This document shows positions 1 through 64,000 of a stretch of DNA of 64,000 nt, one piece after another; position 1 is the first letter of the stretch; each line of letters opens with the position of its first letter. The notes below the pieces were generated by a model. That model did not search any database, was not told the origin of the DNA, and saw only the letters and a list, made by a program, of their open reading frames with translations. The stretch covers positions 89,988 to 153,987 of the forward strand of contig JAFUFS010000028.1 in NCBI GenBank assembly GCA_017469745.1. Direction: 5' to 3'. The stretch is from Bacteroidales bacterium. GTDB lineage: Bacteria > Bacteroidota > Bacteroidia > Bacteroidales > UBA932. The translations under genes were made by a program, and so were the position numbers.

Positions 1-1
1 T

Positions 2-1675
2 AACATCACCACCTCGGCCGGTAATCCCGGTTCCACCGGTTCACTGAACATCCGAGGATTCACATCCATCAACGGAGCTTCCCCTCTCGTGCTGATCGAC
101 GGCGCGGTAGGTGACATTAACCGTGTCAACCCGAACGATGTCGAATCCATCTCTGTCATCAAGGATGCAGCTGCAGCAGCCGTCTATGGAGCACGTGCTG
201 CCTTCGGTGTCATCCTCGTCACTACCAAGAAGGGTAACGAGTCCGACGGAAAGGCCACTGTCCGCTACAGCGGAAGGCTCGGCTGGGAAGAGCCCACCAC
301 ATCCACGGACTACGAGACAACCGGTTACTGGTCCGTCTACACCATCAACAAGTTCCGTATGGCCTCCGAAGGCTCGAACTACATCCTTTACGATGATGCG
401 CAGATGCAGCAGCTTCTCGCCCGCGTAAACGACAAGACCGAGAATCCTGAGCGCCCCTGGACAGTGCTGGAGCACCGCAACGGCCGCGACCAGTGGGTCT
501 ACTACGGCAACAACGACTGGTGGCACTCCCTGTTCAATGACAGACATCCGGTTCAGCAGCACAACGTCTCCCTCTCCGGAGGAAACAAGAGCACCCGCTA
601 CTTCGTTTCCGGAGGCTACGACCGTGAAACCGGTATCATCAAGCAAAGGCCCGACGTCTTCCACAAATTCAACCTCAGGTCCAAGATCGACTTCGACATC
701 AACAAGTACATGCGCCTGAGCAACAACACGTCATTCTACCACTCCCTCTACGACTATGTAGGAATCGACAACACCGAGAACGCCATCGCCTATAGTGCTG
801 CCCATGCCCTTCCTATCTTCCCCCTGAAGAACCCCGACGGAAGCTGGGTCTACCTCCCCTCTGCCGGAATCCTGAACGGTTCCTATGCAGTAGGTAACGG
901 ACGCCACATCGCCTTCGGTGAAGGAAAGGATGTCAACTTCAGCCACAAGAGTGACTTCGCCAACACGACCGAGCTCACTATAAAGCCCGTCAGCACTTTC
1001 ACCCTGGTCGGCAACTTTACCTACCGCCTGCACCAGAACCGTGACACTCACAGGAGGGTCAAACTTCCCTACCGCCAGTACCCTGATTCTGAGATCGAGT
1101 ACTACGCCCAGGGAGCAGGTCTCGACCAGATGACTGAAGACATCACCACTTACAACTATTACTCCGCCAATGTCTTCGGAACCTACGAGGAGACTTTCAA
1201 CAATGCCCACCACGTCACCGTCATGCTTGGATCCAACTATGAGAACCAGCATTCCAAGAGCGTCGGAGCAGTCGGACAGTACCTCCTCAGCGAGGACCTG
1301 AGCGACCTCGACCTGGTCGGTGCCGCAGAAGATGGTTCAACTGTCATGACAGTCTCCGGAGGCCAGTCCGAATATGCCCTCCTGGGCTTCTTCGGCCGTG
1401 CCAACTACGACTACAAGGGTCGCTACCTCTTCGAGGTTTCGGGGCGTTACGACGGTACTTCCAGGTTCGCACGCGGTCACCGCTGGGGACTCTTCCCGTC
1501 AGCATCCGCAGGATGGCGTGTCAGTGAGGAGCCTTTCTTCGCTTCCCTCAAGCCGACCATCAACAACCTCAAGATCCGCGCTTCGTACGGAACCCTGGGC
1601 AACCAGAACGTGAGCAACTACCTCTACATCCGTACGATCAACGTAAGCGACTTCGCACACTACAGTTTCGGCTAA
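2..1675 (+). CDS. SusC/RagA-family TonB-dependent transporter, N-terminal part (5' truncated, ends at in-frame TAA)
   Basis: Outer-membrane TonB-dependent transporter of the SusC family, which imports glycan oligomers with a SusD partner. The reading frame is open from base 2, so the start, signal peptide and carboxypeptidase-D-like domain lie before the window. The first visible residues are the plug domain: a G-S-L-N-I-R-G-F stretch followed by PLVLIDGAVGDINRVNPNDV and VIKDAAAAAVYGARAAFGVI, the usual SusC plug signature. Beta-barrel strands follow. The frame ends at a TAA at 1673-1675, in the middle of the barrel, just after the GTLGNQNVSNYLYI segment that in intact SusC proteins continues towards a (P)NLTWE motif. 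That continuation is present in the same frame downstream (see next entry). Either a pseudogene, a recent nonsense mutation, or a sequencing or assembly error. SusD follows downstream. Confidence 0.9.
   Translation, partial: NITTSAGNPGSTGSLNIRGFTSINGASPLVLIDGAVGDINRVNPNDVESISVIKDAAAAAVYGARAAFGVILVTTKKGNESDGKATVRYSGRLGWEEPTTSTDYETTGYWSVYTINKFRMASEGSNYILYDDAQMQQLLARVNDKTENPERPWTVLEHRNGRDQWVYYGNNDWWHSLFNDRHPVQQHNVSLSGGNKSTRYFVSGGYDRETGIIKQRPDVFHKFNLRSKIDFDINKYMRLSNNTSFYHSLYDYVGIDNTENAIAYSAAHALPIFPLKNPDGSWVYLPSAGILNGSYAVGNGRHIAFGEGKDVNFSHKSDFANTTELTIKPVSTFTLVGNFTYRLHQNRDTHRRVKLPYRQYPDSEIEYYAQGAGLDQMTEDITTYNYYSANVFGTYEETFNNAHHVTVMLGSNYENQHSKSVGAVGQYLLSEDLSDLDLVGAAEDGSTVMTVSGGQSEYALLGFFGRANYDYKGRYLFEVSGRYDGTSRFARGHRWGLFPSASAGWRVSEEPFFASLKPTINNLKIRASYGTLGNQNVSNYLYIRTINVSDFAHYSFG
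1673..1675 (+). other. In-frame TAA stop interrupting susC
   Basis: The codon after GGC at 1670-1672 is TAA. The reading frame before it (from base 2) and after it (to 2830) is the same, and the translation after the stop continues directly with SSTVAKYSNASAPNSANLTW, which is normal SusC barrel sequence. No bases need to be inserted or deleted to restore a full-length protein, so one nonsense substitution (for example TCA to TAA) explains it. Confidence 0.9.
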
Positions 1676-1768
1676 TCCTCCACAGTTGCAAAATATTCCA
1701 ATGCCTCTGCCCCGAACTCTGCCAACCTGACTTGGGAGACCTCGATCCAGTACAACCTCGGTGTCGAC

Positions 1769-2830
1769 ATGGCCATGTTCAACAACAGGCTCGAGTTCAC
1801 CGGTGAGGCATACATCCGCGACACCAAGGACATGCTTACAGACGGTATCGCCCTTCCCAACCTCTACGGCGCTGCATCTCCAAAGGAAAACACCGCAGAC
1901 CTCCGCACCAAAGGCTATGAGCTTTCACTTGGCTGGAGGGACCAGGTCAATGTTGGAGGAAGGCCCCTTGGTTACAGCATCAAGGGAACCCTCAGCGACT
2001 ACAGTTCCGAGATCACCAAGTACGACAACGAGAACAAGACCTTTGCAAAGGACTACTACGTAGGCCAGAAGATCGGTGAGATCTGGGGCTTCGTCGCTGA
2101 CGACCTCTTCCAGACCGATGCAGAGGCTGCCGAGTATTCCAAGCAGGTCAACCTCGCCTACGTCAACGGAAAGATTCCCGGAGGCGTGTGGAAAGCCGGT
2201 GACCTGAAGTACATCGACCTTGACGGGGACGGCATCATCGGAATCGGTGCCAACACCGTCAACGATCCCGGCGACCGCAAGATCATAGGTAACTCGCTTC
2301 CCAGCCTGTCCTACGGACTGAACCTCGGCCTGGATTATGCCGGTTTCGACGTCAGCGTGTTCTTCCAGGGAACCGGTAACCACTACTGGTACTTCTCCCC
2401 TTATTCATTCGCTTTCTGGGGTCCTTTCTCCCAGCCTATGACGTCCTACCTGCCCAAGAACTTCCTGGAGCAGTGCTGGGACTACGACAACACCGACGCC
2501 TACTTCCCCCGTGCAGTGGCTTACCTTGCCTACAACGGAAAGGGTCAGCTCTATCATGCCAACACCCGTTATCTCCAGAACATCAGGTACCTGCGTCTGA
2601 AGAACCTCTCAGTGGGCTACACGATTCCAGGCAAGATCACCAAGAAGATAGGTGTGGACAAGTTCAGGGTCTACTTCTCCGGCGAAAACATCGCCTACTG
2701 GTCTCCTCTGAAGGAACATTCAGCCTACATCGATCCCGAAGCGGCCATGGTCTCCAGGAGCAGCAGCTACAACAGGGCTTTCTACCCTTGGCAGAAATCC
2801 TATATGTTCGGAGTTGACATCACTTTCTGA
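1769..2830 (+). CDS. SusC-family transporter, C-terminal part (continuation after in-frame stop)
   Basis: C-terminal half of the same SusC-like transporter. Homologous sequence resumes immediately after the stop at 1675; 1769 is only the first ATG in this frame. The segment around 1720-1800 holds the family motif N-L-T-W-E-T-S..YN-L-G-V-D, followed by barrel strands and a D-L-D-G-D-G-like stretch (YIDLDGDGIIG) that is common in this part of SusC proteins. The protein ends in MFGVDITF, with the terminal aromatic residue typical of outer-membrane barrels. On its own this fragment has no signal peptide and would not reach the outer membrane, so it is functional only if the stop is read through or absent in the real genome. 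The SusD gene starts 24 bases downstream. Confidence 0.85.
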   Translation: MAMFNNRLEFTGEAYIRDTKDMLTDGIALPNLYGAASPKENTADLRTKGYELSLGWRDQVNVGGRPLGYSIKGTLSDYSSEITKYDNENKTFAKDYYVGQKIGEIWGFVADDLFQTDAEAAEYSKQVNLAYVNGKIPGGVWKAGDLKYIDLDGDGIIGIGANTVNDPGDRKIIGNSLPSLSYGLNLGLDYAGFDVSVFFQGTGNHYWYFSPYSFAFWGPFSQPMTSYLPKNFLEQCWDYDNTDAYFPRAVAYLAYNGKGQLYHANTRYLQNIRYLRLKNLSVGYTIPGKITKKIGVDKFRVYFSGENIAYWSPLKEHSAYIDPEAAMVSRSSSYNRAFYPWQKSYMFGVDITF

Positions 2831-2854
2831 TCGGAACCTTAAAAGATAGCTATC

Positions 2855-4672
2855 ATGAAAAAATATATCATTATACTCGCTGTCGCTTTGCTGGGTTTCA
2901 CTTCCTGCGAAGACTGGCTCGACAAGTATCCCCAGTCAAAGATGACTCCTGAGACTTATTTCAAGAGTGCTACCGAGCTCCAGCTCTTTACGAATTCCTT
3001 GTACAACAACCTGCTTGACAAGGCCCCCTTCAACGAGCAGAGCGACCAGTACATCAACACCACTCCTTCCGATTACATCCGCGGCGGCACCAACCGCATC
3101 GTTCCCAACTCAGGAGGCGGATGGACCTGGGGTGACCTGCGCAAGCTCAACATGGCGCTTGCATGGATGGAAACCAACTGTGAGGATCCTGAAGCAGTTA
3201 AGCAATATTCGGCAGTCTGCCGTTTCTTCAGGGCTTACTTCTATTTTGACAAGATCAAGAGATTCGGCGACGTTCCGTGGGTCGACCACGAGCTCCAGTC
3301 CGACGATCCTCTGCTCTACGCTCCCAGGGATTCCAGGGAGACCGTCATGAGCCACATGATCGAGGACGCCGACTACGCCTATGAGAATCTCCCCGCTTCC
3401 TACAGCAGCGGTCACCACTACCGTGTGACCAAGTGGGCAGCCCTCGCGCTCAAGTCCCGTTTCTGCCTCTATGAGGGTACCTTCCGCAAGTATCACGGAC
3501 TGTCCCTTGACGGACATGACGCCAACTACTACCTGCAGCAGTCCGCAGATGCTTCCCTGAAGCTCATGCAAGAAAGCCCTCACAAGCTTTATTCGACCGG
3601 CAACCCGGACCTCGACTATGCCGTCCTCTTCTCCGAATACGACGAGAACGTCGACGAGTTCATCCTTTCGATCAACTTCGATGTCGCGCTCGAGATGATG
3701 CATAATGCAACTGCAATCGGCCTGATGAACTCACAGGGGCGCCACAGCCTCACAAAGAAGTTCGTCAACGCCTACCTCATGAAGGACGGTACCCGTTTCA
3801 CCGACAAACCCGGTTGGGAGACCATGCAGTTCAAGGATGAGGTCAAGGACCGTGACCCTCGTCTCGCCCAGACCATCAGGATTCCTGGGTACTCCCGTCT
3901 CACCGAGGCAGGAGGAAAGTATTCATATTCAGGAAAGGTCCAGGGGCCCGACATGGACATCACCCTCACCGGCTACCAGACTGCCAAGTTCCTGATGCCT
4001 GAGAACAATGCTTCGAACGACAAGTTCGACCGTTCGTACAACGACATTGCGGTCTTCCGTCTCGGCGAGGTTTACCTCAACTACGCCGAAGCAAAGGCCG
4101 AGCTCGGCACCCTCACCCAGGACGACCTCAACATCTCGGTCAACCTCCTTCGCAAGAGAGTGGGCATGCCCGACATGAACATGTCCGAGGCAAATGCCAA
4201 TCCCGATCCTTACATGGCTTCCGCTGAATGGGGCTACACCAATGTCTCCGGCGCCAACAAGGGTGTCATCCTTGAAATCCGCCGTGAGCGCCAGGTCGAG
4301 CTTGCACAGGAAGGACTCCGCCAGGCGGACATCATCCGCTGGAAGGCCGGCAAGTGCATGGAGCAGAAGATCATAGGAATATATTTCCCCGGCAAGGGTG
4401 TCTATGACATCGACGGAGACGGCAAGAATGACATCTGCATCTACGGCCCCGAAGATCCGGTCCCTGACAAGAACGTAGCCACCTACCTCAGGCTGATCGG
4501 TTCCACGATCTACCTGACCGACGGAGACAAGGGCTACATCGAGCCTTACCAGAATCTCACCATCTCATTCAACGAGAGCAGGGATTATCTCTATCCGATT
4601 CCTATCGACGACCGCTCGCTCAATCCGCAGCTTTCTCAGAATCCAGGATGGGATGACGGTCTCTCCTATTAG
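2855..4672 (+). CDS. SusD/RagB-family nutrient-binding outer-membrane lipoprotein
   Basis: Surface lipoprotein that caps the SusC channel and binds the glycan. The N-terminus is a lipoprotein signal (MKKYIIILAVALLGFTSC) with the lipidated Cys at residue 18, followed by EDWLDKYPQSKMTPETYF, the standard SusD start. The TPR-like helical body includes the RAYFYFDKIKRFGDVPWVD motif and, near the C-terminus, the conserved VFRLGEVYLNYAEAKAELG and LLRKRVGMPD blocks. It ends with YPIPIDDRSLNPQLSQNPGW, the typical SusD tail. The length of 605 aa is normal to slightly long. It follows the susC halves by 24 bases and precedes a surface glycan-binding lipoprotein by 20 bases, so the three genes form one operon. 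Substrate cannot be told from sequence, and no glycoside hydrolase is visible in this end of the locus. Confidence 0.96.
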   Translation: MKKYIIILAVALLGFTSCEDWLDKYPQSKMTPETYFKSATELQLFTNSLYNNLLDKAPFNEQSDQYINTTPSDYIRGGTNRIVPNSGGGWTWGDLRKLNMALAWMETNCEDPEAVKQYSAVCRFFRAYFYFDKIKRFGDVPWVDHELQSDDPLLYAPRDSRETVMSHMIEDADYAYENLPASYSSGHHYRVTKWAALALKSRFCLYEGTFRKYHGLSLDGHDANYYLQQSADASLKLMQESPHKLYSTGNPDLDYAVLFSEYDENVDEFILSINFDVALEMMHNATAIGLMNSQGRHSLTKKFVNAYLMKDGTRFTDKPGWETMQFKDEVKDRDPRLAQTIRIPGYSRLTEAGGKYSYSGKVQGPDMDITLTGYQTAKFLMPENNASNDKFDRSYNDIAVFRLGEVYLNYAEAKAELGTLTQDDLNISVNLLRKRVGMPDMNMSEANANPDPYMASAEWGYTNVSGANKGVILEIRRERQVELAQEGLRQADIIRWKAGKCMEQKIIGIYFPGKGVYDIDGDGKNDICIYGPEDPVPDKNVATYLRLIGSTIYLTDGDKGYIEPYQNLTISFNESRDYLYPIPIDDRSLNPQLSQNPGWDDGLSY

Positions 4673-4692
4673 TTCCAATCAATTCATAGATC

Positions 4693-6933
4693 ATGAAAAC
4701 AATAGCAAGAATAATAGCAGGAACAATGATTGCCCTGACTGGACTCTTCTTCACTTCGTGCGAAAAGGAGGAAAGCAACATAGCCAGGGCTGTCATGGCA
4801 AGTTCCACCTATCTTGAATTTGCCCAGCAGAATGCGACTCCGAAGACCATCACGGTCTACGCAGATGCTGTCTGGACAGTTGACGCACCTGACTGGATCA
4901 CAGTCTCGGTCACCGGAGGAGAGGGTACGGTCGAAGGAGTCACCATCACTGCCGCCGACAACATCGAAGGCGGAGTGGTCGGCAGCCCCAGGCGCGACAC
5001 CGTCAAGTTCCACGGTGACAAGCTGATCAGTTATTCCAACGTGATCGTCTACCAGGCAGGAGACAAGTACCGCACTGCCGACAGGGTCACCGTCTCGAGC
5101 CTGGCAGGAATTTCCAACGGCAATTACGTTGTCCTTGAAGATGCCCAGGTGACCGCTACCGATGCCTCCGGTTTCATCATCTCGGACGGCACCGCCAACG
5201 CTTACCTCGCATCAAAGGAGAGCGTGAAGACCGGTGACAAGATCTCCCTGAAGGGACAGAAGGTCACCGTAGACGGAATGCCCTCCATCGCTGAGATCGA
5301 AGACCTCGTAGTAAAGTCCAATTCAGAAGTCGTCTATCCGGCAGCTACGGACATCACCCCTTCACTGGATTCACAGACCGCACCTTCAGCTCCGGCATTC
5401 GTAACCGTATCCGGTGTTTTCGACGGAAGCTCTATCGCTGTCGAGGGAGCCGCCAAGTCGGTGACAGTCTCCACCGGAGAAGGTCTGGACCTCAGCGAAC
5501 TGGCCGGTCACAAGGTTGACCTCAGCGGTTACCTTGTCTCAGTTTCCGCCACAAAGGTGAACGTTGTCGGAGCGACCGTCAAGGACAACGGCCTGGACGT
5601 GGTCATCTATTTCAATGATGACTTCGAGTGGATCGCTCCATGGGCAGAAGCATCGAAGGCCGGTGACGCCATCGCTACCAACAACCCTTCAACCACTGCA
5701 CCCAACGTGTTCACATCCGCTGCCTGCGAAGGCTTCCTCCAGGAGTACCAGAACCGTGGCTACGGCTACATCTGGAGTTCGGTCAGCACCGACTGGTCCA
5801 GCGAGAACATCAGCGGAGACGCCAGGGTCCTCTATCTCCAGAGCAATTACCTGAAGTTCGGTAAGACCTCCTACAGCGCAGGAATAATACTCCCTGCCTT
5901 CAAGGATATCGCCGGAACCGCAGACGTCGAGCTCAGCTTCGACTGGGCTTGGCAGGTCACTGGAGCTTACAAGCCCGACATCATGACCCTGTCGGTCGAG
6001 ATCGACGGAGAGGGAACCTGTGATGATTCTGGTGCAAAGGAAAGCCTGCCCATCGAGTCCGCCCAGTCACTTGTGGACGGTGAGAGCGCCATCGAGTGGC
6101 AGCACGTAACCATCCGCCTGAACGGACTGAATGCAAACAGCCGCGTGACCATCAGGCCCACCTATGCCAATCCGGACGAAACCAATCCCGCACGTCACCA
6201 GAACCGCTGGTACCTTGACAACATCATTGTCACAGGTGCTGACGGAGAAGGATCTGAAGTCGACCCTTCAGAAGGCGGAAATGCCTTCCCTGTGACCTGG
6301 TCCTTCCTGGATCCTGACGACGAGGCCAACGATGTCGTAGCAGGTACCGATTTCTCAGTCGCATGGCCGGAAGCCTTCGTCATGGCTGACGACAAGGCCT
6401 CGAAACTGGAGATCGTCCGTCCCGGAGAGCGCAAGGCTCCGTCCACCCTCAGCTACAAGAATGAGGGCGGCTACGTACGCCTTCTCAGCACCGGAATGTT
6501 CCCTGGAGACTACTGGCTCTTCTCGGTGCCCGTAAAGGATCAGCCTGCCGGAACCTACACGATTTCCTACAGGATGTCTTCCTCACAGGCAGGCCCCAAG
6601 TTCTTCGTCCTCGAATGGTCGACGGACGGCGAGAACTGGACAGCCTTCACCAACACCCAGAAGACCACCGAGGCCCTTGCCGACGGAAGCAGCCCTCGTG
6701 AAGTTGAATGGACCTATGCCCTTTCCTACTCCGCGAACAGCACTTCCAACGATCCCCTCGATGTGGAGGAATCCGTGGATATTCCGGCCATCAGCGGTTC
6801 CAAGACCTTGATGATCAGGGCAAGGGTGTCCGATCCGATGAGACAGAACCGTACCCAGGACATGCCGAGCAACGAACACGGCGGAACCAACCGCCTCGGA
6901 AACAAGGCGGAAATCACTTTCACCGCTAAATAA
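4693..6933 (+). CDS. BACON-type surface glycan-binding lipoprotein
   Basis: Predicted outer-membrane lipoprotein with lipobox LFFTSC (Cys at residue 23). Residues about 35-115 resemble a BACON/Ig-like domain (YADAVWTVDAPDWITVS, then a strand ending SYSNVIVYQAG). Residues about 118-200 look like an OB-fold-like domain of the type found in DUF5689 and related Bacteroidota proteins (GNYVVLEDAQVTATDASGF). The rest, about 310-746, is beta-rich with two large lectin-like sections (DDFEWIAPWAE; AFPVTWSFLDPDDEANDV). No catalytic motif is visible. Position after susC and susD is where SGBP-B-type proteins are encoded, so a glycan-capturing role is likely. This is inferred from position and architecture. 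The gene ends in a strong hairpin shared with the convergent pdxB. Confidence 0.75.
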   Translation: MKTIARIIAGTMIALTGLFFTSCEKEESNIARAVMASSTYLEFAQQNATPKTITVYADAVWTVDAPDWITVSVTGGEGTVEGVTITAADNIEGGVVGSPRRDTVKFHGDKLISYSNVIVYQAGDKYRTADRVTVSSLAGISNGNYVVLEDAQVTATDASGFIISDGTANAYLASKESVKTGDKISLKGQKVTVDGMPSIAEIEDLVVKSNSEVVYPAATDITPSLDSQTAPSAPAFVTVSGVFDGSSIAVEGAAKSVTVSTGEGLDLSELAGHKVDLSGYLVSVSATKVNVVGATVKDNGLDVVIYFNDDFEWIAPWAEASKAGDAIATNNPSTTAPNVFTSAACEGFLQEYQNRGYGYIWSSVSTDWSSENISGDARVLYLQSNYLKFGKTSYSAGIILPAFKDIAGTADVELSFDWAWQVTGAYKPDIMTLSVEIDGEGTCDDSGAKESLPIESAQSLVDGESAIEWQHVTIRLNGLNANSRVTIRPTYANPDETNPARHQNRWYLDNIIVTGADGEGSEVDPSEGGNAFPVTWSFLDPDDEANDVVAGTDFSVAWPEAFVMADDKASKLEIVRPGERKAPSTLSYKNEGGYVRLLSTGMFPGDYWLFSVPVKDQPAGTYTISYRMSSSQAGPKFFVLEWSTDGENWTAFTNTQKTTEALADGSSPREVEWTYALSYSANSTSNDPLDVEESVDIPAISGSKTLMIRARVSDPMRQNRTQDMPSNEHGGTNRLGNKAEITFTAK

Positions 6934-6944
6934 TTGATTCGGGA

Positions 6945-6976
6945 GGGAGTTCTAATCTATGTAGAACTCCCTTCTG
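6945..6976. terminator. Bidirectional hairpin terminator between the Sus locus and pdxB
   Basis: A perfect 10-bp inverted repeat (GGGAGTTCTA at 6945-6954, TAGAACTCCC at 6962-6971) with a 7-nt loop lies between the convergent genes and overlaps the pdxB stop codon. It is followed by a modest T-rich run on the plus strand. Confidence 0.65.
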
Positions 6977-8001
6977 TATTGATAGTTGGACCTCAGGCTC
7001 TCGAACTGGGCCGGATCCATACGGAACATGAAATCATCCGTGAAAATCGGATAATTGTATTGCAGGACGGAAGCGATTTCGCCCTGCATTTTTCCTTTGA
7101 GGTCCAGCTTTATGGACTCCAGCTCCAGAAGCTCGGTCTTGGGGAAAAACTCATAGAGCTTCTCGAATCCGAAGAACCTGGCAAGGGAGCGGACCGACGC
7201 AGCGGTACCGTTCTGCTTGCCCTGGTAGGAATATCCGGCGATGTGCGGGGTTGCTATGTCGACCATGTCCATCAGTTCGCGGTCGATGACAGGCTCGTTG
7301 TTCCAAGTGTCCAGGATCACGGGGCCAAGCTTGGGGATCGCCCGCTTCAGGGCCTCGTCCACCACCACTTCTCCACGGGATGCATTGATGAATATGGTTC
7401 CGGGCTTCATCTTGGCGAAGAAGGCGTCGTCGCACATTCCCTTCGTCGTCTCGTCAAGCGGCACGTGCATAGTCACGACCTGGGAGTTTTCAAGCAGGTA
7501 GTCGAGCGGACAGAATCCTTCAGGGCCTTCCGCAGCCATCCTGGGAGGGTCGTTCTTCAGGACCTTGAAACCCAGAGATCCGGCCACGCGGTCCACCCTG
7601 CCTCCAACATTTCCGACTCCGACTATTCCTATCTTGCATCCGTCGAGCCGGATCGACTTGCGTGCAGCTACTCCGTAAAGGGCGGAGAAAACATAATTCA
7701 TCACGCCGCCGGCATTGCAACCGGCCGCATTGCGGACGATTATTCCTTTCTCCTCACAATAAGGGAAGTCTATGTGGTCGGTGCCGATTGTGGCTGTCGC
7801 TATGAACTTGACCGGCGTCCCCTCGAGAAGGTCTGCATCACACTTCGTACGAGTACGGATGACCATGGCATCGACATCGGACAGATCTTCCCTGGAAATC
7901 TCCTTTCCAGCCTTGTAGACTACATCGGCATAAGGCTCGAAAACGCCCTTGATGAACGGGACTGCCGCATCCACCATTATCTTGATCCTTCTTTCTTCCA
8001 T
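6952..8001 (-). CDS. pdxB: Erythronate-4-phosphate dehydrogenase
   Basis: Cytosolic NAD-dependent dehydrogenase of the D-isomer 2-hydroxyacid family. It oxidises 4-phospho-D-erythronate in the DXP-dependent pyridoxal phosphate pathway. The Rossmann motif KIGIVGVGNVGGRV is central. The catalytic Arg lies in NASRGEVV, the Glu region in DTWNNEPVID and the His in ATPHIAGYS. The C-terminus, from about residue 250, is the PdxB-specific dimerisation domain. The length of 349 aa is slightly below the E. coli enzyme. Start MEERRIKIMVDAAVPF follows the upstream DUF721 gene by 4 bases, and recF is before that, so the three form one operon on the minus strand. Other 2-hydroxyacid dehydrogenases lack this C-terminal part, so the call is firm. 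Confidence 0.93.
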   Translation of the reverse strand: MEERRIKIMVDAAVPFIKGVFEPYADVVYKAGKEISREDLSDVDAMVIRTRTKCDADLLEGTPVKFIATATIGTDHIDFPYCEEKGIIVRNAAGCNAGGVMNYVFSALYGVAARKSIRLDGCKIGIVGVGNVGGRVDRVAGSLGFKVLKNDPPRMAAEGPEGFCPLDYLLENSQVVTMHVPLDETTKGMCDDAFFAKMKPGTIFINASRGEVVVDEALKRAIPKLGPVILDTWNNEPVIDRELMDMVDIATPHIAGYSYQGKQNGTAASVRSLARFFGFEKLYEFFPKTELLELESIKLDLKGKMQGEIASVLQYNYPIFTDDFMFRMDPAQFESLRSNYQYRREFYID

Positions 8002-8005
8002 CTTG

Positions 8006-8350
8006 TTATTTGAGAATAATCTCCTTTACGAATCCTACTTTATCATAGTCCTTGACGAAGAGCTCGTCCTTGCCAAGGAAGCTGTTGACAGCCAGAAGGA
8101 TCGCCTCCTTCTGAAACTCCAGGTGGCTCCGTACCATCGAAGAGGACAGGGTCACGTAGAGCTTTCCGTCCCGGTAGAACTTCCTGAGAGTGAAATCCTT
8201 GACTCCGGACACGGCGTCCCAGGCGGCAAATACCCGCTGGGTGTTGAGCCCGGCGCTGAGTTTCATCGCACGGATGTACATCGGCACGATCTGGTCCATG
8301 CCGAGAGCCTCTTTCCGGGGCGTTCCTTTGATCTTGCGGTAATCAGGCAT
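8006..8350 (-). CDS. DUF721 (DciA-like) protein
   Basis: A 114-aa protein of the DUF721 family, with the typical pattern of an N-terminal helix (GMDQIVPMYIRAMKLSAGLNTQRVFAAWDAVSG) followed by a beta-alpha-beta part (GKLYVTLSSSMVRSHLEFQKEAILLAVNSFLG). Members include DciA, which helps load the replicative helicase in bacteria lacking DnaC. The first 8 bases overlap the end of recF, and pdxB follows after 4 bases. The recF neighbourhood fits a replication or repair role. I infer a DciA-like function but have no direct evidence for helicase binding. Confidence 0.85.
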   Translation of the reverse strand: MPDYRKIKGTPRKEALGMDQIVPMYIRAMKLSAGLNTQRVFAAWDAVSGVKDFTLRKFYRDGKLYVTLSSSMVRSHLEFQKEAILLAVNSFLGKDELFVKDYDKVGFVKEIILK

Positions 8351-9446
8351 CGCCGACCTCCCTGAACTCTCCGCCTACAGCTTCGAAATAGGCCCTGTCA
8401 GCAGTCAGCTTGTCGACTATCCCGGCCATCCTGACTTTATTGCCGTCGGTGATGAAGATCTGTCCGAAATCGCTTCCTGCGACCATGCCGAGCAGGTTGG
8501 AGATCCTGCCCATGTCCAGTTTGTCGAACACGTCGTCAAGAAGGAGGACCGGAGGGAAACCGTAGCGCTGCTTCATGATCTCGTATTGGGCGAACTTGAG
8601 GGACACGAGGAATGACTTCTGCTGTCCCTGCGAACCGCATCGGCGGATGGGATAGCCGTCCATTCTGAATAGGAAATCGTCCCTCTGGATCCCGGCGGTG
8701 GTGTACTTGAACATCATGTCCTTCTCCCGGGAGGCCTTCAGAAGTTCGGTCAACGAGGCCTTGTGGAGGTCGGACTGGTAGCTTATCGAGACGCTCTCCT
8801 TCCCTCCCGACAGGGTCCGGTAATAATCGGACACCACCGGCTCGAGAGCCTTGACGAATTCCTCGCGGGCAGTGAAGATCCTGTCGGCATATTCCTGCAT
8901 CCTCTCGTCGAAAACGGAGAGGAGAGACTCATCGAAAGTGCCGTCCTTCAGCATCCGGTTCCTCTGGAAGAGGAGGCGGTTGTACTGCTGCATCGCGGAA
9001 AGATATTCCCGGTCCATCTGGGAGAGGACGGAATTGACAAAACGGCGCCTGTCCTCCCCGCTCTCGCAGACGAGGGCGGTGTCCGACGGGGACACCATCA
9101 CGATCGGAAGTACGCCGATGTGCTCCGAGATCCGGGAAAACGGCTTGTCGTCCCTTCTGACTTTCTTCTCACCCTTGGAATCCACCTGGACGGAAAACCT
9201 TACGGAAGTCCCGCCCATTGAATATGTTCCGGCGATGGCAAAGGCGTCTGTCCCGTGACGGAAATTGAAACGGTCCGAGCTCGAGAAAGCGCTTTTCGTC
9301 ATGGAAAGGTACCAGATCGCATCCATCAGGTTAGTCTTCCCTTCCCCGTTGTTGCCCGAGATGCAATTGACATTCGGAGAGAAGGAAATTTCCTGAAAAG
9401 AGATGTTCCTGAAATCCTGGACGACTATTTTTTCAAGTACCGGCAT
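8343..9446 (-). CDS. recF: DNA replication/repair protein RecF
   Basis: SMC-like ATPase that helps load RecA at gaps. The Walker A motif GNNGEGKT is at residues 31-38. The Walker B region is PPVLLLDDVFDKLD near residue 300, preceded by the ABC signature region RRCGSQGQQKS. The N-terminus (VVQDFRNISFQEISF) is typical of RecF. The length of 367 aa matches the family. It heads a minus-strand operon with the DUF721 gene and pdxB, divergent from the TPR gene at 9551, with a 104-bp shared upstream region. Confidence 0.96.
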   Translation of the reverse strand: MPVLEKIVVQDFRNISFQEISFSPNVNCISGNNGEGKTNLMDAIWYLSMTKSAFSSSDRFNFRHGTDAFAIAGTYSMGGTSVRFSVQVDSKGEKKVRRDDKPFSRISEHIGVLPIVMVSPSDTALVCESGEDRRRFVNSVLSQMDREYLSAMQQYNRLLFQRNRMLKDGTFDESLLSVFDERMQEYADRIFTAREEFVKALEPVVSDYYRTLSGGKESVSISYQSDLHKASLTELLKASREKDMMFKYTTAGIQRDDFLFRMDGYPIRRCGSQGQQKSFLVSLKFAQYEIMKQRYGFPPVLLLDDVFDKLDMGRISNLLGMVAGSDFGQIFITDGNKVRMAGIVDKLTADRAYFEAVGGEFREVGDA

Positions 9447-9479
9447 CTTTGACTGGAGTTACTCCACAAAGATAATCAT

Positions 9480-9511
9480 ATTGCATGATTAAACAATTTT
9501 TTCTATTTTTG
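9480..9511 (+). promoter_or_regulatory. Bacteroidota-type promoter for the TPR-yebC genes
   Basis: ATTG at 9480-9483 and TATTTTTG at 9504-9511, separated by 20 nt, match the Bacteroidota sigma factor pattern (TTTG-like -33, TAnnTTTG -7). The next gene starts 39 nt downstream. Confidence 0.7.
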
Positions 9512-9550
9512 CAGACTGTCATTAACGATAATAACAAAAAGACTATAAAA

Positions 9551-10234
9551 ATGGCAAAGAAACAAGCAGATGTCGCTCAGCAGGAGCGCCAGGAGAAGGT
9601 GAACGAGACCATCTCCAGGACCGACCAGTTCTTCCGTGACAACAAAAAGACCATCTACGGCATACTGATCGCCCTTCTCGTAATCGGTCTCGCAATCGTT
9701 GGATTCTACAAGTTCTATTATCAGCCCAAGGCCAAGGAAGCTGTCGCACAGATGTTCCCTGCAGAGGCCAATTTCCGTAACGGCGAATACGACCTCGCCC
9801 TCAACGGTGACGGCAACGTGCTCGGCTTCTCCCAGATCATCGACGATTTCGGTGGAAAGGCCGGAAAGGACGTCTATTTCTATGCAGGTGTCTGCGAGCT
9901 CCAGCTTGGCAACTACCAGGAGGCCGTGAACTACCTCAAGAAATACAACGGCAAGGAAAGCATCCTCAAGGCCCGCGCAATCGGCTGCATGGGTGACGCT
10001 TACGTAGGACTCGAGAAGTACAACGACGCCCTGAGCTGCTTCGACAAGGCTGCAGCCGAGGCTGACAACATGTTCGCCGCCACCTATCTTCTCAAGGCCG
10101 GTGTGGTCTGCGAGGAGCTTGGCAACAACGACAAGGCCCTGACCTATTACAAGAAGATCAAGGACCAGTATCCTCAGTCCATCGAGGGCTACGACATCGA
10201 CAAGTACATCACCCGTATCGAAAGCCAGAAGTAA
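9551..10234 (+). CDS. Tetratricopeptide-repeat inner-membrane protein
   Basis: A 227-aa protein with a charged cytoplasmic N-terminus, one membrane segment (about residues 37-56, IYGILIALLVIGLAIVGFY) and a periplasmic TPR region (FYAGVCELQLGNYQEAVNYLKKYNG; CMGDAYVGLEKYNDALSCFDKA; KAGVVCEELGNNDKALTYYKKI). I chose the ATG at 9551 (MAKKQADVAQQ) because the in-frame ATG 66 bases upstream overlaps the promoter. The layout resembles YfgM/AncA-type ancillary SecYEG proteins and Bacteroidota TPR proteins of unknown role. It probably mediates protein interactions at the membrane. It is followed by the yebC homologue after 2 bases, so they are co-transcribed. Confidence 0.85.
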   Translation: MAKKQADVAQQERQEKVNETISRTDQFFRDNKKTIYGILIALLVIGLAIVGFYKFYYQPKAKEAVAQMFPAEANFRNGEYDLALNGDGNVLGFSQIIDDFGGKAGKDVYFYAGVCELQLGNYQEAVNYLKKYNGKESILKARAIGCMGDAYVGLEKYNDALSCFDKAAAEADNMFAATYLLKAGVVCEELGNNDKALTYYKKIKDQYPQSIEGYDIDKYITRIESQK

Positions 10235-10236
10235 TC

Positions 10237-10992
10237 ATGGGAAGAGCGTTTGAGTTCCGCAAGGAAAGGAAGTTCAAGAGGTGGGGCCACATGGCCAAGA
10301 CCTTCACCAAGATCGGAAAGGAAATCACCATAGCCGTAAAGCAGGGCGGTCCCGACGTGACCGGCAACCCTAGGCTCAGGGCCCTGATCGCCGAGGCCCG
10401 AAGCGAGAACATGCCCAAGGACAATGTCGAAAGGGCTATCAAGAAGGCTCTTGAGAAGGATCAGGGAGATTTCAAGGAGATCGTCTACGAAGGCTACGGT
10501 CCTCACGGCATCGCCTACCTCGTGGAGGCCGCCACTGACAACAACACCAGGACTGTTGCCAACGTCCGCAGCTATTTTACAAAGTGCGGAGGCACCCTCG
10601 GCACCAGCGGCAGCGTGAGTTTCATGTTCGACCACAAGTGCGTCTTCCGTATCAAGGACAAGGAAGGCCTCGACATCGAGGAGCTTCAGCTCGAACTCTG
10701 TGACTGTGACGACGATCCCGAAGTCTTCACCGAGGAGCAGGAGAACGAGGACGGAGATGTCACCAGGAACATCGTGATCTACGGTGCCTACAGCTCTTAC
10801 GGTGCGATCCAGAAATACATCGAGGACAACGGTTACGAACTCGTGTCCGGAGGTTTCGAAAGGATCCCCAACGTGGATCTCAAGGAAGTCACTCCCGAGC
10901 AGAGGGAGACGCTGGACAAACTCACAGGTCTTCTCGAGGACGACGACGACGTCACCTCCGTCTACAACACGATGAAGCCCGCAGAGGAATAA
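10237..10992 (+). CDS. YebC/PmpR-family (TACO1-like) regulatory protein
   Basis: Cytosolic protein of the YebC family, members of which act as transcriptional regulators or as translation factors that relieve ribosome stalling. The N-terminal block GRAFEFRKERKFKRWGHMAKTF is the Bacteroidota form of the family's opening, followed by GGPDVTGNPRLRALIAEAR and NMPKDNVERAIKKA. The conserved VYEGYGPHGIA and TDNNTRTVANVR motifs are intact, and the fold ends in a ferredoxin-like domain. The length of 251 aa is normal. The acidic tail (LLEDDDDVTSVYN) is common in this family. It sits between the TPR gene and the lipid A deacylase gene. Confidence 0.93.
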   Translation: MGRAFEFRKERKFKRWGHMAKTFTKIGKEITIAVKQGGPDVTGNPRLRALIAEARSENMPKDNVERAIKKALEKDQGDFKEIVYEGYGPHGIAYLVEAATDNNTRTVANVRSYFTKCGGTLGTSGSVSFMFDHKCVFRIKDKEGLDIEELQLELCDCDDDPEVFTEEQENEDGDVTRNIVIYGAYSSYGAIQKYIEDNGYELVSGGFERIPNVDLKEVTPEQRETLDKLTGLLEDDDDVTSVYNTMKPAEE

Positions 10993-11003
10993 TTCCTCAA
11001 GCG

Positions 11004-12230
11004 ATGGCACGGTTGTTCCGCGATACCTTAATGACCCTGGTCTGCATTGCAGTCCAGGGTTTGTCTTGTCCGGGGACAGCCTCCGCCCAGTCAGGCTCCG
11101 GAACCTGGGGCCTGAAAGCAGGAGGAGACCGGATGACCATCGGATCATTCCGTGACTCCTACCATTCCCTGAGCTTCAATGCCTTCACCCTCGAACTTGA
11201 CTATTCCACTTCAGGGAAAGCGGATGACGGCAGTTTCGCAGCAGGCTACGGATTTCCGGTGTTCGGAGTCGGGCTGACCTGGAACACCCTCTCTGACGTC
11301 AAGTTCAGGAGCAAGAACGGTCACTACTCCGACATGCTAACCGCCTACGGCACCATCGCAAGGGACCTCTTCAGGACCAGGCATCTCGGTTTCGGCTACA
11401 ACGTACAGCTCGGCCTTTCATATTCATCAGGCTACTACGACGCCCAGACCAACAGCGCTAACTGGTTCTTCAGTTCTCCAGTGCTGCTGTACGCAGGCGG
11501 TGGCGGGCATCTAACTTGGATTGTCTCGCCGCGGCTCGACCTCGAGGCAGGCATTATGGTCAAACACAATTCCAGCGCCAGGCTGGCCTACCCCAACGGC
11601 GGACTGAACTACTGGGGAGGAGGCCTGTCGGCCAGATACCGCTTCTCAGAGTCCAGGCCTCCCAGGGCCAATGTATTCAAGACTCCTAAGATACGCAACG
11701 GCGAAAAGGGATGGAGCTACGAGATCTACGCCGGAGGCGGAGTCCACGCCTGCGCAGGAGAATGGAGAGCCATAGTAAAGACGGTTCCAAGGGATGAACT
11801 CTCCACCTCGCTGCTTCGAAGATGGCCCATGGCATCGCTGAGCGCCGATGCCATCTACCGCACGGGAGGCCGGTTCGCTGTGGGAGCCACTGTCGACGGA
11901 TTCTGGAACTCCAACACCAAAAGGCTCGAGTGGGCCGACAGGATACTTTACACCGAAGAGGAAGTGGACGCATCGAAGGGCTATTCTCCCCTCTCGGGAG
12001 GGATCGGGCTCGTACAGGAGGTCTTCTACCGCAATGCAGCCCTGTACGTCCAGGAAGGCATCTACCTCTACCGCCACATGGGCATACGCGGTGAGCACGG
12101 CCCGCTTTACGAGAGGGCTGGAATAAGATACTACCCTCCCGCACTCGATCCTTTCTTCGTCAGCGTCTGCATCAAGGCACACAAGTTCAAGGCCGATTAT
12201 CTGGACTTCACCGTGGGTATCCGCTTGTAA
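11004..12230 (+). CDS. PagL-like lipid A acyl hydrolase (outer-membrane barrel)
   Basis: Predicted outer-membrane beta-barrel of the acyloxyacyl hydrolase/PagL group, which removes an acyl chain from lipid A. A signal peptide covers about residues 1-29 (ending TASAQ). The key region is [30 protein letters not shown], which matches the PagL H-x-S-N...P-N-x-G-x-N...G pattern holding the catalytic His and Ser. The first domain (about residues 30-215) is the barrel and the remaining roughly 190 residues repeat barrel-like strands, as in the longer Bacteroidota members. Start is 11 bases after the yebC stop. Activity is inferred from the motif only. Confidence 0.75.
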
Positions 12231-12255
12231 AAGACAATTTTTCATGGTATATTTG
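12224..12255 (+). promoter_or_regulatory. Bacteroidota-type promoter of the methylmalonyl-CoA decarboxylase operon
   Basis: CTTG at 12224-12227 and TATATTTG at 12248-12255 are separated by 20 nt. The -33 element overlaps the end of the upstream gene. The likely start codon of the first gene is 38 nt downstream. Confidence 0.65.
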
Positions 12256-12292
12256 TAATTTGGCAAAAGACTACAATAGAACATATAACAAT

Positions 12293-13855
12293 ATGAGCAT
12301 CCAACAGGAAAATATCGCCAAGCTGGTCGAGCGCAGAGCTGCCGCCAGACTCGGCGGAGGGCAGAAAAGGATAGATGCACAGCACCAGAAAGGTAAGCTG
12401 ACAGCAAGGGAAAGGCTGGCGTTACTGCTTGACGAAGGCAGTTTCGAAGAATTCGACATGTTCGTCCAGCACCGCTGCACCAACTTCGGAATGGAAAAGC
12501 AGCACTTCGACGGTGACGGAGTCGTGACCGGAATGGGTACGATCTCAGGCCGCCTGGTCTACGTGGCCGCCCAGGATTTCACCGTCTCCGGAGGATCCCT
12601 GTCCAAGACCATGTCAGAGAAGATCTGCAAGGTTCTCGACCTGGCGTCCCGCAACGGAGCCCCCTTCATCTGCCTCAATGATTCTGGCGGAGCCAGGATC
12701 CAGGAAGGCGTCGACTCACTGGCAGGTTACGGTGAGATATTCGAAAGGAATATCCTTGCGTCCGGTGTAGTGCCCCAGATTTCAGGAATATTCGGTCCCT
12801 GCGCCGGAGGTGCAGTCTACTCCCCCGCCCTCACGGATTTCACCGTGATGGTCAAGAACACCTCCTACATGTTCCTCACCGGCCCCGCAGTGGTCAAGAG
12901 CGTCCTCGGAGAGGATGTCTCCCAGGAAGAGCTCGGTGGTGCCAGCGTGCATGCCTCCAAGAGCGGTGTGGCGCATTTTGCTGCCGCATCTGAGGAAGAG
13001 GGCATCAACACCATAAAGGAACTGCTTTCCTACATTCCCCAGAACAACATGGAGGAAGCTCCGAGGGTACCCACCAACGACCCCGTGAGCCGTGTCGACG
13101 ACAGCCTCAACGAGATTATTCCCGACAATCCCAACACCCCGTACGACATGTACAAGGTGATCGGGAGCATTGTCGATGACGGCAAGTTCTTCGAGATCCA
13201 CAAGGACTTCGCCAAGAACATCATTGTGGGATTCGCCCACATGAACGGCCGCAGCGTTGGTATCGTGGCAAACCAGCCGAAGATGCTGGCCGGCGTGCTC
13301 GACATCAACGCTTCCCGCAAGGGTGCCCGCTTCGTACGTTTCTGCGATGCATTCAACATCCCGATCGTCTCTCTCGTCGACGTGCCCGGTTTCCTTCCCG
13401 GAACCCAGCAGGAATATGGTGCCGTGATCACCAACGGAGCAAAGCTCCTTTACGCCTACGGTGAGGCCACTGTCCCGAAGGTTACCGTGGAGCTCCGCAA
13501 GAGCTACGGCGGATCCTACATCGTGATGAGCAGCAAGCACCTGAGGGCCGACCTTGTCTACGCATGGCCTTCCGCACAGATCGCAGTCATGGGCGCGGAC
13601 GGAGCCGTCAACGTGCTCTACGCAAAGGACATCAAGGCCGTGGAAGATCCTACTGAGCAGCAGAAGATCAGGGCTGAGAAGAAGGCCGAGTACGAGGATC
13701 TATTCAACAACCCCTACCAGGCCGCCCAGAAGGGTTATATTGACGATGTCATCGAGCCCAGGAACACCCGTTTCCGCGTGATCAGGGCCCTCGAGCAGCT
13801 CGCCGGCAAGAAGCAGCAGATGCCTGCAAAGAAACACGACAACCTTCCTTTGTAG
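12293..13855 (+). CDS. mmdA: Methylmalonyl-CoA decarboxylase / acyl-CoA carboxylase carboxyltransferase subunit (alpha)
   Basis: Carboxyltransferase of 520 aa that moves the carboxyl group between (S)-methylmalonyl-CoA and biotin. It has both crotonase-like halves: N-terminal with [23 protein letters not shown] and [17 protein letters not shown], and C-terminal with [28 protein letters not shown] and [13 protein letters not shown]. These are the signatures shared by MmdA and propionyl-CoA carboxylase beta. I chose the ATG at 12293 ([11 protein letters not shown]), since a TTG 33 bases upstream lies close to the promoter. The gene context (OadG-like, biotin carrier and OadB genes follow) points to the membrane-bound decarboxylase, which pumps Na+ during propionate formation, rather than an ATP-dependent carboxylase. 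Confidence 0.93.
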
Positions 13856-13859
13856 AAAG

Positions 13860-14792
13860 ATGAGAAATTACAGGATATTCATTCTATCGATCCTTTCCCT
13901 GCTTGCATCGGCCACCCTCAGCGCGCAGAATCTCACAGACCTCCTAATTGGAGAAGTCCTGGTCGAGAACACCTGCGGAATCGAGGACGGATTCGGGCAG
14001 AGAAACGGATGGATAGAGTTGTTCAACACTTCAAGCGGTACGGTCAAGTTCGGAGGATGCTACCTTTCCGATGACAAGTCCGACCTTAAGAAGTACCACA
14101 TCCCCACCTCGGACCGTGCGGCCCAGATCGGTCCCCGTCAGAGCATAGTCTTCTACGCCAGCGGAAATGCCACCCAGGGTACTTTCTACACCAACTTCCA
14201 GCTCCGCAAGGGTTCGACAATCTACCTCGTCAGCAATGACGGAAGGACGATTATCGACCAGGTCGAGATCCCGTCCGACCTCCCTGCCGACTGCTCGGTA
14301 GTAAGGATCCCCACCGGGATCAGGGGCATGGATTTCGTCAGCGAGATCTCCTCGAAGCCCACTCCAGGTTCCTACAACGGAGACGTGGACGCCAAGACCA
14401 AGAGCCAGATCATGAAGGAGACCGACCCTCATGGATTTGTCCTGACACTGATCGCCGTGCTGGTGGTATTCACCGCCCTGATCATCCTGGCCTTCATCTT
14501 CGGATGGATCGGAAGGCTCAACAAGCGTGAGAAAGGAGCTCCCAAGAAGGTTAAGAAGGTAAAAAAGGCCGCTCTTCAGGAAGGATCGATGACCCCTGAG
14601 ATAGCTGCCGCGATCTCGATGGCTCTTTCGCAGGAATTCGGAGGAGAGGTCTACGCGGCGATCGCACTCGCCCTTGACGACTACCTTGGAGGCGGGGTCC
14701 ACGATGCAGAGAGCTTCGTGATCACCATCAACCCGACCCAGGGCAGCACTTGGGCGGACAAGGCTCAGAACTTCAGACAACTACCAAGATAA
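13860..14792 (+). CDS. Lamin-tail-domain/OadG fusion, decarboxylase membrane anchor subunit
   Basis: A 310-aa protein with a signal peptide (residues 1-22, ending LSAQ), a periplasmic lamin-tail-like beta domain (about 25-170: IGEVLVENTCGIEDGFGQRNGWIELFNTSS...CYLSDDKSDLKKYHIP), one membrane helix (about 194-220, FVLTLIAVLVVFTALIILAFIFGW) and a Lys-rich cytoplasmic tail ending in a small segment (MTPEIAAAISMALSQEFGG) like the C-terminus of OadG/MmdD. It lies 4 bases after mmdA and 15 before the biotin carrier, so it replaces the short anchor or delta subunit of the Na+ pump. The role of the periplasmic LTD is unknown; it may bind the envelope or another protein. Confidence 0.8.
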   Translation: MRNYRIFILSILSLLASATLSAQNLTDLLIGEVLVENTCGIEDGFGQRNGWIELFNTSSGTVKFGGCYLSDDKSDLKKYHIPTSDRAAQIGPRQSIVFYASGNATQGTFYTNFQLRKGSTIYLVSNDGRTIIDQVEIPSDLPADCSVVRIPTGIRGMDFVSEISSKPTPGSYNGDVDAKTKSQIMKETDPHGFVLTLIAVLVVFTALIILAFIFGWIGRLNKREKGAPKKVKKVKKAALQEGSMTPEIAAAISMALSQEFGGEVYAAIALALDDYLGGGVHDAESFVITINPTQGSTWADKAQNFRQLPR

Positions 14793-14807
14793 TAATAACA
14801 TAAAGAT

Positions 14808-15245
14808 ATGAAGACCTACAAATTCAAGATCAACGGCAACGAATACAACGTTGACATCAATTCCGTAGAGGGGAACATCGCTGACGTGACTGTCAACGGT
14901 GCTTCCTACAAAGTCGAGATGGACACTCCCGTGGCAAGCCCTGTCGCAGCTGCACCGGCTCCGTCTGCAGCTCCTGCACCAGCTGCCGCACCTGCAGCTC
15001 CCGCACCCGCTAAAAGCGCAGCAAGCGGAGCAGGAAAGGCCGTTACATCCCCGCTTCCGGGCGTCATTATCGAAGTCTCGGTGAAGGAAGGACAGGCCGT
15101 GAAGGCCGGACAGAAAGTAGCTGTCATCGAAGCCATGAAGATGGAGAATGAGATCCAGGCCGATGTCGACGGAACAGTGACCGCCATCCTCGTAAACAAG
15201 GGTGACTCAGTCCTCGAAGGTGCGGAAATCGTCAAGATAGGCTAG
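14808..15245 (+). CDS. Biotin carboxyl carrier subunit of methylmalonyl-CoA decarboxylase (gamma)
   Basis: A 145-aa biotinyl carrier. The N-terminal beta domain (YKFKINGNEYNVDINSVEG) is joined by an Ala/Pro-rich linker (about residues 42-76) to a biotinyl domain at 78-145. The biotinylation motif EAMKMEN puts the biotin on Lys111. The flexible Ala-Pro linker is characteristic of decarboxylase gamma subunits, which swing between the carboxyltransferase and the membrane pump. It is the third gene of the operon, and its stop is directly followed by the beta subunit start 1 base later. Confidence 0.94.
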   Translation: MKTYKFKINGNEYNVDINSVEGNIADVTVNGASYKVEMDTPVASPVAAAPAPSAAPAPAAAPAAPAPAKSAASGAGKAVTSPLPGVIIEVSVKEGQAVKAGQKVAVIEAMKMENEIQADVDGTVTAILVNKGDSVLEGAEIVKIG

Positions 15246-15246
15246 G

Positions 15247-16389
15247 ATGAGTACCATCATTGAAAACCTGAGACAATTCTGGTATTTCACCGGATTCGCC
15301 AATGCTACATGGCAGAACTTCGCCATGATCTTCATTGGCATTGTCTTCATCACCATCGCCATCAAGAAAGGCTGGGAGCCCCTCCTCCTGGTTCCGATCG
15401 GTTTCGGAATGATCATCGGAAACATCCCGATGTTCCCCGGACTGAACATCGGAGTCTACGAAGACGGTTCCGTCCTCAACACCCTCTACCAGGGAGTCAA
15501 GCAGGGATGGTATCCTCCCCTCATATTCCTTGGCATCGGTGCCATGACGGACTTCTCCGCCCTGATCTCGCAGCCCAGGCTGCTGCTGATCGGCGCGGCT
15601 GCCCAGACCGGAATATTCGGGGCCTACCTCCTCGCCCTCCTTCTGGGATTCGATCCCAACCAGGCCGGTGCCATCGGCATCATCGGAGGAGCTGACGGTC
15701 CTACCGCCATCTTCCTCTCCTCTAAGCTTGCCCCCGACCTCATGGGTGCAATCGCCGTGAGCGCATATTCCTACATGGCCCTGGTCCCTGTGATCCAGAG
15801 GCCCATCATGCTCGCCCTTACGACCAAGAAAGAGCGCCTCATCCGCATGCCCGCTCCGAGAGTAGTCAGCCAGAAGGAAAAGATCATCTTCCCTGTGGTC
15901 GGCTTCCTCCTCACCGCGTTCATCGTCCCTTCAGGTCTTCCTCTGCTTGGAATGCTGTTCTTCGGTAACCTGCTGAAGGAAAGCGGAGTGACCCGCCGTC
16001 TTGCGGAGACTGCCCGCGGTCCGCTCATCGACGTGGTCACAACCCTGATCGGACTTACCGTCGGAGCCTCCACCCAGGCCGACAAGTTCCTCACCGGCAA
16101 TTCCCTCAAGATCTTCCTCCTCGGACTGCTTTCATTCGTGATCGCAACTACCGTCGGAGTCCTGTTCGTAAAATTCTGGAACCTGTTCCTCAAGGGAGAC
16201 CGCAAGATCAATCCTCTGATCGGCAACGCCGGCGTGTCGGCAGTTCCGGACAGCGCACGAGTGTCAGAGATAGTCGGCAGGGAGTTCGATCCCAACAACC
16301 ACCTGCTTATGCATGCCATGGGACCCAATGTAGCAGGCGTCATCGGTTCTGCAGTCGCTGCAGGTATCCTTCTTGGATTTTTGGGATAA
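15247..16389 (+). CDS. oadB: Na+-translocating decarboxylase beta subunit
   Basis: Integral membrane subunit that decarboxylates carboxybiotin and exports Na+. The 380-aa protein has about 9-11 membrane segments. Conserved OadB motifs are visible: FLGIGAMTDFSALISQPRLLLIGAAAQ, GAIGIIGGADGPTAIFLSSKLAP (with the GADGP re-entrant motif and its essential Asp), PVIQRPIMLALTTKKER, and NHLLMHAMGPNVAGVIGSAVAAG at the C-terminus. The usual length is 370-430 aa. It ends the operon, followed by a strong terminator. In Bacteroidota this complex (MmdA, OadG-like, carrier, beta) converts methylmalonyl-CoA to propionyl-CoA. Confidence 0.95.
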   Translation: MSTIIENLRQFWYFTGFANATWQNFAMIFIGIVFITIAIKKGWEPLLLVPIGFGMIIGNIPMFPGLNIGVYEDGSVLNTLYQGVKQGWYPPLIFLGIGAMTDFSALISQPRLLLIGAAAQTGIFGAYLLALLLGFDPNQAGAIGIIGGADGPTAIFLSSKLAPDLMGAIAVSAYSYMALVPVIQRPIMLALTTKKERLIRMPAPRVVSQKEKIIFPVVGFLLTAFIVPSGLPLLGMLFFGNLLKESGVTRRLAETARGPLIDVVTTLIGLTVGASTQADKFLTGNSLKIFLLGLLSFVIATTVGVLFVKFWNLFLKGDRKINPLIGNAGVSAVPDSARVSEIVGREFDPNNHLLMHAMGPNVAGVIGSAVAAGILLGFLG

Positions 16390-16411
16390 TAAAGAGTTAT
16401 AATTTGTTTTT

Positions 16412-16449
16412 GCGCGCATTTCCGATTGGAGATGTGCGCTCTTTTTTTT
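16412..16449 (+). terminator. Rho-independent terminator after oadB
   Basis: A 12-bp stem with two G-T pairs (GCGCGCATTTCC at 16412-16423 with GGAGATGTGCGC at 16428-16439), a GATT tetraloop, and a T-rich run (TCTTTTTTTT at 16440-16449). The run merges into the next promoter. Confidence 0.85.
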
Positions 16450-16456
16450 ATATTTG
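16425..16456 (+). promoter_or_regulatory. Promoter of the V/A-ATPase operon, overlapping the upstream terminator
   Basis: ATTG at 16425-16428 and TATATTTG at 16449-16456, separated by 20 nt. The -33 element lies in the loop of the oadB terminator and the first T of the -7 element is the last T of its T-run. The next ATG is 34 nt downstream. Confidence 0.65.
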
Positions 16457-16489
16457 TTAATCACACTGGAATATCAATCAATCATCAAT

Positions 16490-17098
16490 ATGGAAAACAA
16501 GCTTCAGGAACTGACGGACAAACTCTACAGGGAAGGTCTGTCCAAAGGCAAGGAAGAAGGCGACGCCCTTATCGCCAAGGCTGAAAAGAAGGCTGCCGAG
16601 ATCATCGAGCAGGCTCAGGCAAAGGCCAAGGAGATCATCAGGAAAGCCGAGAAGGATGCAGCCGACTACCGTTCAAAGATCGAAGGCGATGTCAAGATGG
16701 CTTCGGTCCAGAGCATCCAGTCGACCAAGAAAGACATCGAGAACCTCATGCTGAAGGGCATGGTCTCAGGTGATGTCAAGTCTTCGCTCACTTCCGCCGA
16801 CTTCGTCAAGGAAGTCATAATGGCCGTAGCGAAGAGCTTCAATCCTGAAGAGACCGTGGAAGTCGAAGCCCTTCTTCCGGAATCCCTGAAGGCCGTGATA
16901 GAACCCTTCATCAAAGGTGAAATCGCCAAGATCATCGGTACCGGTTTCAACGGAAATTTCTCAAAGAAGGTTACAGGCGGCTTCAACATCGGCCCCAAGG
17001 ACGGTTCCTATTTCATCAGCCTCACAGACGAGGCCTTCGAAGAATTGATCAGTGAGTATCTCAGGCCTGCCACCCGCAAGGCCCTCTTCGGAGAATGA
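16490..17098 (+). CDS. ntpE: V/A-type ATPase subunit E (peripheral stalk)
   Basis: A 202-aa peripheral stalk subunit. The N-terminal half is a long, charged helix rich in Ala, Lys and Glu (GDALIAKAEKKAAEIIEQAQAKAKEIIRKAEKDA), typical of subunit E. The C-terminal half is globular (NGNFSKKVTGGFNIGPKDGSYFISLTDEAFEELISEYLRP). I chose the ATG at 16490 (MENKLQEL) over an upstream in-frame start at 16454, which lies inside the promoter. The stop overlaps the start of the next gene (ATGA). First gene of a seven-gene ATPase operon. Confidence 0.88.
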   Translation: MENKLQELTDKLYREGLSKGKEEGDALIAKAEKKAAEIIEQAQAKAKEIIRKAEKDAADYRSKIEGDVKMASVQSIQSTKKDIENLMLKGMVSGDVKSSLTSADFVKEVIMAVAKSFNPEETVEVEALLPESLKAVIEPFIKGEIAKIIGTGFNGNFSKKVTGGFNIGPKDGSYFISLTDEAFEELISEYLRPATRKALFGE

Positions 17099-17691
17099 TG
17101 GCTAACTACGAGTACATAATCGCAAGCCTGCCGGCTCTCAAGCCCGGCTGGAAGTTCAGTGAAGGAGCTTCCTTCGGGAGTTTCGTGGAGTGGATCAAGT
17201 CCCAGCTCACGAAAGCCGACATCCGTACCCTTGACACCCTGCTGCAAGGGTATGACGCAGACAGGCTCGATGAAGGATTCTACGAGGCGGCCCTGAAGGA
17301 CGGAAACAGGTTCATTAGGGAGTTTTTCACCTTCGACCTCAATGCCAGGAACGCCAAGGCCCGTTTCCTCAACAAAGCCTTCGGTTTCCCGGAGAACAAC
17401 GGAACGATAGACATTCCCGCAGGAGAGTTCGAAGAAGCCTCCGCAATCGAAAACATCCTGTCCCGCGAAGACCTGCTCGAGCGCGAGCACGGACTGGATT
17501 CCCTGTACTGGGACAAGATCAACTCGATCACTACCTTCAGCTACTTCGACCTCGACGCCATACTCGGGACCGTGGCCAAACTCCACATTATCGACAGGTG
17601 GAGATCCCTGGATGAAGAGACCGGCAGGGAAATGTTCCTCCGCCTGACAGATGAAGTCAGGGGAACCTTTGGAAAGATAAAATTCGAATAA
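17095..17691 (+). CDS. DUF2764 protein of the V/A-ATPase operon (C-like subunit candidate)
   Basis: A 198-aa protein of the DUF2764 type, found between atpE and atpA in the compact V/A-ATPase operons of Bacteroidota, Chlamydiae and spirochaetes. It is predicted mostly helical and has no membrane segment (YIIASLPALKPGWKF at the start; DRWRSLDEETGREMFLRLTDEVRGTFGKIKFE at the end). The operon has no recognisable C, F or H subunit, so this protein is the candidate for the rotor-coupling role of subunit C/d. That role is inferred from position and the missing genes. Start ATG at 17095 overlaps the subunit E stop, suggesting translational coupling. Confidence 0.8.
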   Translation: MMANYEYIIASLPALKPGWKFSEGASFGSFVEWIKSQLTKADIRTLDTLLQGYDADRLDEGFYEAALKDGNRFIREFFTFDLNARNAKARFLNKAFGFPENNGTIDIPAGEFEEASAIENILSREDLLEREHGLDSLYWDKINSITTFSYFDLDAILGTVAKLHIIDRWRSLDEETGREMFLRLTDEVRGTFGKIKFE

Positions 17692-17696
17692 GATAC

Positions 17697-19451
17697 ATGA
17701 AGACTAAAGGAAAAGTTATCGGAATCGTCTCCAACCTCGTGACTGTGCAGGTGGACGGCCCAGTGGCGGAGAATGAACTCTGCTACATCACCCTTGACGG
17801 GACGCCGCTCCTCGCAGAAGTCATCAAGGTCAACGGAGACAAGGCTTCCGTCCAGGTGTTCGAAAGCACCAGGGGGCTGAAGAACGGGGATTCCGTGGAA
17901 TTTGAAGGCAGGATGCTTGAGGTCACCCTTGGCCCCGGCCTGCTTTCCAGTGTCTACGACGGACTCCAGAACAACCTTGCCACCATGGGCAGCGTGTTCC
18001 TCAAGAGAGGCGAGTACACAGATCCGCTTGACCACAAGAAGCTCTGGGAGTTCACCCCCATAGCAAAGCCCGGCGACAAGGTGGTCGCCGCAGACTGGCT
18101 CGGAGAAGTCAAGGAAGGATGGCTCCCTCACAAGATCATGGTGCCTTTCTCTTTCAAGGGTGAGTACACAGTCAAGAAGATCATCCCTGCCGGCATGTAC
18201 AACATCGACATGGTGATCGCAGTACTGACCAACCAGGACGGAGAAGACGTGTTCGTGGACATGACCCAGAAATGGCCCGTGAAGGTAGCCGTGAAGGCCT
18301 ACCAGGAAAAGCCGAGGCCACAGAGGATCATGGAGACGGGAGTCCGATGCATCGACACCTTCAATCCGATCGCAGAAGGAGGTACAGGCTTCATCCCGGG
18401 TCCTTTCGGATGCGGAAAGACAGTCCTCCAGCATGCAATCGCAAAGCAGGGAGAGGCCGACGTCATCGTGATGGCCGCCTGCGGAGAGAGGGCCAACGAG
18501 GTCGTTGAGATATTCACCGAGTTCCCTGAACTCATCGACCCCCACACCGGACGCCATCTGATGGAGCGTACCACCATCATCTGCAACACTTCGAACATGC
18601 CCGTCGCAGCACGTGAGGCCTCCGTCTACACTGCAATGACCATCTGTGAATATTACAGGGCGATGGGTCTCAAGTGCCTCCTCCTGGCAGACTCGACTTC
18701 CCGCTGGGCACAGGCCCTGAGGGAGATGTCCAACCGTATGGAAGAGCTGCCCGGTGCTGAGGCCTTCCCGGTGGACCTGAGTGCCATCATCTCGAACTTC
18801 TATTCAAGGGCCGGAATGGTTGTGCTGAACAACGGCCAGACAGGAGCGGTTACCTTCATCGGTACGGTCTCCCCTGCCGGCGGTAATCTCAAGGAACCGG
18901 TCACCGAGTCGACCAAGAAGGCAGCCAGATGTTTCTACGGACTTGAACAGAACAGGGCCGACCAGAAGAGGTACCCCGCAGTCAATCCGATCGAATCCTA
19001 TTCAAAGTACCTCGAGTACCCCGAGATCATCTCCTACCTCGACAAGAATGTCGAAGAAGGCTGGGTCGCCAAGGTCCTCGAAGCCAAGAACATCCTCAGG
19101 CGCGGACGTGAAGCCAACGACCAGATCAATATCCTCGGCGACGACGGAGTGCCGATCGGCTACCACATCAGTTTCTGGAAATCGGAACTCATCGACTTCG
19201 TGTTCCTCCAGCAGGACGCCTTCGACGAGATCGACGCCCTCTGCCCCATGGAAAGGCAGAAATACATGCTCGACCTTGTGCTCGAACTCTGCAACACCGA
19301 CTACCAGTTCGACGACTTCGAGCAGTGTCGCAACTTCTTCAAGGAGCTCATCAACGACCTGCGCCAGATGAACTACACTCCTTTCAGGAGCGATGCGTTC
19401 AACGGCTATGCTGCAAAGACCCAAAAACTCACAGAGAACCATGGCAACTAA
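17697..19451 (+). CDS. ntpA: V/A-type ATPase catalytic subunit A
   Basis: Catalytic subunit of 584 aa. The P-loop GPFGCGKT is at residues 235-242, the A-subunit bulge region follows the N-terminal barrel, and SRWAQALREMSNRMEELPGAEAFP is the conserved catalytic-interface block. The N-terminus (GKVIGIVSNLVTVQVDG) is the usual beta-barrel. It hydrolyses or makes ATP with subunit B at the A3B3 head. The length matches the family. The last 11 bases overlap the start of subunit B. Confidence 0.96.
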   Translation: MKTKGKVIGIVSNLVTVQVDGPVAENELCYITLDGTPLLAEVIKVNGDKASVQVFESTRGLKNGDSVEFEGRMLEVTLGPGLLSSVYDGLQNNLATMGSVFLKRGEYTDPLDHKKLWEFTPIAKPGDKVVAADWLGEVKEGWLPHKIMVPFSFKGEYTVKKIIPAGMYNIDMVIAVLTNQDGEDVFVDMTQKWPVKVAVKAYQEKPRPQRIMETGVRCIDTFNPIAEGGTGFIPGPFGCGKTVLQHAIAKQGEADVIVMAACGERANEVVEIFTEFPELIDPHTGRHLMERTTIICNTSNMPVAAREASVYTAMTICEYYRAMGLKCLLLADSTSRWAQALREMSNRMEELPGAEAFPVDLSAIISNFYSRAGMVVLNNGQTGAVTFIGTVSPAGGNLKEPVTESTKKAARCFYGLEQNRADQKRYPAVNPIESYSKYLEYPEIISYLDKNVEEGWVAKVLEAKNILRRGREANDQINILGDDGVPIGYHISFWKSELIDFVFLQQDAFDEIDALCPMERQKYMLDLVLELCNTDYQFDDFEQCRNFFKELINDLRQMNYTPFRSDAFNGYAAKTQKLTENHGN

Positions 19452-20763
19452 AGCATATCAAAGAATATACACCCGTCTGGAGGCGATTACAAAGGCAACC
19501 GTCTCTCTCAGGGCCAAAGGGATATCCAACGACGAACTTGCAGTCGTAGGAGGCCGCCTGGCCCAGGTGGTTAAGACCAAGGGGGACCTCGTGACCCTCC
19601 AGGTGTTCTCGGGAACCGAAGGCATCCCCACGGATGCAGCTGTGACCTTCCTCGGCGAACCGCCGACGATCAAGGTTTCCGACCAGCTTTCAGGCCGCTT
19701 CTTCAACGCCTACGGCAAACCGATCGACGGAGGCCCGGAGGTGGAAGGTGAGACCAGGGAGATCGGCGGTCCTTCCGTCAACCCCTACAAGAGGCGTCAG
19801 CCTTCGGAGCTGATCCCTACGGGCATCGCCGGAATCGACCTCAACAACACTATCGTATCCGGCCAGAAGATTCCTTTCTTCGCCGACCCTGACCAGCCCT
19901 ACAACCAGGTCATGGCCGATGTCGCCCTGAGGGCGGACGTGGACAAGATCATCCTCGGAGGAATGGGTCTTTCGAACGACGACTACCTCTTCTTCCGCCA
20001 CGCCTTCGAGGACGCAGGAGCCCTGGACAAGATCATCTGCTTCGTCAACACGACAGAGGATCCGCCCGTAGAGCGCCTCCTGGTTCCTGACATGGCCCTG
20101 ACTGCAGCTGAATATTTCGCAGTAGACAAGAACGAGAAGGTCCTCGTCCTGCTTACGGACATGACCCTCTACGCCGACGCCCTTTCGATCGTGTCGAACC
20201 GTATGGACCAGATCCCTTCCAAGGACTCTATGCCCGGATCGCTCTACTCCGACCTCGCCAAGATCTACGAGAAGGCCGTCCAGCTGCCGACTGAAGGATC
20301 GATCACCATCATAGCCGTCACGACCCTGAACGACGGAGACATCACCCACGCTATTCCTGACAACACCGGTTACATCACTGAAGGACAGTTGTTCCTGCGC
20401 GCCGACTCGGATTCCGGCAAGGTCATCATCGATCCTTTCCGCTCCCTTTCCCGACTGAAACAAAGAGTCCAGAACATCAAGACACGTGAGGACCACAGCC
20501 AGGTCATGAACGCTGGAGTAAGGCTTTATGCCGATGCTCAGAATGCCAAGACCAAACTGGAGAACGGTTTCGACCTTTCGGACTACGACCACCGCTGTCT
20601 CGACTACGCCAAGGAATATGCTACACGCCTGCTCTCCATCGATGTCAACATCTCGATCACCGAGATGCTGGACACTGCGTGGGAGCTGTTCGCAAAGTAC
20701 TTCAGCAAGGCCGAGACCGGCATCAAGCAATCACTCATCGATAAATACTGGAAAGGCCGTTAA
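19441..20763 (+). CDS. ntpB: V/A-type ATPase regulatory subunit B
   Basis: Non-catalytic partner of subunit A, 440 aa. As in other B subunits the P-loop is degenerate (GQKIPFFADPDQPYNQ) while the rest is well conserved (VFVNTTEDPPVERLLVPDMALTAAEYFA-like block at about 200-225, PSKDSMPGSLYSDLAKIYEKA, TEGQLFLRAD). I chose the ATG at 19441 (MATKAYQRIYTRL), which overlaps subunit A by 11 bases, rather than a start 48 bases upstream inside that gene. Subunit D follows after 5 bases. Confidence 0.95.
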   Translation: MATKAYQRIYTRLEAITKATVSLRAKGISNDELAVVGGRLAQVVKTKGDLVTLQVFSGTEGIPTDAAVTFLGEPPTIKVSDQLSGRFFNAYGKPIDGGPEVEGETREIGGPSVNPYKRRQPSELIPTGIAGIDLNNTIVSGQKIPFFADPDQPYNQVMADVALRADVDKIILGGMGLSNDDYLFFRHAFEDAGALDKIICFVNTTEDPPVERLLVPDMALTAAEYFAVDKNEKVLVLLTDMTLYADALSIVSNRMDQIPSKDSMPGSLYSDLAKIYEKAVQLPTEGSITIIAVTTLNDGDITHAIPDNTGYITEGQLFLRADSDSGKVIIDPFRSLSRLKQRVQNIKTREDHSQVMNAGVRLYADAQNAKTKLENGFDLSDYDHRCLDYAKEYATRLLSIDVNISITEMLDTAWELFAKYFSKAETGIKQSLIDKYWKGR

Positions 20764-20768
20764 TCAAG

Positions 20769-21378
20769 ATGGCGATCAAGTTTCAATACAACAAGACAGC
20801 TCTGAACAACCTGCAGAAGCAGCTCAAGATGCGTCAGAGCGCCCTCCCCACCCTTCAGAACAAGGAGAGCGCGCTGAGGCTTGAAGTGCGCAAGGCTAAG
20901 GACAAGAGCGAACGTCTTATTCTCGAGCTTGACCAGGCACAGAAGAAGTACGACCACCTCGCCAGCCTGTGGAACGAGTTCGAGCCTGGCCTCATCGCGA
21001 TAAAGGATGTGGACCTTCGGACAGTGAAGGTGGCTGGAGTCAAGTGTCCCGAACTGGGAGAGATCAGCTACGAGATCCGTCCGTTCAACACCTTCGCCAA
21101 ACCGGCATGGTACCTTGACGGAGTTTCGATCCTGAAGGAACTCACCCGCCTTGGCATCGAGTCGGAAGTGTACATGGAGAAACGCCGGATCCTGGACTTC
21201 CAGAGGAAAAAGACCACGCAGAAGGTCAACCTCTACGAGAAAGTCCAGATCCCCGGGTATCAGGAAGCCATACTGAAGATCAAGCGTTACATGGAGGACG
21301 AGGAGAACCTTAGCAAGGCTTCTTCGAAGATCGTCAAGGAACGTCACGCTGCAGAAGAAGAAATGGAGGAAATGAGCC

Positions 21379-21386
<8 letters not shown>
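20769..21386 (+). CDS. ntpD: V/A-type ATPase subunit D (central rotor)
   Basis: Central rotor shaft of 205 aa. It has the family's two long coiled-coil helices: the N-terminal one starts MAIKFQYNKTALNNLQKQLKMRQSALPTLQNKESALRLEV, and the C-terminal one ends EEENLSKASSKIVKERHAAEEEMEEM. Between them is a small beta-containing section (VKVAGVKCPELGEISYEIRPF). The length is normal. The stop overlaps the start of subunit I by 8 bases. Confidence 0.92.
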
Positions 21387-23657
<2,271 letters not shown>

Positions 23658-23666
23658 AACTGGAAA

Positions 23667-25121
23667 ATGAGCCTGATAAAATCTATTTCCGGAATACGCG
23701 GTACCATAGGAGGAAAGCCCGGAGACGGGCTTTCTCCAGTTGATATCGTCAAGTTCACCTACGCCTACTGCGCAACCCTCCCCTCCCGCAAAGCGAAGCC
23801 TCAAGGAAGGAAGTACAAGATAGTGGTCGGCAAGGATGCCCGGCTCTCAGGCGAGATGGTAGAAAACCTGGTCGTAGGAACTCTGATGGCCTGCGGAGTG
23901 GATGTCGTGAAGATAGGTTTCGCATCGACGCCCACGACTGAGATGGCCGTTACCTTTGCCGGAGCCGACGGAGGAATCATCCTCACGGCGTCCCACAATC
24001 CCCGTCAATGGAACGCCCTCAAGCTCCTGAACGACCGTGGAGAATTCCTGACGGCCGAACAGGGTCAGGCCATCCTGGAGCTGGCCGAGACCGAAGACTT
24101 CGATTTCGCGGAAGTGGACTCCCTTGGGAAGGTTTCGGAGCACGACTACACCGACGAGCACCTGGATGCAATCCTAACCCTGAGGGCAGTCGACACTGAA
24201 GCCATCAGGAGCGCCGGATTCAAGGTCGTTCTGGATGCCATCAACTCGGTCGGCGGAATCATCATGCCGCGCCTTCTGGAAAGGCTGGGCGTGGAATGCG
24301 TCAAGCTGAACTGCGAACCGACAGGCGACTTTGCACACAATCCTGAGCCGCTTCCGGCCAACCTGAAGGATCTCTGCACAGCAGTGGTCGAGGAGCATGC
24401 TGACCTGGGAATATCAGTCGACCCGGATGTGGACCGCCTCGCCTTCATCTGCGAGGATGGAGAACCCTTTGTCGAGGAATATACCCTTGTGAGCGTAGCT
24501 TCCTATCTCTTTGAGAGAGCTGCCGATATCGCCAAGGCACAGGGTCTTCCGCTTGAGAAGGTCACCTATCCCTTCATGCCGGTCTCCTGCTCGAACCTTT
24601 CCAGCAGCCGAGCCCTCAGGGACGAAACCGAGAAATTCGGCGGAACCTATTTCGCTGCCGCAGTCGGTGAAGTCAACGTCACCACCAAGATGCACGAAAT
24701 GAACGCCTTGATCGGCGGTGAAGGCAACGGTGGAGTCATCTACCCCGCCCTCCACAGCGGACGTGATGCGATGGTCGGAGTCGCCCTCTTCCTCTCGAAC
24801 CTGGCCCATAAGAGAATGAAGGTCAGCGAACTGAAGAAGACCTATCCCGAGTACCACATTGCAAAGAACAAGATAGAACTCTCGGACAAGGGGCTGATTG
24901 ACAGGATCCTCGAAGCGATGAAGAAGGCCTATGCTTCGGAAGAAGTCAACTGCATCGACGGAGTCAAGATCAGCTTCGAATCCGAAAGGAAGTGGGTTCA
25001 CCTCCGCAGGTCCAACACGGAGCCTATCATCAGGATCTATTCCGAAGCCCCGACGATGGGAGAGGCCGAGGCCCTGGCCGGAGAAGTGATCGCCCTTGCA
25101 AACAAGATAATCAAAGGATAA
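23667..25121 (+). CDS. glmM: Phosphoglucosamine mutase
   Basis: Alpha-phosphohexomutase of 484 aa that interconverts glucosamine-6-phosphate and glucosamine-1-phosphate on the way to UDP-GlcNAc. The start, SLIKSISGIRGTIGG, and the catalytic serine loop ILTASHNPRQWNALK (Ser109) are as in Bacteroidota GlmM. The metal-binding loop is SVDPDVDRLAF, the sugar-binding motif is GGEGNGGVIYP (GEGNG), and the phosphate-binding loop is RRSNTEPIIRIYSE. The closely related phosphomannomutases cannot be wholly excluded. It sits 9 bases after ntpK and 1 base before a NamZ-type gene, so it may be read with the ATPase operon. Confidence 0.9.
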   Translation: MSLIKSISGIRGTIGGKPGDGLSPVDIVKFTYAYCATLPSRKAKPQGRKYKIVVGKDARLSGEMVENLVVGTLMACGVDVVKIGFASTPTTEMAVTFAGADGGIILTASHNPRQWNALKLLNDRGEFLTAEQGQAILELAETEDFDFAEVDSLGKVSEHDYTDEHLDAILTLRAVDTEAIRSAGFKVVLDAINSVGGIIMPRLLERLGVECVKLNCEPTGDFAHNPEPLPANLKDLCTAVVEEHADLGISVDPDVDRLAFICEDGEPFVEEYTLVSVASYLFERAADIAKAQGLPLEKVTYPFMPVSCSNLSSSRALRDETEKFGGTYFAAAVGEVNVTTKMHEMNALIGGEGNGGVIYPALHSGRDAMVGVALFLSNLAHKRMKVSELKKTYPEYHIAKNKIELSDKGLIDRILEAMKKAYASEEVNCIDGVKISFESERKWVHLRRSNTEPIIRIYSEAPTMGEAEALAGEVIALANKIIKG

Positions 25122-25122
25122 G

Positions 25123-26187
25123 ATGTTTTCATTCAGGACGACTGCGCTGGAGGACCAGCTTGACAAGGCTCTGCTGAGCGGCAGGGTCGGCTGTTTCTGC
25201 ACCCAGAACTGCTGGGACACCGCCCGCGGCCGTTACATGTACGACCTGTTCCGTGAACGTGGGAACCTGAAGACGGTCTTCAATCCCAAGGGAGCCGAAC
25301 TCACACCTGGAACCAACCACATATCCTTTGAAAGAGAAGCCCTGACGGAACTTGATGCTGTCGTGGTAGAGATTCAGGATGCAGGAGCCAGGTACTTCAA
25401 CTACAGCAAGGATGTCTTCCAGCTGATGGAGGTCCTTGTAACTATGGAGAACCCGCCGGCACTCTACATCGTCGATCACATCAACCCCGCAGGAAGGATT
25501 GTGGAAGGATCCATGCCTTCAGGCCCTGTCGAGCCGCACACGCCCAAAGTCGCCCACAGGCACGGACTGACCCTCGGTGAGCTCTGCACGCTGTACTACA
25601 CTGAGATTGGAGCAAGCTTCCCCCTCCACGTGGTTTCCGCGCTTGCAAACGACTCGACCCGCCAGCTGCTTCCATGGACGATAGCCCCGGCCTCAGACAT
25701 CCCTGGGATGTTCACCTGCCAGATGTATTCGGGGGGCGGACTTTGGAACAACACCACCATCACCCCCGCCATCGGAACGGCAAGGCCTTATGAATATTTC
25801 GGAGCGCCGTTCATCCGTCACAACCCCCTGGAAGTGATCCCGGCGCCGAGCGGAGTGCTTATGCGTCCCTGCTCATTCACCCCTTCCGCCGGCCGCTACG
25901 AGGGCCAGCGCTGCCAGGGCTTCCAGATCATGCTCCAGCCCGGAGCGGAGTACCATTCGCTGCTCCACACGGTCCAGCTCATGCGTTACTTCCTGGAAAG
26001 ATATTCCCAGTTCGAACTGGCGGCAGGCTTTGCCGAGAAGCTCTCCGACCAAGGAATAATGAGCTACCTCCGCGGAGAGACCTCCTTCCAGGAGGCCAGG
26101 GAGCATGTCAAGGTCGAGGAACAGAAGTGGATACGCAAGGCCAAACGGTACACCCTGTACGACGACCAGCCGTACAGGATCAAGTAA
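25123..26187 (+). CDS. NamZ-like (DUF1343) exo-beta-N-acetylmuramidase family protein
   Basis: A 354-aa protein of the DUF1343 family, whose characterised member NamZ removes N-acetylmuramic acid from peptidoglycan fragments. Family blocks are visible: VVVEIQDAGARYFNYSKDVFQLM, LYIVDHINPAGRIVEGSMP, HRHGLTLGELCTLYY, a SGGGLWNNTTITPAIGTARPYEYFGAPFI block (in the position of the usual N-x-S-x-G-R-G-T), and RYEGQRCQGFQIML. Unlike secreted NamZ there is no clear signal peptide, so it may act in the cytoplasm or be mis-started. The first-block Gly/Asp-rich opening is less canonical than usual (IFxPEHG replaced by VFNPKGAE). It pairs with glmM, which fits amino-sugar recycling. Confidence 0.75.
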   Translation: MFSFRTTALEDQLDKALLSGRVGCFCTQNCWDTARGRYMYDLFRERGNLKTVFNPKGAELTPGTNHISFEREALTELDAVVVEIQDAGARYFNYSKDVFQLMEVLVTMENPPALYIVDHINPAGRIVEGSMPSGPVEPHTPKVAHRHGLTLGELCTLYYTEIGASFPLHVVSALANDSTRQLLPWTIAPASDIPGMFTCQMYSGGGLWNNTTITPAIGTARPYEYFGAPFIRHNPLEVIPAPSGVLMRPCSFTPSAGRYEGQRCQGFQIMLQPGAEYHSLLHTVQLMRYFLERYSQFELAAGFAEKLSDQGIMSYLRGETSFQEAREHVKVEEQKWIRKAKRYTLYDDQPYRIK

Positions 26188-26204
26188 GTTTTTTTGCCGA
26201 TGTG

Positions 26205-26235
26205 CTTGTCTTTTGAAGGAAAAAGGTTATCTTTG
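26205..26235 (+). promoter_or_regulatory. Promoter of rpmE2
   Basis: CTTG at 26205-26208 and TATCTTTG at 26228-26235, spaced by 19 nt, precede the L31 gene by 44 nt. The -7 element matches TAnnTTTG exactly. Confidence 0.65.
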
Positions 26236-26279
26236 CAGGCTTTTTACAGCGAAAGATTGTACAATTAAATCGTAAAGCA

Positions 26280-26531
26280 ATGAAAAAAGGACTTCATCCC
26301 GAAACCTACCGCCTTGTAGCTTTCAAGGATATGTCAAACGAAACCGTGTTCATCACCCGTTCCTGCGCAGAGACCAAAGAGACTCTGATGGTGGACGGCG
26401 TCGAGTACCCGGTCGTGAAGGTTGAGATCTCCAACACCTCTCATCCCTTCTACACTGGCAAGGTCAAGCTCGTTGACACCGCCGGTCGCGTCGACAAATT
26501 CTACCAGAGATACAAGGACCGCAGGAAATAA
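26280..26531 (+). CDS. rpmE2: 50S ribosomal protein L31 type B
   Basis: Small ribosomal protein of 83 aa. Type B L31 (no zinc Cys motif of type A) is recognised by MKKGLHPETYRLVAFKDMSN, the EVEISNTSHPFYTGKVKLVDTAGRVDKFYQRYKDR-like C-terminal block, and length. It has its own promoter and is followed by a strong terminator, so it is monocistronic. The start is close to the promoter's predicted start site, with a short untranslated region. Confidence 0.95.
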   Translation: MKKGLHPETYRLVAFKDMSNETVFITRSCAETKETLMVDGVEYPVVKVEISNTSHPFYTGKVKLVDTAGRVDKFYQRYKDRRK

Positions 26532-26552
26532 TCCCCCGCGGACAAAGGAAAC

Positions 26553-26586
26553 AAAAAAAGTCGCACAAGGTTGCGACTTTTTTTTT
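26553..26586 (+). terminator. Rho-independent terminator after rpmE2
   Basis: A 12-bp stem AAAAAAGTCGCA / TGCGACTTTTTT (26554-26565 with 26572-26583), a 6-nt loop, and a run of at least nine T's. The last T's and the following G provide the TTTG of the next promoter. Confidence 0.9.
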
Positions 26587-26614
26587 GTAGGATTCAGTTT
26601 TTTGCCTATCTTTG
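26584..26614 (+). promoter_or_regulatory. Promoter of tRNA-Glu, overlapping the rpmE2 terminator
   Basis: TTTG at 26584-26587 and TATCTTTG at 26607-26614, spaced by 19 nt, match the Bacteroidota promoter fully. The mature tRNA begins 15 nt downstream. Confidence 0.8.
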
Positions 26615-26628
26615 CAATCCCGAACAAC

Positions 26629-26700
26629 GCTGGGTTCGTATAACGGTTAGTACTCAAGATTCTCAATCTTGCAATAGGAGTTCGATTCTCCTACCCAGTA
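26629..26700 (+). tRNA. tRNA-Glu(CTC)
   Basis: A 72-nt cloverleaf without encoded CCA. Acceptor stem GCTGGGT pairs with ACCCAGT (first pair G-T), the anticodon stem CAAGA/TCTTG encloses loop TTCTCAA with anticodon CTC, and the T arm is AGGAG-TTCGATT-CTCCT. The D arm holds the GTATAACGGTTAGTAC block common in bacterial tRNA-Glu. Monocistronic. Confidence 0.93.
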
Positions 26701-26731
26701 CTAAGGTGCCGAAAGGCGCCAATGACACAAT

Positions 26732-26768
26732 GACGGAAGCATCTCTTGCTACCGTCGTTTTCTTTTTT
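26732..26768 (+). terminator. Terminator after tRNA-Glu
   Basis: GACGG at 26732-26736 and CCGTC at 26752-26756 pair, with an inner AGCA/TGCT stem, followed by a T-rich run (GTTTTCTTTTTTC). Confidence 0.75.
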
Positions 26769-26815
26769 CGTGATTTTTCATTAATATAGCATATTCGAAA
26801 AATCATCAAGCCAAC

Positions 26816-27841
26816 ATGGAACTTTTAATCGGTCTTCTCATCATCGCGATCGGCGCCTTCTGCCAGTCGTCAAGCTATGTTCCTATCAACAAGATCAAGG
26901 ATTGGAGTTGGGAGAGTTACTGGATAGTCCAGGGAGTGTTCGCCTGGCTCATATTCCCTCTTATCGGAGCCCTGCTCTCGGTCTCCGGGACCGGCGGCAG
27001 CTTCGGCGACCTGCTCGCATTGATCAATTCCAACCCTAAGGCAGCATGGATGACCATCCTGTTCGGCGCCCTCTGGGGAGTCGGAGGTCTTACCTTCGGC
27101 CTCTCGATGCGCTATCTGGGCGTTGCCCTCGGCCAGTCGATCGCCCTCGGCACCTGCTCCGGACTCGGAGCCATCCTTGGGCCCGTCTTCACCGGACATG
27201 CCAGCGACCTGACTTCCGCAGTCATAATCGGAGTCGTAGTGACCCTGATAGGTATAGCAATCATCGGAATCGCCGGCGGGATGAAGTCTGCAGCCCTTCC
27301 TGAAGAGGAGAAGAAAAAGACCGTCAAGGATTTCAACTTCGGTAAAGGAATATTCGTGGCCCTTCTGGCCGGTTTCATGAGCGCCTGCTTCAACATCGGT
27401 CTGAGTTTCGGGGAAGGCCTGTTCCTGAATGGTACCAAGCCTATCTTCCAGACACTTCCGGCCACCATGCTCGTGACCTTCGGCGGCTTCCTGACCAATG
27501 CAGTCTACTGCTTCTTCCAGAACAGCAGGAACAAGACCTGGGGAGACTACAAGAAGGGCAATCTGTGGGCGAACAACCTGGCCTTCTGTTGCCTGGCAGG
27601 CCTGCTCTGGTACAGCCAGTTCTTCGGACTCAGCCTCGGCAAGGGCTTCCTCACCAACTACCCTGTCCTCATCACCTTCAGCTGGTGCATCCTCATGGCG
27701 CTCAACGTCACCTTCTCCAATGTCTGGGGAATCATCCTCAAGGAGTGGAAAGGGGGTTCAAAGAAGACGATCGCCGTGCTGGTCATAGGACTGGTCGTGC
27801 TGGTGTTCAGCACCTTCCTTCCCCAGTTGCTTGCGAACTGA
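26816..27841 (+). CDS. rhaT: L-rhamnose/proton symporter RhaT
   Basis: Inner-membrane sugar transporter of 341 aa with about 10 membrane segments. The RhaT signatures include WESYWIVQGVFAWLIFPLI near the N-terminus, GALWGVGGLTFGLSMRYLGVALGQSIALGTCSGLGAILGP in the third to fourth helices, and NVWGIILKEWKG near the end. It imports L-rhamnose (and L-lyxose) with H+. No rhamnose catabolic gene is adjacent, so its regulation is not visible here. It converges on a porin gene with 3 bases between the stops. Confidence 0.93.
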   Translation: MELLIGLLIIAIGAFCQSSSYVPINKIKDWSWESYWIVQGVFAWLIFPLIGALLSVSGTGGSFGDLLALINSNPKAAWMTILFGALWGVGGLTFGLSMRYLGVALGQSIALGTCSGLGAILGPVFTGHASDLTSAVIIGVVVTLIGIAIIGIAGGMKSAALPEEEKKKTVKDFNFGKGIFVALLAGFMSACFNIGLSFGEGLFLNGTKPIFQTLPATMLVTFGGFLTNAVYCFFQNSRNKTWGDYKKGNLWANNLAFCCLAGLLWYSQFFGLSLGKGFLTNYPVLITFSWCILMALNVTFSNVWGIILKEWKGGSKKTIAVLVIGLVVLVFSTFLPQLLAN

Positions 27842-27844
27842 TCT

Positions 27845-28930
27845 CTAGTGCAGCTTAAGCCTGCACATGAGGCCGAGCTCTATGCGGTTCCTGTCGAAGG
27901 CCTGCAGACCTGAAGCCTCGGAGAAACTCACATGCCTTCCGATCCAGGCCAGATAGAACCTGAGGTTCTGGCCATCGAATGGATAGTACTCAAGTCCGCC
28001 CATGTAACCGGCGGACTTTCTGTAATTATGCAAGGGGGCCACGTCACGGACGCTGACGGTCTCGTACATTCCCTTCGCCCAGAGGTTCCACCCCTCTGCA
28101 AACTGCCATTCGGCCTTCACCACGAAAGATTTCTGGAACACATTCTCGAAACAAGGGTTGAATCCGTTCAGAAGGTACCTCGCGCCATCCTCGGAAGCAT
28201 ATTCCAAACGGTCGATGTCATCCCAGCAAGCCATGAAATCTCCGAATATCTGGAACTTCGGGAGGCATATCTTTTCACCACCAAGGATGAACCTGGACCA
28301 GGCGCCCTCTGCCATGGAGGCTGCCGCCACGCTCCATCTTCCGAGAAGCAGCCCGTCGAAGAAGGAACTGTTCCAGTTTAGGATGTACTCGAACGGGGCA
28401 GGGCTGTCGGAATAGGTACTGTGTGTGTCAGTGAAGCGGTCGTTGGAGGACGTGGTCATCATCGCCACAAATTCCTGGGTCGGTAGAGGCTGCCATGCCA
28501 TCGTGATCCCCGCATGAAAGATCGACATCCTTTCCAGGTAGTCTGAATAATCATACACGAAGATCGGATTGAGCTCATATTCAAAGCCGCCATGGAACTG
28601 GCACTGCTTGCCTATCATGAAGGAGAGTTTGTCAGTTGCATGCCAACCTACCATCATGAAGTCGGTACCCTTGGAAAAATGGTCCAGGGTACCGGGTGTC
28701 ATCGGCTTGGTGAGCTGCTGCCGGATGCGATAGAACAGTTTGTCCGTGAGGTTGCCCTTCATCTCCAGGCGAAGATCCTTGTTCTCGAAGCGGGACTGGG
28801 CAGGAGAAGGAGATACGGTTGCCGAAGCATTCGCATGCCAGTTGACATAGATGTTGAAAGGGCCGTCGTCCTGGGCGGAAAGCACTACCGATGAAAAGAG
28901 CAGTGCGATTATGGTTATCAGTCGTGTCAT
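27845..28930 (-). CDS. Porin O/P-type outer-membrane protein
   Basis: A 361-aa outer-membrane barrel. Signal peptide MTRLITIIALLFSSVVLSAQ (residues 1-20), then LRLEMKGNLTDKLFYRIRQQL, the typical beginning of the phosphate-selective porin O/P family, and FMIGKQCQFHGGFEYELNPI, a conserved block. The last residues are strand-like (FDRNRIELGLMCRLKLH). I chose the ATG at 28930 because the upstream in-frame start adds residues before a normal signal peptide. It is divergent from a CE2-type esterase and convergent with rhaT, so it may import solutes of the glycan-use pathway. Substrate is not visible. Confidence 0.8.
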   Translation of the reverse strand: MTRLITIIALLFSSVVLSAQDDGPFNIYVNWHANASATVSPSPAQSRFENKDLRLEMKGNLTDKLFYRIRQQLTKPMTPGTLDHFSKGTDFMMVGWHATDKLSFMIGKQCQFHGGFEYELNPIFVYDYSDYLERMSIFHAGITMAWQPLPTQEFVAMMTTSSNDRFTDTHSTYSDSPAPFEYILNWNSSFFDGLLLGRWSVAAASMAEGAWSRFILGGEKICLPKFQIFGDFMACWDDIDRLEYASEDGARYLLNGFNPCFENVFQKSFVVKAEWQFAEGWNLWAKGMYETVSVRDVAPLHNYRKSAGYMGGLEYYPFDGQNLRFYLAWIGRHVSFSEASGLQAFDRNRIELGLMCRLKLH

Positions 28931-28947
28931 CTCTGTTATTGCGGACG

Positions 28948-28955
28948 CAAATATA
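28948..28955 (-). promoter_or_regulatory. Candidate -7 element of the porin promoter
   Basis: TATATTTG on the minus strand, 18 nt before the porin start codon, matches TAnnTTTG. No clear TTTG lies at -33. Confidence 0.5.
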
Positions 28956-29015
28956 GTACTTTTTGCAGAACCGAAAAACTTCATTAACTTTAACAGATAT
29001 AACTATCTGCAAAAG

Positions 29016-30143
29016 ATGATGAAAAGAATTCTGATCGCATCGCTTGTCGCATTCACGGCTTTCTGTCTGGGTGCTAGATGCGAGACAATTGACGGCTCGG
29101 ACAGCAGGATTACGTACATAGGCAGGACGGCAGTAAAAGGCAGCAGCGTTTCCTTCGACTGGACAGGGGTCTACCTTCGTGTCAGATTCCAGGGCAATTC
29201 CCTGAGTGTCAAGGTTTCGGACTCCAAGAAAGACTACTACAACGTCTGGCTCGACTCCCCCATGACCCAAAAGGCTGACAAGGTCGTCGCCGTCCACGGC
29301 AGCGACTCGACCATCGTCCTGTTCAGCACCGAGGAACTTCAGGCAAGGTTCGGGAAGGACCGTAAAGCCTTGCGTGAGCCGCACCAGGTCATTATCCAGA
29401 AGCGTACGGAAGGATCGCAGGGAACAACAACCATCCATGAGTTCTCAACCGACGGAACCTTCCTCCAGGCAGATGCTCCGAAAGGCAGGGTGATCGAGTT
29501 CATCGGCGATTCCTACACCTGCGGCTACGGCACGGAGGCATCGAACACGGATCGCTTCTCCCCAGAAACCGAAAACCAGAATCTCACCTACGCCTGCGAG
29601 ACTGCTCGATTCTTCGATGCCGAACAGATTGTCCTGGCTCATTCCGGTATGGGAATCTGCAGGAACTACAACGGACCTCTGACTGAAGACAACATTGTCG
29701 AGCACTATCTCCGGACTTTCGACCAGGATCCCGACATCGCATGGGACGCACATTCCAGCAGCATCAAACCGGACATGACAGTCATCTACATAGGTACCAA
29801 TGACTTCTCGAGAAACATGCAGCCCTCGGAGAAGAAGTTCGTCGCCAACTACATCTCACTTCTCGAGGAAATCAAGGCCAATTACGGCGATGACCATCCA
29901 ATCCTCTGCATCTCTCCAAAGCACGACTTCCTTCAGGTCACTTACATCAGGAAAGCCGTTGAGACCTGCGGACTGGCAAATGTCCACTTCCTCGGGCTCT
30001 CTAAGATTGTCCACAACGAGGTCAGCGACCTCGGAGCCGACGGCCACCCGAACTACAGCGGGCACACCAAGATTGCCTACACCGTAATTCCATGCATCTC
30101 CACCATCATGGGCTGGGAGATGACCGCCAAAGAAATCAAATAA
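29016..30143 (+). CDS. CE2-like SGNH carbohydrate esterase
   Basis: Secreted or periplasmic esterase of 375 aa. Signal peptide at residues about 1-20 (MMKRILIASLVAFTAFCLGA). An N-terminal jelly-roll domain (about 25-135, TYIGRTAVKGSSVSFDWTGVYLRVRFQGNSL) precedes an SGNH hydrolase domain: block I IEFIGDSYTCGYGTE (catalytic Ser), block III VIYIGTNDFS, block V GADGHPNYSGH with the Asp-x-x-His catalytic pair. This two-domain layout is characteristic of CE2 acetyl-xylan/mannan deacetylases. The deacetylating role is inferred from the family. It is followed by a small membrane protein after 12 bases and an S9 peptidase. Confidence 0.82.
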   Translation: MMKRILIASLVAFTAFCLGARCETIDGSDSRITYIGRTAVKGSSVSFDWTGVYLRVRFQGNSLSVKVSDSKKDYYNVWLDSPMTQKADKVVAVHGSDSTIVLFSTEELQARFGKDRKALREPHQVIIQKRTEGSQGTTTIHEFSTDGTFLQADAPKGRVIEFIGDSYTCGYGTEASNTDRFSPETENQNLTYACETARFFDAEQIVLAHSGMGICRNYNGPLTEDNIVEHYLRTFDQDPDIAWDAHSSSIKPDMTVIYIGTNDFSRNMQPSEKKFVANYISLLEEIKANYGDDHPILCISPKHDFLQVTYIRKAVETCGLANVHFLGLSKIVHNEVSDLGADGHPNYSGHTKIAYTVIPCISTIMGWEMTAKEIK

Positions 30144-30155
30144 GTATTCAGGAAT

Positions 30156-30554
30156 ATGACTACAGGTAAGAAAATTCTCCTTTGGACCCTGCTCGGCCTG
30201 ATCCTGGCCGCAGGAATCTTCGTCTACTTCAGGTTCTATTTCGTCTTCGGAGACGGAGTCAAGGCCGGCGAGCTGAACCAGTTCACCTACAAGGGTTATG
30301 TCTGGAAAACCTATGAAGGCAAGATCATCCAGGCCGGATTCAAGGGATCAGCTCCCAAGACAGGCGGCAACGCTACGATCCAGTCCTACATCTTCGACTT
30401 CTCCGTTGCCGATGAAGAAGTCGCGAACGAACTTATGAGATGCAGCGGCAAGATCGTCGAGCTGCATTACAAGGAGTACCTTGGAGCACTCCCGTGGAGA
30501 GGCATGCAGAAGCATGTGGTCGACAAGATAATCTCAGTAACATCCACTGAATAA
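30156..30554 (+). CDS. Small membrane-anchored protein of unknown function
   Basis: A 132-aa protein with an N-terminal membrane segment (LLWTLLGLILAAGIFVYFRFYFVFG, about residues 8-32) and a soluble part of about 100 residues (GELNQFTYKGYVWKTYEGKIIQAGFKG; a likely beta fold ending YLGALPWRGMQKHVVDKI). It looks conserved in Bacteroidota but I do not recognise a function. Its stop overlaps the first base of the S9 peptidase start (30554), suggesting co-translation. It is probably periplasmic. Confidence 0.8.
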   Translation: MTTGKKILLWTLLGLILAAGIFVYFRFYFVFGDGVKAGELNQFTYKGYVWKTYEGKIIQAGFKGSAPKTGGNATIQSYIFDFSVADEEVANELMRCSGKIVELHYKEYLGALPWRGMQKHVVDKIISVTSTE

Positions 30555-32611
30555 TGAAACGTTTCTTAACATTGATCGCGCTCGCCCTGCCGGTGGCAGC
30601 GTTTGCGCAGACCGGGGTTGTGGCAACGCATCCCGAGAACAACGAGGGCAGGATGCTCACCATGGAAGAAGCCGTCATGGGCATGGGTACAAGACCCCAG
30701 GCGGTCGCTGCCATGTGGGTCGATGCCAACACCTATGTCTGCATGGAAGGCCGGGAAATGAAGGCCTACGATGCCATCACCGGAAAAGAAGTCGAATACA
30801 AGGCTGAAGGCCGCGGAGCCCAGGGTCCTATGCGAGGCGGAATGCGCGGAGCCATCCCCAACAAGAATGGCATCACTGCCTTCACCAAGGGCCAGAGCCT
30901 GTACATCAATGACAAGGGCACCGAAACCTGCGTCGCCCAGAATGAAAGCGACCAGATCACCTACGGCCAGAGTGTCAGCCGCAACGAGTTCGGAATCAAC
31001 GGCGGAATCTTCTGGTCCCCCTGCGGAGGGAAGCTCGCATTCTACCGCAAAGATGAGAGCAGGGTGACTGACTTCCCTCTCCTCGACATCTCCACCAGGA
31101 CCGGAACCTTGAAGAGCATCAAGTACCCGATGAACGGAATGGAAAGCGAGGAAATCAAGCTGGGAATATATGACCTGGATTCCAAGCAGACAGTCTGGTG
31201 CGACGTGACTGATTTCGGTTATGACCGCTACCTCTGCAACATCAGCTGGTCCCCGGACGACAGGTACGTCTTCATCCAGGTTCTTGACAGGACCCAGAAG
31301 CACATGAAGTTCAACATGTACAGGGCTTCTGACGGAGCCTTCGTCCGCACCCTCTTCACTGAAGACGACGACCGCTACGTGGAACCTTCGGATCCTGTGC
31401 GCTTCCTCAAGGATTCCTATTCATTCATCTACACGTCCAACGTGCGCGACGGCTACAGGAATCTCTACCTCTGCGACACCCTCGGCACCATCAGGCGCCT
31501 TACTTCCGTCGATGCCGACGTAGCTTACGTGACCAATGACGGAACCAACGTATTCTACACTTCTGCCGAAGTCTCCCCCGTCGAGAACCATCTTTTCAAG
31601 ATCTCCGTCACCGGTCTCAAGGGCCGCCGCGGAGCAGAAAACCTTGCCAAGGCCAAGTTCGGCAAACCAGTGAGGCTCACTTCCGAGGAAGGCTGGCACA
31701 GCGTCACCCTCAGCGAGGACTGCAAGAAGTTCATCGACAGGTACAGCAGCTTCAACGTACCTTCCGTGACCCAGGTAAAGACCACCGACGGCAAGCTTCT
31801 CCGCGAAATCGGAAGGGCCGACGATCCTCTCAAGGCTTTCAAGACCGGAAAGATCATGCTCGGCACCGTGAAGAGTGCTGACGGACAGTACGACAACTGG
31901 TACCGCCTCTTCCTCCCGGCCGACTTCGATCCTGCCAAGAAGTATCCCGTCCTCCTCTACGTCTACGGCGGTCCCCACTCACAGCTTGTGAAGGACAGCT
32001 GGCTCGGAGGAATCAGCATGTGGGAGCTCCTGATGGCCCAGAAGGGCTGCATCGTCTACATCCAGGACAACCGCGGAACCCAGAACAGGGGTGAGGAATT
32101 CGAAAAGGCGATCCACCGTCACTGCGGCCAGAACGAGATGGCGGACCAGATGGTAGGTATCAACATGCTCAAGTCCCTCCCCTTCGTGGATTCCGAAAGG
32201 ATCGGCGTCCATGGTTGGAGCTACGGCGGTTTCATGACGATTTCACTGATGACCCACTATCCGGAAACCTTCAAGGTAGGAGTAGCCGGTGGCCCTGTCA
32301 TCGACTGGAAATGGTACGAGGTGATGTACGGAGAGCGCTACATGGACACTCCCGAGACTAATCCTGAAGGTTTCAAGCAGACCAGCCTTATCGAGAACGC
32401 CACGAACCTCAAGGGCAAACTCCTCATCTGCCAGGGTGCCATCGACAACACCGTGGTCTGGGAGCACAGTCTCAGTTTCGTGCAGAAATGCATAGAGAAC
32501 AACATCCAGCTGGACTACTTCCCCTATCCACGTTCAGAGCACAACGTAGGAGGCAGGTGGAGGATCCACCTGATGGACAAGGTCACGGATTACTTCGACC
32601 TCTATCTATAA
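30554..32611 (+). CDS. Dipeptidyl peptidase IV-like S9 family peptidase
   Basis: Exported serine peptidase of 685 aa. Signal peptide MKRFLTLIALALPVAAFAQ (residues 1-19). The beta-propeller (about 30-430) is followed by the alpha/beta-hydrolase domain. The nucleophile elbow GVHGWSYGGF puts Ser556 at the centre, and the catalytic Asp and His lie in QGAIDNTVVWEHSLSF and YPRSEHNVGG. S9B/DPP-IV enzymes release N-terminal X-Pro dipeptides. The propeller's Glu-rich recognition motif is not obvious in sequence, so exact specificity is uncertain. Located after the CE2 esterase and the small membrane protein; these three may form one operon. Confidence 0.92.
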   Translation: MKRFLTLIALALPVAAFAQTGVVATHPENNEGRMLTMEEAVMGMGTRPQAVAAMWVDANTYVCMEGREMKAYDAITGKEVEYKAEGRGAQGPMRGGMRGAIPNKNGITAFTKGQSLYINDKGTETCVAQNESDQITYGQSVSRNEFGINGGIFWSPCGGKLAFYRKDESRVTDFPLLDISTRTGTLKSIKYPMNGMESEEIKLGIYDLDSKQTVWCDVTDFGYDRYLCNISWSPDDRYVFIQVLDRTQKHMKFNMYRASDGAFVRTLFTEDDDRYVEPSDPVRFLKDSYSFIYTSNVRDGYRNLYLCDTLGTIRRLTSVDADVAYVTNDGTNVFYTSAEVSPVENHLFKISVTGLKGRRGAENLAKAKFGKPVRLTSEEGWHSVTLSEDCKKFIDRYSSFNVPSVTQVKTTDGKLLREIGRADDPLKAFKTGKIMLGTVKSADGQYDNWYRLFLPADFDPAKKYPVLLYVYGGPHSQLVKDSWLGGISMWELLMAQKGCIVYIQDNRGTQNRGEEFEKAIHRHCGQNEMADQMVGINMLKSLPFVDSERIGVHGWSYGGFMTISLMTHYPETFKVGVAGGPVIDWKWYEVMYGERYMDTPETNPEGFKQTSLIENATNLKGKLLICQGAIDNTVVWEHSLSFVQKCIENNIQLDYFPYPRSEHNVGGRWRIHLMDKVTDYFDLYL

Positions 32612-32625
32612 AGAAAAATACTTCC

Positions 32626-33053
32626 TTATTCTGAAATCGGCTCGTACTTCGGTGCGAGCGATTTCATTACTACCCAACCGATAAGGTAGGCTACGGCGCA
32701 GTAGCAGAAGATGATGAAGTAGCCGGCGGGCTTGCCTTCGAATCCCATGAAGTGCATGTTGGACTCGCCGGCATAGACGAACAGGTGTCCGGCCACTTTT
32801 TGGAACAGGAAGGAACTGATGCAGATCACGGGGAACCAGGGCGAGATGTTTCGAGAGGCTGGGCGAAAGCATAGACAATCGCAAATACAGCGGCGATGTT
32901 ACCGTAATTGATTTCGTTCCAGTGGACTTCGGGCTTGATGAATTCATCCCAAGTGAGCTACAGTACCTGACGGTCCAGATAGTTGACCGTGGTGGCGAAA
33001 AAGATCATGGCACAGATAACCCACCTGTAATTGGTCATTTTCTCTTTGTTCAT
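32626..33053 (-). pseudogene. Remnant of an MFS sugar/hexuronate-type transporter with a large internal deletion
   Basis: On the minus strand, ATG at 33053 opens MNKEKMTNYRWVICAMIFFA followed by TTVNYLDRQVL, the classic first membrane helix of an MFS sugar-acid transporter. The next codon is TAG (32958-32960), where LTWDEF continues in the same frame to about 32850. From there the sequence shifts frame and reads the last part of an MFS protein (FLFQKVAGHLF; KPAGYFIIFCYCAVAYLIGWVVMKSLAPKYEPISE, ending at 32626). About 300 central residues are missing. So 428 bp keep only the two ends of a roughly 1.2-kb gene, with one nonsense and one frame change. It cannot make a working transporter. Confidence 0.8.
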
Positions 33054-33106
33054 GATCAGTGGCTGATTGGTTCACAAATATACAAATTAAAATATCTACC
33101 ATTCCC

Positions 33107-33136
33107 ATTGTAAATCCGCGGAAAATCGTAAATTTG
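33107..33136 (+). promoter_or_regulatory. Promoter of the EF-hand protein gene
   Basis: ATTG at 33107-33110 and TAAATTTG at 33129-33136, spaced by 18 nt. The start codon is 51 nt downstream. Confidence 0.55.
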
Positions 33137-33186
33137 TGCAGAGACACTCTAACTGAATCATAGTCAACAACCAAATCAATAAAACA

Positions 33187-33639
33187 ATGGCTTTTTCTTT
33201 AAATGACATCATCAAGCAGCAGGTCAGCTCTGCCGTAGGCGGCATCGAGATCCCTGCCGCAGTCAAGAACCAGGTTCTTGGCGGTCTTTCCGATTCCATC
33301 CTCGGCAGCCTCACCCAGACTGCAACCAAGGCCGGTGGCATCAACATCATCAAGGACCTCTTCGGCGGCAAGACTCCTGTCGAGAGCAGCCCGGTCACCC
33401 AACTGGCAGGCAACCTGTTCAACACAAACGTCCTGAAGAAATTGGGACTTGGAGCCGTCCTTGGAACAGCCCTCACAAAACTCATCCCCAACATCCTGGG
33501 AGGAGTGACCAAGGTGTTCAAGGATCAGAACGGTGACGGCAAGGTCGACATGAACGACATCCTTATCGCTCTCGGAGGTTCGGGACTCGGCAAGGGAATC
33601 GTCTCAAGCGTGCTTGGCGGTCTTTTCGGAAGGAAGTAA
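33187..33639 (+). CDS. Small Gly-rich protein with an EF-hand-like calcium loop
   Basis: A 150-aa protein without signal peptide. The first half is hydrophobic and Gly-rich with amphipathic helices (VLGGLSDSILGSLTQTATKAGGINIIKDLFGGK; LFNTNVLKKLGLGAVLGTALTKLIPNILGG). The second half holds one EF-hand-like loop, KDQNGDGKVDMND, with Asp1, Asn3, Asp5, Gly6, Asp9 and Asp12 in canonical positions (Asp rather than Glu in position 12). It ends in another helix, SGLGKGIVSSVLGGLFGRK. It resembles short conserved Bacteroidota proteins; function unknown. Own promoter; convergent with the DUF1460 gene, whose end is 2 bases away. Confidence 0.75.
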   Translation: MAFSLNDIIKQQVSSAVGGIEIPAAVKNQVLGGLSDSILGSLTQTATKAGGINIIKDLFGGKTPVESSPVTQLAGNLFNTNVLKKLGLGAVLGTALTKLIPNILGGVTKVFKDQNGDGKVDMNDILIALGGSGLGKGIVSSVLGGLFGRK

Positions 33640-33641
33640 GA

Positions 33642-34520
33642 CTACAAAGGTCTGACGACCTTGATTCCAGAAAGGTTGGAACGGGAGCTGACGTATTCTT
33701 CAATCGTCTGTCTGTCGATTTCAACCTTTCCGTCTTTCTGGGAGGCATGGATGAAACCCACCCGGCCATCCTTGACATAAGCGATTGCAACATGGGCTAT
33801 GTCCAGCCCCTTGACATTGGAGACATAACAGATTATGTCTCCTGTTTTTATCCCAGCAGCAGCCGATGCTACCTTGGACTTGGGGATAAAAGTCATCGGC
33901 TCCTTGTTGAGAGCTTCCTCAATCTCCGTTATCTTCTTGAGGTCAAGAGCAGCCCTCGGGATGTTGTCCGCATCCACCAACTGCTTGTAGCTCTTGTAGT
34001 TCTGCGACATGAAGTTGATCGGATGATCGTTTACCTCACCTCCGAGTTCCAGGGTGATGTCTTTGAGGACGCCTTCCTGACGGCGGATCCATTCAGTCGT
34101 GTAATGAATCCTGTCTCCGTAGGTGTACGGAGGTTTACAGCGATACCTCGTGCGAGCAACATGGGAGGCATAGTCCTCGAACGACGATGATCCATCCCGG
34201 ACGGTCAGGGCGAGATTGAGGCATGTTTCCACAAAGAGTATGCAGTCCGTCTTAGTAAGGTAGATCCTTAGCTGTTCATGAATAGGATCCTCCTCCAGAG
34301 TGCCTGCGACATAGGGCGTGCCCATAAGTTCCATGGCAGCCCTTACCATGAGTTCAGGTACAGGGAAATCCTTCCCTGCTCCGGACTCGGACAGGAGTGA
34401 CTTCATCACTTTCTCAGCCAAGGCACGGTCTGCTCCGGTTGTTATGTACTTCTGTCCGAAAGAAAACTGGCAGGACAGCATGGCAAATAGCGCCATGAGA
34501 AGGGTCATTATCCTTTTCAT
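33642..34520 (-). CDS. DUF1460 amidase-like protein (NlpC/P60 superfamily)
   Basis: A 292-aa exported protein. Signal peptide at residues about 1-22 (ending SFGQ). The family motifs are YLTKTDCILFVETCLNLALTV, with the predicted nucleophile Cys, and GLDIAHVAIAYVKDGRVGFIHAS, with the His. The RYRCKPPYTYGDRIHYTTEWIRRQE block is also conserved. Members are predicted N-acetylmuramoyl-L-alanine amidase-like or cell-wall peptidases; activity on peptidoglycan is inferred from the NlpC/P60-type fold. The start lies 27 bases after the end of the collagen-like lipoprotein gene on the same strand. Confidence 0.85.
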   Translation of the reverse strand: MKRIMTLLMALFAMLSCQFSFGQKYITTGADRALAEKVMKSLLSESGAGKDFPVPELMVRAAMELMGTPYVAGTLEEDPIHEQLRIYLTKTDCILFVETCLNLALTVRDGSSSFEDYASHVARTRYRCKPPYTYGDRIHYTTEWIRRQEGVLKDITLELGGEVNDHPINFMSQNYKSYKQLVDADNIPRAALDLKKITEIEEALNKEPMTFIPKSKVASAAAGIKTGDIICYVSNVKGLDIAHVAIAYVKDGRVGFIHASQKDGKVEIDRQTIEEYVSSRSNLSGIKVVRPL

Positions 34521-34547
34521 GACGCTAAAATAAGCAATTATTCCCGA

Positions 34548-36836
34548 TTATTCTCCCGATTTGTCCTCAGTCTTGTCGATTGCACATCCGAACAGGAAGG
34601 CAGTTCCGTTACCCCGCTCATCATCAGCTGAAGCATTGTAGACGAAAGTGTCATCAAGTCCATTGAAAATCACGAAGTTGCCGCCGACATCATCAATCGT
34701 GGTGGAAAATGCGTCGTAAATGTCAGTGAACACCACCGGTTCCTTCCATGAGATCCCGGTCTTGGAATCGATCAGGGAACCGTTGAAGAATCCCTTGGCC
34801 CTGAAAACGGAGAAGGACGTTGAAGGCCTGTTGGATAAATCCTTGTAACGGCAATAGTCATAAATGAACCGGTCGTCCTCCCATCTGCCGCTGTAACCGT
34901 CTGCCACCTCGAGGGCATCGATCGCTCCCCAGTCAAGTTCGAAAGTCAGCGTAGTATGCCCGCTTTTCCAGACATAGGAAGCCTTCCTGACATTCGATGG
35001 AAACTGTGTGATCGACGGAATATGTACCTCCTTGACCTCGTCTGAAACGACCAGTCCATAGTCCGGCTTGTAACTGGCTTTCAAAAGAGTCCCCCTGTTG
35101 AAATAAGTGAATGTGTCGTACACTCCGATCACTTTGGGATTCTCTCCGTCACCGAAGGAAGGCGAAGCGAACCACTCCTCTCCGACTGCCCTCGCAAAGC
35201 CGGGAACATCACCTTCAAACAGGTTGGCCATCGTGCTGAAGCATTCAAGTATGTCAGAATCCGTTGAAGAAGCCGGCGGCAGCTTGTTCGACACACCGGA
35301 TGCCGTTTTATACTTCTTTCTGAGGAAGAGGGCCGCACCTTCATTGCGGTAGTACTTGTAGACATCAGGTACATTGTGAGCGAATCCTACTCCCCTGTAA
35401 TCATCTACATAGCCACTCTGGTAGTTCTGGAGAAAAGCAGTATCCTCCATCATCCCTTCGACAATCCTGTGGATTTCATACCTGACAATCGAATTCCTTT
35501 TCCGGAGGGCGCCACCGATCAGTGTCATCTCCAGATCGACCTGGTACGGGACCTTGCATGTGGAAGCGATCCTCTCAGGCTCTGCCACGACTGTCTCGCC
35601 GAAAGAGAATGAAGAGGGTTTCACACCTGAACTGATGTCGTCCGGATCGTCGGCTGCAGACGGGGCCCCGGCGTACCATTCCGGTAGTTCGGATCTTGTA
35701 AGATAGATGTAACCCGAAGAGTCTGAAGTCTTGGTGTAGGTCCTGCTACCGTCCATGGTAGTGAAGGTTACCTCGCATCCTGGAATGATGACCGGGCCCG
35801 GGCCCGTCACGATGAATGCGGCTCCGCCGGAGAAAGGATTGACATATTCATAGGAAGTCGCGCCGCCGGAAGTGACGCTCAGCGCTATTACCGGGGCCAC
35901 GTTGTACTTGTCCTTGTCCACCCGTTCGGTGTACAAGGTGTCTGCAACGGACACTGTTCCACTGACTCCGTCTTTGCCATCCTTGCCATCCTTTCCGTCT
36001 TTACCATCCTTTCCGTCTTTACCATCCTTTCCGTCCTTGCCGTCGTGACCGTCACTGCCGGAAAGATATTCATAAAAGTCCTCGATGGAGATAGCATCAT
36101 CAGGCCAGGTCGGATAGTCCTCCAGGTCGTACACCCCGTTGCCGGGATTGGGCAGACCGTCTTCCGAGGTGACGTCGGCCACCCAGAGTTCATAGGCTGA
36201 AAGCCCGTTTGCCGGAACACCTGTATCTTCTTCCTCAATCCACCAATTCCCATTGTCTCCGACATACGGGCACCAGCCTTGTTCTCCCTGATCACCTTTC
36301 GGGCCCTGGGCAGGGACCTCCAAGTCTTGGGGATCACCGTCAACTACGATCCACCAGTTGCCGTTTTCACCAATGTAAGGAGTGCTGCCATCCTCTCCGT
36401 CCGATCCTGAAAGGAAATCGTAGAAATCCTTCTCCGAAACCCTCTCAGTGTCCCATTGGGTTCCTGGATTCTTCGGGTCTTCGACTCCTGTGAGGACATA
36501 TTCACGCCATAGTTCGTAGGCAGACTGTCCATCCTTGCCGTCACGGCCGTCCTTCCCTTTAAGATACTTGAAGTAGTCGTCCACTCCGGTCCCTCCGTCC
36601 CAGTCTGCGATCTGATGGTCTTTCACGCAGGAGACCCACAATTCATAGGCTGAGAGTCCGTCCTTGCCTGCCACTCCCTGAATACCCTGCTCTCCCTGTG
36701 GACCACGCGGAAGAGTCACTTCCAGCGAGTTGCAGGACGTCGCCAGGACAAAAGCTCCCATGAGCAGGGAAGCTAATGATAAGAATTCGTTTTTCAGGCT
36801 TTTAGGTATTATTGATTGTTTTTGAGATATTTCCAC
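34548..36836 (-). CDS. Collagen-like repeat lipoprotein
   Basis: A 762-aa surface lipoprotein. The signal (KNEFLSLASLLMGAFVLATSC) has its lipidated Cys at residue 35. Residues about 40-310 are collagen-like Gly-X-Y stretches (LPRGPQGEQGIQGVAGKDG; a GKD run of eight near residue 285) alternating with three SAYELW modules (each ending in a D-Y/F-x-x-x-L-x-G-x-DG helix) and two P-Y-I/V-G-x-N-G-N-W-W-I motifs. Residues 310-762 are a unique, probably beta-rich domain without a recognised fold. The 5' end overlaps the ompA stop by 28 bases. It may act as a rod-like adhesin or spacer anchored to the outer membrane. Function is inferred from architecture. Confidence 0.8.
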   Translation of the reverse strand: MEISQKQSIIPKSLKNEFLSLASLLMGAFVLATSCNSLEVTLPRGPQGEQGIQGVAGKDGLSAYELWVSCVKDHQIADWDGGTGVDDYFKYLKGKDGRDGKDGQSAYELWREYVLTGVEDPKNPGTQWDTERVSEKDFYDFLSGSDGEDGSTPYIGENGNWWIVVDGDPQDLEVPAQGPKGDQGEQGWCPYVGDNGNWWIEEEDTGVPANGLSAYELWVADVTSEDGLPNPGNGVYDLEDYPTWPDDAISIEDFYEYLSGSDGHDGKDGKDGKDGKDGKDGKDGKDGKDGVSGTVSVADTLYTERVDKDKYNVAPVIALSVTSGGATSYEYVNPFSGGAAFIVTGPGPVIIPGCEVTFTTMDGSRTYTKTSDSSGYIYLTRSELPEWYAGAPSAADDPDDISSGVKPSSFSFGETVVAEPERIASTCKVPYQVDLEMTLIGGALRKRNSIVRYEIHRIVEGMMEDTAFLQNYQSGYVDDYRGVGFAHNVPDVYKYYRNEGAALFLRKKYKTASGVSNKLPPASSTDSDILECFSTMANLFEGDVPGFARAVGEEWFASPSFGDGENPKVIGVYDTFTYFNRGTLLKASYKPDYGLVVSDEVKEVHIPSITQFPSNVRKASYVWKSGHTTLTFELDWGAIDALEVADGYSGRWEDDRFIYDYCRYKDLSNRPSTSFSVFRAKGFFNGSLIDSKTGISWKEPVVFTDIYDAFSTTIDDVGGNFVIFNGLDDTFVYNASADDERGNGTAFLFGCAIDKTEDKSGE
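35968..36053 (-). repeat. Tandem KDG-coding repeat (collagen-like)
   Basis: Nine-base units (about eight G-K-D codon triplets on the minus strand, consensus CCATCCTTT or CCGTCTTTA on the plus strand) repeat in tandem, often as 18-base pairs. Unit size is a multiple of three, so copy-number changes would lengthen or shorten the rod without breaking the frame. Confidence 0.8.
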
Positions 36837-37990
36837 AGAAGCTCCCAGGTGATTCTTTCCAGAACGACCTTCCTGTCCCCTCTCCTGATTTCATCCGTTT
36901 CATTCCCCGGCACTACAGCCGTCCTCTTGCCAAAGCCCCTGAAGCATAGTCTGGATTCAGGAATTCCCCGGGCCACAAGGGCATCGAAGACTGCCTTCGC
37001 ACGGGCTGCAGACAGCTTTTCGTTATAGGCATCGCTGCCTCTTGCGTCAGTGTGTCCGGAGATAAGGAAACGATCCTCAGGACAGAGGTCCAAGATCCTT
37101 GCTACCTCGTCCAGGACAGTCTTGCTGTCCTCCGTGAGATCAGCCTTGTCAAAGTCGAAAGTCACGTTGTCCATCAGGCTCGCAAGCGTTCTGTCGACGG
37201 GTACTTCCTTGTAGACCTCCCGTACCGTCTCAACCGGAATTTCCTTCACAACCTCCTTGACAACTTCCTTTTCCACGATTCTCTCAACCGTGAGAGGCTC
37301 CTCGAATGAAGAATGCTTGCCTGAGCCACCAAGCCGGAACACAAGCCCCGCAGTTCCCAGGGCGAAATTGGCTCCCTTTGAGCCGATGGATCTTAGATAG
37401 TTCCCCTCGATACGGATCCCGATCCTGTTGCTGATCCATCCGACAAGACCGACTCCCGCGGACAGAGGAAAGTAAGTGTCAGTGTCAAAAGTACTTCCTT
37501 TGTTCCAAGAGTCTTCGGCCTTCCAGAGCCCTTCCTTCGTGACATCTCCTTCGAAATTGCCCCAGAAGGCTGTCGGGAAGTTCTTGTGGTAATAGTTTGC
37601 CCCTATCCTCAGATAAGGTTGCACCCATTCGTTCCCAAGGGGCGGACGGATCTGGAGTCCGGGCCCCGCAAGAATTGAGAATCCCTGCTTGAGCGCTCCT
37701 GAATCATGGTATCTTGCGAAGCCGAGAGTGCCGTGGGCATCCAGATAGAGCCAAGGATTCAGTTCGTAAGCCGCGTAGAGGTCCGTACCTCCGTACAGGA
37801 GTTTTTCCTCGAGCTTGAACACATAGTCTCCCCCGGGTGTCTGATGGAAGTCGGAAAGGACAGTACGCGTGTGGTTGAAGGCTGAACCGCCCAGGCCCAG
37901 TTCAAAGGAATGTGGCCTTTGCTGAGCATGAGATTGGGTCGGAGCCAGAAAGATGATGGCCATAGCCACCAGAATGAGTTTGTCTTTCAT
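36809..37990 (-). CDS. OmpA-family porin with peptidoglycan-binding domain
   Basis: A 393-aa outer-membrane protein. Signal peptide about 1-22 (ending SHAQ). N-terminal beta-barrel at about 25-220 (SFELGLGGSAFNHTRTVLSDF; YLRIGANYYHKNFP). A Glu/Lys/Val-rich linker (VEKEVVKEVVKEIPVETVREV) leads to the C-terminal OmpA domain (about 265-380): VTFDFDKADLTEDSKTVLDEVARIL, FLISGHTDARGSDAYNEKLSAARAKAVFDAL and RLCFRGFGKRTAV. The peptidoglycan-binding Asp and Arg residues of the family are present (GHTDARGS; NEKLSAARA). It lies between the DUF4493 lipoprotein gene (32 bases upstream) and the collagen-like gene, which it overlaps by 28 bases. Confidence 0.93.
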   Translation of the reverse strand: MKDKLILVAMAIIFLAPTQSHAQQRPHSFELGLGGSAFNHTRTVLSDFHQTPGGDYVFKLEEKLLYGGTDLYAAYELNPWLYLDAHGTLGFARYHDSGALKQGFSILAGPGLQIRPPLGNEWVQPYLRIGANYYHKNFPTAFWGNFEGDVTKEGLWKAEDSWNKGSTFDTDTYFPLSAGVGLVGWISNRIGIRIEGNYLRSIGSKGANFALGTAGLVFRLGGSGKHSSFEEPLTVERIVEKEVVKEVVKEIPVETVREVYKEVPVDRTLASLMDNVTFDFDKADLTEDSKTVLDEVARILDLCPEDRFLISGHTDARGSDAYNEKLSAARAKAVFDALVARGIPESRLCFRGFGKRTAVVPGNETDEIRRGDRKVVLERITWELLWKYLKNNQ

Positions 37991-38022
37991 AAGTTCAGAT
38001 TATCTATTGATTTGATGAAGTT

Positions 38023-39123
38023 TCACTTGACTGAGCAGTCTGAAAGGTTCTTGAGTCCGGGGATCCCATAGTAAGAAGCTTCGATGTCTCCCCTCAGGTA
38101 GACCTTCCGGCCAAGAAGATCAGGATTGTCCACCAGGTTGAGCACGTCACGGAAGGTCCCCTTCGTCAGCTGTACGGACATGCAAGATGCTTTTTCGCTG
38201 GCTGATGACCTGGATGCTATGGCAAGGCATGTCCTGGATTCGAACGGAGGCTCGAAGCGTATCCCGTTCTTGTTGGATGACAGATCACCACCGACAATGT
38301 AGCCACAGACCCAGACTCCCTTCTCCCCGGCATGTTCCTTAGCCTGAGCCACACTGTAGGCATTGTCCATGGTCACGCCTGCATCTGAATCAGAAGAGCC
38401 CATCTCCCACTCATCCTCGGTCCACGTCCGAAGAGTATCTACAGTGATGGAAACTTCCGTGGAGGTACCGGCCGAAGGATCCGAGACTGCAGGGCAGGCT
38501 ATCCCAAGGGTGAGCATGTCCCGGGCCTCCAGGTTCCGGGTCAGAAGCTGGACTGCAGAACCTCCGTCCTTTAGGCAGACCGTGAGGTTTCCAGGCTTGA
38601 AGAAGCCCGTTCTATCAAGGGAATTGCCGTAGTCGAGGTCTCCTTCCGCAGACGACACGTACAGGCTTCCATCAGGATAGGATACCTGGAAATCAGGTGA
38701 TGGCCTCAGCCTGAGTCCGCAGTTCAGCTGTGAACACTGCAGAAGCACCCTGGTAGCCGCACCAGCTTTGACGACCACTGCCTGTTCGTCCCCGAACTGA
38801 GGAGCATCGAACTCCGGTTTTGAAAACTTCCTGGAAACTGCACTTACTGTGTAGGTGCCAGGATTGACGAGCATTGACTCCGGAGAATTGCCGTAACTGC
38901 CTTCATAAAGTACTTCGCCTGCGGAATTGGAGACCTTGAGGATGAATGAATCCGTGTCTGGGATCTCCAGGACCGACCTTGTCGGCATGGACGGGGAGAA
39001 ATTCCAGCACAGGGTGCCCTGTGCACTATCCCCCGGCATCTTGTTGCACGAATAAAAAACCGTGCCTGACAAGAAGATGAGTCCGGCAAACAGCCGGAAC
39101 AGCTTTGATTGAGGAATCTTCAT
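38023..39123 (-). CDS. DUF4493-type lipoprotein
   Basis: A 366-aa lipoprotein with lipobox VFYSC (Cys at residue 26). The first half, about 35-215, has the DUF4493 pattern (LCWNFSPSMPTR; FILKVSNSAGEVLYEGSYGNSPESMLVNPGTYTVSAVS; KPEFDAPQFGDEQAVVVKAGAATRVLLQCSQLNCGLRLRPSPDF). The C-terminal section (about 255-366) resembles an OB-fold-like domain (VCGYIVGGDLSSNKNGIRFEPPF; NLVDNPDLLGRKVYLRGDI) such as DUF6359. It is the first gene of the minus-strand surface cassette with OmpA, the collagen-like lipoprotein and the DUF1460 protein. Function unknown; probably surface-exposed. Confidence 0.8.
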   Translation of the reverse strand: MKIPQSKLFRLFAGLIFLSGTVFYSCNKMPGDSAQGTLCWNFSPSMPTRSVLEIPDTDSFILKVSNSAGEVLYEGSYGNSPESMLVNPGTYTVSAVSRKFSKPEFDAPQFGDEQAVVVKAGAATRVLLQCSQLNCGLRLRPSPDFQVSYPDGSLYVSSAEGDLDYGNSLDRTGFFKPGNLTVCLKDGGSAVQLLTRNLEARDMLTLGIACPAVSDPSAGTSTEVSITVDTLRTWTEDEWEMGSSDSDAGVTMDNAYSVAQAKEHAGEKGVWVCGYIVGGDLSSNKNGIRFEPPFESRTCLAIASRSSASEKASCMSVQLTKGTFRDVLNLVDNPDLLGRKVYLRGDIEASYYGIPGLKNLSDCSVK

Positions 39124-39164
39124 AGTTTCAAGTTTAAGCGGACGGCACCGTTGCCTTCCATCCG

Positions 39165-39172
39165 CAAAGCTA
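39165..39172 (-). promoter_or_regulatory. -7 element of the DUF4493-ompA-collagen operon
   Basis: TAGCTTTG on the minus strand, 41 nt before the first start codon, matches TAnnTTTG exactly. The -33 region has no clear TTTG. Confidence 0.6.
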
Positions 39173-39269
39173 CGAAGCCTGATCGAGAGTGAAATTAAAA
39201 AACGTAAAAAGATGCAGGAATAATCAGAAATTTATGATTCTGCCGTCGGGAACCCCCTATAATTCACGA

Positions 39270-39294
39270 GGCAATCGCAGTCACTGCGATCGCC
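39270..39294. repeat. Inverted repeat between the surface cassette and the his operon
   Basis: GGCAATCGCAG and CTGCGATCGCC (39270-39280 and 39284-39294) form an 11-bp stem with one G-T pair and a 3-nt loop. No T-run follows on either strand. It lies in the 260-bp gap (39124-39383) between the cassette and the his operon, which also holds an AT-rich stretch near 39319-39380 and the operon promoter. It may be a terminator-like barrier or protein-binding site. Confidence 0.5.
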
Positions 39295-39383
39295 CCGCTA
39301 CTTAACCTAAACTTAAACTATGAAAAACTTCGTGACAAAAATAAAAAAAGTTTTAATAATAAAAAACATCATGAGGATTTTTT

Positions 39384-40004
39384 TTAATTATTGTTGTGTC
39401 TAGAAAGAAGTTCCCTCTCCAGATCAGCCATTCCGACCCCCATCTGTTCATTGAGTACCAGAAGGTGATAAAGGAGGTCTGATGCCTCATAGATATACCG
39501 CTCCTTATCGCCCGTAGCTGCTTCGAGGATAGTTTCCACTGCTTCCTCCCCGACTTTTTGGGAAATCTTCTTCACGCCTTCCTCAAAGAGACGTGTAGTG
39601 TAATGTCCTTCAGGCATGATCTCGTGCCGGTTCCTTATAACTTGCTCGAGACGGGCGAGGAATCCTTCCTCAGGAGGAGTGTCAAAACATGACACGGTTC
39701 CGCGGTGACAGGTCGGACCGTCGGGCCTCGCCATGATCAGCAAGGTGTCCGAATCACAGTCAGGAAACATACTTTCGACATGCAGGTAGTTTCCGCTGGT
39801 CTCCCCTTTGGTCCACAGGACACCCCTGGAACGGCTCCAAAAAGTCACCAGCCCGGTTTCCAGGGTTCTTTCATAGGCCTGTTCATTCATGTATCCGAGC
39901 ATCAGGACCTTCCGCGTGACGCTGTCCTGGATGATCGCAGGGACCAGCCCTTCACGGCTTTTTTGAAAATCAAGTTCAATCTTTTCCATATCTTCAGTTA
40001 TCAT
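39384..40004 (-). CDS. hisIE: Phosphoribosyl-AMP cyclohydrolase / phosphoribosyl-ATP diphosphatase
   Basis: Bifunctional enzyme of 206 aa for steps 2 and 3 of histidine synthesis. The HisI half has SRSRGVLWTKGETSGN and the zinc motif DCDSDTLLIMARPDGPTCHRGTVSC. The HisE half (about 120-200) has SQKVGEEAVETILEA and EASDLLYHLLVLN. I chose the ATG at 40004, whose ATGA overlaps the hisF stop. A longer in-frame extension overlapping hisF was rejected because its residues look non-protein-like. Last gene of the his operon. Confidence 0.93.
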   Translation of the reverse strand: MITEDMEKIELDFQKSREGLVPAIIQDSVTRKVLMLGYMNEQAYERTLETGLVTFWSRSRGVLWTKGETSGNYLHVESMFPDCDSDTLLIMARPDGPTCHRGTVSCFDTPPEEGFLARLEQVIRNRHEIMPEGHYTTRLFEEGVKKISQKVGEEAVETILEAATGDKERYIYEASDLLYHLLVLNEQMGVGMADLERELLSRHNNN

Positions 40005-40756
40005 ATTCTTACTTTTATCCCTTTCGAAACCAGGAAATGCTTCAATTCCGGAATCGTTATTTCTCCATAGTGGAATATGCTGGCTGCCAGGGCAGCATCC
40101 GCCTTTCCTTCGGAAAGGACCGCCGCAATGTCTTCCGCACTTCCGGCCCCGCCTGAAGCTATCACCGGGATCCGCAGGAGACTGTTCAATTCCGAAAAAA
40201 CATCGCAAGGATAGCCTTGGCGCGTCCCGTCATGATCCATGGAGGTGAACAGGATCTCCCCCGCCCCCCTTTCCTGGACCTCGGAAGCCCAGATGAACAG
40301 TTCCCTGCCGGTCGCGAACCTGCCCCCGCCTGACATGGCCATCCAACGGTCTCCGGACTTCCGTGCATCTATCGCAACGACCACGAACTGGCTCCCGAAA
40401 TGCGATGCGATCTCATCTACCAGAGAGGGATTCCTAAGCGCTGCGCTGTTCACGGTGATCTTGTCAGCACCGGCCTCCAGCATCCTGCCTGCATCCTCAA
40501 GGGAAGATATTCCTCCACCGACCGTGAAAGGAATATCGATACGTTCGGAGATCGCCTTCACCAGTCCCACGAAGGTCTTCCTCCCTTTGACCGTGGCGCT
40601 GATGTCAAGATAGACAAGTTCATCCGCTCCTTGCGAAGCGTACCTGGCCCCTAGTTCCACTGCATCACCGACCTCCCTGAGTCCCAGGAAGTTGATGCCC
40701 TTGACCGTCCTGCCGTCCTTGACGTCCAGGCACGGAATTATCCTTTTGGCTACCAT
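40001..40756 (-). CDS. hisF: Imidazole glycerol phosphate synthase cyclase subunit
   Basis: TIM-barrel subunit of 251 aa that closes the imidazole ring using ammonia from HisH. The start MVAKRIIPCLDVKDGRTVKGINFLGLREVGDAVELGARY is canonical, with the catalytic Asp in CLDVKDG and the second Asp in FTSMDHDGTRQGY. Further blocks: ITVNSAALRNPSLV, IPVIASGGAGSAEDIAAVL and DAALAASIFHYGE. Start overlaps the hisA stop by 7 bases, and hisIE overlaps its end. Confidence 0.96.
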   Translation of the reverse strand: MVAKRIIPCLDVKDGRTVKGINFLGLREVGDAVELGARYASQGADELVYLDISATVKGRKTFVGLVKAISERIDIPFTVGGGISSLEDAGRMLEAGADKITVNSAALRNPSLVDEIASHFGSQFVVVAIDARKSGDRWMAMSGGGRFATGRELFIWASEVQERGAGEILFTSMDHDGTRQGYPCDVFSELNSLLRIPVIASGGAGSAEDIAAVLSEGKADAALAASIFHYGEITIPELKHFLVSKGIKVRI

Positions 40757-41463
40757 GACGGGATCTCCTCCAGTTTTATTCTTCCCTCGTAAAGGGCCTT
40801 ACCGACGATGACCTTTCCTATTCCGATGCTTTCAAGGGCCCTTATGTCTTCAATGCATCCCACTCCTCCGCTTGCGGTCAATGAGATGTCCGGAAAAGCT
40901 TTTATCAATTCCTCATAAAGGCTCAATCCAGGCCCGCAGAGCATGCCGTCACGCGATATTTCCGTCACTATCACTTTACGGAGCGCCGGAAGGAAAGAAC
41001 TTATCAAAGTGAATATGTCAATTCCGCCATTTTCCGTCCACCCACGGACAGAAACTTCCCGGCCGCGGACATCAGCTCCAAGCACGATCCTTTCAGGGCC
41101 GAATTCTTCAAGGAGCCCTGCAAAAAGCGAAGGATCCTTGACTGCCATTGTCCCGAAGATGACCCGGCCTGCTCCTGCATCAAGGACGGACTTGACATCC
41201 TCCCTGGTCTTGATGCCACCACCCCATTCTATTTCAGCGCGGCTTCCCCTAGAAACCATTTCCAGGACATCGAGATTGACGGGATGACCCTCCCTGGCGC
41301 CGTCAAGGTCGACAATATGGATCGACCTGAGTCCATGGTCCAGGAAGACGGAAACCATCTCCGCAGGGCTGGCTTCATAGGAAGTCTTCCTGGAGAAATC
41401 ACCCTGGGAAAGGCGTACGCACCTCCCATCTATCAGATCTATTGCCGGTATTACCTGTATCAT
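40750..41463 (-). CDS. hisA: Phosphoribosylformimino-5-aminoimidazole carboxamide ribotide isomerase
   Basis: TIM-barrel isomerase of 237 aa, paralogous to HisF. Start MIQVIPAIDLIDGRCVRLSQGDF with the catalytic Asp in AIDL. The central Asp is in VTEISRDGMLCGPGL and phosphate-binding loops are GGIKTREDVKSVLDAGAGRVIFGTMAV and SGGVGCIEDIRALESIGIGKVIVGKALY. Normal length. It overlaps hisH by 4 bases and hisF by 7. Confidence 0.95.
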   Translation of the reverse strand: MIQVIPAIDLIDGRCVRLSQGDFSRKTSYEASPAEMVSVFLDHGLRSIHIVDLDGAREGHPVNLDVLEMVSRGSRAEIEWGGGIKTREDVKSVLDAGAGRVIFGTMAVKDPSLFAGLLEEFGPERIVLGADVRGREVSVRGWTENGGIDIFTLISSFLPALRKVIVTEISRDGMLCGPGLSLYEELIKAFPDISLTASGGVGCIEDIRALESIGIGKVIVGKALYEGRIKLEEIPSW

Positions 41464-42050
41464 AATGAAAGAAAGTTATGTAGGAGTCTGGCTCCGTCCG
41501 AACCGCTTTTTTCCGGATGGAACTGGGTCCCGAAGAAATTATCCTTGCAAAGGGCAGCGCTGAAAGGGACTGAATGCTCCGAAGCTGCGACAGTGCAATC
41601 GCATATTCCTGCATAATAGGAATGCACGAAATACATGAATGTACCCTCAGCCAATCCATCGAAAAGAGGAGACTTCAGCCCGGTCAGGCTGTTCCAACCC
41701 ATGTGCGGAATCTTGACTGAAGGATCACCAGGGATGAAACGGACGACATCGGTATCGAATATTCCCAGACCGACAGCATCGCCCTCCTCGCTGCCTCGGC
41801 ACATAACCTGCATGCCAACGCAGATCCCGAGCACAGGACATTTCAAGGACGGGATCACCGAATCAAGCCCCAGGAATCGAAGGCTGGCAAGGGCGACGGA
41901 AGCATCTCCGACTCCGGGAAGCAGGACCCTGTCAGCAGACATCAGCAATTCCGGATCGGAGGTAAGCTCCCACTCTGAAACTCCAACACGCCTGAGTGCA
42001 TTTATCAACGACCGGACGTTGCCGGCATCATAATCTACTATCGCTATCAT
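41460..42050 (-). CDS. hisH: Imidazole glycerol phosphate synthase glutaminase subunit
   Basis: Glutamine amidotransferase of 196 aa. The nucleophile Cys lies in PVLGICVGMQVMCRGSEE, and the catalytic His and Glu in GTQFHPEKSGSDG. The start MIAIVDYDAGNVRSLINALRRVG is typical of HisH. It feeds ammonia to HisF. The start overlaps the hisCB stop by 4 bases. Confidence 0.95.
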   Translation of the reverse strand: MIAIVDYDAGNVRSLINALRRVGVSEWELTSDPELLMSADRVLLPGVGDASVALASLRFLGLDSVIPSLKCPVLGICVGMQVMCRGSEEGDAVGLGIFDTDVVRFIPGDPSVKIPHMGWNSLTGLKSPLFDGLAEGTFMYFVHSYYAGICDCTVAASEHSVPFSAALCKDNFFGTQFHPEKSGSDGARLLHNFLSL

Positions 42051-43747
42051 AACACGCCTTTGCTGCTGGGCAGGTCAAATCTGAACAGGTCCCTCCTGAC
42101 CGCTGAACGAAGAGTCCTTGCGAAAGCCTTGAACACGGATTCAGCAAGATGATGATTGTTTTCGCCTCGCGCCTGGATGTGAAGGTTGCATTTCATTGCG
42201 CAGCAGAGAGACTGGAAAAAATGTTCGAACATCTCAGTGGGCACATCTCCGACATATTCCCTGGTGAACGGGACATCCCAACGGAAATCGATCCTGCCGC
42301 CAAGGTCCATCAGCACCATGGCATCACAGTCATCCATCGGCAGGACGAAACCGTAACGTCCGATCCCTCGGCGATCCCCGAGAGCCTCAAGGAGGGCTTC
42401 TCCAAGAGTGATCGCGACATCCTCAATCGTGTGATGCTCATCGACTTGAAGGTCTCCCCTCGCCTGGACTTTAAGGGAGATTCCTCCATGGTGGGGGATC
42501 TGGTCCAGCATGTGGTCGAAGAAATCCAGCCCTGTGCTGATTGAAGATTCACCGTTGCCATCCAGATCCACTTCCACCCTGACTGCGGTTTCTCCGGTTA
42601 CCCGTTCACGTACAGAACGCCGTGGGCCTGACTTCAGGATGCCCTGCAGGAAAGAGCCTTCAGGATCGGCCGTCGCTCGGTTGGAAACAGCTTTCCCTGA
42701 ATAGCTTTCAAGGGATCTGATCATGGCGGTATTCTCCTCCGGCGATCCGACCGTAAGTCTCAGGGCCTTTCCGCATCCTGGAGTGGCCGACCTGTCCCTG
42801 ACAATTATTCCATCCTTCAACAGATGGCTGTAAAGGCCTTTGGGATCCGTAGTCTGGACGAGTAAGAAATTGGCGTCACTAGGGAAAACCTTCGTAATGC
42901 AATCCATGTCCGAAAGGACCGAAACCAGCCGGCGGCGCTCAGAACGGATCGTCGCAACTTCAGCCTCAACCCGCTCCTGATCGATAAGTGAAAGCGCCAG
43001 GGACAAGGTGTCGGAGCCAATGTTATAAGGGTAACGGACCTTATCGAACATCCTGACCACTAAAGGATAAGCCACTGTGATCCCTATCCTGAGACCGGCG
43101 AGCCCGTAAGCTTTCGAAAGCGTCTGGAGGACGATCAGGTTGGAATATTCATTGACAAGGCCGGCCATCGAGCCCCTCTCGGAGAAATCCACATAAGCCT
43201 CGTCCAGTACCACCATTCCGCCGAAGCCTTCGAGCAGCCTTCGGATGTCGCTTTCCGGGAAGGAATTGCCAGTGGGATTGTTCGGAGAGCAGATGAACAT
43301 GAGTTTCGTGAAACCGTCGGCTGCCTCAAGAAGCTCTGCTACAGGCAGGGAAAAAACTTCTCCAAGCATTACCATCCTTCGCTCCACCCCGTTCATGTCG
43401 GCACAGACCGAATACATCCCGTAACTTGGTGACATTATCACGGCATTGTCCACTCCAGGATTGCAGAAAACCCTGTAACACAGATCTATGGACTCATCAC
43501 TTCCATTCCCGAGGAAGACGGTTTCCTTCCGGAGTCCCTTGATTGCGGTCACCTTCTCAAGCAGGGCATCGCGCCTGCTTCTTGAAGGATAGCGGTTCAG
43601 CCCCTTCCTCTCAAAGGGATTCTCATTGGCGTCCAGGAGGATGCCGATCTCTCCCTGATACTCGTCACGGGCTGTTGAATATGGTTCCATGGAAAGGATG
43701 TTCCCGCGCACCAGGCGCTCCACGTCTTTGGCATTCATCTTATTCAT
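42047..43747 (-). CDS. hisCB: Fused histidinol-phosphate aminotransferase / imidazoleglycerol-phosphate dehydratase
   Basis: A bifunctional histidine-biosynthesis protein of 566 aa. Residues about 1-350 are a PLP-dependent HisC (LDANENPF; ICSPNNPTGN; VLDEAYVDFSE; the PLP-Lys in VLQTLSKAYGLAGLRIG; ALRLTVGSPEEN). A linker of roughly 25-30 residues follows. Then residues about 375-566 are HisB dehydratase (RRSVRERVTGETAVRVEVDLDG; FFDHMLDQIPHHGG; EHHTIEDVAITLGEAL; GENNHHLAESVFKAFARTL). The HAD-type histidinol-phosphate phosphatase that normally precedes the dehydratase in Bacteroidota HisB is absent, so that step needs another gene. No frameshift separates the halves. I chose ATG at 43747, overlapping the hisD stop; ATG at 43738 is possible. 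Confidence 0.93.
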   Translation of the reverse strand: MNKMNAKDVERLVRGNILSMEPYSTARDEYQGEIGILLDANENPFERKGLNRYPSRSRRDALLEKVTAIKGLRKETVFLGNGSDESIDLCYRVFCNPGVDNAVIMSPSYGMYSVCADMNGVERRMVMLGEVFSLPVAELLEAADGFTKLMFICSPNNPTGNSFPESDIRRLLEGFGGMVVLDEAYVDFSERGSMAGLVNEYSNLIVLQTLSKAYGLAGLRIGITVAYPLVVRMFDKVRYPYNIGSDTLSLALSLIDQERVEAEVATIRSERRRLVSVLSDMDCITKVFPSDANFLLVQTTDPKGLYSHLLKDGIIVRDRSATPGCGKALRLTVGSPEENTAMIRSLESYSGKAVSNRATADPEGSFLQGILKSGPRRSVRERVTGETAVRVEVDLDGNGESSISTGLDFFDHMLDQIPHHGGISLKVQARGDLQVDEHHTIEDVAITLGEALLEALGDRRGIGRYGFVLPMDDCDAMVLMDLGGRIDFRWDVPFTREYVGDVPTEMFEHFFQSLCCAMKCNLHIQARGENNHHLAESVFKAFARTLRSAVRRDLFRFDLPSSKGVL

Positions 43748-45026
43748 TGTTTTCACCGATTCTGTAACGCACCGCATCCGCATGGGCCTTAAGACCCTCT
43801 GCCTCAGCCATCTTGATTATTCCGGGGCCTATGCGTGACAGGCCTTCACGAGAAAGGGACTGATAAGAGACAGCATGCATGAAGCTTTCCACTCCGATCC
43901 CGCTCCAGGAAGAGGCCAGTCCGACTGTCGGGAGGATGTGGTTTGTACCGCTGGAATAGTCGCCCGCACTCTCAGGAGAGTAATTTCCAAGGAATACACT
44001 TCCGGCTGCGGTCACCATCTTGGCAGCGTTTTCCGGCTCTGAGACAGACAGGATGAGATGCTCGGGAGCATAATAGTTGGCAAACTCCATCTGCTTTTCA
44101 AGTCCCTTCATGACCAGAATCCTGCTGTCCGCAAGGGACTGCTCGATTACCTCACGGCGAGGAAGGGTCTCCTTCTGCTTCTTGATCTCGGACTTGACTG
44201 CCTGGGCGAAAGAATAGTCTTCACAAATGAGCAATGCCTGGCTGTCGCAACCGTGCTCGGTCTGGGAGAGCATGTCGGAAGCCACGAAACGCGGATTGGC
44301 GCTGTCATCAGCCACGACCATTACCTCGGAGGGGCCTGCAGGCATGTCTATGGCTATTCCGTCGCGACAGACCAACTGCTTGGCTTTAAGGACATAACGG
44401 TTGCCGGGACCGAAGATCTTCGAAACTTTCCGAATAGTTCCGGTACCATAGGCCATGGCGGCTATTGCCTGCGCTCCGCCGACCTTGTAGACTTCATCCA
44501 TTCCACACACCCTGGCGGCATAGAGGATGGCAGGTTCGATGGTTCCTTCCTTGGAAGGAGGGGTGCAGATGATCCTTTCACGACAACCAGCAATGCCAGA
44601 AGGGATTCCGAGCATCAGGACTGTCGAGAAAAGCGGAGCCAGGCCCCCGGGGATGTAAAGTCCTATCCTCGGCAACGGGAGGAAGCGCCGGCGGCAGATG
44701 ATTCCTCCGCCATCATTCCAAGTAATGTCCCTCGGGATTTCGAGCTCATGGAAGGCCCGTATCCTGGAAGCTGCCTCGAGAATGGCCTCTTTCAAGTCCT
44801 GAGGAACCGCATCGACCGCATCGTCAAACTCCAGAGGAGTGACTTTAAGGTTGTCCGGTACGACTCCTTCCACCTCGGAAATGACATTTACCAGGGCGGC
44901 ATCACCTCCGTCCTTTACAGCCCGGAGGATCTCAGAGACCCTCCAATTGATCGTCGCATCATCGCGGTTTACCCTTCGGGCCAGGAAAGGCCATTGCTCC
45001 CTGGCCGGTTCTACATATATTCTCAT
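43740..45026 (-). CDS. hisD: Histidinol dehydrogenase
   Basis: NAD- and zinc-dependent enzyme of 428 aa that oxidises histidinol to histidine in two steps. Visible motifs: LYIPGGLAPLFSTVLMLGIPSGIAGC, GGAQAIAAMAYGTGTI, IFGPGNRYVLKAKQLV, DMPAGPSEVMVVAD, the zinc-binding region DMLSQTEHGCDSQALL, and the C-terminal NYYAPEHLILSV and SAGDYSSGTNHILPT. Normal length and continuous. hisG ends 2 bases before its start. Confidence 0.96.
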   Translation of the reverse strand: MRIYVEPAREQWPFLARRVNRDDATINWRVSEILRAVKDGGDAALVNVISEVEGVVPDNLKVTPLEFDDAVDAVPQDLKEAILEAASRIRAFHELEIPRDITWNDGGGIICRRRFLPLPRIGLYIPGGLAPLFSTVLMLGIPSGIAGCRERIICTPPSKEGTIEPAILYAARVCGMDEVYKVGGAQAIAAMAYGTGTIRKVSKIFGPGNRYVLKAKQLVCRDGIAIDMPAGPSEVMVVADDSANPRFVASDMLSQTEHGCDSQALLICEDYSFAQAVKSEIKKQKETLPRREVIEQSLADSRILVMKGLEKQMEFANYYAPEHLILSVSEPENAAKMVTAAGSVFLGNYSPESAGDYSSGTNHILPTVGLASSWSGIGVESFMHAVSYQSLSREGLSRIGPGIIKMAEAEGLKAHADAVRYRIGENNE

Positions 45027-45028
45027 GG

Positions 45029-45880
45029 TCAGTCAATTACTTTATCTACATTCAGGATCAGGATTCCCTCAGCTCCGGTCTTCTTAAGGCTTTCAACAGT
45101 AGCCCACAACGAGGAGTCATCGACTACGGAATGGACGGAGCACCAGCCTTCCAGAGCCAGCGGCATCACGGTCGGGCTGCGCATGGACGGAAGCAGGGCC
45201 ATCGCCTCAGAAAGTCTTTCCGAAGGGATGTTCATAAGGATGTATTTCTTCCCCCTGCTTTCCTGGATGGCATCGAAACGGAAAAGGATCGAATCGAGCA
45301 CCGGCTTGTTCTCAGGCAGGAGGTCTTTCCGGCATACGAGCACCGCTTCACTCTCCAAAACGGTCTCAACCTCTTTCAAGCCGTTGGAGACCAAGGTGCC
45401 GCCGGATGACACGATGTCGAATATTGAATCTGCGATTCCTGCTGCAGGAGCGATCTCAACGGAGCCTCTGATCTCCCTGATGTCTGAAGAGACGCCCTTT
45501 GAAGAAAGGAAGCGACGCAGGATCGACGGATAGGAAGTTGCTATCGACTTCCCCTCGAACCATTCCAGACCAGGATATTCCACACCCTTGGGGATTGCGA
45601 GAGAGAGGCGGCATTTCCCGAAACCAAGCCTCCGGATAACTTCCACGTCGGCCTGGGTTTCGGCGATCTCGTTGTAGCCCACGATTCCGATGTCTGCGGA
45701 ACCGTCTGCTACCACACCCGGGATGTCGTCATCCCGAAGATAAAGTAATTCCAACGGGAAATCGGATGCCTTGCCGAGGAACTTCCTCTTGGAGTCATCT
45801 ACGTTTATTCCCGCATCTTTAAGAAGCCGGAGGCTCTCTTCATTGAGCCTTCCCTTGGATTGGACAGCTAATCTGATCAT
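45029..45880 (-). CDS. hisG: ATP phosphoribosyltransferase (long form)
   Basis: First enzyme of the pathway, 283 aa. This is the long, self-regulated form with a C-terminal ACT-like histidine-binding domain (about 205-283, SIRFRFDAIQESRGKKYILMNIPSERLSEAMALLPSMRSPT-like block), so no HisZ is needed. The N-terminal half has IRLAVQSKGRLNEESLRLLKDAG, the DIPGVVADGSADIGIVGYNE substrate block and SGGTLVSNGLKEVE. Feedback inhibition by histidine is expected for this form. It is preceded by an apparent attenuator (see the leader peptide and terminator entries). Confidence 0.95.
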   Translation of the reverse strand: MIRLAVQSKGRLNEESLRLLKDAGINVDDSKRKFLGKASDFPLELLYLRDDDIPGVVADGSADIGIVGYNEIAETQADVEVIRRLGFGKCRLSLAIPKGVEYPGLEWFEGKSIATSYPSILRRFLSSKGVSSDIREIRGSVEIAPAAGIADSIFDIVSSGGTLVSNGLKEVETVLESEAVLVCRKDLLPENKPVLDSILFRFDAIQESRGKKYILMNIPSERLSEAMALLPSMRSPTVMPLALEGWCSVHSVVDDSSLWATVESLKKTGAEGILILNVDKVID

Positions 45881-45884
45881 ACCG

Positions 45885-45923
45885 ATAAAAACAAAAATCG
45901 GCTTGCCGGGTCCGGCAAGCCGA
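45885..45923 (-). terminator. Attenuator terminator upstream of hisG
   Basis: On the minus strand, CGGCTTGCCGG at 45922-45912 and CCGGCAAGCCG at 45909-45899 form a stem of about 10 G/C-rich pairs with a 4-nt loop, flanked by an A-T pair. An ATTTTTGTTTTT tract follows, ending about 5 bases before the hisG start. It is a typical intrinsic terminator placed between the His-rich leader peptide and hisG. A segment before it (TGGTGTAAT at about 45955-45947 with ATTACATCG) can pair weakly and overlaps the terminator stem by two bases, so it may serve as an antiterminator. Confidence 0.85.
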
Positions 45924-45956
45924 TGTAATACTCTATTGAAACAATTACACCATCAC

Positions 45957-46013
45957 TTACCAGGCCTGTCCGGTCCGGGAATGATGATGCTTATGGGTTG
46001 ATGCAAAGTTCAT
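45957..46013 (-). CDS. hisL: His operon leader peptide
   Basis: A short frame of 18 codons on the minus strand encodes MNFASTHKHHHSRTGQAW then TAA. Four of five consecutive codons (7, 9, 10, 11) are His (all CAT), a run that is very unlikely by chance at this exact position. The stop is 33 bases before a strong terminator that sits directly upstream of hisG. The layout (His-rich leader, then terminator, then his operon) is that of ribosome-mediated attenuation: when charged tRNA-His is scarce, the ribosome pauses on the His codons and the downstream RNA refolds. Too short for standard gene calling. Not checked experimentally. Confidence 0.85.
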   Translation of the reverse strand: MNFASTHKHHHSRTGQAW

Positions 46014-46020
46014 TTCGACT

Positions 46021-46051
46021 GCAATATACGACTATTTTTCAATTATGCAAG
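46021..46051 (-). promoter_or_regulatory. Candidate his operon promoter
   Basis: On the minus strand, CTTG at 46051-46048 and TATATTGC at 46028-46021, spaced by 19 nt, resemble a Bacteroidota promoter, but the -7 element is imperfect. The start site would lie only a few bases before the leader ATG (46013), so the leader would be nearly leaderless. The -33 overlaps the end of pcrA. Confidence 0.45.
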
Positions 46052-48502
46052 ACGAATTTTTGCATATTTCAGCAGGAGGATTTTTTCACCGTATTCATCA
46101 AAAACGATTTTAGCCTTGAGATCCGGGACCGCACCGGTGATCTGGAGTATCTTCCCGAAACCGAAGCGGTTATGCTCGATCCGCTGTCCGACTTTAAGCT
46201 CGGTCATCGCCACTGGTGTGAACTCGGCATCAGGAATCTTCGGAGGCAGCGGACGGTTCTTCAAGGCCTCACGGCTGACGGATGAAGTCGGAACGGCCGG
46301 CTGGCGCTCCACCTTCTGCTGCCGTCCCGGCAAATACTGCACTCCACCTGTGGACATTCCGAAGCGGGTGGCCGGCTTTGCCATTCCCCTGCCGGAACCG
46401 AAGCCCCTGAAAGGTCTCCTGAATCCGAAATCGTCGTCATCATCATCCGAGGCATCAAAGTCATCATCCCTCAGCGGGTTGGAAATGTACTGCTGGTCTA
46501 TCTCCCTTATGAAACGGCTCGGAGAATTGGACTCATGCTTTCCATTACGCATCCTGGAACTGGCGTAAGACAGCCAGACAACCTTCTTGGCCCTGGTCAT
46601 GGCGACGTAGAAGAGCCTGCGCTCTTCCTCGATGTCGTTCTTGGAAGCAAGCATGCCACCGGAGGGGAAAAGATTCTCCTCAAGGCCTGCTACGATGACA
46701 TAAGGGAATTCAAGTCCCTTTGCGGAGTGCACTGTCATCAAGGCGATCTTGTTGTTGGTGTCATCCCCGTCCTCGATGTCGACATTGGTCAGCAAGGAGA
46801 CATTCTCGAGGAATTCTCCCAAGGTGACCAGAGGGTACTGGACTTCCTCTCCTTCTACATACTGTCCGTCAGCCTGAAGGTCCTCAAGATACTCTTCCTG
46901 CCGCTCTTCCTTGAACTGGAGGATGCTGTTGAGGAGTTCCTCGACGTTGGAGGCACGGGACTGGCCCTCGATGGAAGTGTCCGCCTTGAAATGGGCATAA
47001 AGCCCGCAGGCCGATGAAAGTGCAGTCGCAAGTTCCTGCGCATCTGCAAAAGGAGCCTTGGCGGCGAACTCGGAGATCATGTCACAGAAAGACCTGATCC
47101 TCGCCACGGCCGGAGCCTTCAGGCCGAACTCCGCGAACATTTCTGAATATGCGGCCTTGAACATGGAAGTACCCAGTTCGCGGGCCATGGCGGCAAGAGC
47201 GCCAAGGGAAGTGTCTCCGATTCCCCTGGCGGGCATATTCACGACTCTCTTGAAAGATTCGTCGTCGTTGACGTTCACCACCAGCTTGAAATAGGCCATC
47301 ATGTCCTTCACCTCAGCCCGCTCGAAGAATGAATTGCCCGAATAGATCACATAGGGAAGGTTCCTCCTTCTTAGGGCTTCCTCAATCGCCCTGGACTGGG
47401 AATTCGTACGGTAGAGAATGGCGAAATCCTGGTACCTGGCATGGTCAGCCTGCATGCGCGAGATGATCTCTGAGGCGATCCTGATGGCCTCCTCCTGCTC
47501 CGAAAATGAATGCAGGATGCTGATCTTTTCTCCCTCTCCGCCGACTGCCACACAAGTCTTTGGGATCCTGTCCTCATTCTTGGCAATCAGCGAGTTGGCG
47601 GCATCGACGATGTTCGCAGTCGAACGGTAATTCTTTTCCAGGCGGAATACCTTGCAGTCAGGGTAATCTTTCTTGAAATTCAGGATGTTCTCGATCCTGG
47701 CCCCACGGAACGCGTAGATCGACTGGGAGTCGTCACCGACAACGCAGATGTTCCTGTGGAAGGCGCCGAGCCTGCGCAGGATAACGTACTGCGCGTAGTT
47801 GGTGTCCTGGTACTCGTCCACAAGGATGTAGTCGAACCTTGAAGAAATGGATTTCAAAGCCTCCTGGTTGTCCCTAAGCAGGATGTTCATGTTCAGGAGG
47901 ATGTCGTCGAAGTCCATGACCCCGGAGTTGCGGCACTTGGCGGCATACAGGGAATAGATGTCGCAGATCTTCGGCTTCCTGGCGGCAGTGTCCTTCTGGA
48001 CTGCCTGGAGATTGTTCCTGTAGGCTGATGCCGTGACAAGGTTGTTCTTCGCGAGGGAGATCCTGGCCAGGACATCCCGGGGCTTGTAGACCTTGTCATC
48101 CAGCTGGAGTTCCTTGATGCATGCCTTTATGGCACTGGTGGAATCGCTGGTGTCGTAGATGGTGAAATACTCGGGGTAGCCTATCGAAGCGGCATATTCC
48201 CGGAGGAATCTTATGAACACTGAATGGAAGGTACCCATGCAGAGCTTCCATGAATTCTTCCGCCCCACCATGAGCCCTATCCTCTCCTTCATCTCCCCGG
48301 CCGCTTTCTTGGTGAAAGTCAGCGCCATGATCCTTGACGGATCGCCTCCCCTGGCAAGGATGCAGGCTATCCTGCTGGTCAGCACCCTTGTCTTTCCCGA
48401 CCCCGCGCCGGCCACTATCAGGACCGGTCCGTCTATGTTGCTGACCGCCTCTCTCTGCTCCGCGTTCAGCCCCTCGTACAGTACTTTCTCAATGTTTTCC
48501 AT
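46043..48502 (-). CDS. pcrA: ATP-dependent DNA helicase PcrA/UvrD
   Basis: Superfamily 1A 3'-5' helicase of 819 aa. Motif Q and Walker A: LNAEQREAVSNIDGPVLIVAGAGSGKTRVL (P-loop Lys37). Motif Ia: ALTFTKKAAGEMKERI. Motif II: YILVDEYQDTNYAQ. Motif III: VVGDDSQSIYAFRGA. Motif IV: FRLEKNYRST. Motif V: MTVHSAKGLEFPYVIVAGLEENLFPS. Motif VI: RRLFYVAMTRAKK. An acidic and disordered stretch (DDDFDASDDDDDDFGFRRPFRGFGSGRG) precedes the C-terminal Tudor-like domain (VGQRIEHNRFGFGKILQITG). It acts in nucleotide excision repair, mismatch repair and replication restart. Divergent from nqrA. Confidence 0.95.
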   Translation of the reverse strand: MENIEKVLYEGLNAEQREAVSNIDGPVLIVAGAGSGKTRVLTSRIACILARGGDPSRIMALTFTKKAAGEMKERIGLMVGRKNSWKLCMGTFHSVFIRFLREYAASIGYPEYFTIYDTSDSTSAIKACIKELQLDDKVYKPRDVLARISLAKNNLVTASAYRNNLQAVQKDTAARKPKICDIYSLYAAKCRNSGVMDFDDILLNMNILLRDNQEALKSISSRFDYILVDEYQDTNYAQYVILRRLGAFHRNICVVGDDSQSIYAFRGARIENILNFKKDYPDCKVFRLEKNYRSTANIVDAANSLIAKNEDRIPKTCVAVGGEGEKISILHSFSEQEEAIRIASEIISRMQADHARYQDFAILYRTNSQSRAIEEALRRRNLPYVIYSGNSFFERAEVKDMMAYFKLVVNVNDDESFKRVVNMPARGIGDTSLGALAAMARELGTSMFKAAYSEMFAEFGLKAPAVARIRSFCDMISEFAAKAPFADAQELATALSSACGLYAHFKADTSIEGQSRASNVEELLNSILQFKEERQEEYLEDLQADGQYVEGEEVQYPLVTLGEFLENVSLLTNVDIEDGDDTNNKIALMTVHSAKGLEFPYVIVAGLEENLFPSGGMLASKNDIEEERRLFYVAMTRAKKVVWLSYASSRMRNGKHESNSPSRFIREIDQQYISNPLRDDDFDASDDDDDDFGFRRPFRGFGSGRGMAKPATRFGMSTGGVQYLPGRQQKVERQPAVPTSSVSREALKNRPLPPKIPDAEFTPVAMTELKVGQRIEHNRFGFGKILQITGAVPDLKAKIVFDEYGEKILLLKYAKIRLA

Positions 48503-48541
48503 AATGGCACGAAAATACGGAATTTTTCCCGAAAAAATGAG

Positions 48542-48549
48542 TACATTTG
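48542..48549 (+). promoter_or_regulatory. -7 element of the nqr operon
   Basis: TACATTTG, 38 nt before the nqrA start, matches TAnnTTTG. The -33 region has no clear TTTG. Confidence 0.6.
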
Positions 48550-48587
48550 CAAGTTATAACACGCTTATACAACCAACACAATTTATA

Positions 48588-49931
48588 ATGTCAAACAACA
48601 TCGTATTGAAAAAGGGTTTGGACATTCCGATCGACGGAGTGGCGGCCCTCGAAACAATTAAGACGGTCACGCCTGATGTTGTCGCTGTGAAACCCACTGA
48701 TTTCAAGGGTTTCGCTCCAAGACTCCTCGTCAAAGAAGGCGACAAGGTGCTCGCGGGATCACCTGTTTTGGCAGACAAACAAAACCCTGACATCCTCCTG
48801 ACATCTCCGGTGAGCGGAACCGTCCAGGAAATTTCCAGGGGCGACAAGAGAAAAGTCCTCGCAGTCGTCATCAAGGCTGACGGAAGCAACGGCTCCGTCG
48901 ACTTCGGCAAAAAGGATCCCAAGGCTATGGGCTCCGAAGAAGTCAAGGAGACTCTTCTCAAGAGCGGTTTGTGGCCATCAATTATCCAGAGGCCTTACGG
49001 TGTCATAGCCAACCCGGCACTGACTCCCAAGGCTGTTTTTGTTTCTGCTTTCAGCACGGCTCCTCTTGCCGCGGATGCTGAGTTCGCATTCAAGGATGAC
49101 TTCCAGGCCATCCAGGCTGCAGTCACGGCAGTTTCCAAGATCGCCAAGGTCCATGTCTGCGTCAAAGGCGGTGACTCCATCTTCGCCAAGCTTCAGGATG
49201 CCACCCTCCACACCGTGATCGGCGCCAAGCACCCTGCAGGCAACGTGGGCGTACAGATCAGCCACATCTCCCCCATCAAGAAGGGAGAGACTGTCTGGAC
49301 CCTCAACCTTGCGAGCCTCGCAGCAATCGGAAAGGTCTTCACAGAAGGTAAGCTCATCCTCGACCGCATGGTCGCAGTGACCGGCCCTGCCGCCCTGAAG
49401 ACCGGCTACGTCCGCGCACTTCCCGGAACGCCCGTCAGCGCACTTGAAGGCTGCTTCGACAAGGAAGTCGAGACCAGGTTCATCAGCGGAGACGTCCTCA
49501 GCGGAGAGAACATCGGCAGCAACGGATTCATCGGATTCTTCGACAACCAGGTGACCCTTATCAAGGAAGGCCGCGAAAGGGAGCTCTTCGGCTGGGCAAA
49601 GCCTTTCAGGTTCAACCAGTTCAGCTCTTCAATGGCCTATTTCTCCTGGCTCCTACCCAAGAAAAAGTACAAGATGGACACCAACACCCATGGCGGAAGG
49701 CGCGCATTTGTCTGCTCCGACGTCTACGGCAAGGTGCTTCCCATGGACATATTCCCTGTCTATCTTATCAAGGCCTGCCTTGCAGGTGACATCGACAAGA
49801 TGGAACAGTTCGGCATCTACGAGGTTCTTCCCGAGGACCTGGCCCTCTGCGAGTTCGTCGATCCTTCGAAGAACGACATCCAGGCCATGATTTCCGAAGG
49901 AATCGACCTCATGATCAAGGAAATGGCATAA
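48588..49931 (+). CDS. nqrA: Na+-translocating NADH:quinone reductase subunit A
   Basis: Cytosolic-facing subunit of 447 aa of the Na+-NQR complex. The start MSNNIVLKKGLDIPIDGVA is the typical NqrA opening (IKKGLDIPI-like), followed by VALKPTDFKGF-type and KEGDKVLAGSPVLADKQNPDILLTSPVSGTVQEISRGDKRKVLAV (a biotinyl/lipoyl-like hammerhead domain). Also typical are GLWPSIIQRPYGVIANP, HPAGNVGVQISHI and TRFISGDVLSG. I rejected longer in-frame starts inside pcrA on the other strand. First gene of nqrABCDEF; nqrB is 12 bases away. Confidence 0.96.
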   Translation: MSNNIVLKKGLDIPIDGVAALETIKTVTPDVVAVKPTDFKGFAPRLLVKEGDKVLAGSPVLADKQNPDILLTSPVSGTVQEISRGDKRKVLAVVIKADGSNGSVDFGKKDPKAMGSEEVKETLLKSGLWPSIIQRPYGVIANPALTPKAVFVSAFSTAPLAADAEFAFKDDFQAIQAAVTAVSKIAKVHVCVKGGDSIFAKLQDATLHTVIGAKHPAGNVGVQISHISPIKKGETVWTLNLASLAAIGKVFTEGKLILDRMVAVTGPAALKTGYVRALPGTPVSALEGCFDKEVETRFISGDVLSGENIGSNGFIGFFDNQVTLIKEGRERELFGWAKPFRFNQFSSSMAYFSWLLPKKKYKMDTNTHGGRRAFVCSDVYGKVLPMDIFPVYLIKACLAGDIDKMEQFGIYEVLPEDLALCEFVDPSKNDIQAMISEGIDLMIKEMA

Positions 49932-49943
49932 AAGGCAAAGACT

Positions 49944-51077
49944 ATGGAAGAAAACACAGTAAAACCCGGCCTTTTCGAAAAAGGCGGCAAGTTAGGATGG
50001 CTGCATTCTACATGGGATGCCTTTGACACCTTCCTCCGTGTCCCCGCTACCGTCACCTCCAAAGGTGCACACGTAAGGGACTCCCTCGACATCAAGAGGG
50101 TCATGATCATAGTGGCGATCGCCCTTGTTCCTGCTGCCCTCTTCGGCATGTGGAACGTAGGTTATCAGCATGATATTGCCATGCATGACCTCCCCGGATT
50201 CTGGTACCAGTTCTTCTGGGGTCTCTGGAAGGTTATTCCTCTCTATCTCGTAGCTTACATCGTCGGTCTCGGAATCGAATTCGCTGGTGCCCAGATCAAG
50301 GGCGAGGAAGTCAATGAAGGCTACCTCGTGTCCGGAATGCTCATCCCGCTAATCGTTCCCGTGGACGTTCCCCTCTGGATGCTTGCGCTCGCAGTCGCAT
50401 TCGCAGTCATATTCGGAAAAGAAGTCTTCGGCGGAACCGGAATGAACTTCCTCAACCCGGCCCTCCTCTGCCGTGCATTCCTGTTCTTCTCCTATCCGAG
50501 CTCGATGTCCGGATCACAGGTATGGATCGCACGCCGCTGCGGAGCCGACGCCATCACAGGTGCCACTCCTCTCTCCTACATGTCCGAGGGCATGGATGCC
50601 ATCACCGGAGCACACTTCAGCTTCTGGAACATGTTCGCAGGAACCATTCCCGGATCGGTCGGTGAGACCTCAGTCATCGCTATCCTGATCGGAGCATTCA
50701 TCCTCATCTGGACCGGCGTCGCAAGCTGGAAAATCATGGTCTCCTCAGTGGCCGGAGCCCTCTTCGTGGGCTGGCTCGGCACTGCCTTCGGAGCTACCGA
50801 CGTTCCCGCTTACGTCCAGCTCGTCATGGGTGGCTTCGCCTTCGGTACCGTCTTCATGGCAACCGACCCTGTCACCTCCGCCCAGACCGAGTGCGGCAAG
50901 TGGATCTACGGATTCCTTGTGGGAGCGCTCTGCATCACCGTAAGGCTCTTCAACCCCGGTTACGCAGAGGGCATGATGCTCGCTATCCTTCTAATGAACA
51001 CCTTCGCCCCGCTGATCGACCACTGCGTCACCTCCAGCGCGACGAAGAAAAGGGCAAAAAAAGTCTCTGTCGCTTAA
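49944..51077 (+). CDS. nqrB: Na+-NQR subunit B
   Basis: Membrane subunit of 377 aa that carries covalently bound FMN. The flavinylation motif is DAITGATPLS, with FMN expected on Thr208 of the S/TGAT signature. About 10 membrane segments; the N-terminus resembles the RnfD/NqrB family (KLGWLHSTWDAFDTFLRVP; KRVMIIVAIALVPAALFGMWNVG). EVFGGTGMNFLNPALLCRAFLFFSYP is conserved. Na+ pumping needs NqrB and its partners. Next gene is 6 bases downstream. Confidence 0.96.
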   Translation: MEENTVKPGLFEKGGKLGWLHSTWDAFDTFLRVPATVTSKGAHVRDSLDIKRVMIIVAIALVPAALFGMWNVGYQHDIAMHDLPGFWYQFFWGLWKVIPLYLVAYIVGLGIEFAGAQIKGEEVNEGYLVSGMLIPLIVPVDVPLWMLALAVAFAVIFGKEVFGGTGMNFLNPALLCRAFLFFSYPSSMSGSQVWIARRCGADAITGATPLSYMSEGMDAITGAHFSFWNMFAGTIPGSVGETSVIAILIGAFILIWTGVASWKIMVSSVAGALFVGWLGTAFGATDVPAYVQLVMGGFAFGTVFMATDPVTSAQTECGKWIYGFLVGALCITVRLFNPGYAEGMMLAILLMNTFAPLIDHCVTSSATKKRAKKVSVA

Positions 51078-51083
51078 TTATCA

Positions 51084-51854
51084 ATGAATATGAATACCAA
51101 CAGTAACACATATACGATAATCTACACGACCATCATCGTCACGCTGGTCGCGGCAGTTCTGGCTTTTGTTTCCCAGTCACTCAAGTCAAGGCAGGAAGCC
51201 AACGAGAAGGCCGACACCATCTCCCAGATGATGACGGCCGCCCAGTTCGCCACCAAGGCCGACCTTCAGAAGATGGGCAACACCGCAGTGCTTGCAAAGT
51301 ACGCTGAAGAGATCGCCCAGGCATTCACAGTCGGAACCGACGGAAAGAAGATCTCCGACCTCGACCTGTCCAAGGTCTTCTCTCCCAAGGACCTGAAGAA
51401 GCAGAACTACAACATCAAGGGTGGAAGCAATGCTGAAATCCCCGTGTTCATCTTCAAGAACGGAGTTACCGTGGTTCCCGTTTACGGAGCCGGCCTATGG
51501 GGCCCGGTCTGGGGCTACATCGCTTTCGAGCCTGCATCCAACACCATCAAGGGCGCGTATTTCGACCATGAGAGCGAAACCGCAGGCCTCGGTGCAAAGA
51601 TCAAGGACGATCCCGAGTTCCAGGCAGAATTCAACGGAGAGCAGGCTGACTTCAACTCAGCCAACGTCTTTGACATCGTCAAGGGCGGAGCTCCCAAGAA
51701 CGCTGATGGATCCTCTGTCATAGACAACAAGATCGACGCCATCACCGGTGCCACCATGACATCCAACGGCCTTGATGCCGCCATCGACACCTGGCTCGGA
51801 GCTTACTCAGCCTATTTCAAGGGTATTGCAGCAAACAAAACTGAGGAGGAATAA
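51084..51854 (+). CDS. nqrC: Na+-NQR subunit C
   Basis: Periplasmic-facing subunit of 256 aa with a single N-terminal membrane segment (TYTIIYTTIIVTLVAAVLAFVS) and a second covalent FMN: motif DAITGATMTSNG with Thr224. GLWGPVWGYIAFEP, DHESETAGLGAKI and NKIDAITGAT are family signatures. Followed by nqrD after 2 bases. Confidence 0.95.
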   Translation: MNMNTNSNTYTIIYTTIIVTLVAAVLAFVSQSLKSRQEANEKADTISQMMTAAQFATKADLQKMGNTAVLAKYAEEIAQAFTVGTDGKKISDLDLSKVFSPKDLKKQNYNIKGGSNAEIPVFIFKNGVTVVPVYGAGLWGPVWGYIAFEPASNTIKGAYFDHESETAGLGAKIKDDPEFQAEFNGEQADFNSANVFDIVKGGAPKNADGSSVIDNKIDAITGATMTSNGLDAAIDTWLGAYSAYFKGIAANKTEEE

Positions 51855-51856
51855 TC

Positions 51857-52471
51857 ATGGACGCTAAATTGAAAGAAACAATACTCAACCCGATATTCAA
51901 GGGCAATCCAATCACCGTCCTTGTCCTCGGTATCTGCTCATCCCTGGCCGTAACGGTCACCATGAAGGGCGCCCTCGTCATGGCTCTCTCCGTGATCGCC
52001 GTCACCGGCATCTCTAGCCTGATCCTCTCGCTGCTTAGGAACACCATTCCCAGCCGCGTCAGGATCATCGTCCAGCTGGTCGTCGTGGCCATGATGGTTA
52101 TTCTCGTGGACCAGATCCTTAAGTCCTTCGAAGCAACCTACGCAATCGACAAGCAACTGAGCGTGTACATCGGCCTGATCATCACCAACTGTATCGTCAT
52201 GGGACGTATCGAAGCTTTCGCCCTCGGCAACAAGCCTTGGCCCAGCTTCCTTGACGGCGTCGCCAACGGAGCCGGCTACGGCATGATCCTCCTGATCGTC
52301 GCCTTCTTCCGCGAGCTCCTCGGAAGCGGCACCCTCTTCGGTGTCGACATCCTGAACTGGCTCGGCTACGTTCCCAACAACCTGGTGATCCTCCCTCCGT
52401 TCGCCCTCATCCTCCTGGGATGCATCGTATGGGTCCAGAGGAGCATCCAGAAAGACCTGCAGGAGAAATAA
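51857..52471 (+). CDS. nqrD: Na+-NQR subunit D
   Basis: Hydrophobic subunit of 204 aa with about six membrane helices, paralogous to NqrE and RnfE/A. Conserved blocks are NPIFKGNPITVLVLGICSSLAVTVTMKGALVM, IVDQILKSFEATYAIDKQLSVYIGLIITNCIVMGRIEAFA and SFLDGVANGAGYGMILLIVAFFRELLGSGT. The helix Cys residues that bind the intramembrane Fe centre in NqrD and NqrE (GICSS and NCIVMG) are present. nqrE starts 16 bases after its stop. Confidence 0.95.
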   Translation: MDAKLKETILNPIFKGNPITVLVLGICSSLAVTVTMKGALVMALSVIAVTGISSLILSLLRNTIPSRVRIIVQLVVVAMMVILVDQILKSFEATYAIDKQLSVYIGLIITNCIVMGRIEAFALGNKPWPSFLDGVANGAGYGMILLIVAFFRELLGSGTLFGVDILNWLGYVPNNLVILPPFALILLGCIVWVQRSIQKDLQEK

Positions 52472-52487
52472 TTAAAACATTAAGGTT

Positions 52488-53084
52488 ATGGAATATCTCA
52501 GCTTATTCGTAAAGTCAATTTTCGTTGACAACATGATCTTCGCCTACTTCCTGGGTATGTGCTCATACCTGGCAGTGTCGAAGAACGTGAAGACAGCTGC
52601 CGGCCTTGGTGTTGCAGTTATCTTCGTCTTGCTCGTGACTCTCCCGATCAACTATCTCCTCAACAAGTACGTCCTGGCCCCTGACGCGCTGATCAAAGGT
52701 GCCGACCTGAGCTTCCTCAGCTTCATCATCTTCATCGCCGTGATCGCTGCCATCGTCCAGATCGTGGAAATGGTCGTGGAAAAATTCAGCCCTTCCCTGT
52801 ACTCCGCCCTCGGAATCTTCCTTCCCCTGATCGCCGTCAACTGCGCAATCCTCGGAGGTTCGCTGTTCATGCAGCAGAGGGATTTCGTGAATGTCGGAGA
52901 ATCCGCAGTCTACGCTCTTGGAAGCGGAATCGGCTGGTTCCTCGCAATCGTCTCCCTTGCGGCAATCCGCGAGAAGATGTCATACAGCAATGTTCCCGCC
53001 CCTCTGAAGGGCCTCGGAATCACATTCATCACCGTCGGCCTCATGGCCATCGCGATGATGACATTCATGGGTATTTCACTTTAA
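52488..53084 (+). CDS. nqrE: Na+-NQR subunit E
   Basis: Membrane subunit of 198 aa, the inverted partner of NqrD. Start [33 protein letters not shown] (with Cys), and [20 protein letters not shown] (second Cys) near residue 120-135 are family signatures. Together with NqrD it holds the Fe centre in the membrane. nqrF starts 16 bases after its stop. Confidence 0.95.
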
Positions 53085-53100
53085 AGAAGGAGGTCAAGCT

Positions 53101-54369
53101 ATGTTCAATACAATCATCGGAGCTGTAGCGACAATAGTTGTCGTAACACTCATTCTGGTTGCCCTTCTTCTCGTGATCAAGGCTAAACTCACCCCGTCCG
53201 GTTCTGTCAGCATCGACATCAACGGCGGCAAGAAGAACCTTGAAGTACCCCTCGGAGGCGACCTTATGCACACCCTTGCAGACCAGGGAATATTCCTCCC
53301 TTCAGCGTGCGGTGGAAAGGCCAACTGCGGCCAGTGCAAGGTCCAGGTCCTCGAAGGCGGCGGAAGCATCCTTCCCACTGAGAAGGGCTTCTTCAACCGC
53401 AAGCAGATCAAGGACGGTTATCGTCTTGGCTGCCAGGTAAAGATCAAGGACAACATCAAGATCCAGGTTCCCGACTCTACCCTCAGCGTCAAGAAGCTTG
53501 AGTGCGAAGTCATCAGCAACGACAACGTCGCTACCTTCATCAAGGAATTCACCGTCAAGCTCCCTGAAGGCGAGAACATCGAGTTCAAGTCCGGAGAGTA
53601 CATCCAGATCGACATTCCCGAGTACGACATCGACTTTGCTGACATCGACGTGGCTCCCGAGTACAGGGGCGACTGGGAGAAGTACGGCTTCTTCGGAATC
53701 AAGGCCAAAAACACCGTTCCTACCATCCGTGCCTACTCCATGGCTTCGTATCCCGCAGAGAAGAACGTCATCAAGCTCAACGTCCGTATCGCCACTCCTC
53801 CTTTCGACAGGAGCCAGCCGAAGGGCGTCTTCAAGATGCTGCCCGTTCCTCCGGGTGTCGCTTCATCCTACGTGTTCACCCGCAAGCCGGGCGACAAGGT
53901 CTGGATCAGCGGACCTTTCGGAGAGTTCCTTCTTCCGAAGGACGATCCCGAGGAGCAGGAATATATCTTCGTGGGTGGTGGTGCCGGTATGGCCCCTCTG
54001 CGCAGCCACATCATGCACCTCTTCAAGACTCTGAAGACCGGCAGGAAGGTGAGCTTCTTCTACGGAGCACGCGCCCTTGTCGAGGCCTTCTACCTGGAGG
54101 ACTTCGCCGAGATCGAGAGGGAGTTCCCGAACTTCAAGTTCTACCTCGCCCTCGACCGTCCGGATCCCGCAGCAGATGCAGCAGGTGTGAAGTACACCCC
54201 TGGTTTCGTCCACAATGTGATGTACGAGACCTACCTCAAGGATCACGAGACCCCGGAGGACATCAAGTACTTCATGTGCGGCCCGCCTATGATGGTTGCT
54301 TCCGTCAACAAGCTGCTTGACAGCCTGGGTGTCCAGCCCGAGAGCATCCTCTACGACAACTTCTCATAG
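53101..54369 (+). CDS. nqrF: Na+-NQR subunit F (NADH-oxidising, 2Fe-2S and FAD)
   Basis: Electron entry subunit of 422 aa. One N-terminal membrane segment (IIGAVATIVVVTLILVALLLVIKAKL) is followed by a plant-type 2Fe-2S ferredoxin domain (SACGGKANCGQCKV, with the fourth Cys in YRLGCQVKI), then a FAD domain with RAYSMASYP, and an NAD-binding domain (FVGGGAGMAPLRSHIMHLF; FYGARALVEAFYLEDF; MCGPPMMVASVNKLLDSLGV). It oxidises NADH and passes electrons to the Fe-S and flavin cofactors. Last gene of the operon. No clear terminator hairpin; a palindromic repeat lies 62 bases downstream. Confidence 0.96.
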   Translation: MFNTIIGAVATIVVVTLILVALLLVIKAKLTPSGSVSIDINGGKKNLEVPLGGDLMHTLADQGIFLPSACGGKANCGQCKVQVLEGGGSILPTEKGFFNRKQIKDGYRLGCQVKIKDNIKIQVPDSTLSVKKLECEVISNDNVATFIKEFTVKLPEGENIEFKSGEYIQIDIPEYDIDFADIDVAPEYRGDWEKYGFFGIKAKNTVPTIRAYSMASYPAEKNVIKLNVRIATPPFDRSQPKGVFKMLPVPPGVASSYVFTRKPGDKVWISGPFGEFLLPKDDPEEQEYIFVGGGAGMAPLRSHIMHLFKTLKTGRKVSFFYGARALVEAFYLEDFAEIEREFPNFKFYLALDRPDPAADAAGVKYTPGFVHNVMYETYLKDHETPEDIKYFMCGPPMMVASVNKLLDSLGVQPESILYDNFS

Positions 54370-54431
54370 TTGAACGTTTATTCTATTAGTCGTCCGTTTT
54401 TCGGAACTATCTGAATATTACTTAATTACGG

Positions 54432-54525
54432 GGCTGGCCAAAAAGATTCTTCGGCAGGTTTTTCCTGCCTCAGAATGACACACAACTGTCATTCTGAACG
54501 AAGTGAAGAATCTTTTTGGTCAGCC
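54432..54525. repeat. Palindromic REP-like element with two inner hairpins
   Basis: Outer arms at 54432-54452 and 54505-54525 pair over 21 bp with one G-T pair (GGCTGGCCAAAAAGATTCTTC and its complement). Inside are two further perfect hairpins: GGCAGG-TTTTT-CCTGCC (54453-54469) and an 11-bp stem TCAGAATGACA/TGTCATTCTGA (54470-54480 and 54487-54497). The block TCATTCTGAACGAAGTGAAG resembles a dispersed repeat seen in many bacterial genomes. It lies between nqrF and the convergent MBL gene and could also end transcription. Confidence 0.75.
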
Positions 54526-54567
54526 TCATATTATATTCATTCACAAACAGTTGCAGAAAACGGTCTG

Positions 54568-55515
54568 CTACTGGAAATAGACTTCGAGTCCGTCGTAGGC
54601 TGCCTTGAGAGGAGCCGGCAATGTGGCATCGAGCTCAGCCTGAGTCGGATGGAGGGTACGTGCCATGTGGGTGAGATAGACCGGCTGGTTCAGCTTCGGC
54701 AGGTAACGTCCCTGACGGGTCAGCATGTGAACCGTCCTGAGGACAGTCTCAACGCTGGAGTGAGTGAATATCCTGAAATCTTCGTCTCCGCCCATGCCCA
54801 TCGTGGCCTCCATTATGATTCCTGTGATAGGTGTTCCCTTCTCGTGAGGGTCGATCCCTACAATCCTCGCTGCGATTGCAGGGATGCCTCCTGTGTCAGT
54901 AGCATAAAGGACCCTAACGTCCTTTTTCTCCACCAGGTACATCATTGTCAGCTCGTTGCGGTCACCTGTCGCATGATTCGCAGGAAGGGCTGTTAGGGTC
55001 AGGCCGTAAGCCGTCGCCTTGTCTCCGGGAGAAAGAGGAATGATTTCAGGAACAGGCTTCCCTGTTTCTGCAGAAGCCTTCTCGAAATCTTTCCTGGCTC
55101 TCTCTATCCAAGTAGAACCGAGGTAGACCCGCTTTACGCCTAGTTCAAGCGCAGCCACAGGATTGTAATGGTCACCATGCGAATGAGTGTAGAATATAAC
55201 CTCCGGATTGATGCCCTCAGGGAGCATGTCGGCGTCTGTAGGAGTGAAATCTATCAAGACAGAATCATCGAGGAGAGCACTGGTAAGCCTGCGAAGATCT
55301 CCCCTTTCGTCCCTGCCCTTCCAGTCTGCAGCACCGGTCCCCAGGAAACGGACTTTCAAAGGTCCCTTGGTGCCTTCCTCAGGCTTGTAATCGACGTCTT
55401 GTTCACCCTTCAGAAAAGGCCCGGCCACTCCGGCAAAGGCCGGCAAGACCGCACCGCCAAGCCCTGCAGCCACCACTGCCCCGGCTCCCTTGTTCAAGAA
55501 TTCTCTCCTGTCCAT
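54568..55515 (-). CDS. Tat-exported metallo-beta-lactamase-fold hydrolase
   Basis: A 315-aa protein with a twin-arginine signal: MDRREFLNKGAGAVVAAGLGGAVLPAFA. The metallo-beta-lactamase-fold signature THSHGDHYNP (H-x-H-x-D-H) gives the metal-binding site; further likely ligands are in PANHATG, LYATDTGG and YLTHMART. The opening strand KVRFLGTGAADW is like PhnP and RNase Z-type MBL proteins. I chose the ATG at 55515 (MDRREF); an in-frame ATG 9 bases upstream is possible. Substrate unknown. Convergent with nqrF; divergent from a CE1-like esterase over a 29-bp palindrome. Confidence 0.85.
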   Translation of the reverse strand: MDRREFLNKGAGAVVAAGLGGAVLPAFAGVAGPFLKGEQDVDYKPEEGTKGPLKVRFLGTGAADWKGRDERGDLRRLTSALLDDSVLIDFTPTDADMLPEGINPEVIFYTHSHGDHYNPVAALELGVKRVYLGSTWIERARKDFEKASAETGKPVPEIIPLSPGDKATAYGLTLTALPANHATGDRNELTMMYLVEKKDVRVLYATDTGGIPAIAARIVGIDPHEKGTPITGIIMEATMGMGGDEDFRIFTHSSVETVLRTVHMLTRQGRYLPKLNQPVYLTHMARTLHPTQAELDATLPAPLKAAYDGLEVYFQ

Positions 55516-55534
55516 ATTTAGCATTGATGTTTCT

Positions 55535-55563
55535 CAATATTACGAAAAATCTTTGTAATATTG
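55535..55563. promoter_or_regulatory. Perfect inverted repeat in the divergent promoter region
   Basis: CAATATTAC at 55535-55543 and GTAATATTG at 55555-55563 form a perfect 9-bp dyad with 11 nt between. It lies midway between the MBL gene and the CE1-like esterase gene. Each arm contains TAATATTG on one strand, one base off the TAnnTTTG -7 element. It could be an operator or two face-to-face promoters. Confidence 0.5.
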
Positions 55564-55595
55564 TATAAGAAACTCTAGCAACATATTCTTAAGAC

Positions 55596-56504
55596 ATGAT
55601 CAACTCTTCGAAACTGGCGGGAAAGATCTCCCTGATTGTGATAGCCCTGGTGCTCTGCTCTTCTGCATTCGCGCAGGACAAGACTCCCGTGGAACTGAAA
55701 TGCTCCCACGAAACGATGAAACACCGCGGAGTGGAAAGGGAATACTACCTCTACCAGCCCTCTGGTCTGGATAAGGGCGCTCCTCTGGTGATTTGCCTCC
55801 ATGGCTACACAGGATCTGCAATCGGCGGAAAGTCAGCTCTCATGGATGTCGCCGACAAACACGGATTCGCCGTCTGCTACCCGCAGGGACTTCGTGACCC
55901 CAAGGGCAAGACCGGCTGGAACGTGGGTTATCCTCCCCAGGAGGGCATGAAGACCGATGATGTCGACTTCGTCGTAAAGCTCGTGAAGCACTTGCAGAAG
56001 GAATATGGTTTCAGCCGTGAGAACACCTTCCTAACCGGAATGTCGAACGGTGGAGAAATGTGCTATCTGTTCGCGCAGAAGAGGCCTGAGACATTCAAAG
56101 CCATTGCCTCGATCGCAGGACTGACTCTCACCAACATGATGCCGCTTAAATACAAGAAGCCGATCCCCTTCATGGAGGTTCACGGCACCCAGGATCACAC
56201 CTCAGAATGGACCGGAGATCCTTTCAACGAGGGCGGCTGGGGAGCCTATCTGGCTGTCCCTGTGAGCATCAGCCACATAGTGGTAGCCAACGGCTGTATA
56301 AGCGAGACAATTACCGAGCTTCCTCGCCGTGAGGGCCGCAACCAGGTAATCCTGCATCACTTCCAGAACGGCAAGCCTGCTTTCAAGGGCGGCCCTTCAG
56401 CCGACGTACTCCTCTATGAAGTGATAGGCGGCAATCACAGCTGGTCCGACAAGGACATGGACACCTGCGAAGCTATCTGGGACTTTTTCAGCAGATACCT
56501 ATGA
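55596..56504 (+). CDS. CE1-like esterase / PHB depolymerase-type alpha/beta hydrolase
   Basis: Exported hydrolase of 302 aa. Signal peptide at about 1-26 (ending AFAQ). The fold of family CE1 and PHB-depolymerase-like enzymes: oxyanion motif LVICLHGYTGSA, nucleophile elbow FLTGMSNGGEMCY (Ser), catalytic Asp near EVHGTQDHTSEW, and His in IGGNHSWSDKD. Could be a feruloyl or acetyl esterase acting on plant glycans; substrate is not visible. The stop overlaps the next start by 4 bases. Confidence 0.88.
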   Translation: MINSSKLAGKISLIVIALVLCSSAFAQDKTPVELKCSHETMKHRGVEREYYLYQPSGLDKGAPLVICLHGYTGSAIGGKSALMDVADKHGFAVCYPQGLRDPKGKTGWNVGYPPQEGMKTDDVDFVVKLVKHLQKEYGFSRENTFLTGMSNGGEMCYLFAQKRPETFKAIASIAGLTLTNMMPLKYKKPIPFMEVHGTQDHTSEWTGDPFNEGGWGAYLAVPVSISHIVVANGCISETITELPRREGRNQVILHHFQNGKPAFKGGPSADVLLYEVIGGNHSWSDKDMDTCEAIWDFFSRYL

Positions 56505-57013
56505 TTGACAGGAACACACAGATGATGGATGCCGGAATGAGGCTGTTCGACTCTGAGAAGCCATATGGCACCGTTCTCGGCGGTCTTAAGACGGAGCTGG
56601 CTCAATATGGAAATGTGCTTAGGACAAATGAAATCGAAGAAGACCTACTGCCGCCATCCGCTGCCGGCTGCGACCTGTTCCTCGACAGGTCGACCAGATA
56701 CAAGTGGAAATATATTGCCTGCACCCTGGAGGATGCCGGAATCGTAGGTAAGACTCCTGACGGAGAGGACATCCACCGCTACGCGGCTTCCCTCAAGGAA
56801 GGCAACAAGAACAGCAATGTAGGTCTGTATGTTTCGCTGGCCTTGATCCTGATCTGGGCCATGCTGGGATGGTTCATCTCCAATGGAAGCGGACTCATCG
56901 TGCTGGTCTTCCTCGCTGTCGGAGTGTTCGGAGCATGGCGCATGCTCAAGCCAAGCAAGGACAACACCAGGCTCGTTGGACAGCTCCTGGACATCTTTGC
57001 CCAGGGCAAGTAA
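56501..57013 (+). CDS. Small protein with two C-terminal membrane segments, unknown function
   Basis: A 170-aa protein with a soluble N-terminal half (about 1-105, including TRYKWKYIACTLEDAGIVGKTPDGEDIHRY) and two adjacent membrane segments (VGLYVSLALILIWAMLGWFIS and GLIVLVFLAVGVFGAWRML). No family recognised. Its start overlaps the esterase stop (ATGA), suggesting coupled translation. Convergent with the acyl-CoA ligase gene, 3 bases away. Confidence 0.75.
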   Translation: MIDRNTQMMDAGMRLFDSEKPYGTVLGGLKTELAQYGNVLRTNEIEEDLLPPSAAGCDLFLDRSTRYKWKYIACTLEDAGIVGKTPDGEDIHRYAASLKEGNKNSNVGLYVSLALILIWAMLGWFISNGSGLIVLVFLAVGVFGAWRMLKPSKDNTRLVGQLLDIFAQGK

Positions 57014-57016
57014 GCC

Positions 57017-58666
57017 CTAGTTCTTTACACGACGGATCTTGCCGCTGATAGTCTTAGGCAGTTCGTCGACGAATTCAATGACTCTGGGATATTTGTACGG
57101 AGCAGTGGTCCGCTTGACGAATGTCTGTATTTCCTTCGCCAGTTCAGGGCCGGCCTGGGAACGGTAATCCTTCGTGAGAACAACCGTAGCCTTGACCAGG
57201 AACCCTCTCAAGGGATCAGGCACACCGGTAACTGCACATTCCACCACAGCCGGATGCATCATAAGGACGCTCTCGACTTCAAAGGGGCTGACCCGGTAGC
57301 CAGAAGTCTTGATGATGTCGTCATTCCTGCCTACAAACCAGAAATATCCGTCCTCATCCCGCCATGCAAGGTCGCAGGTATGATACCATCCGTCACGCCA
57401 GACCTTGGCTGTCCTTTCAGGATCTCCAAGATAGCCCTTGAAAAGTCCGCAGGGCTTGCCGTCCCTGACGTTCACACAGATTTCTCCGATCTCCCTGTCC
57501 TCGACAGGGGTTCCGTCCTCCCTCAGCAAGGCTATCTTGTACTGAGGAGAAGGGATGCCCATGCTCCCAGGCTTTGGTTCCATCCATGGGAAGGTCCCGA
57601 GCAGGAGGGTAGACTCAGTCTGGCCATATCCTTCATGAATCTTCAAGCCCGCCTTCTCTAGCATTGTGTCATAGACTACTGAATTGAGGGCCTCGCCGGC
57701 AGTACAGAGATGTTCCAAGGAAGACAGGTCGTATTTCCCAAGATCCTCCTGGATCAGGAAACGGAGTATGGTAGGCGGCGCGCAGAGCGAGGTGATCTTG
57801 TTTTTTCCTATAAGCTCAAGGATGTCCTCGGCCTTGAATCGGGCATGGTCGTAAACGAAGAGGGCTGCTCCTGCAAGCCATTGTCCATAGAGTTTTCCCC
57901 AGGCAGCCTTGCCCCACCCTGTGTCTGCTATCGTCAGATGCAGGCTTCCAGGCCTGAGGTTATGCCAGAAGGCCCCGGTAGCCAGATGGCCAAGAGGATA
58001 TGTCCGATCGTGCGCAACCATTTTCGGTTCCCCGGATGTACCGCTTGTGAAATACATGAGCATGATGTCATCATTCGTCCCCTTGTCCTCAGGACGTATG
58101 AAGGCCGGGGCCTTATTCCACTCTCCATGAAGGTCATGGAAGCCTTCCGGGACCTCAGGGCCTACGCTGACAAGGGAAACAGGCACACTGCCGTCCGCAT
58201 TGCACTTTTGAATAGCCATCTCCACGTTGCCCAGGATATATGGATCTCCAGCGCAGATAATCGCCTTTATTCCTGCCTTCTCAATCCTGTACACTATATC
58301 ATGATCGGTCAGCAGATGGGTTGCAGGGATGGCCACGGCGCCAATCTTGTGCAAGGCCAGCATCGTAACCCAGAACTCGTAGCGGCGGCCGAGGATCAGC
58401 ATGACCATGTCACCCTTACCTATTCCCAACGACATATAATAAGATGCCGCTTTGTCGGACATGTCTTTCATATCCTTGAAAGTGAATCTGCGGCACTCTC
58501 CCTGGTCGTTTGTCCATAGCAAGGCAAGTTTGCCGGGTTCTTCTGCTGCCCATGCATCCATCACATCATAGGCGAAATTGAATCCCTCAGGGACGCGCAG
58601 CTTGTAATTGGCTCTGAAATCCTCAATGCTCCCGAAACTTGTCTTCTCCAGAAATCTTTCAATCAT
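57017..58666 (-). CDS. AMP-forming acyl-CoA synthetase (medium-chain/acetyl type)
   Basis: ANL-family ligase of 549 aa. ATP-binding P-loop: MLMYFTSGTSGEPKMVAHD. A5 motif: HEGYGQTESTLL. A7 region: TCDLAWRDEDGYFWFVGRNDDIIKTSGYRVSPFEVESVL. Catalytic Lys near the end: PKTISGKIRRV (Lys in SGKIRR). The order and the start (IEDFRANYKLRVPEGFNFAYDVMDAWA) resemble medium-chain acyl-CoA synthetases. It activates a carboxylic acid with ATP and CoA. Exact acid unknown. Divergent from an AraC regulator that may control it. Confidence 0.9.
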   Translation of the reverse strand: MIERFLEKTSFGSIEDFRANYKLRVPEGFNFAYDVMDAWAAEEPGKLALLWTNDQGECRRFTFKDMKDMSDKAASYYMSLGIGKGDMVMLILGRRYEFWVTMLALHKIGAVAIPATHLLTDHDIVYRIEKAGIKAIICAGDPYILGNVEMAIQKCNADGSVPVSLVSVGPEVPEGFHDLHGEWNKAPAFIRPEDKGTNDDIMLMYFTSGTSGEPKMVAHDRTYPLGHLATGAFWHNLRPGSLHLTIADTGWGKAAWGKLYGQWLAGAALFVYDHARFKAEDILELIGKNKITSLCAPPTILRFLIQEDLGKYDLSSLEHLCTAGEALNSVVYDTMLEKAGLKIHEGYGQTESTLLLGTFPWMEPKPGSMGIPSPQYKIALLREDGTPVEDREIGEICVNVRDGKPCGLFKGYLGDPERTAKVWRDGWYHTCDLAWRDEDGYFWFVGRNDDIIKTSGYRVSPFEVESVLMMHPAVVECAVTGVPDPLRGFLVKATVVLTKDYRSQAGPELAKEIQTFVKRTTAPYKYPRVIEFVDELPKTISGKIRRVKN

Positions 58667-58687
58667 AAGTTTGTTTTTTTAGTGCGC

Positions 58688-58695
58688 CGAAAGTA
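58688..58695 (-). promoter_or_regulatory. Possible -7 element of the acyl-CoA synthetase promoter
   Basis: TACTTTCG on the minus strand, 21 nt before the start codon, is one base off TAnnTTTG. Weak evidence. Confidence 0.35.
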
Positions 58696-58748
58696 GTCGA
58701 TTTCGTTCGAAGAAGAAAATAAACGAGGAAAATGGGTGCTTTTTGTGA

Positions 58749-58776
58749 GAATATTGAACATTTTCACCCAATATTC
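58749..58776. promoter_or_regulatory. Inverted repeat operator candidate between the acyl-CoA synthetase and AraC genes
   Basis: GAATATTG at 58749-58756 and CAATATTC at 58769-58776 form a perfect 8-bp dyad with 12 nt between. It covers the -33 region of the promoter at 58781, in the 145-bp divergent region, and is a likely regulator binding site. Confidence 0.6.
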
Positions 58777-58780
58777 AAGG

Positions 58781-58788
58781 TATTTTTG
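58781..58788 (+). promoter_or_regulatory. -7 element of the AraC regulator gene
   Basis: TATTTTTG, 23 nt before the start codon, matches TAnnTTTG exactly. Its -33 region is occupied by the inverted repeat at 58749-58776. Confidence 0.6.
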
Positions 58789-58811
58789 TTCATTTTTCCC
58801 AAATTAGCAGT

Positions 58812-59747
58812 ATGAAAGAGAATGTAAGCACCCTTAGGCTCGACATGGTTCCCGCCATGGCCAGGACCCTGTCATTGAAAGACGAGGTGGTTATTTCGGA
58901 CAATCTGGACAGCAGGGTGCCGGGTGGAATAGCTTCCCGGCTGAAAAAAAGGCTTCCGACCAGGACACTCCGGCCTCATGGGATGACTTTCCCCTACAGG
59001 GTGGCATTCCACTCGATCCTATTCGTAGAATCAGGAAGGGTGGATTGCAGGATCAACATGAAAGACTATAGGATCGAAGGGTGCTCGATCTTCCTGGCAG
59101 CATCCGGAATCGTCCTCGACTCCCTTGAATATCAAGCCGGCACGCGCTTCCTGATAATCGCTTACAGCGATGCAGGCGGCCTGCTTCCGGCCACTTCAAG
59201 GTCATCCAGGATCATCCTTGCCGCCACCTACTCTCCCCTACTCCTGCCGGTCGACTCCGGCCGCATGGACAGGCATCTACAATTGCTCAGGGTCGTGCAG
59301 CATGTTGCAGAAGGAGGACCTGACTACTCATTCAGAGAAGACATTGTCGAAGGTTTTGCAAAGGTCATTGCCGGAGGTATCGCCAGGATCATAATCGAAA
59401 GGAGTGGCAGCAGGAGACCCTCGGGGCGAAGACCTGCCCTCCTCCGCCAGTTCATCTCACTGGTTCAGAAGAATTGTGACCGCCACCGTGACCTGGAATT
59501 CTATGCCAACGAATTGTGCATCACTCCGAAATACCTTTCCCGGATCGTGAGCGAGCAGTCAGGAAGGGTCGCGACCGAGATCATCAGGGAATATGTGATC
59601 GCAGAGGCACGGCTCCTTCTAAGCAGCGGGGAATACAACGTCCAGCAGGTCAGCAACTTGATGGGTTTCCCGAATGCCTCCAGCTTCGGGAGGTATTTCC
59701 TTAAAGCCACAGGGATGACTCCGCGCCAGTTCCGGCTCTCCGTGTAA
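58812..59747 (+). CDS. AraC-family transcriptional regulator
   Basis: Cytosolic regulator of 311 aa. The N-terminal half (about 55-125) is a cupin-like sensing domain (FHSILFVESGRVDCRINMKDYRIEGCSIFLAASGIVL). The C-terminal 90 residues hold two helix-turn-helix motifs (LEFYANELCITPKYLSRIVSEQSG; VQQVSNLMGFPNASSFGRYFLKATGMTPRQFR), the AraC/XylS signature. It lies divergent to the acyl-CoA ligase gene with a dyad between them. It probably controls itself, the ligase, or both; the ligand is unknown. Confidence 0.92.
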   Translation: MKENVSTLRLDMVPAMARTLSLKDEVVISDNLDSRVPGGIASRLKKRLPTRTLRPHGMTFPYRVAFHSILFVESGRVDCRINMKDYRIEGCSIFLAASGIVLDSLEYQAGTRFLIIAYSDAGGLLPATSRSSRIILAATYSPLLLPVDSGRMDRHLQLLRVVQHVAEGGPDYSFREDIVEGFAKVIAGGIARIIIERSGSRRPSGRRPALLRQFISLVQKNCDRHRDLEFYANELCITPKYLSRIVSEQSGRVATEIIREYVIAEARLLLSSGEYNVQQVSNLMGFPNASSFGRYFLKATGMTPRQFRLSV

Positions 59748-59748
59748 T

Positions 59749-61158
59749 TCAATTCTGGTCGATTGCCTTGGCGGCGGACTGCCCGGCCAGGTAGCCGGTG
59801 GAGAAGGCACACTGAAGATTGTAGCCGCCAGTGTCGCAATCCATGTCAAGGACTTCGCCGCAGAAGTAAAGTCCGTTCTGGAGCTTGGACTCCATGCTCT
59901 TGGCAGTCACCTCGTCAATTGAGATTCCTCCTGCTGTGATCACGCAGCGCTCGTAACCCACGAAGCCGATTATCTCGAACTTCCAGTCCTTCAAAGTCTT
60001 GGCAAGGAGTTTAAGATCCACGTCATAGAACCTTTTCGGAGGCCTGTGGAAGCGTCCCTGGGAAGGAGTCGTCTTGATGGACGTCTTCAGGATGTCAGGG
60101 TTCCAGGCCTGGAAACCAGGAATCAGTTCCCAAGGCATTAGCTTTCCAAGGAGGATCCTGTACATCTCTTTGCCGTTTATTCCGCGACCATCCTTGGCCT
60201 GGCGGGTCCTGGGATCGTTCTTGATTGCTTCCCAAAGGGACCTTACCCTTTCTGAAAGATCCTCCTGAGGGACTCCGGGCTTAAGGTCGAGCGAAAAGCC
60301 GACCCTGCCGCCGTTCATCAATGTCTTCACGCATTTACGGCTGACCTGGAAACCGATAGGACCTTCTATTCCTCCGTCAGTGAAATCAATGTCTCCGAAT
60401 TCGGTCTCGGACGCTCCTCCGTCGTAGATTACAGTAAGATTGACGTTCTTGAGCTTGGCTCCATGCAAGGCTTCTCCGCTTCCGGTCATGGGAGTCGTGC
60501 GGTCTACGTGTCCCTTCATCGTCTCGTCCATCTTCTCTATGACCTTGTACCCCTTAGGGACGAGGGCAGTAAGAGACGGGAAACAAGGAGTCACATTATG
60601 CCCGAAGAAACCAGCCCACCTGTAACCGTCTCCGGTTGAACCTGTCATCGGATAGGAAAGGCCTCCCGTCGCGATGATGAGTTTGTCACACTCGAAGGTC
60701 TCACCGTTGGTGCACCTTATGGAGAAGCCGGGCCTGATGTCCTCAACCTCCCTTTCGGTGAGCAGTGTGACGCCATGACGGAGCACGGTCTCGACCATGG
60801 TGTCAAGCACGTCAGAAGCCCTGTGGGAATATGGAAACGCCCGGTCTCCCCTCTCCACGATGGTCTCAAGCCCGTTGCTTTCAAGGAAGCCGATCATGTC
60901 CTCCGGTGTGAAGTTGTAGAATGCCGGCTTTACGAAATTCGGATTCGTACGAATATGCCTGGAAAAGTCGTTCCACTCCTTGAGGTTGGTGAAATTGCAG
61001 CGTCCTTTGCCGGTGAAAAGTATCTTGCGGCCCGGTCTGGGCATTTTTTCCAGGATAGTAACCCTGGCACGGCTTCCTGCAGGAAGGGCTTTCACCGCCC
61101 CGTAAGCAGCCATGAGACCGGCAGCACCGCCGCCTATTATGATTATCTCTGATTTCAT
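59749..61158 (-). CDS. HI0933/YhiN-family flavoprotein (NAD(P)/FAD-dependent oxidoreductase)
   Basis: Cytosolic flavoprotein of 469 aa. The FAD-binding dinucleotide motif is IIIIGGGAAGLMAAYGA at the N-terminus, followed by RPGRKILFTGKGRCNFTN, a YhiN/HI0933 family signature, and GGLSYPMTGSTGDGYRWA. The C-terminus has FVGYERCVITAGGISIDEVTAKSMESK and GLYFCGEVLDMDCDTGGYNLQCAFSTGYLAGQSAA, typical of the family. I chose the ATG at 61158; an in-frame ATG 21 bases upstream is also possible. Enzymatic role unknown in most organisms. Convergent with the AraC gene. Confidence 0.92.
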   Translation of the reverse strand: MKSEIIIIGGGAAGLMAAYGAVKALPAGSRARVTILEKMPRPGRKILFTGKGRCNFTNLKEWNDFSRHIRTNPNFVKPAFYNFTPEDMIGFLESNGLETIVERGDRAFPYSHRASDVLDTMVETVLRHGVTLLTEREVEDIRPGFSIRCTNGETFECDKLIIATGGLSYPMTGSTGDGYRWAGFFGHNVTPCFPSLTALVPKGYKVIEKMDETMKGHVDRTTPMTGSGEALHGAKLKNVNLTVIYDGGASETEFGDIDFTDGGIEGPIGFQVSRKCVKTLMNGGRVGFSLDLKPGVPQEDLSERVRSLWEAIKNDPRTRQAKDGRGINGKEMYRILLGKLMPWELIPGFQAWNPDILKTSIKTTPSQGRFHRPPKRFYDVDLKLLAKTLKDWKFEIIGFVGYERCVITAGGISIDEVTAKSMESKLQNGLYFCGEVLDMDCDTGGYNLQCAFSTGYLAGQSAAKAIDQN

Positions 61159-61207
61159 CTTTTTGGATTGCTGCTGCAAATTTAGTCTTAACTTCCGAAA
61201 AAATCAT

Positions 61208-61215
61208 TATATTTG
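61208..61215 (+). promoter_or_regulatory. -7 element of the tRNA-Thr promoter
   Basis: TATATTTG, ending 27 nt before the mature tRNA 5' end, matches TAnnTTTG. The -33 region has no clear TTTG. Confidence 0.55.
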
Positions 61216-61242
61216 CAGTCCATTTCCTCGAGAAATGTCCAG

Positions 61243-61315
61243 GCCACTTTAGCTCAGTCGGTAGAGCAGCGCATTCGTAACGCGCAGGTCAACAGTTCAA
61301 GTCTGTTAAGTGGCT
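61243..61315 (+). tRNA. tRNA-Thr(CGT)
   Basis: A 73-nt cloverleaf without encoded CCA. Acceptor GCCACTT/AAGTGGC, D arm GCTCAGTCGGTAGAGC, anticodon loop TTCGTAA (anticodon CGT) with stem GCGCA/CGCGC whose innermost pair is an A-C mismatch, T arm ACAGTTCAAGTCTGT. Monocistronic. Confidence 0.93.
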
Positions 61316-61339
61316 CAAAATTAACGATTTAGCGCAGCT

Positions 61340-61402
61340 GATCCGTTTTTCGCAACTCGCTAGAGTAAATAGCTATTCATTAAGCATTTGCGAAAAACGA
61401 TC
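61340..61402. repeat. Inverted repeat with apical palindrome, downstream of tRNA-Thr
   Basis: GATCCGTTTTTCGCAA at 61340-61355 pairs with TTGCGAAAAACGATC at 61388-61402, with a one-base bulge. Between them is a palindromic AATAGCTATT (about 61368-61377). It overlaps the stop codon of the TonB-receptor gene and may serve as a bidirectional terminator. Confidence 0.55.
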
Positions 61403-63632
61403 AGAACTTCAGCAGGGTGCTGAACTCGACAGTGAAGGGTCGGATGTACGAGCCGCTTGTGAGATAGTTACGGTAAGGGGTGATGTCTGTTGCCAGGGAG
61501 GCTTCCCGCATCCCGGCGGAAGCCCCGGTCACATTCAGGAAGTTAACCACGTTCAAGGAGAGGCTCACGTGCTCGTTCCACTTGAAATCAACTCCTCCGA
61601 AAGTCTCCCAGCGCGGATTAAGGTAAAGGGTGTTCGTGATGTTGACGTAGCGCCTGCCGTAATAGCGTGCGCTCAGCCAGAATCTCCATTTACCGGTCTG
61701 GTAGGAAGGTTCCAATTCGATCTCGGTGCCGCTGCTGCTGGTTATCCTCTTCCCCGAGAAATCATATTCCTCCGAATATCCGTCGCTGAAGACGGGAGTG
61801 AAGCTGTAGTTCTGGTACCTCGGGATCCTGAATGTAAACAGGCCATGGAATGAGAATCCTTTGAACGGAGTCAGGATCATGTCGGTAGTCCATCCGAGAA
61901 CCTCCATGTCGTATAGCGAGCTCACGTAGACGGTCTCGTTGTAACCGGCCGGATAGCCTCCGGCAGCATGGGAAAGCTTATGGGTCCACATGCCCATCTC
62001 ATAGCTGTTCGAACGCTTGAGATATGTCAGAAGTGACTGGAAGTCAAGCCACTTATTCTTGAAATTGACTCCTCCTCGGAGAATATAGCTGGGCTGTGCC
62101 CCCTCGAAGGGGATGCTCGAATCACCATACTGCCCAAGATTCGGATGGTTCAGTGAGGCGATGGCGTCAAACTCGGCCCCCCAATGGGAATTGAAATAAT
62201 AATAACCGATCAATGTAGCTGCCCCGTTGACGACATTCCTCTTGAACGGAGTCAGGCTCACTCCGGGGCTTTTCAAAGACCAGCCGTTGTAGCGGGAGTT
62301 ATTCTCCTTCCCATCAAGATTATGAGCTGCTTCCCCACAGATTCCGCTGTATTCCGCGCGGAGTCCGTAATGGAGGTTTATTCTCGGACTGACTCTCCAC
62401 TCATCCTGGGCGAACAAGGCAAGACGGCTCTGGAAGCCATCCAGGTACTGCGCTCCGGTGTTGTGGACATAATAGAGCTCTCCATTGTAAGCAAGGGCTT
62501 CAGGATCTTTCCTGGCCTCGTAGGCAAAATTGGAGGTCATGGACGCGGACTGGCTCCAATTGAACCAGAAATTGGCACCGGCAAGAGTGGAATGCCTGTT
62601 TTTGGACTTCTCGACCTTGAGGGTCGTGAGCCATTCCTTGAAGAGGTCATCCTCGAGCATGAAAAAGCGGCTCTGGACATTGCCTGAATATGGTGTGCCG
62701 TCAAGATAAGAATAACCGTCACCTGACGTGACGCCGGTAATCCCGTTGAGATAGGTACTTTTCTGCTTGCTGTCACTTATCCTGAAACGTGAGCTTAGGT
62801 CCATCACCATCCCGTTGTCAAAGGAACGATTGAAACAAGCCGTCAGGACATGGACCGGAATGCCCAGATCCTCAGTGAACCGGCCCTTTTTCCTGCTACC
62901 GTCGTGTATGTCAATATATTCAAAGAAAGATGTGGCGGGAATGTACTGGTCCCTGCCGAGGCGGAAGTCGCCGTAGGGCTTCACGCTTCCGTCTCCCACG
63001 AATATGAACGGGCCGTACTGGTCGGTCAGGTCCAGATAATTCATGAACAGATATGTCGCCTTGAAAAGCCCGCACCCCTCCGGCAGCTTCTTGGATATTC
63101 CAGCCTTGTAAAAGCGGATCCTCTCCTGGTAAGTCGTGAAATCCAGATGGTTGGAGCCCCGGTCGAAACTCTGGTAGATGTTCAGGTCTATTCCCCATCC
63201 GTTCCCGAGCGGCGAGGCCGTGTGCAGTTCAATCTCGTGCCGGCCGTACTGGTTGGCGGTGTACTTTGCAGCCCCTTCGATCCTGTCCGCACCGGTCTTA
63301 GAGACGGACATAGGGAAAAAGCCTGTTGTTCCAAGCTGTATCGCCGATTCGTCCAGACGGGTCAGCTGCATCGACTCGGTCGAGAGGCCGCTTCTCCAAG
63401 AATGATAGCCGGGGAAATAATCCTTGAACATGGATGCCGGAAGGCCGTCATCCATGATGTAGGTGCCCCACTCCGGGATGCCAAGTGAGATTGTCCTCGG
63501 AATCGATGCATAGGATGCATTAAGCATCACGTTTTGATTGCTCCGGCGTTCGGAACCCGTCTTCAATGTGTCGGCTTCCTGAGCAATCGCCACACTCCCG
63601 CTGAGGAGCATGGCCAGCAAAACTGCTCTCAT
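61401..63632 (-). CDS. TonB-dependent-receptor-like outer-membrane protein with a short or incomplete plug
   Basis: A 743-aa outer-membrane barrel. Signal peptide at residues 1-17 (MRAVLLAMLLSGSVAIA). No carboxypeptidase-D-like domain or TonB box is evident, and the plug region (about 40-120) is short and lacks the usual RG-x-x motif and VEVLKGP-type block. The barrel strands are clear (NQYGRHEIELHTASPLGNGWGIDLNIYQSFDRG; FWLSARYYGRRYVNITNTLYLNPRWETFGGVDFKWNEHVSLSLNVVNFLN) and the protein ends in a terminal Phe (FSTLLKF). It starts directly after the stop of the upstream acyltransferase-like gene, so they are co-transcribed. Substrate unknown. Confidence 0.8.
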   Translation of the reverse strand: MRAVLLAMLLSGSVAIAQEADTLKTGSERRSNQNVMLNASYASIPRTISLGIPEWGTYIMDDGLPASMFKDYFPGYHSWRSGLSTESMQLTRLDESAIQLGTTGFFPMSVSKTGADRIEGAAKYTANQYGRHEIELHTASPLGNGWGIDLNIYQSFDRGSNHLDFTTYQERIRFYKAGISKKLPEGCGLFKATYLFMNYLDLTDQYGPFIFVGDGSVKPYGDFRLGRDQYIPATSFFEYIDIHDGSRKKGRFTEDLGIPVHVLTACFNRSFDNGMVMDLSSRFRISDSKQKSTYLNGITGVTSGDGYSYLDGTPYSGNVQSRFFMLEDDLFKEWLTTLKVEKSKNRHSTLAGANFWFNWSQSASMTSNFAYEARKDPEALAYNGELYYVHNTGAQYLDGFQSRLALFAQDEWRVSPRINLHYGLRAEYSGICGEAAHNLDGKENNSRYNGWSLKSPGVSLTPFKRNVVNGAATLIGYYYFNSHWGAEFDAIASLNHPNLGQYGDSSIPFEGAQPSYILRGGVNFKNKWLDFQSLLTYLKRSNSYEMGMWTHKLSHAAGGYPAGYNETVYVSSLYDMEVLGWTTDMILTPFKGFSFHGLFTFRIPRYQNYSFTPVFSDGYSEEYDFSGKRITSSSGTEIELEPSYQTGKWRFWLSARYYGRRYVNITNTLYLNPRWETFGGVDFKWNEHVSLSLNVVNFLNVTGASAGMREASLATDITPYRNYLTSGSYIRPFTVEFSTLLKF

Positions 63633-64000
63633 CTAGACCTTCAGGAATACCTTCTTCTTGTAGAGGAACCAGAGGAAGAGCCAGGAGACCATGAAATAGC
63701 CGATGTCCAGGATCAGCTTGCCGACCGGCTCAGGGCAGAGACCGGCAAGGCCTCCGAGGAAGAAGTTGTTGATCCCGCTGAACGAGATGATCCTCTGAGC
63801 CATGTAGATGGTGATCGAATTGAGTCCGACGACCTCAAAGAACTTCGTCCATCCCTTCCAACCCTTTACGTCGATGATGTAGAAGAAGAGGGCGAAGAGT
63901 CCCAGTGAATATGCTCCTACGACCAGCACGAACGAGCTGGACCAGAGGGCCTTGTTGATCGGGAACACCAGGCTCCACAGAAGACCCAGGACAAGCATAA
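63633..64000 (-). CDS. Membrane acyltransferase-like protein, C-terminal end (truncated by the window)
   Basis: Only the last 121-122 residues are in the window; the start lies beyond base 64000. They hold about four membrane segments (LLWSLVFPINKALWSSSFVLVVGAYSLGLFALFFYIIDV; WTKFFEVVGLNSITIYMAQRIISFSGI; LGGLAGLCPEPVGKLILDIGYFMVSWLFLWFLYKKKVF). This matches the C-terminal part of DUF5009/heparan-alpha-glucosaminide N-acetyltransferase-like membrane proteins of Bacteroidota, which may acetylate sugars across the membrane. Its stop (63633-63635) directly abuts the ATG of the TonB-receptor-like gene. Confidence 0.65.
   Translation of the reverse strand, partial: MLVLGLLWSLVFPINKALWSSSFVLVVGAYSLGLFALFFYIIDVKGWKGWTKFFEVVGLNSITIYMAQRIISFSGINNFFLGGLAGLCPEPVGKLILDIGYFMVSWLFLWFLYKKKVFLKV

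Follow-up and report, generated by a model that had tools for sequence, protein, structure and literature searches.

The histidine biosynthesis (his) operon in the stretch of Bacteroidales DNA analysed here (the window, 64,000 nucleotides at its full length) is preceded by a very short, histidine-rich reading frame and a terminator-like hairpin, which raises the question of whether its transcription is controlled by attenuation and, if so, whether a translating ribosome supplies the signal. Passages in surveys from 2010 and 2022 place leader-peptide attenuators in Proteobacteria, Actinobacteria, and Firmicutes (PMC2965389, PMC9413887), and the word "bacteroid" occurs zero times in the main texts of the two. 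The original prediction recognized at this locus the classic layout of ribosome-mediated attenuation, and we find that reading supported by the leader, the terminator, a covarying antiterminator, and the folds obtained under ribosome masks.

All features of the locus lie on the minus strand. The first operon gene is hisG (45029..45880), followed by hisD (43740..45026) and a gene in which an aminotransferase (hisC) and an IGPD domain (hisB) are fused (42047..43783, Pfam Aminotran_1_2 and IGPD); these assignments are from Pfam, whereas the overlapping ORFs that follow (39384..42050) were named hisH, hisA, hisF, and hisI/E by reading their translations. Upstream of the leader lies a pcrA/uvrD-like helicase gene with its stop at 46043. 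The leader peptide ORF, MNFASTHKHHHSRTGQAW, has 18 residues and occupies 46013-45957 with its stop included (ATG 46013-46011, stop codon 45959-45957). Histidines stand at codons 7, 9, 10, and 11, and codons 7-11, the candidate regulatory codons, read His-Lys-His-His-His (45981..45995). This is the frame with four His codons in five positions that had been described earlier with its strand unnamed. The strong GC-rich terminator placed just upstream of hisG by the same description is also there: 32 nt separate the leader stop from the start of an intrinsic stem-loop of 12 pairs (8 of them G-C) with a loop of 4 (45924-45897), which runs into the T-tract TTTTGTTTTT (45896-45887). A terminator scan of 45500-46300 returned this one site, a count not above that in shuffles of the same stretch (mean 1.0, sd 1.0), and the weight of the terminator therefore comes from the comparison with relatives and not from the plain scan. 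The RNA from 46030 to 45885 has a folding energy of -47.6 kcal/mol, whereas its shuffles average -32.8 (z -4.05), and 0 of 200 shuffles folded as well. In the predicted fold, which was computed for the window only, the His codons pair with GTGATGGTG directly 3' of the stop codon (hairpin 1:2, 45947..45990).

A sceptical reading of this layout is that the hairpin is a mere terminator of the pcrA/uvrD-like gene, that the His frame is a chance ORF, and that hisG has its own start downstream. The terminator does share its strand with the pcrA stop some 120 nt upstream and could terminate the pcrA transcript as well; a separate hisG start, on the other hand, would need to fit into the 16 nt between the stem and the ATG. 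The relatives bear on this reading more directly. Regions upstream of hisG were drawn from genus, order, class, and phylum samples and from named genome contigs, giving 270 loci, of which 257 were kept; four without a hisG start (L062, L066, L074, L075), seven near-duplicates, and two with less than 130 nt upstream were dropped. Nearly all are from Bacteroidota, and two genome-contig loci carry other phylum names (L071, Chlorobiota; L073, Calditrichota). hisG was not found in 5 of 12 genus relatives, several of which are incomplete genomes. The order sample uses 113 of the 120 genomes with hisG (G029, G034, G059, G140, G166, G222, and G240 were left out), and the phylum sample adds 87 new genomes from 252 with hisG, comprising 27 automatic loci and 60 chosen mostly one per genus, all with E 1.3e-66 or better.

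We scored as a leader any ATG frame of 8-40 codons with at least four His in seven, at most 300 nt upstream of hisG. We find such a frame in 178 of 257 loci, whereas dinucleotide shuffles yield one in 2 of 5140 cases and reverse strands in 1 of 257, which is at odds with a chance ORF. It recurs in 6/8 genus, 79/108 order, 38/52 genome-contig, and 33/43 class loci, in the window itself, in the single family locus (1/1), and in 20/44 phylum loci, where the counts do not cover divergent hisG matches near E 1e-38 and weaker. The layout had been called notable for a Bacteroidota operon; its presence in such an operon stands, yet it is no oddity, since it recurs across order, class, and phylum. Clusters of the same size of any of the 19 other amino acids tested occur in 0 to 8 of the 257 loci, with Ser next at 8. 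Relaxing the threshold to at least three His in seven gives a leader in 204 of 257 loci and leaves 53 with no qualifying frame, among them two of the eight genus members (L002, L004). In 12 of these 53, at least four His in seven codons do occur, but their frame has no ATG start or sits at a greater distance upstream; the rest, the two genus members included, seem from their sequences to be without a leader. Rikenella microfusus (L057) has no His leader, and that of Millionella massiliensis (L056) is MILNNHIHHGHHHHRTDEGSSLVAVTE. Judged from these comparisons of sequence, the His-rich frame is not a product of chance.

The terminator accompanies the leader. Of the 204 leaders with at least three His in seven, 178 are followed by a hairpin that has a T-tract and an energy of -7 kcal/mol or better, compared to 7 of 408 shuffled regions, and 174 reach -10 kcal/mol or better, compared to 1 of 408; these controls are dinucleotide-block shuffles in which the best hairpin was chosen slightly differently than for real loci. 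No terminator of -7 or better follows the remaining 26 of the 204.

For the closest relatives we built an alignment (A1) of 12 of the 15 loci that have a hisG start and at least 78% hisG identity, leaving out L017 and L019 as near-duplicates and L023 for its length. Aligning relatives had been proposed as a check, and loss of the His run or the terminator in close relatives had been named as the outcome that would speak against attenuation. That outcome did not occur: all 12 rows retain a run of at least three His codons, the terminator, and the antiterminator core described below. In the terminator, 88.9% of the alignment cells form pairs, and two-sided changes are seen at 5 of 12 pairs, a number that 0 of 500 shuffles match, each such change being confined to a single sequence. 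Outside the His run, the peptides vary in length and sequence even among these close relatives, while the RNA strands are conserved. This divergence argues against the leader peptide being functional in itself, for example as a small metal-binding peptide, with regulation a secondary matter. Histidine-rich peptides can indeed bind metals, which is what makes such a role conceivable, but we consider it very improbable.

A peptide and a terminator become an attenuator through a third element, the antiterminator, which was missed in the original prediction; judged from the alignments, it is present and covaries. In the window, its strand 2 consists of TGGTAAG, which contains the leader stop, and GGTGTAAT (45944..45962), and is complementary to CTTGCC and ATTACATC, the sequences that make up the terminator's 5' arm and the stretch ahead of it; strand 3 (ATTACATC..CTTGCC, 45914..45929) thus overlaps that arm. 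Over the 178 loci, the pairing between the leader-stop region and the terminator arm has a mean z of -2.5 against each locus's own shuffles, and strand 2 ranks among the top 5 against 100 shuffles in 120 of the 178: 30/37 genome-contig, 25/29 class, 17/21 phylum, and 6/6 own, genus, and family loci, with the order loci weaker at just 42/85. Across the 178 loci, the mean pairing energy of strand 2 is -12.6 kcal/mol with the terminator arm of its own locus and -9.0 with those of other loci. The own-partner pairing was matched by 0 of 5000 permutations overall and by 0 of 2000 inside each of the four sampling groups, which is not a strict probability because related sequences share ancestry.

In the half of the rows that were inspected, the letters of the two strands change in step: the pair is GGTAAG/CTTGCC close to the window and GGTGAGC/GCTTACC elsewhere in the order, CTCAGGCGAG/CCCGTCTGAG and CTCAAGCGAG/CCCGTTTGAG occur in further order and class loci, and GAGCCGGG/CCCCGGCT in the wider phylum. 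This covariation of strand 2 with the terminator arm is not expected of a hairpin that serves solely to end the pcrA transcript, and together with the His clusters it makes the pcrA-terminator reading extremely unlikely. In A1, 90.6% of the antiterminator cells form pairs, compared to at most 56.1% when the partners are slid; two-sided changes affect 2 of 15 pairs (a number attained in 347 of 500 shuffles) and 8 cells (attained in 5 of 500), the inner helix being mostly invariant. C-termini of the form QA(R/S/K/M) recur among the leader peptides, as in L203, L206, L231, and L233. The recurring ends look like the coding shadow of a CAGGC-like strand 2, that is, of conservation at the RNA level, and such pairing sequences would explain why many order and class peptides end in QAR, QAS, or QAK.

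The spacing of these elements suits a stalled ribosome. In the 118 loci with a z of -2 or lower, the median distance between the last His codon and strand 2 is 14 nt (quartiles 11 and 16). In all 118, fewer than 15 nt separate the first base of the stop codon from the beginning of strand 2, a result partly built into the search region. Modelling of the alternative folds, which had also been proposed, gave a divided answer: a switch appears under ribosome masks, and none at equilibrium. Our mask, a simplification, bars from pairing every base between the ATG and a point 15 nt beyond the first base of the A-site codon, and the switch test omits the 3' arm of the terminator as though it were still untranscribed. 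Under these conditions, the antiterminator of the window has a probability of 0.998-0.999 when the ribosome occupies His codons 9-11 and of 0.008 when it has arrived at the stop; for an A site at codon 9, the masked fold has a partly different upstream partner than at codons 10 or 11. The probability exceeds 0.5 in 167 of 178 loci when the ribosome is stalled and in 29 of 178 when it is at the stop. Both halves of the switch, a value above 0.5 under stalling and one below 0.5 at the stop, are found together in 142 of 178 loci, compared to 136 of 534 controls with a shuffled strand-2 region, and the same kind of test on E. coli hisL gives 0.63 stalled and 0.22 at the stop. Equilibrium folding of the full RNA, by contrast, favored the terminator in every state tested for the window and for E. 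coli: with a stalled ribosome, the probability of the terminator is 0.984-0.999 in the window and 0.985 in hisL, and it exceeds 0.5 despite the stall in 157 of 178 loci. The model therefore needs kinetic competition, and what the masking test supports, as a modelling result, is solely a kinetic switch.

We observe the parts and how they are conserved, the matched changes of strand 2 and the terminator arm, and the behavior of the masked folds; from these we infer, with high confidence, that the his operon is controlled by a ribosome-mediated transcription attenuator, with a predicted promoter, a putatively translated leader, and a predicted response to histidine. In the model that we propose, RNA polymerase would begin transcription a few bases ahead of the leader ATG, with a ribosome loading on the near-leaderless 5' end. 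When histidine is plentiful, the ribosome would pass His-Lys-His-His-His, reach the TAA, and cover GGTAAG and the bases that follow; with strand 2 covered, the terminator at 45924-45897 could form and transcription would stop before hisG. When charged tRNA-His is scarce, the ribosome would instead stall on the His codons and leave strand 2 (GGTAAG..GGTGTAAT) free to pair with the terminator's 5' arm (ATTACATC..CTTGCC) as it emerges, and the polymerase would continue into hisG and the rest of the operon. If the leader were left untranslated, hairpin 1:2 would sequester strand 2, and the terminator would again be expected to form.

Folding alone is silent on what frees strand 2, and attenuation could be real with a protein or small RNA acting on the terminator or antiterminator in place of stalling at His codons. 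Neither the enrichment of His alone among the amino acids nor the close spacing of the His codons to strand 2 fits such a signal, and no Rfam family reaches its gathering score at the hisG leader site; we regard it as highly unlikely. T-box or riboswitch control of the his genes was likewise considered and rejected, as no Rfam match before hisG reaches the gathering score, and the 18 sub-threshold matches at the leader site (up to E 10) are to unrelated families. As an observation on a different locus, a cobalamin riboswitch (RF00174, 108.7 bits) lies at 112-294 (minus strand) of L132, upstream of a hisG with a His leader.

The start that the stalling model assigns to the leader RNA rests on a predicted promoter. 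By eye, we assigned a -33 element to a TTG inside the last codons of the upstream pcrA/uvrD-like gene (46050-46048), TTG being the consensus at that position. The predicted -7 element, TATATTGC (46028-46021), lies at a spacing of 19 nt from this TTG and ends 7 nt before the leader ATG. A scan for sigma-70 promoters found none, and TATATTGC agrees with the Bacteroidota-type -7 consensus TAnnTTTG at 4 of 6 fixed positions (consensus as given in PMC9723704). The sequence TAnnTTGC stands at the position of TATATTGC in 10 of the 11 other A1 rows. The box was first spotted by eye and then checked in relatives with relaxed patterns: of 202 loci (the own and family rows excluded), 129 have a TAnnTTTG-like box no more than 25 nt from the leader ATG, whereas 8 have one at 60-85 nt. 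The gaps between box and ATG are bimodal, with peaks at 5-9 nt (35 occurrences) and 16-23 nt (87 occurrences), and the shorter mode suggests near-leaderless leader mRNAs. Leaderless mRNAs made up 5.5% of those examined in Flavobacterium psychrophilum (PMC9723704), and the trpL attenuator of Sinorhizobium meliloti, whose RNA starts at the leader ATG, provides a precedent for a leaderless attenuator (PMC7298713), which the leader in the window may resemble, to judge from its predicted promoter. The trpL system differs in being an alphaproteobacterial attenuator for Trp whose leader RNA and peptide also act in trans (PMC7298713). The broader idea that His attenuation is ancestral in Bacteroidota, independent of a Shine-Dalgarno sequence and often near-leaderless, and that the terminated leader of about 130 nt from the ATG also acts in trans, like rnTrpL, is a speculation that we think improbable.

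Four of the five defining features of a classic his attenuator are found at the locus: a leader ORF with a His cluster, a terminator, an antiterminator sharing an arm of the terminator, and a geometry that separates stalling from arrival at the stop. The fifth, operon read-through that increases when histidine is lacking, is predicted by the model. The likeness to hisL of E. coli and Salmonella (RF00514) extends from the short leader with a run of His, the terminator before hisG, and the antiterminator that shares a terminator arm to similar behavior of E. coli hisL in the masking test. Unlike hisL, the window leader has an ATG with no Shine-Dalgarno stretch before it (judged by eye) and a predicted transcription start only a few bases away. 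The His_leader model RF00514 matches nothing in the window, nothing in 45870-46070 even at E values up to 10, and 0 of 19 Bacteroidota loci, while the positive control, E. coli hisL (L271), scores 131.6 bits. Within the Bacteroidetes, Bacteroid-trp RNA has been linked to a Trp leader peptide. It appears as a putative cis-regulatory RNA (RF01692) in Table 1 of PMC2864571 and is named for trp, unlike the his leader described here; the genome to which the window belongs (G000) contains no match to it.

In the same phylum, a study of F. psychrophilum (PMC9723704) describes strong clues that amino-acid operons are attenuated through leader peptides. It also describes a structured 5' element that precedes hisG in this species and in other Flavobacteriaceae genera and has no Rfam match. 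This element belongs to the same phylum and precedes the same gene as the window leader, and because of that study the kind of attenuator must be counted as already known in the phylum; the section on hisG gives no leader sequence, antiterminator, or distribution beyond Flavobacteriaceae. His attenuators in Firmicutes (PMC9413887) and a His leader before hisZ/hisS* of bacilli (PMC2965389) have been predicted by comparative genomics, likewise outside Proteobacteria but in another phylum. A 2020 map of Bacteroides thetaiotaomicron reports sORFs reminiscent of leader peptides (PMC7366714), and the word "histidine" is absent from its main text. Among the literature matches listed, none describes a His leader for Bacteroidales; Lopatovskaya 2010 and Lyubetsky 2007, both cited in PMC4833913, may hold predictions for Bacteroidetes and are the main reservation about novelty. 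Our contribution is thus the breadth and anatomy of a his attenuator layout that, by the sequences compared, is common in Bacteroidota, and the breadth may be the part that is new in print.

The matching changes give histidine attenuation in this phylum a concrete anatomy, built on leader ORFs shorter than gene finders usually call. On the sequence and modelling evidence, the his genes of the source bacterium are very probably on only when histidine is short. The locus also offers a clean system for studying the coupling of transcription and translation in bacteria that initiate without Shine-Dalgarno sequences, where a near-leaderless start could keep ribosome and polymerase in step from the outset.

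Some further observations concern the surrounding genes and pathways. No Thr- or Ile-rich leader was seen in the 420 nt before two (L272, L273) of the three aspartokinase matches in the genome, the third of which (L274) is weak. In G000, given as 98.5% complete, neither trpE_most nor the large acetolactate synthase subunit (acolac_lg) has a match, and auxotrophy for Trp and branched-chain amino acids beside a retained his operon is possible. By Pfam, the fused gene at 42047-43783, in which hisC and the IGPD part of hisB are joined in one frame, contains no histidinol-phosphatase domain, and that step may therefore come from elsewhere. The hisC-hisB junction is common to the near relatives L013, L014, L015, L018, L019, L020, L021, L022, and L025; in L023 and L024, hisC ends with a stop and is followed by the apparent start of a HisN-type phosphatase. 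Where both halves were found in relatives, hisC and hisB are separate matches. Beyond the operon, the window encodes at 34548-36836 (minus strand) a predicted protein with collagen-like GKDGKDGKDG repeats.
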